This document shows, piece after piece, positions 1 to 45,787 of a DNA stretch of 45,787 bases. The DNA lies in assembly GCA_013044075.1 (NCBI GenBank), contig JABEVG010000091.1:1-45787 (forward strand). Reading direction: 5' to 3'. Within the stretch, counting starts at the first letter, position 1; each line of letters begins with the position of its first letter. Made by a program: the position numbers and the translations under genes. The notes beneath the pieces are model-generated. The model was not told the DNA's origin. It did no database searches and saw only the letters and a list, made by a program, of their open reading frames with translations. This DNA is from Gallionella sp. (GTDB lineage Bacteria > Pseudomonadota > Gammaproteobacteria > Burkholderiales > Gallionellaceae).

Positions 1-2
1 AA

Positions 3-230
3 CATGGTGTGGTACTCGATTTGAAATGCCAGATGCTATGCCATGCGAACTGTGTCTTTATGAATGGCGAAGCACAGGCCGTGAGTGTTGGTCTGTATCC
101 GCAGTTGCGTGAATTGGCCGATCAACGTGAACTTTCCGGCATTGCCGAAAACACGCGGGAAATTTGCAATATACTTTACCCTTGGTATGTGGACGGATAC
201 CTTGTTCCTGGGAAGAAACAACGGGGGTAA
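3..230 (+). CDS. 3' end of an unrecognised gene (partial)
   Basis: An open frame enters from the left edge of the window and stops at TAA 228-230, two bases before the next start codon. About 75 residues are visible, with two cysteines near the left edge, a Tyr/Trp-rich stretch (LYPWYVDGYL) and a basic end (PGKKQRG). I do not recognise the family and assign no function. The close spacing to the next gene suggests that the two are co-transcribed. Because the start lies outside the window and no motif is diagnostic, even its coding status is uncertain. Confidence 0.4.
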   Translation, partial: HGVVLDLKCQMLCHANCVFMNGEAQAVSVGLYPQLRELADQRELSGIAENTREICNILYPWYVDGYLVPGKKQRG

Positions 231-232
231 AC

Positions 233-718
233 ATGGCTGCCTTGCAACACACCCAGCTGGATGGCACAAAAGACTACAACGCGGCACTCGATGCACTGTG
301 CAGTCTCGCGCGGCGCGACCTGTATTTTTTCGAGAAGGACTTTGACGGTTTGGGCTTCAACACAGAGGCACGCTACGAGACCCTGCGGCATTTCTTGCTT
401 GCCAACCCCGCCAATCGCCTGCACATATTGGCGCATGACACACGCTACCTGTCCGCCCAGTGCGCGCGCATGACCCTGTTGCTCAAGCAGTTCGGTCACG
501 GCATGTTCATCTTCCAGACACCCAAACATCTGCGGCACCTCACCGAACCGTTTGCGGTCGCAGATGACGATCATTACGTCAGACGTTTCCACTTTGACGA
601 CCCGCGCGGCATCTTTGCACAGCACGACCCCTCCGCTGCCAGGGCGTTAAAATCGCGCTTCCAGGAAATGTGGGCGAGCTCCCAACCGGCGACCTCGGCA
701 ACGACACTCGGCTTGTAG
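233..718 (+). CDS. Conserved hypothetical protein (DUF7931-like)
   Basis: A 161-residue soluble protein. The ATG at 233 is preceded by a G-rich Shine-Dalgarno (GGGGG, 222-226) and lies 2 bp after the upstream stop, so I prefer it to an in-frame ATG at 164. The sequence runs DYNAALDALCSLARRDLYFFEKDFDGLGFNT, then RLHILAHDTRYLS and HGMFIFQTPKHLRHLTEPFAVADDDHY. This resembles the small betaproteobacterial proteins of unknown function that often sit beside acetyltransferase genes, and resembles a degenerate phospholipase-D-like fold. That assignment is from memory and moderate. No signal peptide or membrane segment is seen. Confidence 0.65.
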   Translation: MAALQHTQLDGTKDYNAALDALCSLARRDLYFFEKDFDGLGFNTEARYETLRHFLLANPANRLHILAHDTRYLSAQCARMTLLLKQFGHGMFIFQTPKHLRHLTEPFAVADDDHYVRRFHFDDPRGIFAQHDPSAARALKSRFQEMWASSQPATSATTLGL

Positions 719-790
719 ACCATCCTCGGCGAGAATGATTTACCGCCCCACGCCAAAGCCCGCAGCAGTGCTCCTAAAAATAGTTTCGAA

Positions 791-823
791 TTGACTGGAT
801 TTTATAAAATCTGCTGGTACAAT
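791..823 (+). promoter_or_regulatory. Possible promoter of the small lipoprotein gene
   Basis: A TTGACT box (791-796) and a good -10 box TACAAT (818-823) lie upstream of the lipoprotein gene. The 21-bp spacing is longer than the usual 17 bp, so the -35 assignment is doubtful. The -10 is the better-supported half. Confidence 0.35.
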
Positions 824-909
824 GCCGCGACTTTGATTTTGGCTGTCCGTTCTGTCACCAGAATCAAGCACAAATTGACCGTCTTAACCCTTAACCTAGG
901 AAATAAAAA

Positions 910-1137
910 ATGAAACGTTCTGCTCTCGTTGTTGCTTTGTTGGCTTTGGCTTTGACCGCTTGTGGCGAAAAGGCTGCTGAAACAGCTCCTGCCGCCGCTC
1001 CTGCTCCTGCTGTAGTCGCTGCTCCTGCTGTTGCTGACACTGCCGCCTCTGCGGTGACTGATACTGCCGCTTCCGCTGTTGGTGACACTCCAGCTGCTTC
1101 AGAAGTTGCTGCTCCTGCTGATGCGATGAAGAAGTAA
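910..1137 (+). CDS. Small Ala/Val-rich lipoprotein
   Basis: A 75-residue protein with a clear lipoprotein signal: a basic N-terminus (MKR), a hydrophobic stretch, and a lipobox LTAC with the lipidated cysteine at residue 18. The mature part (about 57 residues) is nearly all Ala, Val, Pro, Thr, Asp and Ser, with an internal near-repeat of the form DTAASAV. It ends in MKK. A Shine-Dalgarno (AGGAAAT, 898-904) precedes the ATG and a terminator lies 20 bp downstream, so it is a monocistronic unit. Codons are uniformly GCT/GTT-rich, unlike the GCG/GTG-rich neighbours, which is compatible with high expression. The function is unknown; a disordered envelope lipoprotein is the simplest reading. Confidence 0.75.
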   Translation: MKRSALVVALLALALTACGEKAAETAPAAAPAPAVVAAPAVADTAASAVTDTAASAVGDTPAASEVAAPADAMKK

Positions 1138-1155
1138 TACTGCTTCACGCCGCAC

Positions 1156-1184
1156 AAAAAAGCCGACGCGAGTCGGCTTTTTTA
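1156..1184. terminator. Rho-independent terminator, probably bidirectional
   Basis: A perfect 7-bp stem AGCCGAC/GTCGGCT with a GCGA loop (1161-1178) is flanked by A-rich sequence on the left and a T-run on the right. It lies between two convergent genes and can serve both. Confidence 0.85.
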
Positions 1185-1206
1185 TTTCTCACGATTGCGC
1201 TACCGC

Positions 1207-2001
1207 CTAAACAATCTCGCGCCAGGCGAATCCTTCTTGCTGCCTAGCCACGCCAATCCACTCCGCCGCACACCCCAACGCAGAACTCAAAGCGGAGACC
1301 GCCAACTCTGGCGTATTGTTTTTGTGGCTCAGATGCGCGGCAATCAGATGCTGCAAACGACTCACATCCAAACCAGCCAAGAGTGCGGCTGACTGCCGGT
1401 TGTTCAAATGTCCGAATCGCCCGCCCACGCGCTGTTTGAGACTGTAGGGATAATCCCCGTTGGCGAGCAGATCGCTATCGTGATTGCATTCCAGCACCAG
1501 CGCGTCACAGCCGCTCAGCGTCGCTTCGATGTGCGGCGTGCTGCAACCCGCATCGGTCAGCACACCGAGCCGCCGCGCCCCGTCGCTGAAGACGAATTGC
1601 ACCGGTTCGGCGGCATCGTGCGGCACGGGATACGGTTGCACATGCAAGTCGCCGATCGCGAACGCCGTATGCGCGTCGATCTCATGCAGATTGGGGATAT
1701 TGGCGAACGCCTTGGGCTGACTGCGCAGCGTGCCGTGGGTCAGCCATACGTCGAGATCGAAGCGGCGCGCCAGTCTCGCCACCCCGCCGATGTGATCACC
1801 GTGTTCGTGCGTGACCACGATGCCGCTCAGTTGATCGGGCAGCACGCCCAACTTCTCCAGGCGGAGAATGGTGTCTTGCAGACCGAAACCGCAGTCCATC
1901 AGCACCCGCGTATGGCAGCTCCCCGAAGCAGAGGTTTTCGTCCCGACTTCGACCAGCAGTGCGTTGCCTTCGCTGCCGCTCCCTAGCGAGGCAAAACGCA
2001 T
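1207..2001 (-). CDS. MBL-fold metallo-hydrolase (YycJ/WalJ-like)
   Basis: A 264-residue metallo-beta-lactamase-fold protein. It opens with MRFASLGSGSEGNALLVE, typical of the YycJ/WalJ group, and carries the metal-binding motif THEHGDH (H65, H67, D69, H70). Further ligands come from HDAAEPVQF, TDAG and AAHLSHKNNTPE. The ATG at 2001 is chosen because homologues begin with MRFASLGSGS; the longer frame to 2058 overlaps bamC. It follows bamC with a 4-bp gap and is probably in the dapA-bamC operon. The family includes nucleases and phosphodiesterases; the substrate cannot be told from sequence. Confidence 0.85.
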   Translation of the reverse strand: MRFASLGSGSEGNALLVEVGTKTSASGSCHTRVLMDCGFGLQDTILRLEKLGVLPDQLSGIVVTHEHGDHIGGVARLARRFDLDVWLTHGTLRSQPKAFANIPNLHEIDAHTAFAIGDLHVQPYPVPHDAAEPVQFVFSDGARRLGVLTDAGCSTPHIEATLSGCDALVLECNHDSDLLANGDYPYSLKQRVGGRFGHLNNRQSAALLAGLDVSRLQHLIAAHLSHKNNTPELAVSALSSALGCAAEWIGVARQQEGFAWREIV

Positions 2002-2005
2002 GCGA

Positions 2006-3055
2006 TCAAGGTTGAATATTTTTGTAGAGGGCTTCCAGCAACAGCTTGCTTGACGCATCGCTGCTGCCGTCCGCAGCGGTTACCAGCACCGTGCATGTCG
2101 CGCCGCCGTCCTGCACCAGTACGCGATAGTTCGCCATGGACTCACCCGCCTCTTTGGGCAACTTGAATTTGCCACCGGCTTTGATCGGCTTCAGAAAATA
2201 GATCCCTTTGCTTCTGTCCTTGTCGTCCAGGACCCACTTCAAACGATCAATAGCCAGACCGACCCTGCGCCAGCTTCTGTCGAACTCGTCTTTGATCAGG
2301 ATGCTGCCAACCCCGTTGTCCGCAACTTGCAATGTCGCTTCGCCTCCGGACTTGACAGCAACCTCAACCGCCGGATTGCCACCCAAACGAACCATCAAAC
2401 GCTGCAGCATTTGCGCTTCCAGTTCGGGGTCGTTGGCGCGGGGCAGCCACTGAATGGCCTGATGCGCATCCACAGTCGCCACCAAGCCGCGATGGCTCAG
2501 GTAAATCTCCACCGTTCCGGCCTCTTTGCCGCGCTCCAAGCGACTGCGATACTGGTCGCGCTCGCCGGACGACAATCCTTCACCCGAACCGCTGCCGGAA
2601 GCATCTGCCCCCCCCGTCTGAGCAGGCTTGACGCGATCTTCTTTCCAATTGGTTTCCATGATGCCGGCGGATTGATCCTCACTGCCCAGAACAAAACCAT
2701 TTTCAGTCCAGAACGCTTTCACGACACGCCAGACATTTTCGGGCGTGTCTTGCACCACCAGCCAACGCTGCGCGCCTGCACGCTCCAGATGCACCCCTGA
2801 AATGACCGGCAAGACAGGCTTCTCAACCGTCGCCGCGTTAGCCACTCCAGCCTTGCCGGCTTGCGGATTACCCGTGCCACCCTGCGGTACTTTGTATAGC
2901 TCGCCGTCCACCGGCTTGCTCAGATCGGGCGGCACTTCCAACGACTCGGACTGCGTCGCACCAGCCTGGTAATCGACGTGCTTCTCGGCGAACAGACCAC
3001 AGCCCGCCAGCGACACCAGCAACGCACCCGCCATTCCAACTTGCAAAACTTTCAT
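2006..3055 (-). CDS. bamC: Outer membrane assembly lipoprotein BamC
   Basis: A 349-residue lipoprotein subunit of the BAM complex, which folds beta-barrel proteins into the outer membrane. The signal ends in the lipobox LAGC (Cys19). Next comes the unstructured N-terminal segment with the conserved EVPPDLSKP that contacts BamD, then two helix-grip domains (about residues 85-200 and 250-349). Its place directly after dapA is the classical dapA-bamC arrangement. The start at 3055 gives a normal signal peptide and a 4-bp gap from dapA; a longer frame to 3109 has no signal. Confidence 0.9.
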   Translation of the reverse strand: MKVLQVGMAGALLVSLAGCGLFAEKHVDYQAGATQSESLEVPPDLSKPVDGELYKVPQGGTGNPQAGKAGVANAATVEKPVLPVISGVHLERAGAQRWLVVQDTPENVWRVVKAFWTENGFVLGSEDQSAGIMETNWKEDRVKPAQTGGADASGSGSGEGLSSGERDQYRSRLERGKEAGTVEIYLSHRGLVATVDAHQAIQWLPRANDPELEAQMLQRLMVRLGGNPAVEVAVKSGGEATLQVADNGVGSILIKDEFDRSWRRVGLAIDRLKWVLDDKDRSKGIYFLKPIKAGGKFKLPKEAGESMANYRVLVQDGGATCTVLVTAADGSSDASSKLLLEALYKNIQP

Positions 3056-3059
3056 GGTT

Positions 3060-3968
3060 TTATTCCTGTTCCTGTGTGATAACGCCAGCCTGCAACATCG
3101 CTTGCTCAACCACCGCGTAAGCCGAGGGCGACAACGGGGTCAGCGGCAAGCGGAACGTGTTCTTTATCTTGCCCATACGCGCCACCGCCCATTTGACCGG
3201 GATAGGATTGGCTTCGACGAACAGCTGCCGATGCAATCCCAATAATTTGAAGTTGATCTCGCGCGCCTTGACGACCTCATTGTTCAATGCCGCGACACAC
3301 ATCTCGTGCATCAGTCTGGGCGCGACGTTCGCCGTCACCGAGATCGTGCCGTGCGCGCCGAGCAACATCAACGCCAGCGTGCTGGCATCGTCGCCGCTGT
3401 AGATGGCGAAATCCCCATCGGCACGTTTCAATAATCGTGCGCGCGCCAGCAGATCGCTGCCGCGCTCGATGTTGCCGGTCGCGTCTTTGATGCCGACGAT
3501 GTTTGGAATCTGCGCCAGACGCAGCACGGTATCGTTGTATAAATCTGCCACGGTGCGTCCTGGCACGTTGTACAAAATATGCGGCATATCGACGGCTTCG
3601 GCGATGGCTTTGAAGTGCTGGTACAACCCTTCCTGCGTCGGCTTGTTGTAATACGGCACCACAGTGAGCGATGCATCCGCGCCCGCTTTCTTGGCAAACG
3701 TTGCCAGCTCAATCGCCTCACGCGTGCTGTTCGCGCCCGTACCGGCGATGACGGGAATACGTTGGGCGGCATGCTTGACCGCTTCGGCGATCAACAGCTC
3801 GTGTTCTTCCACATCGACGGTAGGCGACTCGCCGGTCGTGCCGACCACCACGATACCGTCCGTCCCCTGCCCGATATGAAAATCGATGAGCGACCTGAAC
3901 GCCGCCATATCCAGACTGCCGTCTTCATGCATCGGCGTGACGATTGCAACAATACTGCCCTTGATCAT
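3060..3968 (-). CDS. dapA: 4-hydroxy-tetrahydrodipicolinate synthase
   Basis: A 302-residue TIM-barrel aldolase that condenses pyruvate with aspartate semialdehyde, the first committed step of lysine and meso-diaminopimelate synthesis. It shows GTTGESPTV (substrate loop), the YNVPGRT motif with the active-site tyrosine, and the Schiff-base lysine K161 in VGIKDATGN. The start [12 protein letters not shown] at 3968 matches the family; an ATG two codons upstream (3974) is an alternative. The protein is slightly longer than the usual 292 residues through its C-terminal end. It leads the minus-strand group dapA-bamC-MBL and diverges from feoA. Confidence 0.95.
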
Positions 3969-4091
3969 TTTCATCTTCGCTTGAATCGAAAGCGCGCATT
4001 CTACCGTAATTACGACACAGTCCCAAAGCCTTGCGCGACAAAAGCGGCGTGCCTGTGAAATAATACGGCCACTGTTGAATTCACTCCCGTC

Positions 4092-4325
4092 ATGCCCGCA
4101 AATTCCCTGACCACGTTGCATCCCGGCGACATCGCCACCATCGTTTCGATACACGCCGAAGAAGCTTTGCATCAACGTCTGCTCGCGCTGGGCTTTCGCA
4201 CCGGCAAACAGATCGAGCTGATACGCAAAGCCAGTTTTTCCGGCCCGCTGCAAGTGCGCATCGGCATGACCGACATCGTGCTGCGGAAGAGCGAGGCGAG
4301 CAAGATCAAGGTGTCCAGGACATGA
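4092..4325 (+). CDS. feoA: Ferrous iron transport protein A
   Basis: A 77-residue SH3-like protein that assists FeoB in Fe(II) uptake. Characteristic features are [12 protein letters not shown], the [14 protein letters not shown] turn, and the closing strand [17 protein letters not shown]. Its stop overlaps the feoB start (ATGA, 4322-4325), so translation is coupled. I see no convincing Fur box in the 120 bp upstream. Confidence 0.92.
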
Positions 4326-6109
4326 AGCGCATCGCCCTGCTCGGCATGCCCAACACCGGCAAGTCCACCCTGTTCAACCGCATGACGGGCGGTTCTGCGC
4401 GTGTCGGCAACTGGCCTGGCATCACGGTGGAATTGTTGTCCGGCAAAATTCTGTTGGGCGGCGACATGGTGGAGATCGTCGACCTGCCCGGCATCTATGA
4501 TCTGCACGGCTATTCCGATGACGAACAAGTGGTGCGCCATTTCCTGCACGATAACGTGCCCGACCTGGCACTCGTGATACTCAACGCCACGCAGATCGAA
4601 CGTCAGATGAGTCTGCTGTTGCAGCTCAGGCAACTCGACATGAACATCGTGGTGCTGCTCAACATGGCCGACGAAGCCAGGAAGTTCGGCATCACCATCG
4701 ACAGTAAGAAGATGACCGAGATGTTGGGCGTGCCGATCTTTTTGCTCAGCGGCAAGTACGGAAACGGTTATCAGGAAGCCATGCTGGCCGTCACCAAAGC
4801 CCTGCGCTATCCCACGCCCGGCATGGCGGAAGAGCTGCGCAGCCAGCTGGAACAGGACGAGCATATCGTCACCGAGATGGCGCGAGTGATGCAACAGGCG
4901 GTGCAGATCCCCGCGCGCCTGCCGGAGAACCTCACCGAAAAACTCGACCGCGTGATCCTGCACCCGTGGGCTGGACTGCCAATCTTTTTCGCCATCATGT
5001 ATCTGCTGTTCCAGGGCATCTTCCTGCTGGGACTCCCCTTGCAGACCGGCATCGCGGCAGGCTTCGGCTGGTTGCGCGAAACCGCATTAGCCCCCTTGTT
5101 GAGCGCGCTACCGCACGCCGTCCAGGGCTTGCTGCTGGACGGCATCTACAACGGCGTGGCGACCGTCGCGGCCTTCGTGCCTATCATCGTGTTGTTCTTT
5201 TTGTTCATGGCGATGGTCGAAGACAGTGGCTACCTGTCGCGCGCCGCTTTCCTGATGGACGCGCTGATGGCGAGACTGGGCTTGGATGGACGCGGCTTCG
5301 TCATGTTGCTGATGGGCTTCGGCTGCAATGTGCCCGCGCTGATGGGCACGCGCGTGATGCGCTCGCGCGCCATGCGCCTGCTCACCATGCTGGTGATTCC
5401 GTTCTCATTATGTTCGGCACGTCTGCAAGTTTTCGTGTTCATCACCGCCGCATTGTTCTCACCGGAAGCCGCGCCGTTAGTGTTGTTCAGCCTGTATCTG
5501 TTCAGCTTCGCAGCCGCAATCCTGACCGCGCTGCTGTTCAAAAATCAATTCAAGAACAGCGAACCGTTCGTGTTGGAGCTGCCGCCCTACCGCTTCCCCA
5601 CCGCGCGGCAAATGTGGCTGCGCGGCTGGCATGAAGTCACCCACTTTTTACGCCGCGCCACGAAATTCATCATCGCCGGTGTGGTGCTGGTGTGGTTTCT
5701 CACCCACGTACCGTTCTCCGCCGTGCCCGCCAGCAGCGACACACTGTCCGGCATGATAGGCAACTGGCTGCATCCGCTATTCGCACCCATAGGCATCAGC
5801 CCCGAACTCACCATCGCGCTGATCTTCGGCTTCGTCGCAAAAGAGATCGTCATCGGCTCGCTCTCCGTCATCTACGGGCTGTCTGGTGTGGCACTGAGCG
5901 GCGCGCTGGCACAACAGCTCGACTGGGTACAAGCCTACAGTTTCATGCTGTTCACGCTCATCTACACCCCCTGCTTGTCCACCATCGCCACGCTAAAAAG
6001 CGAATCCAAAGACAACGCCTTCATGCTCTTCTCCATCTTCTGGTCGCTGGGTCTGGCGTGGCTGGTGAGCTTCGTGTTCTATCAGGGCGCACGGATACTG
6101 GGATATTAA
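4322..6109 (+). CDS. feoB: Ferrous iron transporter FeoB
   Basis: A 595-residue inner-membrane Fe(II) transporter with an N-terminal G domain. G1 is GMPNTGKST (residues 8-16), G3 is DLPGIYDL and G4 is NMAD; a helical spacer then leads to the membrane part from about residue 215. Both Gate motifs are present: [13 protein letters not shown] with [10 protein letters not shown], and [15 protein letters not shown]. At 595 residues it is much shorter than the 773 of E. coli FeoB, as is common in related betaproteobacteria, and nothing appears broken. It overlaps feoA by 4 bp and is followed by a small lipoprotein gene. Confidence 0.95.
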
Positions 6110-6125
6110 TGATGAGGGGGACAAC

Positions 6126-6317
6126 ATGAACCATCACACCACCGCGCTTTGCGCGCTACTGTTGCTAGCCGCATGCAGCCCGAACGACAACACCACGCCC
6201 GCGCCCAAACTTTTCAAAGAGCAGCGCGATGTTCTCGACGAAGCCAAAGCCGTTGGTGGCGTCGTGCAACAACAAAGTGAAGAACAACGGAAGGCGGCTG
6301 AAAAACAGGCGGAGTGA
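6126..6317 (+). CDS. Small lipoprotein downstream of feoB
   Basis: A 63-residue protein with the lipobox LAAC (Cys17) after a short hydrophobic signal. The mature part contains a charged, probably helical segment (LFKEQRDVLDEAKAVGGVVQQQSEEQRKAAEKQAE). It starts 16 bp after feoB with a GGGGGA Shine-Dalgarno, so it is probably the third gene of the feo operon. It occupies the position of feoC but has no winged-helix sequence and is predicted to be lipidated, so it is not FeoC. Its function is unknown. Confidence 0.75.
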   Translation: MNHHTTALCALLLLAACSPNDNTTPAPKLFKEQRDVLDEAKAVGGVVQQQSEEQRKAAEKQAE

Positions 6318-6650
6318 AGTAACAACCGGCCGTTAACCGGATAGGAACGGACGTTATGTTAGAAAATACAAACAGTCAAAAACGGCCATAAGCCGTCTTT
6401 CACGACCGGCAGCTTTCCGGCAAGCAATTTGATAGCTTCTAGTTCGGTATCGTGCCATAACTGGCATGTCAAGTGACTAAGTTGGAGTGACTGCCTCTGG
6501 CCTTTGAGTGGTCACTGGGCGGACAAGAAAATTTCTGCTGGAGGAGTCAGGACTACCGCTGACAGCCGGCAAAAGAATGCACGGGAATTGTTGTTCGGCC
6601 AAAGCAGTCTTACACAAAATTTCTGATACTCTCATTCCCAAGGACCTCGT
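6318..6650. other. Non-coding stretch between the feo operon and the GGDEF gene
   Basis: A gap of 333 bp with no credible gene. It holds a small hairpin (ACGGC/GCCGT, 6382-6396) without a clear T-run, and several CCGG-containing short repeats. The last bases carry the Shine-Dalgarno AAGGA of the next gene. No riboswitch or operator was recognised. Confidence 0.5.
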
Positions 6651-8303
6651 ATGTTCCAATTTTTTATTAACGCCATCGTCTCAGTCCGGTGGCTTAATTT
6701 GTTCGCGCTGTTGCTTTTGTCGTTTATCTGGCTGCCTTGCAAAGCTCAGCCATTGAAACTGGACGGAAAATGGTATGAAGCACCGTCATACTCGTATTGT
6801 GCAGGGCCGACGATATTGCAATGCCCCGGAATGGTGCAAATCGATCAGATAAATAAAACCGGCGGACATGTTTTCTGGCAAGGCAATTTCGAAATCGGGC
6901 AGACAACGCGACTGGTAGTGGATTTCAAAAATTCCAGCGTGATAGGCATGTTCCATCACAGAATTTTCGATGACCATGACCGTCTGGTTGCAGAATCGGA
7001 AGGGGGCATTCAAAGTGTGGTACCCAATCCTTTTTTTCTGCGGCATGGCCGTGAGTTCACACTGCTACCGGGCCATTACAGGCTGACAACGGAGATTTCT
7101 TCTCCGTTTTTTCTGGCGCAACCAACACCTTATCTGGATACGCTAGTGCATTATCAGCAGGCGATCAAGCTGGGTGATGCACTGACGCTACTAAGCATGG
7201 GCGTATTGCTCGGACTGATATTTTATTATGCCGTGCTAGCAGGCATCCGGCGCAACGCGACAGATGGGTTCTATGCTCTATTTATTCTTGGAAATCTTCT
7301 CTACAACGGTACTGCGCTGCTGGTGTTCACGGATTTGTTCGGATTGCACTGGTTCTATCTGATCAGTTTTCCCATTTTATTTTCCAATGGCATTTATGTT
7401 CTGTTTGTATTGCGGTTGCTGGATATCACGAGTGTAGCCAGTCCCCGGTTATACCGGTTAGGCATGGTACTGCTCGGTCTGTTTGTGGCTTTTGCTCTGT
7501 TGTCGCTGTTCAAACCTAACTGGTCTCTGGAGCTTGATCGTACCGGGGTTGCGTTGTTTCTGTGTTATGGCTTGCTGTCCGGCATCGTGCGCAATCGTCA
7601 GGGCCATTTTCTGGCATCTAGGTATCTGGCTGCTGTGGTGGTGTTCTTCGTATTGGGCATACTGGCCATTTCCCTCGGCAGACTGGCGGGGCTGCAAACG
7701 ATTTACGTCGAACATCTCGGCCTGTTGGCGGTCACAGTGGAGGTGTTGCTGCTGGCACTGGTGCTGGCACGTCAGTTTTCACAATTGCGCATGCAATTTG
7801 AACGTGCATATGTGCACGCCACGCAAGATGCGCTTACCGGTCTGCAAAACCGGCGCGGCTTCGTCGAAGCAGGCAATTCCGAAGTCGAGCGTTCGAAGCG
7901 TTACGGCCATTCTTTGTCGGTGATCTACCTTGACCTGGATAATTTCAAGCAGCTGAATGACACGCGAGGCCATGATATCGGTGACGCGGCACTGCGTGCG
8001 ATAGCACGCGCCTTGCGTTCCGTTCTTCGCTCCAATGACCTGATTGCTCGGTTGGGCGGGGATGAATTCGCAATGATGTTGCCGGAAATCGGCCGCGAGG
8101 CTGCGTCAGAAGTCGGGAGGAAGGTCTTCATTGCGGTAAGCAACGCGTTGCAAGAATTTCCACCCGTGACCGCAAGCATAGGTGTTATAGGCTTTGCCAA
8201 AGTTACCTGGACGTTCTCTGGCATTATGAAAGTGGCGGACGATTTGATGTATGAAGTCAAGAAGACAGGCAAGAACAACGTGCACTTCCGGCATTACGAC
8301 TGA
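6651..8303 (+). CDS. 7TM-DISM membrane diguanylate cyclase
   Basis: A 550-residue inner-membrane sensor that should make cyclic di-GMP from GTP. A signal or first membrane segment (residues 10-31) is followed by a periplasmic sensory domain (about 32-180), seven membrane segments of the 7TMR-DISM type (about 185-385), and a C-terminal GGDEF domain. The catalytic motif GGDEF is intact at residues 469-473, and an RxxD inhibitory site (R460-D463) sits five residues before it, so product inhibition is expected. A good Shine-Dalgarno (AAGGA) precedes the ATG. No EAL domain is present, and the signal sensed is unknown. Confidence 0.9.
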   Translation: MFQFFINAIVSVRWLNLFALLLLSFIWLPCKAQPLKLDGKWYEAPSYSYCAGPTILQCPGMVQIDQINKTGGHVFWQGNFEIGQTTRLVVDFKNSSVIGMFHHRIFDDHDRLVAESEGGIQSVVPNPFFLRHGREFTLLPGHYRLTTEISSPFFLAQPTPYLDTLVHYQQAIKLGDALTLLSMGVLLGLIFYYAVLAGIRRNATDGFYALFILGNLLYNGTALLVFTDLFGLHWFYLISFPILFSNGIYVLFVLRLLDITSVASPRLYRLGMVLLGLFVAFALLSLFKPNWSLELDRTGVALFLCYGLLSGIVRNRQGHFLASRYLAAVVVFFVLGILAISLGRLAGLQTIYVEHLGLLAVTVEVLLLALVLARQFSQLRMQFERAYVHATQDALTGLQNRRGFVEAGNSEVERSKRYGHSLSVIYLDLDNFKQLNDTRGHDIGDAALRAIARALRSVLRSNDLIARLGGDEFAMMLPEIGREAASEVGRKVFIAVSNALQEFPPVTASIGVIGFAKVTWTFSGIMKVADDLMYEVKKTGKNNVHFRHYD

Positions 8304-8573
8304 AAATGACTTTTTACCGCACTGTTCCCAGATAGGAAACAGGTTGCGAATCGCGAAGTGTCGACTTTGTGGCGTAATCCGGTCACTGGGATAAACTGGC
8401 ACGAGGGTCGGCAATGTGTCGTTTGTGTGAATTGGCCAACGTCCGGTCTGCGGCAACGAATTCTCATAGGTCTATGACGGCTTCGGGTTAGAAAGAGTCA
8501 CCCAACTAGAAATAGCGCATGTCCGCCGTGCCTTCGAATGCAGTCCCCAACTGGTCGGTGTTACGCAACTTTT

Positions 8574-9626
8574 TCACCGCACCGCTATGCGCGTCTCACC
8601 TTGTCGCATCTTGCCTATCACCGCCGCTTGCGTGAATCCCGCAGCAACAAAACATTGCAGTACTTCGTCTGCCGCTTCCGGTGCAACGGACACCAGCAAG
8701 CCGCCGCTGGTCTGCGCATCGGCGAGCAGGCGTTGCTGCCAGGTTTCAATGTGCGCGGCGAAATCAACATCAACTCCGTAGCTCGCCAGGTTGCGCTCTA
8801 TCGCGCCGGGGCCTACGCCTTGTTGCGCAAGAGCCAGTGCTTCGGACAGCACGGGGACATTGTTGAATGCCACTTCCGCGATCAAGCCCGCACCCCGGCA
8901 CATTTCCAGCAGATGCCCTAACAAGCCGAAGCCGGTCACGTCGGTGAGCGCGTGTACGGCGGGCAGCGCGGCGAGCGAGCTGCCGACCTTGTTGAGTTGC
9001 GTGGTGGTATTGATGAGTTGCGCGTAACCCGCATCAGTGAGCAATTCTTTTTTCAGCGCGGCGGCGAGGATGCCCACGCCTAACCCTTTGCCCAGGATCA
9101 GCACGTCGCCCGCGCGTGCCGCGCTGTTCTTCTTCACCCGGTCGGGGTGCACGATGCCCAGTGCCACCAAGCCGTAGATGGGCTCCGGTGCGTCGATGGA
9201 ATGCCCGCCCGCGATGGGAATGCCCGCATCGCGGCACACCGCTTCGCCGCCTCGCAATATCTCGCGTATGGTCTCCACCGACATCTTGGTGATCGGCATG
9301 CCGACGATGGCAAGAGCCATGATGGGCGTGCCACCCATGGCGTACACATCGGACAGCGCGTTGGTGGCGGCGATGCGCCCGAAGTCAAACGGGTCATCGA
9401 CGATGGGCATGAAGAAATCGGTGGTGGCGATGATCGCCTGCTGGTCATTGAGGCGATACACCGCCGCATCGTCGCTGCTCTCGGTGCCGACCAGCAGATC
9501 GGGGAAGGGTAATTTCTGTTGCGCCTCGCCGAGTATCTCGTGCAACAAAGCGGGAGAGATTTTGCAGCCGCATCCGCCACCGTGCGACAATCGGGTCAAT
9601 TTCACTTCGGACATATTTACTTTCAT
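8574..9626 (-). CDS. selD: Selenophosphate synthase
   Basis: A 350-residue enzyme that makes selenophosphate from selenide and ATP, the selenium donor for selenouridine and selenocysteine. The N-terminal active site is HGGGCGCK, where Cys19 and Lys22 correspond to Cys17 and Lys20 of E. coli SelD; position 19 is a cysteine codon and not UGA. The AIR-synthase-like motifs TTDFFMPIVDDPFDFG and DVTGFGLLGHL follow. Two start codons are possible (ATG 9626, or ATG 9614 giving MSEVKLTR); neither has a strong Shine-Dalgarno. It diverges from selU with only 5-17 bp between the starts, and selU uses its product. Confidence 0.93.
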   Translation of the reverse strand: MKVNMSEVKLTRLSHGGGCGCKISPALLHEILGEAQQKLPFPDLLVGTESSDDAAVYRLNDQQAIIATTDFFMPIVDDPFDFGRIAATNALSDVYAMGGTPIMALAIVGMPITKMSVETIREILRGGEAVCRDAGIPIAGGHSIDAPEPIYGLVALGIVHPDRVKKNSAARAGDVLILGKGLGVGILAAALKKELLTDAGYAQLINTTTQLNKVGSSLAALPAVHALTDVTGFGLLGHLLEMCRGAGLIAEVAFNNVPVLSEALALAQQGVGPGAIERNLASYGVDVDFAAHIETWQQRLLADAQTSGGLLVSVAPEAADEVLQCFVAAGFTQAAVIGKMRQGETRIAVR

Positions 9627-9631
9627 TGCAC

Positions 9632-10675
9632 ATGTTATTTAGAACCGCGAACTTATCACAGCTTGCCGAATTCGACGCAATCATCGACGTGCGCACACCG
9701 GCGGAATTCGCCGAGGACCACCTCCCCGGCGCGATCAACTGCCCGGTGCTGTCGAACGAGGAGCGCGTCATCGTCGGTACGCTGTACCAGCAGGTCTCGC
9801 CCTTCGAGGCGCGCAAAGTCGGCGCGGTAATGGTGGCGAAGAATATCGCGCAGCATCTGGAAAATACGTTTCACGCGTATCCGAAATCCTGGAAACCGCT
9901 GATCTATTGCTGGCGCGGTGGGCAGCGCAGCGGCGCGATGAGCATCATCCTCGCGCAAGTTGGTTGGGCGGCACACAAGCTGGAAGGCGGCTATAAGGCC
10001 TATCGCCGCGAGGTGCTGGAAAATTTGGACACCCTGCCCGCCAGATTCGATTACCGCGTGATCTGCGGCGCGACGGGTTCGGGCAAGAGCCGTTTGCTTG
10101 CGGCGTTGACGGAAGTTGGCGCGCAAGTGCTGGACCTAGAAGGCTTGGCGCAACATCGCGGCTCGGTGCTGGGCGGACTGCCGCAACAACCGCAACCCTC
10201 GCAGAAATGGTTCGAGAATTCGCTGGTACAAACGCTGCAACGTTTCGATCCCGCACGTCCTGTCTATGTGGAAGCGGAGAGCAACAAGATCGGCCGCCTC
10301 AACCTGCCCGCCGCACTCCACCACGCGATGCACGCGAGCGCGTGCGTGGTGCTGGACACCGCACCCGACGCGCGTCTGGCACTGCTGATGGAAGACTATC
10401 GCCACTTCATCGCCGCACCGGACAAACTCATCACGCTGTTGCAAGTATTGCACCCCTTCCACGGCAGCGAACGCATCGAACACTGGAACACCCTGATCCG
10501 CGCCGGAGAATTCCGCACTCTGGTCGCAGAGTTGCTGGAACTGCATTACGACCCCAGCTATCTGCGTGCCCTCGGCAAACACTACACCCGTCTGGATCAG
10601 GCGCGGCATCTGCCGTTGTCGGATTTATCCGGGGACGCGCTGCTGACAGTTGCCCGCACCCTGGAAAAAATCTAG
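9632..10675 (+). CDS. selU: tRNA 2-selenouridine synthase
   Basis: A 347-residue enzyme (SelU/MnmH/YbbB) that replaces the sulfur of 2-thiouridine at the tRNA wobble position with selenium, via a geranylated intermediate. It has an N-terminal rhodanese domain with the catalytic cysteine in YCWRGGQRSGAM (C93), and a C-terminal P-loop domain with GATGSGKS (residues 146-153). I take the ATG at 9632; a TTG two codons earlier also exists. Selenophosphate from the divergent selD is its substrate, so the pair forms a self-contained selenouridine pathway. Confidence 0.93.
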   Translation: MLFRTANLSQLAEFDAIIDVRTPAEFAEDHLPGAINCPVLSNEERVIVGTLYQQVSPFEARKVGAVMVAKNIAQHLENTFHAYPKSWKPLIYCWRGGQRSGAMSIILAQVGWAAHKLEGGYKAYRREVLENLDTLPARFDYRVICGATGSGKSRLLAALTEVGAQVLDLEGLAQHRGSVLGGLPQQPQPSQKWFENSLVQTLQRFDPARPVYVEAESNKIGRLNLPAALHHAMHASACVVLDTAPDARLALLMEDYRHFIAAPDKLITLLQVLHPFHGSERIEHWNTLIRAGEFRTLVAELLELHYDPSYLRALGKHYTRLDQARHLPLSDLSGDALLTVARTLEKI

Positions 10676-10738
10676 AAACATACACAAATTTATTTTTCCG
10701 TATTAAGATGCGCTCGCAATCACACAAGGAGAACGATC

Positions 10739-10810
10739 ATGGCTAAAGGTCAACAACGCAAAAACAAAGAAGCAAAGAAACCGAAAAAGACTCCGCCGCC
10801 AGCAATCTAA
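10739..10810 (+). CDS. 23-residue basic conserved peptide
   Basis: A very short gene, MAKGQQRKN...AI, with nine lysine/arginine residues and a PPPA tail. It has an excellent Shine-Dalgarno (AAGGAG, 10726-10731) 7 bp before the ATG and a perfect terminator 23 bp after the stop, so it looks like an expressed single-gene unit. The opening MAKGQ.R.N.E.KKPK resembles short basic proteins (25-35 residues) that I recall from many proteobacterial genomes under 'hypothetical protein'. The function is unknown; nucleic-acid or ribosome association is only a guess from its charge. Confidence 0.75.
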   Translation: MAKGQQRKNKEAKKPKKTPPPAI

Positions 10811-10833
10811 CCGGCGCGACGCAACCGCAAGGA

Positions 10834-10866
10834 ATGGCAACCGGACAACCCGGTTGCCATTTTTTT
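10834..10866 (+). terminator. Rho-independent terminator
   Basis: A perfect 11-bp stem ATGGCAACCGG/CCGGTTGCCAT (10834-10844 with 10850-10860) and a 5-base loop are followed by six T. It ends the transcript of the 23-residue peptide gene and also sits downstream of the convergent permease gene. Confidence 0.92.
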
Positions 10867-10907
10867 AGCGCATCGCAGGCAGAGACCCGAAGTCGTGTGC
10901 AGCCCGA

Positions 10908-12266
10908 TCACTTCGCCGTCCGCTTGCGATTCAACAGCAGCGGCACGATACCGATGGCGAGACCACCCAGACCGACGATGTTGGTCGTCAGATCGAAAGT
11001 CGGAACGCTATACGCCGCGATGTAGAACAGAAAAGTGGCACTCGACACCGGCCACAGAATCAGGAACACCAGGTCGTACGCGGAATCGAACGCCTGCTTG
11101 CGAGCGTGCCAGGCGCATGCCAGTCCGGCCAGCCCGTAATAGAAGGCGACCTGAAAACCGATGGCGTTGATTGAATCCTTGATGATCAGATTCACCGTCG
11201 GGAAAAACGAGGACAGAAACAGGAACAGCATCCCCAGCAATGCAATCACGGCAGTCGCGACCCAGGGCGTGTGCCAAGTCTTGTGCAGCAAGGCGTAGCG
11301 GGGATGGAGCGCACCGTCTCTGCTCTTGGCGTACAGGGTGCGGGTGAATTGCAAGATGGATGTTTCCAGCGTGCCGATGGAACTCAGCATGACCGCGATC
11401 ACCGCCATATAGCTCCACGGTTCAGGCAACAGCTTCCCGGCCACCGCGAATACGATACCGGTACCCGACTGCTCGATCTCGCGGTCGCTCAAAGCCATCA
11501 GCGTGACGCTGGCGAACGCCAAAAACAGTAGCAGCACGATCAGCATCGCCCACATCGCGCCGCGCCCCGGGGCAAGGCCGGCATCTCTGGTTTCCTCGTT
11601 CAGATTGACCGTCACGTCCCAGCCCCAGAAATAGAACAAGGCGATGAGTGCGCCGGCGGAAAATGATTGTGGCGTGAACTGGGCGACGGAAAACCATTGC
11701 AACGAAAACGGATGCACCGGCGATGCACCATATTTGACGATGGCCAGCACCACGATAGTCACCAGCACCGCCACTTCGATGCCGGTCATCACGACCTGTG
11801 TATAGCTCGTCGGTTTGATGCCTTTGACGACGACAGCACTCACCGCGAGCAGCCATCCGGCCGCGACCAGGGTGACCACCGACGGATTGCTGGCGAGTGC
11901 CGGCTTGAAGATCAGCAGCGTGGCGGTGGCGGCCGGGATCGTGGCGGACACCATGAACACCGACGAAGCCACCAGCAATGCCCATCCGGCAAAGAAACCC
12001 AGTACCGGATTGAAGATGGCTCCCACCCAGGCGTAGGACGCTCCGGCATTGGGGTTGAGGCGGTTGAGATGCACGTAGGCGAAGGTCACGCCGAACATGA
12101 TCAAGCCGCAATACAACAGACTGGCCGGTGCCAGCGTCCCCACTGCAGCGGCCAGGGTGGCCGTGGTCGCGGCGATGCTAAAGGCGGGCGCGGTTCCCGC
12201 CACCCCCATGATGATGGATTCGCCGACCCCGAGTGAGTCCTGTTGCAGTCGTGCTTCCTGGTGCAT
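10908..12266 (-). CDS. APC-family amino acid permease
   Basis: A 452-residue integral membrane protein with about 12 hydrophobic segments. It carries the APC signature near the start (SLGVGESIIMGVAGTAPAFS), then NPNAGASYAWVGAIFNPVLGFFAGWALL and FYFWGWDVTVNLNEETRDA, which place it among the amino acid/polyamine/organocation transporters. The ATG at 12266 is preceded by AGGTGA, so I prefer it to an upstream in-frame codon at 12311. The substrate cannot be named. It stands alone between the short peptide gene and the divergent RlmN-like gene. Confidence 0.85.
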   Translation of the reverse strand: MHQEARLQQDSLGVGESIIMGVAGTAPAFSIAATTATLAAAVGTLAPASLLYCGLIMFGVTFAYVHLNRLNPNAGASYAWVGAIFNPVLGFFAGWALLVASSVFMVSATIPAATATLLIFKPALASNPSVVTLVAAGWLLAVSAVVVKGIKPTSYTQVVMTGIEVAVLVTIVVLAIVKYGASPVHPFSLQWFSVAQFTPQSFSAGALIALFYFWGWDVTVNLNEETRDAGLAPGRGAMWAMLIVLLLFLAFASVTLMALSDREIEQSGTGIVFAVAGKLLPEPWSYMAVIAVMLSSIGTLETSILQFTRTLYAKSRDGALHPRYALLHKTWHTPWVATAVIALLGMLFLFLSSFFPTVNLIIKDSINAIGFQVAFYYGLAGLACAWHARKQAFDSAYDLVFLILWPVSSATFLFYIAAYSVPTFDLTTNIVGLGGLAIGIVPLLLNRKRTAK

Positions 12267-12460
12267 CGTTTCACCTCGCTTGTGAGCGCAACCCATGCAG
12301 TACACCTCCATGCCGCACGGAGGATAGCATTCGCCGGCGTTGATTTGTCGTTCCCGCGCAGTGTCGCCGCCCGGGTTAGAATCAACACCTGCCTTCCGTC
12401 AATATTTGCGAATTCACCTTGCTTTCCGAACCTCACACTCCGATCCCGCTTTACCCGTCA

Positions 12461-13573
12461 ATGGCCGGGCAGATTCCTCCGCTGCGCATCTCCCATCTCC
12501 GCCAACGTCTGCGTGACCTCGGTGCCAAACCGTGCCACGAAGATCGTCTGCTGCGCGGCTGGAGTCAAGTGTGCTCGTACGACAGGGCGCACAGCCCCGC
12601 AGAGAACTTCTTTCCGCTTGCACTGCGCAGCGCGTTGCCCGCCATCGAGGCGGAATTGTTTGGGCTGGCGCGACTGCGCGGCGAACATCCCGCCGGTGAA
12701 GGTGTCGCGCGGCTGTTGGTGGGACTCGCCGATGGATCGATGGTGGAGAGCGTGCTGCTGCCGCGCGGCGGCTTGTGCGTATCGACGCAGGTGGGTTGCG
12801 CGGTGGGCTGCGTGTTCTGCATGAGTGGTCGCGACGGCTTGCTACGCCAGCTCGGCAGTGCCGAGATCGTCGCCCAGGTGGTGCTCGCGCGCCGTCGCCG
12901 CGCGGTGAGCAAGGTGGTGTTCATGGGCATGGGCGAACCTGCGCACAATCTGGACAATGTGATGGAGGCGATCGAGCTGCTGGGTACACAGGGCAACGTC
13001 GGTCACAAGAACCTGGTGCTCTCTACGGTGGGTGATTTGCGGGTGTTCGAGAGACTGATGGAGGGGGTTTCCAACTCCGTTCGGCCTGAGCCAGTCGAAG
13101 GCCAAGATTCCGCTCATGGTTCGACAGGCTCACCCCGAACGGATCTCCGAACAGTGCAACCCGCACTCGCCCTTTCGCTGCACAGCACCGATGCGACACT
13201 GCGCGCCACGCTGTTGCCGCGCGCGCCGCACATCCCCGTCGAAGAGTTGGTGGCACGCGCCGAGGCGTATGCGCGTGCCACTTCCTATCCGGTCCAGTAT
13301 CAATGGACCTTGCTGGAGGGCATCAACGACAGTGATGCCGAACTGGCAGGCATCGCACGCCTGCTCGCCGGCAAATACGCCGTGATGAACTTCATCCCTT
13401 TCAACGCGGTGGACGGACTGTCCTATCGCCGCCCAGCATCCGAACGAATCGCGGTGATGGTGCAAACCCTGAAGCGGCACGGCATCCTCGCCAAAATACG
13501 CGATTCGGCGGGACAGGAGATCGAGGGCGCGTGCGGTCAGTTGCGTGCGCGTGCGGCGGGAAAAGCAAAATAG
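12461..13573 (+). CDS. RlmN-like radical SAM RNA methyltransferase with an in-frame repeat insertion
   Basis: A 370-residue radical SAM enzyme of the RlmN/Cfr family, which methylate adenine C2 or C8 in 23S rRNA. The [4Fe-4S] motif is CxxxCxxC (C113, C117, C120 in GCAVGCVFC). MGMGEPAHNLDNV and the methyl-carrying cysteine near the end (C358 in EIEGACGQL) are present, so it should be active. The finger region CMSGRDGLLRQL differs from canonical RlmN (CSTGKQGF), so it may be a second paralogue and the target base is not certain. Between LMEGVSN and PALALSLHS the protein carries about 25 extra residues encoded by a palindromic repeat (13077-13142). The start is uncertain: ATG 12461, or TTG 12419; neither has a good Shine-Dalgarno. 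Confidence 0.82.
   Translation: MAGQIPPLRISHLRQRLRDLGAKPCHEDRLLRGWSQVCSYDRAHSPAENFFPLALRSALPAIEAELFGLARLRGEHPAGEGVARLLVGLADGSMVESVLLPRGGLCVSTQVGCAVGCVFCMSGRDGLLRQLGSAEIVAQVVLARRRRAVSKVVFMGMGEPAHNLDNVMEAIELLGTQGNVGHKNLVLSTVGDLRVFERLMEGVSNSVRPEPVEGQDSAHGSTGSPRTDLRTVQPALALSLHSTDATLRATLLPRAPHIPVEELVARAEAYARATSYPVQYQWTLLEGINDSDAELAGIARLLAGKYAVMNFIPFNAVDGLSYRRPASERIAVMVQTLKRHGILAKIRDSAGQEIEGACGQLRARAAGKAK
13077..13142. repeat. Palindromic intergenic-type repeat inserted in the RlmN-like gene
   Basis: Imperfect inverted arms: the left arm starts CCGTTCGGCCTGAGCC, and the right arm read in reverse complement starts CCGTTCGGGGTGAGCC. Both continue as xGTCGAA. The element encodes the peptide VRPEPVEG, a known sign of this proteobacterial repeat when it is translated. 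The insertion keeps the reading frame. Confidence 0.85.
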
Positions 13574-13597
13574 CCGGCAACGACGGTTGGGTTCGGT

Positions 13598-15715
13598 TTA
13601 TGGCGTTGCGCCGACCACGAGCCGGGCGTTGTTCTTCAGTAGTCCGACTTCATCGCTGAGTATGTGCGCCGCTTCGTTCAGCAAGATGTCCTTGGCGTTC
13701 TTGCTCGCGTTCTCGATGGCCAGGTCGGCACTGAGATTGCGTTCGCTGGACAACATGCCGTCGTCTTGCAGTGCACTGGCTGGTGTCTGGGCCGATTTAT
13801 TGTCGCCGCTGTTTTGCTCGCGGGACTTTTCGCGCGCTTCCTGCGCCTCGCGCTCTTTGCGGCGGACATCTTCATTGAGCGAAACCTGGTTGTTCCGGCG
13901 CAGCTTGTCGAACTCGGCAATATCTTCCAGCAGGTACTTGAAGTCCTTGTCGTGGCTCACGCGCTTGTCGTGGCTCGCCGTCAACGCCGGCACGATACCG
14001 GCCAGCGTGCCTGTCGGCGTATAGGTGGCCGGTTTGATCTGCGTCCAGGGTAAGGCATTGTCGTAACTGGACTCACCGAACTCCTCCGTGTCGATCATAG
14101 CCGGCAGGCTGATATCCGGTGTCACGCCGCGCAACTGGGTGGTGCCGCCGTTGATACGGAAGAACTGCGCGATGGTCAGTTTGACTTCGCCGAATTCGGG
14201 TTTGTCGTTATTCGCGAGCTGATCAAGATCCGCCACGGTCTGCACGGTACCTTTGCCGAAGCTGGTTGCGCCGATCACGATCCCGCGACCGTAATCCTGT
14301 ATCGCCGCCGCGAAAATCTCGGAGGCAGATGCCGAGCCGCGATTGATGAGCACGGCCAGCGGCCCCGTCCAGGCGATACCGGTATCGGTATCCTTGTCGA
14401 CGGTTATCTTGCCTTTCGAGTCACGCTGCTGGAGCACCGGGCCTTTGCCCGTGAACAGACCGGTCATCTGGACGGCTTCATCCAGCGACCCGCCGCCATT
14501 GTTGCGCAGATCAACCAGTACGCCATCGACCTTGTCCTTCTTCAGTTCGCCCAGCAGACGCGAGACATCCCGGGTCGCGCTCTTGTAATCTTTGTCGCCC
14601 CGCTGATGGGCCGCGAAATCCTGATAAAACTCGGGCAGCGAGATCACGCCGATGCGGCGCGTCACGCCCGCTTCCTTAACCTCGATGACGGATTTTTTGG
14701 CAGCCTGGTTCTCCAGCGTGATCTTTTTGCGCACCAGTGAAATGAGCTTGTGTTTGCCGTCCGGTCCGGCTTCTGCGGGCAGCACATCGAGACGCACCAC
14801 GGTATCCTCCGCGCCGCGTATCAAGTCCACCGCGTCATCGATGCGCCAGCCCATGATCTCGACCATCGGGCCATTCTGGCCTTGCGCCACACCCACGATA
14901 CGGTCTCCGGGTTTCAGTTTGCCGGACAGCAGCGCGGGGCCGCCGGCCAGCAGTTCCTTGATCGTGGTGTATTCGTCCTTGTCGTACAGCGATGCGCCTA
15001 TGCCGACCAAAGACAGCTTCATCGAAATATCGAATTCCTCGGAAGCACGCACCCCGAAATAACTGGCATGCGGGTCTATGGACATCGCATAGGCGTTCAT
15101 GAACGCCTGAAACACGTCTGCACTCTTGACCTTGGACAAACTGTCCAGCGTCCTGTCATAGCGTTTGCCCAGCGTCTCGACGATGCTCTTATCATCCTTC
15201 CCGGCGAGCTTGAGACGCAGCCAGTCGTTCTTGACACGCTTGCGCCACAAGTCATTCAACTCGCTTTCGGATGTTGGCCAGGACGCATCCTTGCGGCTGT
15301 ACTGGTAGCTCTCGTTCTTCTTGAAATCAAATCCGGTCTTCAGCAGGGAACGGGCATAGACGAAACGTTCGGCGATGCGCTGCTGGTAGAGATTGAAAAT
15401 CGCGAACGGGATGCGCAAGTCTTTGCCCAGGATGGCATCGTCAAGCCGGGTCCGCGCATAGTCGAAACGGTCAAGGTCGGCCCGCAGGAAAAACATCTTT
15501 TCCCCGTCCAGTGATTTCATATAGCTGTCGAATATCTGCACAGACAAATTATCGTCCAGTGACACGTGTTTATAGCTGTACCGGCTCAGGACGTTGGCGG
15601 ACAAAAAGGCCGCCTGCGGTTGTTGTTCCAGCGGCGCAAGCTGCTGGGCAGCCTGCGTGGTATTGAGCGCGGCCAGCGTAAAGGCCAGCAATATCCACAG
15701 TGATCTATTTTTCAT
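13598..15715 (-). CDS. prc: Tail-specific (C-terminal processing) protease Prc
   Basis: A 705-residue periplasmic serine protease that degrades proteins with nonpolar or SsrA-like C-termini and trims cell-wall enzymes. A Sec signal peptide (about residues 1-22, ending TQAAQQ) is followed by an N-terminal helical domain, a PDZ domain (about 235-330) and the S41 protease domain. The catalytic dyad is Ser463 in RGSASASEIF and Lys488 in SFGKGTVQ, 25 residues apart as in E. coli Prc. The C-terminal DUF3340 region is rich in Lys/Glu/Arg. The length is close to the 682 of E. coli. Confidence 0.93.
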   Translation of the reverse strand: MKNRSLWILLAFTLAALNTTQAAQQLAPLEQQPQAAFLSANVLSRYSYKHVSLDDNLSVQIFDSYMKSLDGEKMFFLRADLDRFDYARTRLDDAILGKDLRIPFAIFNLYQQRIAERFVYARSLLKTGFDFKKNESYQYSRKDASWPTSESELNDLWRKRVKNDWLRLKLAGKDDKSIVETLGKRYDRTLDSLSKVKSADVFQAFMNAYAMSIDPHASYFGVRASEEFDISMKLSLVGIGASLYDKDEYTTIKELLAGGPALLSGKLKPGDRIVGVAQGQNGPMVEIMGWRIDDAVDLIRGAEDTVVRLDVLPAEAGPDGKHKLISLVRKKITLENQAAKKSVIEVKEAGVTRRIGVISLPEFYQDFAAHQRGDKDYKSATRDVSRLLGELKKDKVDGVLVDLRNNGGGSLDEAVQMTGLFTGKGPVLQQRDSKGKITVDKDTDTGIAWTGPLAVLINRGSASASEIFAAAIQDYGRGIVIGATSFGKGTVQTVADLDQLANNDKPEFGEVKLTIAQFFRINGGTTQLRGVTPDISLPAMIDTEEFGESSYDNALPWTQIKPATYTPTGTLAGIVPALTASHDKRVSHDKDFKYLLEDIAEFDKLRRNNQVSLNEDVRRKEREAQEAREKSREQNSGDNKSAQTPASALQDDGMLSSERNLSADLAIENASKNAKDILLNEAAHILSDEVGLLKNNARLVVGATP

Positions 15716-15831
15716 CGTTATCTTTTGCTAAGGAGGTTAAAGGCGGAGCACATTCGACTTTCAAACGACTGAGGATGAACAGGATGGAACGCACCGGCCC
15801 GGCATTTTAGCCGAAATGCGAGCAAGCACCG

Positions 15832-17040
15832 CTAACCCGGCATCCCGTCCGCGCGCGGCCTGATCAGGATGGGCGCGTACACCCAGAGGAACAAGGCAAA
15901 GGCGATCAGCCATGCCGCCTGTGCGATACCCAGCCACAACAGGGTGTACCCCGGCGCGATGAGCGGCAATAAAACCCGAGCGACATAGGCCGCGCACAAT
16001 GAAACGAAAATCGGCGCAAGCAGCCGCGAGTGCCGCCCGATATTGTGGCCGGTGTGTCCGAGCGAGATACGCGCCATCATCCCCACCGTGATCATGCCGA
16101 TGCCGCCCAGGGCAAACGCGTGCAGTGCCAGAGTAGGCGGCAAGGACGTGAACGGCACAACAGCCTTGAGCAGGAAGCCGAACGTGGCACCGCCATAGCC
16201 GACGTATATCACCCACAGCAGCGGCTTGTTCCAGATGCCCCCGGTGTACCACCCCGCCAGTCGCATGCTGTGCGTCACGAACAGCAATCCGGCGAGTGCG
16301 GCGGTGACCGGCACGTTGCGCCAGAACACATCGGCCATCAGGAACAGCACATACACGTAGATGGCGGAACGGTCTATCCACACCCGATTGCTTAATTTCA
16401 CCGGGTAGCCGACACCGCGTTCGATGAACATCGGCAACACCCGCCGCGCCATGCTCAAGACCAGTGCCAGCAGCACATACAGCCCGGAATACAGGCCCCA
16501 GATGATGCCCTGCTCCAGCACACCCGACACGCCGAGATAGAAGCACAGGTTGGCCAGCGTCAGCAGGATCAATTTGGACGCGATGCCGATCTGGTCATGC
16601 TGTTTTGCGCGCAGGATAGGACGAAAGACCGCGACGATGAGCCAGACATCGAACAGCATATCCAGCAACAGCATAGTCACGACCTGTCCGGGAACGATCC
16701 ACCCGATCAACCGTGCCGCGAGCCACAGTGCCGCCAGCCCTGCCAGCGAGTAACCCCGCAGCGTGTCGAGCCCGGTCCAGTTGCGCACCGCAGTCAACAG
16801 GAATCCGGCAGCAACGGCCATGCCATAGCCAAAGATCATTTCATGCGCATGCCAGTGCAGGGTCGAGAACGGCAGGCGGGGTGTAGTCCAGCCATAGATA
16901 TAAACCCCACCCCATATGAATATCGTGACCAGCGAGTACACGCCCGCCAGCAGGAAGAACGGACGAAAACCAAGGTTGAACAGGGCGAAGCGGGGAACGG
17001 GCGAGACGGGTGCGTTGATGGGCAAAATAAAATCCTTCAC
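15832..17040 (-). CDS. nnrS: NnrS family heme-copper membrane protein
   Basis: A 402-residue inner-membrane protein with about 12 hydrophobic segments. It carries the family signatures FNLGFRPFFLLAG near the start, LHWHAHEMIFGYGMA (histidines likely to bind metal) and FTSLPPTLALHAFALGGIGMITVGMMAR. NnrS relieves nitric-oxide stress in denitrifiers and pathogens. No other nitrogen-oxide gene is adjacent, so its role here is general protection by inference. The start at 17040 begins MKDFILPIN. Confidence 0.9.
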   Translation of the reverse strand: MKDFILPINAPVSPVPRFALFNLGFRPFFLLAGVYSLVTIFIWGGVYIYGWTTPRLPFSTLHWHAHEMIFGYGMAVAAGFLLTAVRNWTGLDTLRGYSLAGLAALWLAARLIGWIVPGQVVTMLLLDMLFDVWLIVAVFRPILRAKQHDQIGIASKLILLTLANLCFYLGVSGVLEQGIIWGLYSGLYVLLALVLSMARRVLPMFIERGVGYPVKLSNRVWIDRSAIYVYVLFLMADVFWRNVPVTAALAGLLFVTHSMRLAGWYTGGIWNKPLLWVIYVGYGGATFGFLLKAVVPFTSLPPTLALHAFALGGIGMITVGMMARISLGHTGHNIGRHSRLLAPIFVSLCAAYVARVLLPLIAPGYTLLWLGIAQAAWLIAFALFLWVYAPILIRPRADGMPG

Positions 17041-17104
17041 GAGTCCACGACCAGACAGCCCCGGACGGTTACATTTTAGAGCGCGTGAGTCGCACGCTAT
17101 TTTC

Positions 17105-17120
17105 CGGGGCGACAGCCCCG
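17105..17120. terminator. GC-rich hairpin between nnrS and clpB
   Basis: A perfect 6-bp stem CGGGGC/GCCCCG with a 4-base loop in the 139-bp gap downstream of clpB. There is no T-run on the clpB side beyond a short AAAA, so termination by this hairpin is only possible. Confidence 0.4.
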
Positions 17121-17179
17121 CTGCGTGACGAGCTCACCGGTATCGTGCAGCACCGCGCCAGCGCATCCCAACACCCGGC

Positions 17180-19762
<2,583 letters not shown>

Positions 19763-19794
19763 GACGTACTCCTCGCGATAATTGGGTTTTGCCT

Positions 19795-19823
19795 AGGTGG
19801 GGGGGTTGCTTAAGAATTTCAAG
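19795..19823 (-). promoter_or_regulatory. Sigma-32 (heat-shock) promoter of clpB
   Basis: On the minus strand CTTGAAA (19823-19817) is followed after 13 bases by a C-rich block (CCCCCAC), close to the heat-shock consensus CTTGAAA-N13-17-CCCCATNT. The expected transcript start lies about 25 bases before the clpB ATG, leaving room for the Shine-Dalgarno GAGGAG. Confidence 0.75.
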
Positions 19824-19872
19824 ACAACACTGCTTCACTTATACTCCACTAAATTCCCGATGGAGATTTTTA

Positions 19873-20703
19873 ATGCTTACGGCAGCTATCCGATTCAACG
19901 TAGAAAATTCGCTCAATGAAGACATCGCCAGCGGCGATCTGACCGCGCAGCTCCTGCCCGCCGCGCAAACCGCGCAAGCCCGCGTCATCACCCGTGAAGC
20001 CGGGGTGTTGTGCGGCGCGGCATGGTTTGAACAATGCTTCCTGAGTTTGGATCGAGCATGCGTCATACGCTGGCTGGCAAAGGACGGCGAGAACATCAAA
20101 CCCGGCCAGACAATATGCGAGATCAGCGGCCCGTCGCGCGCGCTGCTCACCGGCGAACGCAGCGCGTTGAACTGGTTGCAGACCTTGTCCGGCACCGCAA
20201 CCAAAACGAAAAGCTATGTGGACGCGGTGGCAGGTTTGCCCGTCAAGATCATGGACACGCGCAAGACCCTGCCGGGGATGCGCGAGGCGCAAAAGTACGC
20301 GGTGCGGACGGGCGGCGGCCACAACCAGCGCGTCGGATTATTCGACGGCATCCTCATCAAAGAGAACCACATCGCCGCTGCGGGCGGTATCGCGGCGGTG
20401 CTGGATCAGGCGTTCCGCCTGGCCGAACCGGGCGTGAGCGTGCAGATCGAAGTGGAAGATCTGGGGCAGATGGAAGAAGCGTTGCGGGCCGGGGCGAAAC
20501 TCATCCTGCTGGATAACTTCGATCTGGAAACCTTGGACGCGGCGGTTGCGCTGAACGCAAAACGCGCCGAACTGGAAGCTTCCGGCGGCATCACCCTCGC
20601 CACCTTGCGCGAGGTCGCGCTCACCGGCGTGGATCGCATCTCCATCGGCACGTTGACCAAAGATGTGCAGGCACTGGACCTCTCGATGCGACTGGTTGAC
20701 TGA
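19873..20703 (+). CDS. nadC: Nicotinate-nucleotide pyrophosphorylase (quinolinate phosphoribosyltransferase)
   Basis: A 276-residue enzyme of de novo NAD synthesis that converts quinolinate and PRPP to nicotinate mononucleotide. Recognisable motifs are NEDIASGDLTAQLLP near the start, LNWLQTLSGTAT, MDTRKTLPGMREAQKYAV, GGGHNQRVGLFDGILIKENH and AGAKLILLDNFD. The ATG at 19873 has a GGAG Shine-Dalgarno at 19862-19865; a longer in-frame opening (19789) overlaps the clpB promoter and is not used. It diverges from clpB and converges on the methyltransferase gene with 4 bp between the stops. A possible -10 TATACT lies at 19840-19845. Confidence 0.95.
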   Translation: MLTAAIRFNVENSLNEDIASGDLTAQLLPAAQTAQARVITREAGVLCGAAWFEQCFLSLDRACVIRWLAKDGENIKPGQTICEISGPSRALLTGERSALNWLQTLSGTATKTKSYVDAVAGLPVKIMDTRKTLPGMREAQKYAVRTGGGHNQRVGLFDGILIKENHIAAAGGIAAVLDQAFRLAEPGVSVQIEVEDLGQMEEALRAGAKLILLDNFDLETLDAAVALNAKRAELEASGGITLATLREVALTGVDRISIGTLTKDVQALDLSMRLVD

Positions 20704-20707
20704 ACAC

Positions 20708-21307
20708 TCAGGGCTTGCGCGCCACCAGGTCGATCAACGCCGACATGCCGCTGTGTCCCGCACCCTCCTCGATACGGTCGTCATGCTCGCGCAGATGCAG
20801 GATGTCCATATCGGCAAACGCGGCGCGCAGCATCGCTTCGGTGTACAGGTTCTCCACCAGCGCAGGCCCGCCCGTTTTGAATTCCAGCTGGCGTGGCGTG
20901 TAACCCTGCAACAACAGCAGACCGCCGGGTTTGAGGCTGCGCCTGATACGGGTGAACATCTGCTCGCGCACAGCGGGCGCGGCGAACTGGATGAAGATGC
21001 CGACCACCACGTCATAGCGCGCCACGCCCCAATCCCAGTGCATCAGATCGGCCAGCTCGAACGCGACCGCCACACCGCGCTGCCGGGCCAAAGCCTGTGC
21101 TTTCTTCAACGCCACCGTCGAGCTGTCCACCGAGCGCACCGTCAATCCCTGTTCAGCCAGCCACACGCCGTTGCGCCCCTCACCATCGGCCACCGCGAGA
21201 CAGTTCATCCCGGGTTTGAGCAGCCGCTCCTGCGTCCTCAGGAACGCATTCGGCTCCGTGCCAAAATGATAAGCCTCACCCGCATAACGTTCGTCCCACA
21301 CATTCAT
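20708..21307 (-). CDS. Class I SAM-dependent methyltransferase
   Basis: A 199-residue soluble methyltransferase. It begins MNVWDERYAGEAYHFGTEPN, followed by a degenerate glycine motif I (CLAVADGEGRNGVWLA), an acidic residue after strand 2 (VRSVDSS), DVVVGIFIQF and a GYTPRQLEFKTGGP segment. This pattern is that of the TehB/thiopurine-like small methyltransferases. The start at 21307 matches the usual family opening; longer frames reach 21436. The substrate is unknown. Confidence 0.85.
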   Translation of the reverse strand: MNVWDERYAGEAYHFGTEPNAFLRTQERLLKPGMNCLAVADGEGRNGVWLAEQGLTVRSVDSSTVALKKAQALARQRGVAVAFELADLMHWDWGVARYDVVVGIFIQFAAPAVREQMFTRIRRSLKPGGLLLLQGYTPRQLEFKTGGPALVENLYTEAMLRAAFADMDILHLREHDDRIEEGAGHSGMSALIDLVARKP

Positions 21308-21523
21308 GATGACAGCACCTTTCAACACACCGGGTCGGCAGTGTAGCAACAGTTCCGCCTCAACCCAAACCTCATCTGACCCCGTGAAGATTCTCCTCAC
21401 TGAAAACTGGAAATTCATACCGTACTCATCTACCATCCCGCTCCGCTGTCATCCGCTGCAGTCCGATGGCGATCGCGGGAAAGCTCTCCCATCGGCGGCC
21501 TCTCGAACTCGAAAAGGAAAAAA

Positions 21524-22705
21524 ATGATCATCAAATCGTTCCACCCTCCGCAACGTGTACTCATGGGACCCGGCCCTTCCGATGTCAGCCCGCGCGTGCT
21601 CAAAGCACTGTCGCGTCCGACGCTGGGCCATCTTGACCCGCTGTTCGTGTCTCTGATGGACGAGATGAAAGTGCTGCTGAAATTCGCCTTCCAAACCGAC
21701 AACGAATTGACCATGCCGGTCTCCGCGCCCGGCTCCGCCGGGATGGAAACCTGTTTCGTCAATCTGGTCGAGCCGGGTGACAAAGTCATCGTGTGCCAGA
21801 ACGGCGTGTTCGGCGGACGCATGAAAGAGAACGTCGAGCGTTGCGGCGGCATCGCCGTGATGGTGCAGGACGACTGGGGTCGCGCGGTCGATGCGCAAAA
21901 ACTGGAAGACGCGCTCAAGGCGAATCCCGATGCCAGGATCGTCGCTTTTGTGCATGCCGAGACTTCCACCGGCGCGTTGTCCGATGCAAAGACGCTGGTC
22001 GCCATCGCGCACCAATACGGCTGCCTCGCTATCGTGGACGCGGTCACGTCGCTGGGCGGTTCGCCGCTCAAGGTCGATGAATGGGACATCGATGCCATCT
22101 ATTCCGGCACGCAGAAATGTCTGTCGTGCACGCCCGGCCTTTCACCGGTCAGCTTCAGCGCGCAGGCCCAGGAGAAGATCAAGAACCGCAGGACCAAAGT
22201 GCAGAGCTGGTTCCTGGATCTCAATCTGGTGATGGGCTACTGGGGCGGGGCGACCAAACGCGCCTACCACCACACCGCGCCGATCAACGCGCTGTACGGC
22301 TTGCACGAATCGCTGGTGATGCTGCAGGAAGAGGGTCTGGAGAATGCCTGGGCGCGCCATCAGAAGAATCATCTCGCCTTGCGCGCGGGGCTGGAAGCGA
22401 TGGGATTGAAGTTCGTCGTGCCGGAACATGAACGCCTGCCGCAACTGAATGCCATCACCGTGCCTGAGGGCGTGGATGAAGCCGCCGTGCGCGCCCTGCT
22501 GCTGTCCGACTATCAGCTGGAGATAGGCGCAGGCCTGGGGGCGATGGCGGGAAAAGTATGGCGCATCGGTTTGATGGGACACGCCAGCCATCCGGGCAAC
22601 GTGCGGCTTTGTCTCGGCGCGCTCGACGACGTGCTCGGCCGCACCAACGCACCGATCCGGCGCGGTGTCGCCGTGGATGCCGCGAACCGGGCACTGGCCG
22701 GTTGA
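21524..22705 (+). CDS. PLP-dependent alanine/serine-glyoxylate aminotransferase
   Basis: A 393-residue fold-type I class V aminotransferase. It begins HPPQRVLMGPGPSDVSPRV, and the pyridoxal phosphate lysine is K198 in YSGTQKCLSCTPGL. The family covers alanine-glyoxylate, serine-glyoxylate and serine-pyruvate transaminases; sequence alone does not separate them here. A strong Shine-Dalgarno (AAAAGGA) precedes the ATG. The ATP-grasp-like gene starts 31 bp after its stop and is probably co-transcribed. Confidence 0.88.
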   Translation: MIIKSFHPPQRVLMGPGPSDVSPRVLKALSRPTLGHLDPLFVSLMDEMKVLLKFAFQTDNELTMPVSAPGSAGMETCFVNLVEPGDKVIVCQNGVFGGRMKENVERCGGIAVMVQDDWGRAVDAQKLEDALKANPDARIVAFVHAETSTGALSDAKTLVAIAHQYGCLAIVDAVTSLGGSPLKVDEWDIDAIYSGTQKCLSCTPGLSPVSFSAQAQEKIKNRRTKVQSWFLDLNLVMGYWGGATKRAYHHTAPINALYGLHESLVMLQEEGLENAWARHQKNHLALRAGLEAMGLKFVVPEHERLPQLNAITVPEGVDEAAVRALLLSDYQLEIGAGLGAMAGKVWRIGLMGHASHPGNVRLCLGALDDVLGRTNAPIRRGVAVDAANRALAG

Positions 22706-22736
22706 TGCTTCAGGCTTGCCGCAAGGCGTGGGCAAC

Positions 22737-23942
22737 GTGACTGACCTTACGCTTCCCGCGCTGGCCGAGATGGAGCTGCATCCCGTCATCGCGATGGCGA
22801 CACTGGAGCGCATGCGTCATATCGAAGTACCGGAATGGATCGCGCGGATGATCGCCCGACCCGGTGCGGCAAATCTTTTGCTGAACCAGTCCCATCTTTT
22901 CACGCTCGCGGGTAACCCGGACTTCGCGCGCGACTTGCTGGACCAAGCCCTGGAACAATCCATGATCTACCGGGTGGAAGGAAGCAGGCCGCCCGCGATC
23001 AGACTGCTCGCCCTGCTGGGTCCCGGCGACACCAGCGACAACACGCCGCTCGATTATCTGATCGAGGACGCTGACATCAGGCTGGACCTGCTGTATATCG
23101 TGCCCGGCAAGCCGCTGCCGCCGGCCATCCCCGATCACGACGTGGCGATCATTGCGCTGGGTGAGTCCGGCAAGAACCGGCCCGTACTCGAATTGATGGA
23201 CAGACTGATCGAACACTGGCCGCGTCCGCTGCTGAACCACCCGCAACATATCCTGCTGTGTTCCAGAGACAAGGTGTACCAGCGACTCGCTTCGATACCC
23301 GGCGTGCTGATCCCGCCGACGTTGCGCGTCAGCCTAGCGACACTGGAACGCATCACGCGTCTGGGATTGCCTGACAATGACCTGCCGGAAGTTCGTGCTT
23401 ACCCGATCACGGTCAGACCGGTCGACACCCAAGCCGGCGCAGGCCTGGGCAAGATCGCAAACGCCGCAGAACTGGCGGCTTATCTGGAGGCGACCCGCGC
23501 ACGGGAATTTTTTGTGTCCTGCTATATCGACTACCGTAGCCCGGACGGGCTGTATCGCAAGCTAAGAATCGCGCTGATCGACGGGCTGCCTTATATCTGC
23601 CATCTCGCCATCGGTGCGCATTGGATCGTCCACTACCAGTCGGCCGACATGACGGCCAGCGCGGACAAACGCGCGGAGGAGGCGCGTTTCATGCACGATT
23701 TCGATACCGGATTTGCTGTGCGCCACGGTGCCGCATTGCGTCTGATCGCCGAGCGGCTCGCGCTGGATTACGTCGTGATCGACTGTGCCGAAATGCCTGA
23801 CGAAAAACTTCTGGTATTCGAGGCCGATAATCGCGGCTGGGTACACGCTACCGATCCGGTCGATGTCTTCCCCTACAAACAAGCTTCTATGCGCAAGGTT
23901 TTTGCCGCGTTCCGCGCCATGTTGTTCAAAGCCGCGAAATGA
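22737..23942 (+). CDS. ATP-grasp-like protein of unknown substrate
   Basis: A 401-residue protein. The second half has the layout of RimK/glutathione-synthetase-like ATP-grasp enzymes: LLNHPQHILLCSRDKVYQRLASIPGVLIPPT (pre-ATP-grasp segment), YPITVRPVDTQAGAGLGKI (nucleotide loop), and metal-site-like ALDYVVIDCAEMPDEKLLVFEADNRGWVH. The first ~120 residues resemble helical repeat sequence (NLLLNQSHLFTLAGNPDFARDLLDQAL). The GTG at 22737 is chosen because the frame upstream runs into the end of the aminotransferase gene; AAGG lies about 10 bp before it. ATP-dependent ligation to an amino group is a reasonable inference. The product is unknown. Confidence 0.75.
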   Translation: MTDLTLPALAEMELHPVIAMATLERMRHIEVPEWIARMIARPGAANLLLNQSHLFTLAGNPDFARDLLDQALEQSMIYRVEGSRPPAIRLLALLGPGDTSDNTPLDYLIEDADIRLDLLYIVPGKPLPPAIPDHDVAIIALGESGKNRPVLELMDRLIEHWPRPLLNHPQHILLCSRDKVYQRLASIPGVLIPPTLRVSLATLERITRLGLPDNDLPEVRAYPITVRPVDTQAGAGLGKIANAAELAAYLEATRAREFFVSCYIDYRSPDGLYRKLRIALIDGLPYICHLAIGAHWIVHYQSADMTASADKRAEEARFMHDFDTGFAVRHGAALRLIAERLALDYVVIDCAEMPDEKLLVFEADNRGWVHATDPVDVFPYKQASMRKVFAAFRAMLFKAAK

Positions 23943-24066
23943 ACTGTTTATTTCACTCTATTTGACTAAAGGTTGCCGAGAACTTGCCGATAAGCTCGGT
24001 ATGTTGGCTGGGATTCTATGCTTTGCATTCAGCCGACCTCGATCACCCCAACTTTAGGAGCATGCC

Positions 24067-24729
24067 ATGAGCTCGATCAACACTGTCTCAAACACCAATA
24101 ACCTATCCGGCCTGCAACAACTCTCTCCTTCGTCGCAGCGGATCGCCGGCGGGAAAGGGGACGGCGATAGCGACGGCGGCAAGGAAACGCGCGGCGTGGG
24201 AAAATCCAACTTCATGAATGCCATCACGCAGGCACTCGGGCAAAGCCTGTCGGGGACTTCCGGCACATCGTCTTCCGCTTCGTCCAGTTCCTCCTCCACC
24301 AGCCCAACGACTCCCGACCCGCAGGCGGCATTGCAGGCATTCGTGCAGAATCTGTTTTCCTCGCTGGGTCAGATGGCGAGCGGGATCCAAACGACTGGCA
24401 GCGACTCGGACGGAGATAGCGATGGCAGCAAATCGGTCTCCGGGGCAGGGAAAGCAGGCGCCAATATGTCGGCGAACATTCAGAACCTGTTGCAGCAACT
24501 ATCCGCCAGCGGTCAAAGTAGCTCGACCGGCACAACATCCAGTGCGACCGATCCGCTCAGCGCGCTCAATTCCAGCTTCCAGAATCTGGTCACCGCAATG
24601 AACAGCTCGCAAGGCCAGACCGCAGCGGCAGCCAATGCGCCGACCTTGCAATCCTTCTTGCAGAACCTGATGCAGGACATGAGCGGCGGGCAAAATATCA
24701 GCGGCGCGATCGTCAGCACCCACGCTTGA
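24067..24729 (+). CDS. Low-complexity Ser/Gly/Gln protein with repeated Asp-rich segments
   Basis: A 220-residue protein of unknown function without signal peptide or membrane segment. Two acidic segments of type GDGDSDGGK and SDSDGDSDGSK (near residues 31-39 and 111-121) look like calcium-loop sequences. At least four helix-like repeats share the pattern F/I-x-Q-N-L-(x)n-(S/G)G, for example AFVQNLFSSLGQMASG, NIQNLLQQLSASGQ, SFQNLVTAMNSSQG and SFLQNLMQDMSGG. A Shine-Dalgarno TTAGGAG precedes the start; ATG 24062 and ATG 24067 are in different frames and only the latter is open. A role in attachment or the cell surface is conceivable, but nothing in the sequence shows it. Confidence 0.75.
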   Translation: MSSINTVSNTNNLSGLQQLSPSSQRIAGGKGDGDSDGGKETRGVGKSNFMNAITQALGQSLSGTSGTSSSASSSSSSTSPTTPDPQAALQAFVQNLFSSLGQMASGIQTTGSDSDGDSDGSKSVSGAGKAGANMSANIQNLLQQLSASGQSSSTGTTSSATDPLSALNSSFQNLVTAMNSSQGQTAAAANAPTLQSFLQNLMQDMSGGQNISGAIVSTHA

Positions 24730-24768
24730 CGTAAGGCAAAGACTCTCCGCTGTCCGGGCGTAGCCCCT

Positions 24769-25674
24769 TTACACGCCACGCATCAGCCACCACCAGCCGG
24801 TGAGCGTGGCGAACGAGATCACCAGTCCCACCGCCACCATCAGCGTGGCGAAAGGCGGGTCCAGATCGTGCTCGGTGGCGAGTATCGCGGCGGTGATCAT
24901 CGGCGGCATGGCGGCCTCGAACAAAGTGATCTGAATGGTCTGACCGTGCGCGCCGAGCAGCGGCACGTACAACAAAAACAGCAGCAACGGAGCCAGCACC
25001 AGTTTGAATCCCAGACCAAGTGCCAGTTTTTTCCCGTTGCCCGCGAGATGACCCAAGCGCAACTGGAAACCGACCGACAATAACGCCAACGGCGCGAGCG
25101 TGTCGCCCATACGTTTGAGGATGACGCTGAACCACTCGGGATAGGACATCGGTATCAAACACAGCGCGATCACCAGCGCGATGAAGGGCGGGAAGCGCAG
25201 CACGCGCATCGCCATTTCGCGCGCTGTCGGACGACCAGACGAATAGATTCCGGCAAAGGTGATGCCCAGCGTGGACAGCACCAGGAACGAGCCGAGCTGA
25301 TCGACGATGATGCCGCTGGCGAGTCCCTGATGTCCGTAGTACGCCTCTATCATCGGCAGCCCCAGATAGGACGTATTGCCCAGACCGCAAGTCAGGACCA
25401 GCGCGCCTGTCGTGCCGCGCGACCAGTTCATCACACGTCCCAGCCACCAGAAGCATCCCGCCGACATGGCGAACAGCAACCATCCCATCGCCGCCATCAG
25501 CCAGACATCGCCCGTCAGTTTCAACTCATGCACGTATAGCAAGGTGAGCGATGGCAAGGAGATATGAATGATGAAACTATTGAGCACCGCCGGTGTATTC
25601 ACCGGCATGCGCTTGTAGCGATGCAGCAGCACGCCGGCAGAAAAACACAGGATAAGCAGGATGAGGTTGTTCAT
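24769..25674 (-). CDS. AEC family transporter
   Basis: A 301-residue membrane protein with about 10 hydrophobic segments in two bundles, of the auxin-efflux-carrier family. Signatures are NSFIIHISLPSLTLLYVH near the start, the cross-over region GLGNTSYLGLPMIEAYYG, and EAAMPPMITAAILATEHDLDPPFATLMVAVGLVIS towards the end. Members export or import organic acids such as malate. The ATG at 25674 lacks a good Shine-Dalgarno; a TTG 12 bp upstream is possible. It stands alone, convergent with the low-complexity gene. Confidence 0.88.
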   Translation of the reverse strand: MNNLILLILCFSAGVLLHRYKRMPVNTPAVLNSFIIHISLPSLTLLYVHELKLTGDVWLMAAMGWLLFAMSAGCFWWLGRVMNWSRGTTGALVLTCGLGNTSYLGLPMIEAYYGHQGLASGIIVDQLGSFLVLSTLGITFAGIYSSGRPTAREMAMRVLRFPPFIALVIALCLIPMSYPEWFSVILKRMGDTLAPLALLSVGFQLRLGHLAGNGKKLALGLGFKLVLAPLLLFLLYVPLLGAHGQTIQITLFEAAMPPMITAAILATEHDLDPPFATLMVAVGLVISFATLTGWWWLMRGV

Positions 25675-25736
25675 GGGTGACGCCAATGCGTATCGATGAT
25701 ACCCGTGCGCTTATTGGCAGATGGTCCGCGCAACAT

Positions 25737-25949
25737 TCAACAGCAACTGCCCTTGCCGCCCAGTTGTACAGGGGGACAAGGGACTGTTCCATATGAGCAA
25801 TAGACACAACAATCGCCCGCTTTGGGCTTGAGTATCGTTCGACAATTGGTGCATTCATAAAACCACTGGCACGCATCGGTGGGCATCTCTTCTTCCTTTG
25901 CGCAACCGCACACCGGGCAGGTGATGACTGATCTGGTTTGGATTTCCAT
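25737..25949 (-). CDS. GDCCVxC domain protein (cysteine form)
   Basis: A 70-residue cysteine-rich protein with eleven cysteines: CPVCGC, CQWFYECTNC, GDCCVYCSYGTVPCPP and a terminal SCC. The GDCCVxC motif defines a family known in both cysteine and selenocysteine forms. Here every motif position is encoded by TGT/TGC, so this is the cysteine form. A zinc-ribbon or thiol metal-binding role is likely; relatives often sit near mercury or arsenic genes. It lies 27 bp after thrC on the same strand. Confidence 0.82.
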   Translation of the reverse strand: MEIQTRSVITCPVCGCAKEEEMPTDACQWFYECTNCRTILKPKAGDCCVYCSYGTVPCPPVQLGGKGSCC

Positions 25950-25976
25950 GAATGATCGGCGCGCTCGATAGCAGGA

Positions 25977-27410
25977 TTACGCCGCGACTTTTGCCGTGAT
26001 GAACGCCTTGAGCTTGGCAACATCCGCGTCCATCACCTCGCAGCGTTGCGGCAGATCTTCTATGCCGTCCAGCGCGGCGGGGCGTTCGGGTTTGCGGCCC
26101 AATGCTTCGACGATAGTCTCCTCGAACTTGGCGGGCAGCGCGGTCTCCAGACAGATCAGCGGCAGGTTGGGGCGGCGTTGTTCCATGCCGACCTTGATGC
26201 CGTCTGCGGTGTGCGGATCGACCATCACGCCGTACTCTTCATAGACACCGCGTATGGTTTTGAGGCGGTCGTAGTGGCTGCTCTTGCCCGATGCGAAATG
26301 AAATTTTTGCAGCGCGTCCCAGTAAGGCGTGTGCCTGATGTCGAACGAACCACCCGCATCCACTTTGCCCCAGAACTCGCGCACTTTCGTACCGTCGCGC
26401 CCGACCAGATCAAATACGAAACGCTCAAAGTTGCTGGCCTTGGAAATGTCCATGGACGGGCTGCTGGTCGCGTAGGTGTGATCCGTGCCGCGCGGTCTGT
26501 ACGCACCGGTACTGAAGAACTCGTCCAGCACATCGTTCTCGTTGGTAGCGAGTATCAGTTGACCGATAGGCAAGCCCATCATGCGCGCGATGTGTCCGGC
26601 GCAGATGTTGCCGAAGTTGCCGGACGGCACGGAGAACGCGACTTGCTCGTCGTTGGATTTCGTCGCGGCAAAATAGCCTTTGAAGTAATACACGATCTGC
26701 GCCGACACGCGTCCCCAGTTGATGGAATTGACCGTACCGATCTTGTGCGCGGCTTTGTATGCGTGGTCGTTGGACACCGCCTTCACCATGTCCTGCGCGT
26801 CGTCGAACATGCCGTTAATGGCGATGTTGTGGATGTTCGGGTCTTGCAGTGAGTACATCTGCGCACGCTGGAAGACCGACATCTTGCCGTTGGGGGAGAG
26901 CATGAACACGCGGATGCCGCGCTTGCCGCGCATCGCGTATTCCGCCGCCGAACCGGTGTCGCCGGAGGTCGCGCCGAGGATGTTCAACTCATCATGCTGT
27001 TTGCTCAGCGCGTACTCGAACAGATTGCCCAGCAACTGCATCGCCATGTCCTTGAACGCCAGCGTCGGGCCATTGGACAGTTCCAGGATATGCACGCCCG
27101 GTTCCAGTGTACGCAGCGGCGTGATCTGTTCGGCATCGGAGTCCGCGCGGCCCTTGTTGTAAACTTCGGCGGTGTAAGTCTTGCTGATGATGGCTTTGAG
27201 ATCAGCCGCAGGAATGTCGGTAGCGAACTTGGACAACACCGCGAAGGCGAGGTCTGCGTATGACAACTTGCGCCACGCATCCAGCTCAGGCCTAGTCACC
27301 TGCGGATATTGCTCTGGCAGATACAGCCCACCATCGGGTGCGAGCCCGCCCAGCAGAATTTCAGTAAAAGTCTTGGCGGGCGCATTGCCGCGTGTGGAAA
27401 GATATTTCAT
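25977..27410 (-). CDS. thrC: Threonine synthase
   Basis: A 477-residue PLP enzyme that converts O-phosphohomoserine to threonine. It opens MKYLSTRGNAPAKTFTEILLGGLAPDGGLYLPE, typical of the long (class II) form, and has the PLP lysine K120 in TLAFKDMAMQLLG, followed by ATSGDTGSAA. It ends the alaT-hom-thrC gene order on the minus strand, separated from hom by a 139-bp gap filled by an inverted repeat. Confidence 0.96.
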   Translation of the reverse strand: MKYLSTRGNAPAKTFTEILLGGLAPDGGLYLPEQYPQVTRPELDAWRKLSYADLAFAVLSKFATDIPAADLKAIISKTYTAEVYNKGRADSDAEQITPLRTLEPGVHILELSNGPTLAFKDMAMQLLGNLFEYALSKQHDELNILGATSGDTGSAAEYAMRGKRGIRVFMLSPNGKMSVFQRAQMYSLQDPNIHNIAINGMFDDAQDMVKAVSNDHAYKAAHKIGTVNSINWGRVSAQIVYYFKGYFAATKSNDEQVAFSVPSGNFGNICAGHIARMMGLPIGQLILATNENDVLDEFFSTGAYRPRGTDHTYATSSPSMDISKASNFERFVFDLVGRDGTKVREFWGKVDAGGSFDIRHTPYWDALQKFHFASGKSSHYDRLKTIRGVYEEYGVMVDPHTADGIKVGMEQRRPNLPLICLETALPAKFEETIVEALGRKPERPAALDGIEDLPQRCEVMDADVAKLKAFITAKVAA

Positions 27411-27423
27411 CGTTTGCTCACTT

Positions 27424-27548
27424 AGCCGTCATTCCCGCGCAGGCGGGAATCCAGCAAAAATATTCGGCATAGCCGACAACTCATGTTTGTCCCGCAGCGC
27501 GGGGGCTTACCAATCAACTGGCTCCCCGCCTGCGCGGGAATGACGGCT
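27424..27548. repeat. dRS3-like inverted repeat between hom and thrC
   Basis: The 20-bp palindrome ATTCCCGCGCAGGCGGGAAT (27431-27450) and a near copy CTCCCCGCCTGCGCGGGAAT (27522-27541) lie in inverted order. Outer arms AGCCGTCATTCCCG and CGGGAATGACGGCT make one large inverted repeat of about 125 bp, with a third hairpin CCCGC/GCGGG (27491-27503) inside. The 20-bp core matches the Neisseria dRS3 form ATTCCC-N8-GGGAAT. Confidence 0.85.
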
Positions 27549-27549
27549 C

Positions 27550-28863
27550 TTATTTCCCCAACTCTTCCAACCTTAACTTCGTCACTTTCCCTGCCACCAC
27601 ACCCAATGCCTCGATCCTCACAATCGCCGCATTGATGCGCTTCTCGCGGGTCAGGTGGGTGAGCATGATGAGGTCGGTTTGGGTCTCGCCTTCGCCAGGC
27701 TCTTTTTGGATAACGGCATCAATCGAAATTTGTTCATCCGCGAGGATGCGCGTGATGTCGGCCAGCACGCCGGGTTTGTCCTGCACACGCAGGCGCAGGT
27801 AGTAGCTGGTCTGCACTTCATCCATCGGCAAAATTTTCAAGTCCGCCATCGCGTTGGGCTGGAACGCCAGATGCGGCACGCGATTCAGCGGATCGGCGGT
27901 GTGCATGCGCGTCACGTCCACCAGGTCGGCAATCACCGCACTGGCGGTCGGTTCAGCACCCGCGCCCTTGCCGTAATACAGTGTCGCGCCCACCGCATCG
28001 CCCTGCACCACGACGGCATTCATCGCGCCTTCCACATTGGCGATCAACCGCTTCGATGGAATGAGTGTCGGATGCACGCGCAGCTCCACGCCTTCCGGCG
28101 TGCGCTTGGTGATGCCCAGCAGCTTGATGCGATAGCCCAGTTGTTCGGCATACTTGATGTCGATAGCATCCAGCTTGGAGATGCCTTCGATGTAGGCTTG
28201 GTCGAACTGCATCGGGATACCGAACGCCAGCGCGGAAAGTATCGTGATCTTGTGCGCCGCATCCACGCCTTCGATGTCGAAGGTCGGATCGGCTTCGGCA
28301 TAACCCAGACGCTGTGCTTCTTTGAGCACGGTGTCGAAACTCAAGCCCTTGTCGCGCATCTCGGACAAAATAAAATTCGTCGTGCCGTTGATGATGCCCG
28401 CGATCCATTCGATGCGATTCGCGGTCAAGCCTTCGCGCACCGCCTTGATGATGGGGATGCCGCCCGCCACCGCCGCCTCGAACGCCACCATCACGCCCTT
28501 GTCCTGCGCCGCTTTGAAGATCTCGTTGCCGTGCGTGGCGAGCAAGGCCTTGTTCGCGGTGACCACATGCTTTCCATTCGCAATCGCCTTCAGCACCAGC
28601 TCTTTCGCCACACCGTAGCCGCCGATCAGTTCGATGACGATGTCCACTTCCGGGTCGCTCACCACCGAGAACGCATCATCGGTCACGCGACAGGTACCGC
28701 CTGTGATTTTTTTCGCCAACTCCAGATTGCGATCTGCCACGACCGTGATGCGGATGGGACGCCCCGCGCGACGCTCTATCTCTTCCGCGTTGCGTTGCAA
28801 AACAGTGTATGTGCCGCCACCGACCGTACCGATACCGAGAAGTCCTACGTTGATTGGTTTCAT
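27550..28863 (-). CDS. hom: Homoserine dehydrogenase
   Basis: A 437-residue NAD(P)-dependent enzyme that reduces aspartate semialdehyde to homoserine for threonine and methionine synthesis. It has the Rossmann motif GLLGIGTVGGGTY at the start, the catalytic region IAGIINGTTNFILSEM with AQRLGYAEADPTFDIEGVDAAHK, and a C-terminal ACT domain (from about residue 350, YYLRLRVQDKPGVLADI) that usually mediates threonine feedback. AAGGA precedes the ATG. It lies between alaT and thrC. Confidence 0.96.
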   Translation of the reverse strand: MKPINVGLLGIGTVGGGTYTVLQRNAEEIERRAGRPIRITVVADRNLELAKKITGGTCRVTDDAFSVVSDPEVDIVIELIGGYGVAKELVLKAIANGKHVVTANKALLATHGNEIFKAAQDKGVMVAFEAAVAGGIPIIKAVREGLTANRIEWIAGIINGTTNFILSEMRDKGLSFDTVLKEAQRLGYAEADPTFDIEGVDAAHKITILSALAFGIPMQFDQAYIEGISKLDAIDIKYAEQLGYRIKLLGITKRTPEGVELRVHPTLIPSKRLIANVEGAMNAVVVQGDAVGATLYYGKGAGAEPTASAVIADLVDVTRMHTADPLNRVPHLAFQPNAMADLKILPMDEVQTSYYLRLRVQDKPGVLADITRILADEQISIDAVIQKEPGEGETQTDLIMLTHLTREKRINAAIVRIEALGVVAGKVTKLRLEELGK

Positions 28864-28885
28864 TTATTTTCCTTAAAAATTATGA

Positions 28886-28903
28886 GGCTAGTAGCTACTA
28901 GCC
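28886..28903. repeat. Perfect 18-bp palindrome between alaT and hom
   Basis: GGCTAGTAG followed directly by its reverse complement CTACTAGCC, in the 59-bp gap between the alaT stop and the hom start. No T-run follows on the coding strand. Confidence 0.6.
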
Positions 28904-28922
28904 AGCAGGGGGGCACTAGCGG

Positions 28923-30152
28923 CTACGCGCTACCCGCTCGTTTGCGATAGTTCTCCAAAAAGCGCGCGATCCGGGCGATGGCATCGGTCAGGTCATCCGC
29001 ATTGGGCAGGAACACCACGCGGAAATGATCGGGCGATTTCCAGTTGAAACCGCTGCCCTGCACCACCAGCACTTTTTCCGCTTCGAGCAATTCCAGAATG
29101 AATTGCTGGTCGTTTTGAATCGGATAAATCTTCGGGTCGAGGCGCGGGAACAAATACAACGTGGCCTTGGGCTTGACGCAGGTGACACCGGGTATCGCGG
29201 TCAATAATTTATAGGCAAGGTCGCGTTGTTTGCACAGCCGTCCGCCGGGTACGACCAGATCGTTGATGCTCTGATAGCCGCCCAGCGCGGTCTGGATCGC
29301 GAACTGCCCCGGCACGTTTGAGCACAGTCGCATCGAGGCCAAAATGGTCAGGCCGTTGATGTAGTCCTGCGCGTGTTTCTTCTGGCCGGAGATCACCATC
29401 CAACCGACGCGATAACCGCAGGCGCGATAATTTTTCGACAGGCCGTTCAGCGTGACAAACAATACGTCGTCGGCCAACGAAGCGATCGCCGTATGGGTCG
29501 CGCCGTCGTACAGCATCTTGTCGTAGATCTCGTCTGCAAAGATGATCAGCTGATGCTCGCGCGCGATCTGGATGATCTCTTTGAGTATCTCGTCGGAGTA
29601 AAGCGCGCCGGTCGGATTGTTCGGGTTGATGACCACGATGGCGCGCGTGTTCGGCGTGATCTTGCTGCGCATATCGGCCAGATCGGGGTTCCACTCCTGG
29701 GCCTCGTCGCACACATAATGGCGCGGCGTGCCGCCCGCCAGCGTGACCGCCGCCGTCCACAGCGGATAGTCGGGCGCGGGCACCAGCACTTCATCGCCGG
29801 GATTGAGCAGCCCCTGCATGCACATCACGATCAGCTCGGACGCGCCGTTGCCGATATAGATGTCATCCAGACCGACCCCCATGATCTTCTTCGACTGGCA
29901 GTAATGCATGATGGCTTTGCGCGGCGCAAACATGCCTTTGGAATCGGAATAGCCGGACGCATTCGGCATGTTCAGAATCACGTCCTGCTGGATTTCTTCC
30001 GGTGCTTCAAAGCCGAATGGCGCAAGATTGCCGATGTTCAGCTTGATGATGCGCTGACCTTCTTCTTCCATCTGCTTGGCGCGCTCCATCACCGGGCCGC
30101 GTATGTCATAGCAGACATTGGAAAGCTTGGTCGATTTCAGTATGGGTTTCAC
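28923..30152 (-). CDS. alaT: Alanine-synthesising aminotransferase (AlaA/AlaT)
   Basis: A 409-residue class I aminotransferase, glutamate-pyruvate type, that makes alanine. It begins MKPILKSTKLSNVCYDIRGPV from a GTG at 30152. Other motifs are NIGNLAPFGFEAPEEI, PNNPTGALYSDE, FADEIYDKM, the PLP lysine K240 in NGLSKNYRACGYRVGW, and GSGFNWKSPDHFRVVFLP. A longer open frame to 30332 lacks similarity, so GTG is favoured although its Shine-Dalgarno is weak. The order alaT-hom-thrC is common in betaproteobacteria. Confidence 0.93.
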   Translation of the reverse strand: MKPILKSTKLSNVCYDIRGPVMERAKQMEEEGQRIIKLNIGNLAPFGFEAPEEIQQDVILNMPNASGYSDSKGMFAPRKAIMHYCQSKKIMGVGLDDIYIGNGASELIVMCMQGLLNPGDEVLVPAPDYPLWTAAVTLAGGTPRHYVCDEAQEWNPDLADMRSKITPNTRAIVVINPNNPTGALYSDEILKEIIQIAREHQLIIFADEIYDKMLYDGATHTAIASLADDVLFVTLNGLSKNYRACGYRVGWMVISGQKKHAQDYINGLTILASMRLCSNVPGQFAIQTALGGYQSINDLVVPGGRLCKQRDLAYKLLTAIPGVTCVKPKATLYLFPRLDPKIYPIQNDQQFILELLEAEKVLVVQGSGFNWKSPDHFRVVFLPNADDLTDAIARIARFLENYRKRAGSA

Positions 30153-30288
30153 GATGTTAGAATCCGATTCGAATGAGTGGGTCCGCCAGGGCACTTCATC
30201 ATTAAACACAGCCACCAGGCTGCTTGTTTCATGATGAAAAGGGCGCGATTTTACCCGTGCGGACATCACACAGCAAATGGAGAAGTGC

Positions 30289-30657
30289 TTGAAACTACAT
30301 CTGGCCAATCTGGGCGATACCAAAATGTTCACCGCGCATGGCGCGGATCATGTCATGGTCAACCGCGTGCGCTACGACCACGCCATCGTGGTCAACGCGC
30401 AGGAAGTCCGCGAGGATTGGCACGTCGCCGATTTCGGCGCGCTGAACGAGAGCCATTTTAATTACTTCCTACCCTTCAAACCGGACGTGATCCTGATCGG
30501 CACCGGTACGCAACAACGCTTCGCCCATCCGCGCCTGTATCGCGCGCTGACCGACCTGGGCATAGGCGTGGAATTCATGGACACCCCCGCCGCGTGCCGC
30601 ACCTACAACATCCTGGTCGCCGAAGACCGCAAGGTGATCGCGGCGATCATGTTGTAA
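30289..30657 (+). CDS. Mth938-like domain protein
   Basis: A 122-residue protein of the Mth938/DUF498 family (also found as NDUFAF3 in mitochondria), whose bacterial role is not settled. It shows VRYDHAIVVNAQEV, PDVILIGTGTQQRFAHP, GIGVEFMDTPAACRTYNILVAEDRKVIAAIML. A TTG at 30289 (MKLHLANLGDTKMF) has GGAGAAG as Shine-Dalgarno and matches family starts; an ATG at 30277 within that Shine-Dalgarno region has none. It diverges from alaT. Confidence 0.85.
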   Translation: MKLHLANLGDTKMFTAHGADHVMVNRVRYDHAIVVNAQEVREDWHVADFGALNESHFNYFLPFKPDVILIGTGTQQRFAHPRLYRALTDLGIGVEFMDTPAACRTYNILVAEDRKVIAAIML

Positions 30658-30769
30658 AGACAAGTTGGAATACGTAAGTCGTCAGTTATAAACCCCTACA
30701 ACTTAATTTCCGCTTCTTCCAGACCCCAGCTTACGGCTTACGTCGCCCAACTCACATCGAATTGAATAC

Positions 30770-31687
30770 ATGACCAATCCCCTGCACAAAGTCCTCCAGC
30801 AAACCGAACAGGTCATCGTCGGCAAACCGCTACAAATACGCTTTGCGCTGGCCTGTCTGCTGGCACGCGGACATCTACTCATCGAGGACATGCCGGGCGT
30901 AGGCAAGACCACGCTGGCGCATGTACTGGCACGCACGCTGGGCATGCAGTTCCAGCGCATCCAGTTCACCAGCGACCTGCTTCCCGCCGACATCCTCGGC
31001 GTGTCGGTATATCAGCGCGACACGGCGGATTTCAAGTTCCATCCCGGGCCGATATTCGCGCAAATGATCCTCGCCGATGAAGTGAACCGCGCCACACCCA
31101 AGGCGCAGAGCGCGCTGCTGGAAGCGATGGAAGAACAGCAAGTGACCATAGAAGGCGTGACGCGCCCCTTGCCCGTGCCGTTCTTCGTCATCGCCACACA
31201 GAATCCCATCCATCAGATCGGCACCTTCCCGTTGCCGGAATCGCAGCTCGACCGTTTTTTGATGCGCATCCAGCTGGGCTATCCCGACGCACAGGCGGAG
31301 CGCGGTCTGTTGTCCGGCGTGGACCGGCGCGACCTGGTCGCACGGCTCACCCCACAGATGGACAGCGCGGAACTATTGGCCTTGCAGCAACAAGCGCGTC
31401 AGGTGTTCGTTTCGCCCGCCTTGCTCGATTATGTGCAAGCCATCCTCAAGCACACCCGCGAATCGGCGCGATTCGCACATGGCTTGTCGCCACGCGCCGG
31501 ACTCGCGCTGCTCGCTGCCGCGCGCGCCTGGGCCTTGCTGGACGGGCGCGGTGCAGTGATCCCGGAAGACGTGCAAGCCGTATTGCCCGGCGTGGCCAGC
31601 CACCGGTTGCAGCAGACGCAGGGCTCGTCAAATGCAAATAGCGACACGCTGGCGCGCGAACTGATTGCGGCAGTAGCCATTCCCTGA
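30770..31687 (+). CDS. MoxR-type AAA ATPase
   Basis: A 305-residue AAA+ ATPase with Walker A DMPGVGKTTLAH, Walker B LADEVNRATPKAQSALLEAMEE, sensor 1 FVIATQNP and the arginine-bearing SQLDRFLMRI. MoxR proteins act as chaperones on VWA or DUF58 partners. Here it is the first gene of a tight moxR-DUF58-tgpA unit: the DUF58 start follows its stop by 1 bp. Confidence 0.93.
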   Translation: MTNPLHKVLQQTEQVIVGKPLQIRFALACLLARGHLLIEDMPGVGKTTLAHVLARTLGMQFQRIQFTSDLLPADILGVSVYQRDTADFKFHPGPIFAQMILADEVNRATPKAQSALLEAMEEQQVTIEGVTRPLPVPFFVIATQNPIHQIGTFPLPESQLDRFLMRIQLGYPDAQAERGLLSGVDRRDLVARLTPQMDSAELLALQQQARQVFVSPALLDYVQAILKHTRESARFAHGLSPRAGLALLAAARAWALLDGRGAVIPEDVQAVLPGVASHRLQQTQGSSNANSDTLARELIAAVAIP

Positions 31688-31688
31688 C

Positions 31689-32717
31689 GTGTTCCCCGCG
31701 CTCAAGCAAACCTTCCGCAGCTGGGCGATGCGCCGCACCGTCGAGACCGGCACGGTGGTGCTCAACCAGCGGCGCATCTACATCCTGCCCTCGCGGTCGG
31801 GTTTGGGCTTCGCCGTCGTGCTGGTACTGATGCTGCTGGGCGACATCAATTACGACTTGAGTCTGGGTTATGTGCTGACCTTTCTGCTGGCGATGATGGC
31901 GGTGCTGTCCATGCTGTACGCCTTTCGCAATCTGGCCCATCTGCACATCCGTGCCGGACATGTCGAGCCCGTATTCGCTGGCGAGACTGCGCGGTTCGTT
32001 TTTCACTTCGACAATCCCGGCACGCTGGCCCGCCATCAGATCCATCTCCAAGACGATGCCGGACGTCGCACCGTGTTCGACCTGCCCGCGCGCGGCTCCG
32101 CTCCCGTACCACTCGATATTCCAACCGTCCGGCGCGGTTGGCTGGATAGCGGGCGGCTATCGCTATACACCGAGTTCCCCCTGGGGCTTTTCCATGCCTG
32201 GTCGTACCTGCATTTCGACGTGCGCGCGCTGGTCTACCCGCAACCCGCCGCACTGCTGCCCCTGCCCGCGCAATCATCACAGAACGGCACGGGCAAGATC
32301 ATAGTGACCGGTGACGAGGATTTTTCCGGGCTGCGCAGCTATGTCGCGGGGGATGCGCTGCCGCGCATCGCATGGAAGGCCTTGGCGCGCGAACAAGGTC
32401 TGCAGGTCAAACAATTCTCCGCACCGCAAGGCCAGGATCTGTGGCTGGACTGGTCGCACACGCCCACGCTCGCGCCGGAACAACGGCTGCAAGTGCTGAC
32501 GCGCTGGGTGCTGGATGCCGATGAACTCGGCTTGCAATACGGCTTGCGCCTGCCGGATGGCGAGCTCGCCCCGCAAAATAATCCGGCGCATCGGGCCGAG
32601 TGTTTGCGCAGGTTGGCGTTGTTCGGGTTGGCGCACCCTACGACAAACTCGGGGCGAACGGCAAAGCAAGTTAAACGCAGTGATATATCCGTCCGTGGTG
32701 AGCCTGTCGAACCATGA
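31689..32717 (+). CDS. DUF58 domain membrane protein with a repeat-derived C-terminus
   Basis: A 342-residue protein with two N-terminal membrane segments (about residues 36-80) and a DUF58 region (GDEDFSGLRSYVAGDALPRIAWKALAREQGLQVKQF). A GTG at 31689 starts it, 1 bp after moxR. Its last ~25 residues (from about TTNSGRTAKQ to SVRGEPVEP) come from a palindromic repeat, and the stop TGA overlaps the ATG of tgpA. Relatives act with MoxR and a transglutaminase-like protein on the cell envelope; the precise job is unknown. Confidence 0.88.
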   Translation: MFPALKQTFRSWAMRRTVETGTVVLNQRRIYILPSRSGLGFAVVLVLMLLGDINYDLSLGYVLTFLLAMMAVLSMLYAFRNLAHLHIRAGHVEPVFAGETARFVFHFDNPGTLARHQIHLQDDAGRRTVFDLPARGSAPVPLDIPTVRRGWLDSGRLSLYTEFPLGLFHAWSYLHFDVRALVYPQPAALLPLPAQSSQNGTGKIIVTGDEDFSGLRSYVAGDALPRIAWKALAREQGLQVKQFSAPQGQDLWLDWSHTPTLAPEQRLQVLTRWVLDADELGLQYGLRLPDGELAPQNNPAHRAECLRRLALFGLAHPTTNSGRTAKQVKRSDISVRGEPVEP

Positions 32718-32719
32718 AC
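32639..32719. repeat. Palindromic repeat forming the DUF58 end and the tgpA start
   Basis: The right part CCGTCCGTGGTGAGCC...GTCGAACCATGAAC (32689-32719) is one arm of the same repeat family seen at 13077-13142. The left part TACGACAAACTCGGGGCGAACGG (32639-32661) is a diverged opposite arm. The element encodes SVRGEPVEP, the stop of the DUF58 gene and the ATG of tgpA. Confidence 0.75.
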
Positions 32720-34642
32720 AAATCACTCGTCTACAGCCTGACCCTGTGCATCCTGCTGGTAATCGCGCCGCACGCGGGACATCTGCCACTGTGGGTTAGC
32801 GCGCTATGCGGGATGTTGCTGACCTGGCGTGCCTATCTCACGTTCAGCGGCAATCCCTTGCCCGCACGTTGGGTGCTGTTACTCGTCACGCTGGCAGGCA
32901 TAATGGCCATCGCCGTTGGTTTCCATACGCTGTTCGGACGCGAGGTCGGCGTGACCCTGCTGGTGCTGCTCGCCACATTGAAGCTGCTGGAATTGCGCGG
33001 CACACGCGACGCGATGGGGCTGATCTATCTGTCGTGCTTCATCATCATCACGAATTTCTTCTACTCGCAAAGCATCTCGACCGCGCTGATGATGTTCGCG
33101 ACGCTGTTCGTCATCGTGTCGGCTTGGCTGCGCATCCAGACACCGCGCATCACCTTCAAGCCGCAGTTGCGCATCGCCGCGATCCTGCTGCTGCAAGCGG
33201 TACCGCTGATGCTGATCCTGTTCGTGCTGTTCCCACGCGTGCAAGGCCCGCTGTGGGGATTGCCGCAGGATGCCTACAACAGCACCGGACTGTCCGACAC
33301 CATGTCGCCGGGCAGCTTGAGTAAATTATCGCTGTCGGAAGCCGTGGCGTTTCGCGCCACGTTCAAATCGATCTCGCCGCGTCGCGACCAGATGTACTGG
33401 CGCGGCCCGGTGCTGTGGCAATACGACGGGCGCACCTGGACAACCGGCACGGCCAAATACGATTTGGCACCGAGTTTTGACGCGACCGCGCAGACCATCG
33501 AATACAGCGTGACACTGGAGCCGCACAACAAGAAATGGCTGTACGCGCTGGACGTGCCGCACCAACTGCCTATCGGCGCACACCTTTCCAGCGACTTCCA
33601 ACTCCTCGCCAAACAGGACGTCAACGCGCGCCTGCGTTACGAGATGAGTTCGGACCTGCTCTACCACGCCAACGTCGACGAGTCCGCAGCCCAACGCCAG
33701 CGCGCCTTGCAGCTGCCACCGCGACTCAATCCGCGCACTCTGGAACTGGCTGCGAGCTGGCGCGCCGGTCAGAGCAACAATGGCGAGCTGGTGAAGACCG
33801 CCTTGCGTTTCTTCAACCAGCAGAATTTCGTCTACACGCTGGAACCGCCTTTACTGGGCAGCAATGGCGTTGACGATTTCCTGTTCCAGAGCAAACAAGG
33901 ATTCTGCGAACACTACGCCTCGGCCTTCGTCTATCTGATGCGCGCCGCGCACATCCCGGCACGCGTGGTGACCGGCTATCTGGGCGGCGAATATAACGCG
34001 ATAGGCAACTACACCATCGTGCGCCAATCGGATGCCCATGCCTGGGCCGAGGTGTGGCTGGCGAATCAAGGCTGGGTGCGCATCGACCCTACTGCTGCCA
34101 TCGCACCGGAGCGGGTGCAGATGAATATGGCATCGTCACTCAAAAACAAAGCGGCACTGCCGTTCATGGCACGCAATCCGCCGCAATGGTTGAGCAAGCT
34201 GCGCCTCAACCTCGACGCACTCTCCAACCAATGGAATCAATGGGTGCTGGGCTACAACCCGGAGCGGCAATTCGCCCTGCTCACGCGTTTGGGTATGGAA
34301 GACGTGAGCTGGCAGAAGATGGCGCGCGACCTGATGCTGGGGCTGGCCATCCTGATCGGTGTATTTGCGCTGTTCATGTTCCGTCATCTGTTCGCGCGTC
34401 AAACCGACCCGGTACAGGTGGCCTGGCTCAAGCTGTGCAGCCGGTTAGCCAAAGCGGGATTGCCGCGCGCCGCTCATGAAGGCGCGCTGGATTACGCCAC
34501 ACGCGTCGCCGCCGCCCGCCCGAAACTGGCCGCCAACATGATGGACATCGCCGAACGCTACATGTCTCTGCGCTATGGCGAGACACGCGACGAGGCATCG
34601 CTGCGCGCTTACCGGGATGCCCTACGCGCGTTCAAGCTATAA
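32714..34642 (+). CDS. tgpA: TgpA-like transglutaminase membrane protein
   Basis: A 642-residue protein with six N-terminal membrane segments (DUF3488, about 1-180), a periplasmic transglutaminase-like domain, and a further membrane segment near residue 550 with a DUF4129-type tail. The catalytic triad is intact: C398 in QGFCEHYASAF, H442 in SDAHAWAEVWL and D458 in VRIDPTAA. It overlaps the DUF58 gene by 4 bp. The Pseudomonas homologue is essential, so envelope maintenance is likely. There is no Shine-Dalgarno of its own, because the sequence before the ATG is the repeat; translational coupling is expected. Confidence 0.9.
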   Translation: MNKSLVYSLTLCILLVIAPHAGHLPLWVSALCGMLLTWRAYLTFSGNPLPARWVLLLVTLAGIMAIAVGFHTLFGREVGVTLLVLLATLKLLELRGTRDAMGLIYLSCFIIITNFFYSQSISTALMMFATLFVIVSAWLRIQTPRITFKPQLRIAAILLLQAVPLMLILFVLFPRVQGPLWGLPQDAYNSTGLSDTMSPGSLSKLSLSEAVAFRATFKSISPRRDQMYWRGPVLWQYDGRTWTTGTAKYDLAPSFDATAQTIEYSVTLEPHNKKWLYALDVPHQLPIGAHLSSDFQLLAKQDVNARLRYEMSSDLLYHANVDESAAQRQRALQLPPRLNPRTLELAASWRAGQSNNGELVKTALRFFNQQNFVYTLEPPLLGSNGVDDFLFQSKQGFCEHYASAFVYLMRAAHIPARVVTGYLGGEYNAIGNYTIVRQSDAHAWAEVWLANQGWVRIDPTAAIAPERVQMNMASSLKNKAALPFMARNPPQWLSKLRLNLDALSNQWNQWVLGYNPERQFALLTRLGMEDVSWQKMARDLMLGLAILIGVFALFMFRHLFARQTDPVQVAWLKLCSRLAKAGLPRAAHEGALDYATRVAAARPKLAANMMDIAERYMSLRYGETRDEASLRAYRDALRAFKL

Positions 34643-34672
34643 TCCGCGCCAATTCAATCGCTCATCCTCATC

Positions 34673-35140
34673 ATGCTCATCACCCGCCGCCTTGAATTCG
34701 ATGCCGGTCACCGCATCCCCAACCACACCAGCCAGTGCAAGCATCTGCACGGACACCGCTACGCAATCGAAATCAGCCTGTCGGGCGACATCATTGCGAC
34801 GGAAGGACAATCCGAACAAGGCATGGTGATGGACTTCAGCGATGTGAAACGCATCGCCAAAGCACAAGTGGTCGACAAGTGGGATCACGCCTTTCTGGTG
34901 TATCACGGCGACAAAGTCGTGTGCGATTTCCTCGCCAGCATGCCGGGACACAAGACTGTCATCCTGAACGTCGTACCCACCGCAGAGAATCTGGCTCAGA
35001 CCGCCTTCGACCTGCTGGCACCGGCCTACCAGGACATTTACGGCAACCATCTGCGCCTGGAACAAGTGCGTATCTACGAGACCCCGAACAACTGGGCGGA
35101 TTGCCAACGCGACACGAATGAAGTGAAAGTCTGGACATAA
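34673..35140 (+). CDS. queD: 6-carboxytetrahydropterin synthase (QueD/PTPS family)
   Basis: A 155-residue T-fold enzyme of queuosine/7-deazaguanine synthesis. Zinc histidines are H13 (FDAGHRIP) and H26, H28 (CKHLHGHRY), the catalytic cysteine is C22, and the pterin-binding glutamate lies in VRIYETPNNWA. It starts 30 bp after tgpA. The long insertion before DKWDHAFL is normal for the QueD-2/PTPS-I branch, so 6-pyruvoyl-tetrahydropterin-like activity remains possible. Confidence 0.9.
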   Translation: MLITRRLEFDAGHRIPNHTSQCKHLHGHRYAIEISLSGDIIATEGQSEQGMVMDFSDVKRIAKAQVVDKWDHAFLVYHGDKVVCDFLASMPGHKTVILNVVPTAENLAQTAFDLLAPAYQDIYGNHLRLEQVRIYETPNNWADCQRDTNEVKVWT

Positions 35141-35217
35141 AGCGCGGCTTCGTTCAGAATGCGCACCCTCGAAAAGGCGGTAGCATCTAAGCATCTAAAA
35201 ATTTCGAGTGTCTTTAC

Positions 35218-35305
35218 GGAAGTTTGGGTGAGTGGTTTAAACCAGCAGTCTTGAAAACTGCCGACGAGAAATCGTCCGTGAGTTCGAATCTCACAGCTTC
35301 CGCCA
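35218..35305 (+). tRNA. tRNA-Ser (anticodon UGA)
   Basis: An 88-base tRNA with a 7-bp acceptor stem (GGAAGTT with AGCTTCC, one G-U pair), anticodon stem GCAGT/ACTGC with loop CTTGAAA (anticodon TGA), a long variable arm typical of serine tRNAs, T-loop GTTCGAATC, and an encoded CCA end. A tyrosine integrase gene starts 176 bp downstream, so its 3' end is the probable attachment site of the island. Confidence 0.95.
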
Positions 35306-35340
35306 GATCACAGTATCACAGAGTCTCAAATATTCCCATA

Positions 35341-35374
35341 AACCCGCACTGTGTATAGCTTTAGCGGGTTTTTT
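35341..35374 (+). terminator. Terminator after tRNA-Ser
   Basis: Stem AACCCGC/GCGGGTT (35341-35347 with 35364-35370), a 16-base loop, and a T-run. Confidence 0.7.
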
Positions 35375-35480
35375 GTTGCCCAAGCGATCTCAATCAATCT
35401 CACTCAAGCTTGCATCTTTTGTCGGTATAAGCCATGCTCATATACCAGCACGGTTAGAATATACCAGCAAAGGGGCAATG

Positions 35481-36713
35481 ATGGCACTGACAGAGCTTGA
35501 GGTTAAAAAAACGAAGGCAACAGACAAACAACAAAAGCTATCCGACGGCGGTGGCATGTATTTGCTGGCGCATCCGAATGGCGGCAAGTATTGGCGAATG
35601 GATTATCGTTTCGGCGGAAAGCAGAAAACCTTATCGCTGGGCATATATCCAGACGTGTCACTTAGCGAAGCACGGGATCGGCGCGAACAGGCGCGCAAGT
35701 TACTTGCAAACGATGCAGACCCAGGCGCGGTGAAGCAGGCGCAAAAGGCCGCGAAGATTGAAGTCGTCTCCAATAGCTTTGCCACGCTTGCCGCTGAATT
35801 CCACAAGATCAAATCTCCCATGTGGACAGTCGGACACGCAAAGCAATGGATGGGCAACTTGGAAAAGTACGCATTGCCCATCATCGGTGATCGCCCCATT
35901 GCCGAGATCGAGCCGATGGAATTAGTCGGCATCATGCGCACCGTTGAGACTAACGGCACATTCGAGACAAGAGATCGTTTGCTGCAAACCATCAGCGCGG
36001 TATTCAAATACGCAATCGCAACAGGCCGAGCCAAATACAATCCAGCAGAAATCCGCAAGGCACTGGCAGATCGCCCAAGGGTTGAACACTTCCCCTGTAT
36101 AACGACTGCGGAAACTCCTGCATTCCTCCGCGCAGTAACGGCCTATCAAAACATGGCCAAGGTCTCACCCATTGCCATCGCTGCGTTACGCCTGCTCATG
36201 CTGGCCGCCACCCGTACCAGCGAAGTGCGCTTTTCTAAATGGACAGACTTCGACCTAGAAGCGAAATGCTGGGTGATCCCTGCTGAACAAACAGGACGTA
36301 AAGGAAAGGGAGACAAGCGGAAAGATCACGCCGTGCCGCTATCCGATCAAGCCGTCAAGATATTGCGCGACCTGCAACCAGTCACAGGGCAAGGCGAATA
36401 TGTATTCCCCAACCGCAACAACTCATCGCGGGTCATCAGTGAAAATACGGTATTGAAAATCATCGAGACCATCGGCTACAAAGGCAAGATGACCGGACAC
36501 GGATTCAGGAGCTTGGCACGTACCGTACTGGGTGATATGGGGCATCGCTGGGAAGTGTTAGAGGCAATGCTCTCCCATGCACTTGTCAACCAGACTGCGG
36601 CAGCATACGTGCGCACCTCATACTTTGAAGAGCGGCGCGGCATCATGCAACAATGGGCTGACTATCTCGACAAGGTCGAAGCAGGTGCGGAAGTCATACC
36701 ATTTCGCGCATAG
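35481..36713 (+). CDS. Tyrosine-recombinase integrase of the island
   Basis: A 410-residue P4-type phage/island integrase. An N-terminal DUF4102 arm-binding domain (MALTELEVKKTKATDKQQKLSDGGGMYLLA) precedes a core-binding domain and the catalytic domain with R245 (TRTSEVRF), H340-x-x-R343 (HGFR), H366 (MLSHA) and tyrosine Y376 (AAYVRTSYFEERR). The ATG at 35481 is 5 bp after AGGGG; another ATG at 35478 is too close. Its location just after tRNA-Ser and pointing inward is the usual layout. All catalytic residues are present. Confidence 0.93.
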   Translation: MALTELEVKKTKATDKQQKLSDGGGMYLLAHPNGGKYWRMDYRFGGKQKTLSLGIYPDVSLSEARDRREQARKLLANDADPGAVKQAQKAAKIEVVSNSFATLAAEFHKIKSPMWTVGHAKQWMGNLEKYALPIIGDRPIAEIEPMELVGIMRTVETNGTFETRDRLLQTISAVFKYAIATGRAKYNPAEIRKALADRPRVEHFPCITTAETPAFLRAVTAYQNMAKVSPIAIAALRLLMLAATRTSEVRFSKWTDFDLEAKCWVIPAEQTGRKGKGDKRKDHAVPLSDQAVKILRDLQPVTGQGEYVFPNRNNSSRVISENTVLKIIETIGYKGKMTGHGFRSLARTVLGDMGHRWEVLEAMLSHALVNQTAAAYVRTSYFEERRGIMQQWADYLDKVEAGAEVIPFRA

Positions 36714-36756
36714 CGTGTTTGCACACGCAACCATCATAAGCAAGTCAGACCAGCCG

Positions 36757-36848
36757 CAGTCTGGTTTATCCAGTCTGCGACAACACCCCGCACAAGAGCA
36801 TCGCTGTTGTGTTTATCAAACAATCCTCAGTCTGGCATCGCCAGTCTG
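36757..36848. repeat. Two pairs of CAGTCTG direct repeats downstream of the integrase
   Basis: CAGTCTG occurs at 36757, 36771, 36828 and 36842: two pairs, each with 14-bp spacing, the pairs 71 bp apart. The form CAGTCTGG-N6-CAGTCTG is shared by both. They could be binding sites for the integrase, an excision factor or the replication protein; none is shown. Confidence 0.5.
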
Positions 36849-36890
36849 TGACCATATCCTTACAAGTGCGCAGCATTTGTGAAGACTCGT

Positions 36891-37175
36891 TTAGTTCAGT
36901 GCAGCCTGTACCGCATCCGGTGCGCGTTTGATGACGTTTAGCAATACTAACGATGCCCCTTGCGGTGAACGATCTCCACGCTCCCAGTGGCGCAAGGTCG
37001 CAACCGAGAATCCAAACCGCGCAGCGAATTGCTCTTGCGTCATTCCCATGCGGCGACGCAGTGCAGAAACATCCACCTCTTCCGGCGTGTAAGTTTTCAC
37101 GGCGACCTTGGCACCTTTCGCATGCGAAATTGCCTCATTCAATCCACGCGCGATACTGTCAAAAGCTTTTCCCAT
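36891..37175 (-). CDS. HigA/NadS-type antitoxin
   Basis: A 94-residue protein with an N-terminal toxin-binding region and a Cro/C1-type helix-turn-helix (RMGMTQEQFAARFGFSVATLRHWERGDRSPQGASLVLL). It lies 3 bp after the toxin gene on the same strand, the toxin-first order of HigBA/NadS systems. It should neutralise the toxin and bind the palindrome upstream of the operon. Confidence 0.88.
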   Translation of the reverse strand: MGKAFDSIARGLNEAISHAKGAKVAVKTYTPEEVDVSALRRRMGMTQEQFAARFGFSVATLRHWERGDRSPQGASLVLLNVIKRAPDAVQAALN

Positions 37176-37178
37176 AAG

Positions 37179-37514
37179 TCACCTCTCAATCCAAGTTGCA
37201 ACCAAAACATCAACCAACTTAGCCAACCCATTACGGTCAGCCTTGCTCAAATTCGCCTGCTCGTTCTTGGCAAACAACGCCACCAAATAAAGCGGCATCA
37301 TTTCGCTGTGGTAGTAGTAGACCACCCGAACCCCGCCACTCTTGCCGCGCCCACCTCTACCCCACCTCAACTTGCGAATACCGCCCGTGCCTTCGATAAG
37401 ATCACCCGATTTCGGATGCGCGGCGAGATAGCTCAACACATCCTGCCGCTCTGCGACGGTTAAGAGTTTCTCCGCTTGGCGGATGTATTCAGGAACTTCG
37501 GCAATCGTAATCAT
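37179..37514 (-). CDS. RelE/HigB-type toxin
   Basis: A 111-residue protein beginning MITIAEVPEYIRQAEKLLTVAERQDVLSYLAAHP. It contains DLIEGTGGIRKLRWGRGGRGKSGGVRVVYYYHSEMMPLYLVALFAKNEQANLSKADRNGL, the GG-x-RKLRW, GVRVVYYY and LFAKNEQANLS pattern of the RelE/HigB group of ribosome-dependent mRNA interferases. The ATG at 37514 fits the family start. It is the first gene of the pair, and the usual catalytic basic residues (R/K) are present. Confidence 0.88.
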   Translation of the reverse strand: MITIAEVPEYIRQAEKLLTVAERQDVLSYLAAHPKSGDLIEGTGGIRKLRWGRGGRGKSGGVRVVYYYHSEMMPLYLVALFAKNEQANLSKADRNGLAKLVDVLVATWIER

Positions 37515-37521
37515 GGCGGAT

Positions 37522-37540
37522 ATTGTAATCCAATGGATTA
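37522..37540 (-). promoter_or_regulatory. Operator palindrome and -10 box of the toxin-antitoxin operon
   Basis: A 15-bp perfect palindrome TAATCCAATGGATTA (37526-37540) overlaps a minus-strand -10 box TACAAT (37527-37522). Binding of the HTH antitoxin here would block the promoter, as is usual for these systems. The -35 box is poor. Confidence 0.6.
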
Positions 37541-37660
37541 GTCGATAGTAAATGATTTTTGCAAAAGGTCGCGCTAAATATTCGTCGTTTGTTGTGCAGC
37601 AACCTAGTGATGACGTATTCTCACGCAAAGTTGTTCGTGTTGAATGACTGCATTTAGAAA

Positions 37661-37759
37661 AGAAAAAGCCCGACAATTTGCACTGTCGGGCTTTGGATAC
37701 AGAACCTTTCAGTTCTTTATTGTAGCAACGGCTCTCACCCCGGATGAACTACTACAACG
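37661..37759 (-). ncRNA. tracrRNA of the type II-C CRISPR system
   Basis: On the minus strand a ~99-base RNA. Its 5' part is the anti-repeat: TTCATCCGGGGTGAGAG (17 bases) is identical to the + strand of the array and so pairs perfectly with the crRNA repeat; after a bulge, GCTACAAT pairs with the repeat end. The stretch GAGAGCCGTTGCTACAATAA differs at one base from my recollection of N. meningitidis tracrRNA. A small hairpin (AGAAC/GTTCT) and a terminator hairpin AAAGCCCGACA/TGTCGGGCTTT (37665-37694) with a following T-run complete it. It is transcribed away from cas9. Confidence 0.92.
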
Positions 37760-37765
37760 GTGAGG

Positions 37766-37795
37766 ATTATCAGGGAGAACAGGCATGACTAGCAA
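37766..37795 (-). promoter_or_regulatory. tracrRNA promoter across the cas9 start codon
   Basis: On the minus strand TTGCTA (37795-37790), 18 bases, then GATAAT (37771-37766). The predicted start near 37759 coincides with the first anti-repeat bases. The boxes flank and overlap the cas9 ATG (37785-37787) and its Shine-Dalgarno GGGAG. Confidence 0.6.
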
Positions 37796-40700
37796 GCATA
37801 AAAATTCGGGCGCACTCACTCTTGGATTAGACATCGGCATTGCTTCGGTTGGCTGGGCGGTACTGGGGGAAGACCGCATCATTGATTTAGGTGTGCGTTG
37901 CTTCGATAAGGCGGAAACCGCCAAAGAAGGTGAATCACTCAACCTTGCCCGCCGCACGGCACGACTGTTGCGCCGTCGCTTACGGCGCAGAGCATGGCGG
38001 CTCACCAAGTTGGCACGCTTGCTTAAACGCGAAGGGCTGATTGCAGATACCAACTTCTTCAAACACAAAATCGAGAAGAACACCACTGCGCCAAAATCGT
38101 CATGGCAATTGCGCGTGGATGCGCTCGACCGCCCACTGAACAACGAAGAATGGGCGCGTGTGATCTATCACCTGTGCAAACATCGCGGCTTCCATTGGAT
38201 TAGTCGCGCCGAAGCCAAACCAATCGAGGGCGATAGCAAGAGTGAAGGCGGCAGGGTTAAGCAAGGCTTGGCTGATACTGAAAAGCTGAAGAAGGCAAAG
38301 AACTACCGTACCGCCGCCGAAATGGTTCTTGCCGAATTCCCAGAGGCACAACGCAACAAACAAGGCGATTACAGCAAAGCTCTTTCTCGCGTGTTACTCA
38401 GCGAAGAATTTGTTCTGTTGTTCCAACGCCAACGCGAGTTGGGTAACCAACACACCAGCGCGGAATTTCAGGAAAAAATTCTCGGCAACGGTGATAAAAA
38501 GAGCGGCTTGTTCTGGGCGCAGAACCCCGCACTGGCAGGCAACGATTTGTTGAAAATGCTGGGTCATTGCACCTTCGAGAAAACCGAATACCGCGCACCC
38601 AAAGCCAGCTTCACCGCCGAACTCCACGTCTGGCTCACCCGGCTCAACAACCTGCGCATCGTGGTGGACGGTACAACTCGACCGCTGAATGAGGCAGAGC
38701 GACACATCGCTCTACTCATGCCTTATCAGCAAGCAGGCGACTTCACCTACAAGCAATTGCGCGCCGCGCTTACCAAAGTGGGCTTTTTGCCTGAGTCGTT
38801 CCGCTATACCGGACTAGCGTATGCCAGCAAACAAAAAGCCGATGAGAAATCCAAAGACCCTGAATCCGCTACGCTAGTGAAACTTCCCGCGTGGCAGGAA
38901 TTACGCAAAACGCTGGAGAAAAAAGAACTCGCATCCGAGTGGCAGAAAATCTCTACCGATGCACTGCACGGCAAGCCGCAGCTGCTCGACCAGATCGCTT
39001 GGGTGTTGAGTGTCTACAAGGACGATACAGAAGTGGAAGCCGAGCTGCGCAAGCTGAACTTGCCCAATGCCGAAAAGATGATCGACGCACTGCTCGATAT
39101 TCGTTTCGACAAGTTCAGCAACCTCTCACTCAAGGCACTGCGCCAAATCGTGCCGTTCATGGAACAAGGCCAGCGTTACGACGAGGCCGTCGCCAACATC
39201 CCGGAATACGGGCATCACAGCCAGTTACACCAAGTCGGCGCGGGCGAACATAAATACCTGCCGCCGTTCTACAAAGAGCGCGACAAGACCGGGCGTATGG
39301 TGTTCAACGATGACATGGACATCCCGCGCAACCCGGTCGTGCTGCGCGCGCTAAATCAGGCGCGCAAGGTGGTGAACGCGCTCATCAAAGAATACGGCGC
39401 ACCGCATGAGGTGCATATCGAAATGGCGCGCGACTTATCACGCCCACTCGATGAACGACGCGAAATAGAAAAACTGCAAAAAGAATTCCGCGACAACAAC
39501 GAAAAAGGCAAAGCTCAGTTCGCTCAAGACTTCAACATTGTGGGCGCAGTCAAAGGCAAAGAGTTTGAAAAATACCAGCTGTATCGTGAACAACAGGGCA
39601 AATGCGCTTATTCAATCGAGCCGATTGATCTGCATCGTTTGTTTGAAACAGGCTATGTGGAAATTGACCACGCTCTGCCCTACTCGCGCAGCTTCGACGA
39701 CAGCAAAAACAACCGGGTTCTGGTGCTCGCAAAAGAAAATCGCGACAAGGGAAACCGCACGCCTTTTGAATATTTGGACGGCAAAAGTGAAAGTGAGCGT
39801 TGGATAAAGTTCGTTCGTAACGTCGAATCGAACAAAGCCTATCGTCTCGCCAAGCGCAGCCGTTTACTGCGCAAAGACTTCGGCGAAAAAGAAGCCAAAG
39901 AATTCCGCGAACGCAACCTGAACGATACCCGTTACATCTGCAAATTCTTCAAGAATTACGTTGAGCAATATCTTCAACTGCATGAAGACAGCGAAGCAAA
40001 ACGCTGCGTGGTGCTCAGCGGCCAGATGACCTCTTTCCTGCGAGCCCGCTGGGGCTTGGTTAAAGTGCGCGGCGACAGCGACCGCCACCACGCGCTGGAT
40101 GCTGCCGTAGTCGCAGCGTGTAGTCACAGTATGGTCAAGCGATTATCCGATTACTCGCGCTGCAAGGAATTGGAACAGGTGCGCGAAGGTTTTGTAGATA
40201 TAGACACGGGCGAGATACTCAACCCGGCGATGTTCGATCAGATCGAAAAGCACTTCCCCAATCCGTGGCCTCATTTCCGAAATGAACTCGAAGCGCGGTT
40301 AAAGATTGACGACATCGCATTTCTGCGCGAAGAAATGAAACGCCTCGGCACATATTCGGAGGAGGCTCTGGAATCACTACGTCCGCTGTTTGTCTCACGC
40401 GCACCGCAACGACGCAACAGCGGTGCGGCGCACAAAGATACTATCTATGCGCAACCGGAACGATTGAAGGCTCAAGGCGGCGTGACGCAAAAAGTCGCGC
40501 TATCCAACCTGACGTTAAAAGACCTTGGAGAAGTCGGCAACGAAGAAGAAACATGCAAGCTTGTCGATTGGCATCGCAACAAAAAACTTTACACCGCTAT
40601 TCGCGCTCGTTTGGAGCAACACGGCGGTAAAGGCGACAAGGCATTTTCTGCCAATAACCCACTGCGCAAACCCGATACCAAGGGCAATCCAACGGGTCCG

Positions 40701-41075
40701 GTAGTGCACGGTGTAACGATGGTCATAGACAAACTCTCCGGCATCCCGATACGCGGCGGTATCGCCAAGAACGACAGTATGGTGCGGGTGGATGTTTTCA
40801 CCAAGGCAAACAAGTTTCATCTCGTGCCTGTATATGTGCAACATTCCGCACCAGTCTCTAAAGGACAAAAGAGGGTACTGCCGAATCGTGCAGTCGTGGC
40901 GTTCAAAGATGAAGCTGAATGGACTCTAATCGACGACAGCTTTGAGTTCTGCTTCTCGCTGCATTCAAATGACCTGGTGCGAGTGCAGCAAAAAGGTAAA
41001 GCTGCCATCGTGGAACTGGAAGCATTAATCTCTGGGCACATGACCGCAGCCTACAAATTGGTAAAGATGGGATGA
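37785..41075 (+). CDS. cas9: Type II-C Cas9 with a frameshifted C-terminus
   Basis: An RNA-guided nuclease of 1096 residues as encoded. RuvC-I is LGLDIGIASVGWAVL (D16), the arginine-rich bridge helix spans about residues 58-85, RuvC-II is HIEMARD (E546), HNH is VEIDHALPYSRSFDDSKNNRVL (D628, H629), and RuvC-III is RHHALDAAVVA (H769, D772). All nuclease residues are intact. The last ~24 residues after VQQKGK do not resemble Cas9. The true tail (SCHRGTGSINLWAHD... to PPEKRRDLA) is intact in another frame at 41000-41182. This indicates a deletion of about 22 bp that removed the strand before the PAM-reading loop and shifted the frame. A GGGAG Shine-Dalgarno lies 7 bp before the ATG. Confidence 0.93.
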   Translation: MTSKHKNSGALTLGLDIGIASVGWAVLGEDRIIDLGVRCFDKAETAKEGESLNLARRTARLLRRRLRRRAWRLTKLARLLKREGLIADTNFFKHKIEKNTTAPKSSWQLRVDALDRPLNNEEWARVIYHLCKHRGFHWISRAEAKPIEGDSKSEGGRVKQGLADTEKLKKAKNYRTAAEMVLAEFPEAQRNKQGDYSKALSRVLLSEEFVLLFQRQRELGNQHTSAEFQEKILGNGDKKSGLFWAQNPALAGNDLLKMLGHCTFEKTEYRAPKASFTAELHVWLTRLNNLRIVVDGTTRPLNEAERHIALLMPYQQAGDFTYKQLRAALTKVGFLPESFRYTGLAYASKQKADEKSKDPESATLVKLPAWQELRKTLEKKELASEWQKISTDALHGKPQLLDQIAWVLSVYKDDTEVEAELRKLNLPNAEKMIDALLDIRFDKFSNLSLKALRQIVPFMEQGQRYDEAVANIPEYGHHSQLHQVGAGEHKYLPPFYKERDKTGRMVFNDDMDIPRNPVVLRALNQARKVVNALIKEYGAPHEVHIEMARDLSRPLDERREIEKLQKEFRDNNEKGKAQFAQDFNIVGAVKGKEFEKYQLYREQQGKCAYSIEPIDLHRLFETGYVEIDHALPYSRSFDDSKNNRVLVLAKENRDKGNRTPFEYLDGKSESERWIKFVRNVESNKAYRLAKRSRLLRKDFGEKEAKEFRERNLNDTRYICKFFKNYVEQYLQLHEDSEAKRCVVLSGQMTSFLRARWGLVKVRGDSDRHHALDAAVVAACSHSMVKRLSDYSRCKELEQVREGFVDIDTGEILNPAMFDQIEKHFPNPWPHFRNELEARLKIDDIAFLREEMKRLGTYSEEALESLRPLFVSRAPQRRNSGAAHKDTIYAQPERLKAQGGVTQKVALSNLTLKDLGEVGNEEETCKLVDWHRNKKLYTAIRARLEQHGGKGDKAFSANNPLRKPDTKGNPTGPVVHGVTMVIDKLSGIPIRGGIAKNDSMVRVDVFTKANKFHLVPVYVQHSAPVSKGQKRVLPNRAVVAFKDEAEWTLIDDSFEFCFSLHSNDLVRVQQKGKAAIVELEALISGHMTAAYKLVKMG

Positions 41076-41182
41076 TTGAAGGCATCGGTGTTAAAACAGC
41101 TTTGAGCATCGAGAAATTCAACGTGGACGTACTCGGCAACCACTACCCAGCCCCGCCGGAGAAACGTCGTGACTTGGCGTAG
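41000..41182 (+). pseudogene. Out-of-frame C-terminal segment of Cas9
   Basis: Sixty codons (stop TAG 41180-41182) open in the -1 frame relative to cas9. They encode SCHRGTGSINLWAHD, then GKDGMIEGIGVKTAL and end in PPEKRRDLA. The segment aligns with the last ~60 residues of N. meningitidis Cas9 as I recall it (ASCHRGTGNINIRIHD...IGVKTALSFQKYQ), including the loop with His1024, Thr1027 and Asn1029 that read the PAM. An ATG at 41072 (overlapping the cas9 stop as ATGA) could start a 36-residue peptide. The segment overlaps the cas1 start by 14 bp, which suggests that the ancestral cas9 and cas1 overlapped. Confidence 0.9.
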
Positions 41183-42074
41183 CATCGTCATCTCACGCCC
41201 CGCCAAGCTGCGGCGCGAGCAATTCCGGCTTGCCGTCGAACAGGAGAAAACTGCGTTCGTACCGTTCGAAGACATCGCGGTGATCGTCCTCAACAACCGC
41301 GAAATAACACTCACCCATCCCGTGCTGTCGGCCTGTGGCGAATATGGCATCAGCCTGTTTGCCACAGGCAACACGCATCATCCCAGCGGTGTATTCCTGC
41401 CTTTCTTATCGCATTCGCGCGCCACACGCTGGCTGCGTCTGCAACTCGACTTGCCGCGCCCTGTCGCCAAACAAACGTGGGCAACCATCGTGCGGCAGAA
41501 AATTGTTAATCAAGCAACGTGCATGCAACTCATGGGATGCGAGGGCACGGATCGGCTGGATTCTTACGCACGGCGCGTGCGCTCGGGCGATGTCGGCAAT
41601 CTAGAAGGACAAGCCGCCGCGTTTTATTTCGCCCAACTTTTTGGCAAAGGCTTTCACCGCGACCAAGCACGCTTCACCAATGCCGCTCTGGACTACGGCT
41701 ATGCGGTGTTGCGCGGCACGATCGCACGCGGCTTAGTGGCGCATGGTCTGTTGCCGTCTCTGGGGATTTTTCACGCCAGCGAACAAAACGCTTTTAATCT
41801 TGCCGACGATGTAATCGAGCCGTTCCGACCGCTGGTGGATTTGTTCGTTGCCAAATACGGCTACGCGCAAGATGACGAATTGCGACCGGAGCACAAGGTC
41901 GCATTAGTCGGGCTGTTGAATGTCGATGTGGCGATGCCGCGCGGCAAAATGTCGGTGCTCTCTGCCATTGAACAGACGATCGAAAGTTTGGCGCGCATCT
42001 ATGACGGCGGTAGTGAGACGCTATTGGAACTACCGATGTTGATTGGATTGGAGCAGCACCGTTTGGAGTGCTGA
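41169..42074 (+). CDS. cas1: CRISPR adaptation integrase Cas1 (type II)
   Basis: A 301-residue metal-dependent integrase that inserts spacers with Cas2. It starts with a GTG at 41169 (MTWRSIVISRPAKLRREQFRL), standard for type II Cas1. The metal-binding residues are E146 (GNLEGQAAAF), H202 (FHASEQNAFNLADD), D213/D214 and E217. Length and motifs are normal, so adaptation should be possible. It sits between cas9 and cas2 and is followed by cas2 after 1 bp. Confidence 0.95.
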   Translation: MTWRSIVISRPAKLRREQFRLAVEQEKTAFVPFEDIAVIVLNNREITLTHPVLSACGEYGISLFATGNTHHPSGVFLPFLSHSRATRWLRLQLDLPRPVAKQTWATIVRQKIVNQATCMQLMGCEGTDRLDSYARRVRSGDVGNLEGQAAAFYFAQLFGKGFHRDQARFTNAALDYGYAVLRGTIARGLVAHGLLPSLGIFHASEQNAFNLADDVIEPFRPLVDLFVAKYGYAQDDELRPEHKVALVGLLNVDVAMPRGKMSVLSAIEQTIESLARIYDGGSETLLELPMLIGLEQHRLEC

Positions 42075-42075
42075 T

Positions 42076-42408
42076 ATGAGCGAGGAGACACGACGGTTTA
42101 TGCGTTTGCTTGTGTTCTTCGACTTACCCGTGGTCAGCAAAGCTGACCGCCGCGCCTACACGGTGTTTCGTCGCTTTTTGCTTAACGACGGATATGACAT
42201 GATTCAGTTTTCGGTTTACGGGCGCATCGTGAATGGCAACGACGCATTGGAAAAACATATGAAGCGATTGGTGAACAGTCTGCCACCCGAAGGTTCGGTG
42301 CGATGTTTAAGTGTCACAGAAAAGCAATATGCGAGTATGAAATTGCTAGTTGGCTTGCCACTTTTTCAAGAAAAAGCTCTCAAGATTAACCAAATGTTGC
42401 TGTTCTAA
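42076..42408 (+). CDS. cas2: CRISPR-associated Cas2
   Basis: A 110-residue ferredoxin-fold partner of Cas1 beginning MSEETRRFMRLLVFFDLPVVSKADRRAYTVFRRFLLNDGYDMIQFSVYGRIV. The LLVFFDLP strand with its aspartate is typical of type II Cas2. The ATG at 42076 lies 1 bp after the cas1 stop, with GGAG upstream; an earlier in-frame codon (42043) lies inside cas1. It is the last cas gene; the array follows after 64 bp. Confidence 0.94.
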   Translation: MSEETRRFMRLLVFFDLPVVSKADRRAYTVFRRFLLNDGYDMIQFSVYGRIVNGNDALEKHMKRLVNSLPPEGSVRCLSVTEKQYASMKLLVGLPLFQEKALKINQMLLF

Positions 42409-42472
42409 GATTAAAATTTTTCAAGCAAAATTCCCTCCTAAGTCAAGCTAGGCGGGCATTTGCGTGAGAGCT

Positions 42473-42844
42473 ATTGTAATTCATCCGGGGTGAGAGAGGG
42501 AGCTACAACATTCGCCGTGCTGGCCAGCATGATGCGCCGATTGTAATTCATCCGGGGTGAGAGAGGGAGCTACAACGGTCGCCTTGATAGATCGTCCCGA
42601 AGTGGAATTGTAATTCATCCGGGGTGAGAGAGGGAGCTACAACGCTTTTGCCGAGGGTTTCCATGTCTACATCATTGTAATTCATCCGGGGTGAGAGAGG
42701 GAGCTACAACGCCTGGCGAACCTTCAATCCATCATCCTGGATTGTAATTCATCCGGGGTGAGAGAGGGAGCTACAACTAATCTTTAGTAATGGTTAAAGG
42801 CATTTCTATTGTAATTCATCCGGGGTGAGAGAGGGAGCTACAAC
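42473..42844 (-). CRISPR. Type II-C CRISPR array, six repeats and five spacers
   Basis: Six identical 37-bp repeats begin at 42473, 42540, 42607, 42674, 42741 and 42808, separated by five spacers of exactly 30 bp (67-bp period). On the + strand the repeat starts ATTGTAATTCATCCGG and ends GGGAGCTACAAC. The crRNA strand is the minus strand (GTTGTAGCTCCC...), as shown by similarity to Neisseria repeats and by complementarity to the tracrRNA. On that strand the repeat ends in TACAAT, a -10 box, as in arrays where each repeat carries a promoter. No repeat is degenerate. Confidence 0.97.
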
Positions 42845-42883
42845 TCTGGATTAAGATGTCCCACAAGGGGACATCCATCCAGA
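42845..42883. other. Strong hairpin abutting the last repeat
   Basis: The sequence directly after the sixth repeat forms TCTGGAT-(3)-GATGTCCC-(5)-GGGACATC-(1)-ATCCAGA: two perfectly paired arms of 7 and 8 bp with small internal loops. No T-run follows in either direction. Further small inverted repeats follow (CGCTTCGC/GCGAAGCG, 42889-42921; TACC/GGTA near 42923-42934). This is the upstream side of the minus-strand array. Confidence 0.7.
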
Positions 42884-43080
42884 GTTATCGCTTCGCGATG
42901 CTTGGCAAAAATGGCGAAGCGTTACCGCCCGGTAGCATAAGGATCGAAGTGAATTTTTTGATTCGCGCACAAGAGTATATTGCAAAGACCGCCCGATAAA
43001 ACGACAGGAATAAATTACTTGCGGCTGTACACAAGTTTTGCTTGGGCTAAACTTCACGGAACTACGCGTCAACTACTTTA

Positions 43081-43968
43081 ATGCTAAAGCCGAACAAAGA
43101 CGCAACCATCAAAGCGGCCATATCGCTGACACCCGTATACACCAAGCTATTTAGGGAGCTACAGAAAAATGGCGGGCGCATAATTTTTCTGCCCGAAATC
43201 GCAGCCAGACAAAATCTCTTTGGTTTTTACGTCATCATGTATGACAACGAGTTGAAATTTAGCGCGGCTTTATCGTTAGCACTCCTGGGTGAAGATCAAT
43301 TTCACAAGTTAAATGCCGAACTCAAAGATGCGTCAAAGGAAGATCAGCAACAGTTTTTGGATGCAATCGTTGAACAAGGCAACTGGGATGAAATACTGAA
43401 ATCTTTTCAAATTCCCAATTCTCCCCAAGAATGGGAAGCGGCGCAAAAACAGTTAGAACTCCTACCGTCAGAAGAACGCCAAGCACTCGAAAAACGAGGC
43501 GGGTTCTTTTGGTCATATTATTTCGGAAGTTTCTTCAACACACTTGCGCTCATGGTTCATGGCGAAAAACTAACCACCTTAGTTCCACAAGCCATCAACG
43601 GCGATGATGATGCTTTCTTAAAAGCCGCTCAAACGGATCGCATGCTTCTTATTCACCACCCCTATTTTCGTGAGCGCAAATTTCGCGCACAAAATGAGGG
43701 CGACAAAAAGTTTTTATTCCGCTTGGCTAATCATGAATCCATCCCTGTCTTGGTCGGCAAAATTCAATTCCCCGGCCTTTACATGCTGTTTGGACTTCTG
43801 GAGTCATTTCAGTGGCTGGACAACCTTGGTGCAACGGAGATTTTAGACATCTGTGTGCAAGCAAATCTTGATCGCTACCAGAATCGAATTGATGACGAGT
43901 GTTATGTATCAAAACGCTTGAGGGAATATCGTCAGTGGCAGAAGACGTTAAGGATGTCAAGGATATGA
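43081..43968 (+). CDS. Island protein of unknown function beside the CRISPR array
   Basis: A 295-residue protein I do not recognise. It has no signal peptide and no clear membrane span; it is mainly helical and rich in Phe, Leu, Glu and Gln. Segments that may help identification are MLKPNKDATIKAAISLTPVY, GGFFWSYYFGSFFNTLALMVHGEKLTTLVPQ, DRMLLIHHPYFRERKFRAQNEGDKKFLFRLANHESIPVLVGKIQFPGLYMLFGLLESF and a basic end RLREYRQWQKTLRM. It is more AT-rich than cas9 or the flanking chromosome, consistent with independent acquisition. No Shine-Dalgarno is seen before the ATG. It is island cargo; a defence role is only a guess from position. Confidence 0.8.
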   Translation: MLKPNKDATIKAAISLTPVYTKLFRELQKNGGRIIFLPEIAARQNLFGFYVIMYDNELKFSAALSLALLGEDQFHKLNAELKDASKEDQQQFLDAIVEQGNWDEILKSFQIPNSPQEWEAAQKQLELLPSEERQALEKRGGFFWSYYFGSFFNTLALMVHGEKLTTLVPQAINGDDDAFLKAAQTDRMLLIHHPYFRERKFRAQNEGDKKFLFRLANHESIPVLVGKIQFPGLYMLFGLLESFQWLDNLGATEILDICVQANLDRYQNRIDDECYVSKRLREYRQWQKTLRMSRI

Positions 43969-44069
43969 AAACCGGTTTTCGTTCCGTTCCTCAGTTCTGC
44001 CTAAGTGCATAAATTCCCCAACCGTTGCAGGGCGCATTCGCAAACCTGCCGACGGCCAGGAGTTTTGCA

Positions 44070-45428
44070 ATGCCCCATCAATCCGACTCAAACAATCCGG
44101 CAAGTTTACCAGTCAGCAACATCACCGAACCCGCCACCCTGCGACCGCACGCCCGGATACACGCGCAGCGTGTAACGGACGGGCAGGAGCAGGGTGGCGG
44201 TGCATCTGAGGGTACGCCGCCCACTAACAGAGTACCCTTAAAATACAATCCCGAACAATCCAAGCTGTTGCGCTTCGGGGTGGATAGCCTGTATCTCTCC
44301 TATCCGGGCGTGATGTCCGAGGACTGGGATAACAAACTCGCCCGCCTCAAAGAACTTGCCCAGCAGGAAGATGATCTCAGCCAGTCCATCGCACAGGTCA
44401 CGATTTGTGAGCATCTGTTCGAGGTACGCGATAAGGGCGCGGGGCGTTTTGCTTATGTGCTGGTAGATAACGCTTACCGCATCCAAGCCAGCAACGCCCG
44501 CTCCAAGTCCCTGCCGCTGGCCTACGTGCAGATTTCCAGCGAGTACCTGACACACGCCGGAATCGAACAGGCCGAACAAGCCCTGCGCCATATCGTCCAC
44601 ACGCTTGGCGTAGTGCATGAACCCGCCAACATCAGCCGCGTGGATTTGTACGCCGATTTCTGCGCCGATTGCGAGATGGACGCGTTTGAACCGCTGCGCG
44701 ATTGGGTGACACGGGTGGAAACCCTGACGCTGCATTACAGTTTCGGGCGTTTCTCCGGCTGGAGCTTCGGATCGGGCGGCGATGTTGTTGCGCGCCTCTA
44801 CGACAAAACTCTCGAAGTCGAAAAGAAGTCGCACAAGTTCTATTTGCACGAGCTGTGGAAGGCTGCCAGATGGGATGGTGAGCGTCAGGTATGGCGCATG
44901 GAATTCGAGGCCAAGCGCAACGCACTGGTGAGCCTGCAACTACCCAAGCTCGCGCACTTGTTGCCGAATCAGGCAGCACTATGGCGATACCTCACCAAGA
45001 ACTGGCTGCGCCTGACTGTGCCGACAGAGACAGATAGCAACCGCGCACGCTGGAGCAATCATCCGCTATGGGATTTCATTACCTCGGCATTCGATTCAAC
45101 AAATGAGCAAGCCAAACTGCAACGCTTCAACCCTGCCCGCTTACCCGAAGATGAGCGGCTGTTCGTGCATGGTCTGGGGGCGATTACCTCGTTCATGGCC
45201 AGCCGTGGCATCGAGGACATCGGCGAAGGGATCGGCGAGTATGTGCATCAAGCCAAGGCGTATCACGTCACCCGCTCCGGCTTTAAGCCCGACGGGATGG
45301 AGCGTTATGTCGGGCGCAAGGTGAAGGCCAAGAACCGCCTTTATAACACCGTGCTGAATGCACAGCCGCCCGAACATCAATCAATCGAAACCGCCCACCA
45401 GCGGGCGAAGGATGGCGGTAATGAATAA
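44070..45428 (+). CDS. Replication initiation factor-like protein (Rep_trans type)
   Basis: A 452-residue protein. After a flexible N-terminal ~65 residues, the region LRFGVDSLYLSYPG to RVDLYADFCADCEM to VARLYDKTLEVEKKSHKFYLHELWKAARW to VWRMEFEAKRNAL matches the Rep_trans/replication-initiator pattern of rolling-circle plasmids, phages and integrative elements, with RLYDKT and RMEFE as conserved parts. The ATG at 44070 has AGGAG 7 bp upstream, so I prefer it to 44025. It overlaps the downstream AlpA-like gene by 8 bp. It suggests that the island can replicate after excision. Confidence 0.82.
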   Translation: MPHQSDSNNPASLPVSNITEPATLRPHARIHAQRVTDGQEQGGGASEGTPPTNRVPLKYNPEQSKLLRFGVDSLYLSYPGVMSEDWDNKLARLKELAQQEDDLSQSIAQVTICEHLFEVRDKGAGRFAYVLVDNAYRIQASNARSKSLPLAYVQISSEYLTHAGIEQAEQALRHIVHTLGVVHEPANISRVDLYADFCADCEMDAFEPLRDWVTRVETLTLHYSFGRFSGWSFGSGGDVVARLYDKTLEVEKKSHKFYLHELWKAARWDGERQVWRMEFEAKRNALVSLQLPKLAHLLPNQAALWRYLTKNWLRLTVPTETDSNRARWSNHPLWDFITSAFDSTNEQAKLQRFNPARLPEDERLFVHGLGAITSFMASRGIEDIGEGIGEYVHQAKAYHVTRSGFKPDGMERYVGRKVKAKNRLYNTVLNAQPPEHQSIETAHQRAKDGGNE

Positions 45429-45681
45429 GCACGACTACAACTGCCAAGAGGCTGCACATTCGTGCGAGACAGGAACAGCAAATCAACAACAAACTGCTGA
45501 CTACCTATTACCGCGCAAGACCGTTGAGAAACTTTCAGGACTGAGCAGGGCAACAATTTACCGCTTAATAAAATCAGGAAAATTTCCACGTCCCTTATCC
45601 ATCGGTACGGGCTCAGTACGTTGGCGGCAATCCGACGTGATAGCTTGGCAACAATCACTTAGTCCAAGCTCTAGCAAATGA
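45421..45681 (+). CDS. AlpA-family transcriptional regulator/excisionase
   Basis: An 86-residue DNA-binding protein with a MerR/AlpA-like winged helix: YLLPRKTVEKLSGLSRATIYRLIKSGKFPRPLSIGTGSVRWRQSDVIAWQQSL. AlpA proteins activate excision genes of prophages and islands. The ATG at 45421 lies inside the end of the rep gene (8-bp overlap), so the two are co-translated. An ATG at 45412 is an alternative. Confidence 0.88.
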   Translation: MNKHDYNCQEAAHSCETGTANQQQTADYLLPRKTVEKLSGLSRATIYRLIKSGKFPRPLSIGTGSVRWRQSDVIAWQQSLSPSSSK

Positions 45682-45787
45682 AAATTTATCAGTAGTGTCC
45701 GGTTAACTTAGAAACATCCGAGCCAAGGTTGAGTACTGGCGCGGGTTGCAGGGCAATTTATTTTGGTGCCGATTTGAAATCAGTTTA

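What the first reader, a model, noticed from the sequence alone, without database searches (positions are those of the whole stretch)
40980..41182. Cas9 carries a ~22-bp deletion and frameshift that removes the PAM-reading loop
cas9 reads normally to VQQKGK (codon at 40998-41000), then continues with ~24 non-homologous residues to TGA 41075. The -1 frame from 41000 encodes the correct C-terminal tail (SCHRGTGSINLWAHD ... IGVKTALSIEKF ... PPEKRRDLA). N. meningitidis Cas9 (from memory) has about seven more residues (RMFGYFA) between the corresponding points, so a deletion of 22 bp fits both the missing residues and the frame. The segment includes the equivalents of His1024/Thr1027/Asn1029, which read the PAM. 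The protein therefore keeps RuvC and HNH but should have lost PAM recognition, while cas1, cas2, tracrRNA and identical repeats remain. This may be a recent inactivation, a change of function, or an assembly artefact.
Basis: partly seen in the sequence, partly recalled or inferred. Interest (0 to 1): 0.88.

Follow-up and report, generated by a model that had tools for sequence, protein, structure and literature searches.

The report
Recently broken Cas9 gene
A freshwater bacterium's Cas9 gene has lost a short piece of DNA that scrambles the end of the protein needed to recognise targets, so its CRISPR immune system was probably switched off recently by an ordinary mutation.

Summary
cas9 (37785-41075) is a type II-C, NmeCas9-like gene whose C-terminal 60 codons (41000-41182) lie in the -1 frame. 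Among relatives scoring 700 bits or more, all 48 distinct tails that could be read have that tail in frame after an invariant G-Y-[YF]. The window lacks this piece. The best fit is a 25-bp deletion, not 22. The junction AGCTGCCATC (41000-41009) fits both flanks, as expected from slippage between 10-nt direct repeats. The deletion spares the PAM-reading codons (equivalents of H1024, T1027, N1029); the frameshift takes them out of the protein.

The lesion looks recent. Body and out-of-frame tail are both conserved (dN/dS 0.093 and 0.068 against L023). The 14-nt cas9/cas1 overlap, tracrRNA, cas1, cas2 and array remain. No self-targeting spacer and no second cas9 or cas1 was found. No readable relative tail uses the new end, and recoding is unsupported. 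The simplest reading is an ordinary recent loss of Cas9 interference; 4 of 44 readable relatives carry their own cas9 lesions, and degraded Cas9 systems are published. An assembly or minority-allele artefact is unlikely but not excluded, because reads are not held.

The parts
37785..41075 (+). cas9, type II-C, 1096 aa as encoded; RuvC and HNH motifs intact, C-terminus frameshifted
   Evidence: ORF; TIGR01865 748 bits; NmeCas9 homologue; motifs
41000..41009 (+). deletion junction AGCTGCCATC: reads as AAI of the left flank (frame 0) and SCH of the right flank (-1 frame); single copy left of an inferred 10-nt direct repeat; about 25 bp missing
41010..41075 (+). novel out-of-frame end of the encoded Cas9 (21 residues), to TGA 41073-41075
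   Evidence: not the end of any of 48 distinct readable relative tails
41000..41182 (+). original Cas9 C-terminal 60 codons plus stop, now in the -1 frame; contains the equivalents of NmeCas9 H1024, T1027 and (as Ser) N1029
41072..41182 (+). possible reinitiation ORF (36 aa, ATG overlapping the TGA as ATGA) in the original tail frame; inference only
   Evidence: sequence; tail-frame translation
41169..42074 (+). cas1 (GTG start), overlapping the original cas9 frame by 14 nt as in 45 of 46 relatives
42076..42408 (+). cas2
42473..42844 (-). CRISPR array: 6 identical 37-nt repeats, 5 spacers of 30 nt; transcription on the minus strand inferred from the anti-repeat
37655..37752 (-). predicted tracrRNA (ends approximate): anti-repeat 37720-37752, stem-loops, intrinsic terminator
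   Evidence: no Rfam match

Best explanation
This is a recent, ordinary loss-of-function mutation of a type II-C cas9. A deletion of about 25 bp, most likely by slipped mispairing between two 10-nt direct repeats (AGCTGCCATC), removed the strand that precedes the PAM-reading turn and shifted the frame. The encoded Cas9 keeps the RuvC and HNH motifs and the body that should bind guide RNA. It lacks the last strands of the PAM-interacting domain, including the PAM-reading residues. It should therefore fail to license target DNA, so interference, and probably PAM-guided spacer choice, are lost. cas1, cas2, tracrRNA and array remain because too little time has passed for them to decay. Shown: the frames, the junction, the homology and the conserved surroundings. 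Inferred: the slippage mechanism, the loss of activity and the recency.
For: Among relatives of 700 bits or more, all 48 distinct tails that could be read have G-Y-[YF] and the C-terminal tail in the cas9 frame. The window's tail in the -1 frame has no stop for 60 codons and differs from L023 by 19 synonymous and 7 non-synonymous changes (dN/dS 0.068; body 0.093). The 14-nt cas9/cas1 overlap seen in 45 of 46 relatives is kept only by the -1 frame. Junction residues AAI fit the left-flank profile of 11 relatives; out-of-frame triplets of the same gene score as well in 0 of 1068 and 1 of 1069 cases, which supports microhomology. The window breaks 1 of 253 otherwise invariant columns, within the range 0-8 of the 42 other sequences. 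The tail aligns with NmeCas9 1022-1070; Q981, H1024, T1027 and N1029 are reported as crucial for PAM recognition (PMC9433092, passages). Best AlphaFold model of the encoded C-terminal region: pLDDT 39 and 35 in its last two blocks and no strand after residue 207, against 57-90 and five strands (205-260) in L023. Only one cas9 and one cas1 in the assembly.
Against: No read data are held, so a minority or chimeric allele in the MAG cannot be ruled out. The ancestral double repeat is inferred: none of the 16 relatives viewed carries both exact copies (L047 has the right copy). The structural comparison is weak: pTM 0.45 and 0.51, 22-23 sequences, and only the best of five L023 models (mean pLDDT 72.6; the others 51.6-59.6) beats the window's five (58.3-63.9). 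Parts of the window model upstream of the lesion are poor too (residues 148-176 mostly under 50). Loss of activity was not measured; a naturally split Cas9 in L. salivarius may keep some activity (PMC11288051, passages). No self-targeting spacer explains selection for loss.
Confidence: 0.8

Rival explanations
1. Assembly or binning artefact: the population's majority allele is intact and the contig carries a chimeric or minority variant.
For: The genome is a fragmented assembly of 124 contigs, 93% complete; no read coverage is available.
Against: The lesion is not in a homopolymer, and its junction has a biologically typical 10-nt repeat signature, far shorter than usual assembly k-mers (recalled). 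Ten neighbouring ORFs each match at least one family, several nearly full length (ClpB 1-852/853, SelD 3-343/347, DapA 1-283/286); this is a weak check, because they were chosen from the long ORFs. No second cas9 piece exists in the assembly.
Confidence: 0.13
2. Changed function: the truncated Cas9, guide-binding but PAM-blind, is kept for another task (crRNA stabilisation, RNA-directed or regulatory binding).
For: The body is under strong purifying selection in pairwise comparison; tracrRNA and array are intact; a further in-frame 6-residue insertion sits in the PAM-interacting domain.
Against: The out-of-frame tail is just as conserved, which dates the lesion as recent rather than ancient and functional. 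None of 48 distinct readable relative tails ends this way; the ten matches to the new end listed (list cut at ten) all lie one frame off the relatives' cas9, by their coordinates.
Confidence: 0.04
3. Natural split or recoded Cas9: the tail is still made, by termination-reinitiation at ATGA 41072 or by -1 frameshifting, and completes the protein.
For: The TGA overlaps an ATG in the tail frame (41072-41075). A split Cas9 that may keep some activity is published (PMC11288051, passages).
Against: Reinitiation at 41072 would give only the last 36 residues, without SCHRGTG. A TAA at 40997-40999 blocks a shift before the junction, and going through the codons from 40998 to 41075 by eye I found no X XXY YYZ heptamer. 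The conserved G-Y-[YF] is absent whatever the frame.
Confidence: 0.03

Closest known systems
NmeCas9 (Neisseria meningitidis type II-C Cas9, PDB 6jdv, 6kc8, 8ja0)
   Same: Same family along the body (phmmer E 8e-219 over residues 7-1070), RuvC and HNH motifs, and the SCHRGTG tail encoded out of frame.
   Different: The encoded protein ends in an unrelated stretch and lacks the last strands of the PAM-interacting domain.
Inactivated or degraded type II systems of Mollicutes (PMC6882279; section 19 and passages read)
   Same: A frameshifted cas9 is described (M. arthritidis); at least 8 of 21 systems are predicted inactivated or degraded.
   Different: There two cas9 mutations coincide with self-targeting spacers; none was found here. 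The lesion and host group differ.
Split cas9 of Ligilactobacillus salivarius NCK 1355 (PMC11288051; passages read)
   Same: cas9 is split into two coding sequences while array and other cas genes remain.
   Different: It is a type II-A system whose split differs from single-frame strains by one base; here about 25 bp with conserved residues are missing.
II-C relatives of the Gallionellales/Nitrosomonadales with intact cas9 (e.g. L024, L033, L063)
   Same: cas9-cas1-cas2-array order, similar repeats, 14-nt cas9/cas1 overlap.
   Different: Their Cas9 C-terminus is in frame.

Membership tests
Type II-C CRISPR-Cas locus | cas9, cas1, cas2 and array, with no csn2 or cas4 | tested here: met
   Families; array. 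None of the 9 proteins scanned around the array matches csn2 or cas4 alone.
Type II-C CRISPR-Cas locus | tracrRNA with anti-repeat complementary to the repeat | tested here: met
   Anti-repeat 37720-37752 found by alignment, terminator hairpin by folding; not matched by Rfam
Cas9 (TIGR01865) | RuvC I-III and HNH motifs | tested here: met
   LGLDIGIAS, HIEMARD, EIDHALP and DRHHALDAA present (motif roles recalled); 748 bits against cut-off 100
Functional Cas9 | complete PAM-interacting domain with the PAM-reading residues | tested here: not met
   Equivalents of H1024, T1027 and N1029 lie out of frame; the region before them is deleted
Functional Cas9 | RNA-guided DNA cleavage | not testable with these tools
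   needs protein or cell assays
Pseudogene by recent mutation | frame-breaking lesion, with both sides of it still conserved and intact relatives existing | tested here: met
Programmed -1 frameshift gene | slippery site where frame 0 and the -1 frame overlap without a stop | tested here: not met
   TAA at 40997-40999 in the -1 frame; no X XXY YYZ heptamer between 40998 and 41075, gone through by eye

The most novel reading that the evidence does not exclude
A naturally PAM-blind Cas9: the truncated protein still binds crRNA and tracrRNA and acts without PAM licensing, for example as a guide-RNA sink, an RNA-directed binder or a PAM-free partner of Cas1-Cas2, and is maintained by selection.
Probability: 0.03. 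Interest if true: 0.75.

Novelty: new member of a known kind. Interest (0 to 1): 0.2.

Why it matters
It is a clear natural example of how type II interference can be lost: one slippage event in the PAM-interacting domain, caught before the rest of the locus decayed. Stops or frame changes were seen in cas9 of 4 of 44 readable relatives and in cas1 of 0 of 46. If that bias held in a larger, length-corrected sample, it would suggest that the effector goes first. The present numbers do not show it, because cas9 is about 3.6 times longer than cas1.

Tried and rejected
Self-targeting as the reason for loss: the whole array was compared with the assembly; apart from the array itself and the anti-repeat, nothing longer than 22 nt matched at E up to 10. 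Not supported, though the assembly is only 93% complete.

Phage targets: the first 22 nt (seed side, + strand) of each of the 5 spacers had 0 exact matches in viral contigs. The full 30 nt, mismatches, and the phage and plasmid record collections were not tried, so PAM and targets remain unknown.

Second CRISPR system or intact cas9 copy: one cas9 and one cas1 only in the assembly.

Programmed frameshift and reinitiation: judged unlikely.

Conserved alternative tail: rejected (the list was cut at ten rows).

Base rate of cas9 lesions: 47 loci (L023-L069) examined; L064 (cut by contig end), L062 and L067 (runs of N) set aside; L032 is readable only from residue 95. 4 of 44 carry a stop or frame change (L023, L025, L049, L069). 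cas1 0 of 46 and cas2 0 of 43 by the same test (loci without a match not counted), although cas2 of L038 matched only over residues 1-38. With the length difference this is no shown bias. A class-wide draw (369 genomes, 28 with a match, own genome included) added few close homologues.

Rows dropped: only loci of 700 bits or more were used for tails; L064 and L067 had no readable tail. The conservation test used only loci from L023 onward, without L032, L049, L062, L064, L067, L070 and duplicates. For the fold alignments 22 of the 26 relatives listed were used: L009 was left out because it came from the genome search, and L028, L057 and L060 because their fragments start at other points.

Full report
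What is there. The window is a whole contig (C57) of a 2.2-Mb, 124-contig assembly, 93% complete. The closest Cas9 relatives with names are Gallionellales/Nitrosomonadales assemblies; a same-genus genome (L004) has the same Cas9 tail as L024, Gallionellales bacterium GWA2_60_142. The locus is type II-C: tracrRNA (minus strand, about 37655-37752), cas9 37785-41075, cas1 41169-42074, cas2 42076-42408, and an array of six identical 37-nt repeats with five 30-nt spacers at 42473-42844.

The lesion. Frame 0 of cas9 reads ...VQQKGK-AAI and then VELEALISGHMTAAYKLVKMG to TGA 41073-41075. The -1 frame reads SCHRGTGSINLWAHDRSLQIGKDGMIEGIGVKTALSIEKFNVDVLGNHYPAPPEKRRDLA from 41000 to 41182. That piece alone matches NmeCas9 1022-1070 at E 5e-14. 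Among relatives of 700 bits or more, 48 distinct tails could be read, and all 48 carry G-Y-[YF] followed by the tail in the cas9 frame; two more (L064, cut by the contig end; L067, with runs of N) could not be read. The window lacks the G-Y-[YF] stretch in every frame.

Size and mechanism. Eleven of the 48 have the SCHRG-type tail. Ten of them share a Q-x-x-K context, with eight codons between that K and the S of SCHRG; L040 has another residue there but the same spacing. In the window the S codon starts 2 nt after the start of the K codon instead of 27 nt, so 25 bp are missing, not 22. The ten bases at 41000-41009 (AGCTGCCATC) fit both sides: read in frame 0 they give AAI, as in L008 and L052; read in the -1 frame they give SCH. 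Scored against the profile of the 11 relatives, AAI was equalled by 0 of 1068 and 1 of 1069 out-of-frame triplets of the same gene. The junction therefore most likely kept one copy of a 10-nt direct repeat, the signature of slipped-strand deletion (mechanism from general knowledge; one search gave a listing only). None of the 16 relatives viewed holds both copies exactly; L047 has the right-hand copy.

Consequence. Residues Q981, H1024, T1027 and N1029 of Nme1Cas9 are reported as crucial for PAM recognition (PMC9433092, passages, citing Sun et al. 2019, not read). The equivalents of H1024 and T1027, and a Ser in place of N1029, are still encoded at 41006-41023, but out of frame. The best AlphaFold models of the C-terminal region agree. 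The window's version falls to pLDDT 39 and 35 in its last two blocks and shows no strand after residue 207. L023, intact in this region, has five further strands (205-260) at 57-90. This is weak support: pTM is 0.45 and 0.51; only the best of five L023 models (72.6) is better than the window's (58.3-63.9), the other four being 51.6-59.6; and the window model is also poor at residues 148-176, upstream of the lesion. Both models match Nme1Cas9 structures best (window: E 9.1e-12 over 183 columns; L023: E 9.5e-23 over 234). RuvC and HNH motifs are intact. Loss of interference is thus inferred, not shown.

Age. Against L023, dN/dS is 0.093 for the body, 0.068 for the out-of-frame tail (19 synonymous, 7 non-synonymous changes) and 0.065 for cas1. 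For the tail the values against 11 relatives range from 0.051 to 0.369, the two highest being L026 (0.287) and L029 (0.369), whose tails are quite different. The window breaks 1 of 253 otherwise invariant columns upstream of the lesion, within the range 0-8 of the 42 other sequences. cas9 and cas1 overlap by 14 nt in 45 of 46 relatives, and the window keeps this only through the tail frame. All this points to a recent event. dS is near 1 even to the nearest relatives, so the date cannot be made sharper.

Alternatives. Artefact: not excluded, because reads are not held. Against it, the junction is not of a homopolymer type, no second cas9 piece exists, and ten neighbouring ORFs each match a family (weak, since they were chosen from the long ORFs). 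Functional alternative tail: the ten matches to it listed among relatives (list cut at ten) all lie one frame off their cas9. Recoding: a TAA at 40997-40999 closes the -1 frame just before the tail, and no slippery heptamer follows (by eye). Reinitiation at ATGA 41072-41075 could make the last 36 residues but not the PAM-reading turn; it might help keep ribosomes on the message towards cas1 (inference).

Context. Lesions in cas9 are not rare here: 4 of 44 readable relatives (L023 TAA at residue 160, L025 TAG at 686, L069 TAA at 90, L049 frame change near 170), against 0 of 46 for cas1. Given the length difference no bias is shown. The literature holds inactivated or degraded systems in at least 8 of 21 mollicute cases (PMC6882279, section 19) and a split cas9 in L. 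salivarius that may keep some activity (PMC11288051, passages). One search for papers holding all of Gallionella, CRISPR, Cas9 and type II-C found none, and searches on inactivated cas9 (listings) showed no report of this case; other wordings were not tried. No self-targeting was found, and the spacers' targets are unknown.

Verdict.

Noticed in passing
window 40851-40868 (Cas9 residues about 1023-1028): A window-only in-frame insertion of 6 residues (about PVSKGQ; placement uncertain) with a gap in all 42 other Cas9 sequences aligned, in the PAM-interacting domain upstream of the lesion; it may have altered PAM preference.
   Followed up: partly
window 35218-45787: The CRISPR-Cas locus sits beside a tRNA-Ser gene (35218-35305) and a tyrosine integrase (35475-36713), with a HTH/RelE-like pair (36891-37676, minus) and an AlpA-like regulator (45358-45681) near the contig end: it looks like part of a tRNA-integrated island. 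No repeat of the tRNA end of 13 nt or more was found in 36700-45787; of the relatives' stored flanks only L056 showed a similar integrase and AlpA.
   Followed up: partly
L023:6478, L025:8056, L069:6253, L049 near 6460: Independent stops or a frame change in cas9 of related genomes, with cas1 and cas2 free of stops and frame changes.
   Followed up: partly
L038:10225-12853: cas2 matches only over residues 1-38 and the array lies about 2.2 kb further on than in relatives, suggesting an insertion in or after cas2.
   Followed up: no
window 43081-45428: Two ORFs (295 and 467 aa) without any Pfam or NCBIfam match at E 0.001 lie between the array and the AlpA-like gene.
   Followed up: no
window 42836-42892: A hairpin at the last repeat (arms 42836-42851 and 42877-42892, 88% complementary), on the inferred leader side of the array.
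   Followed up: no
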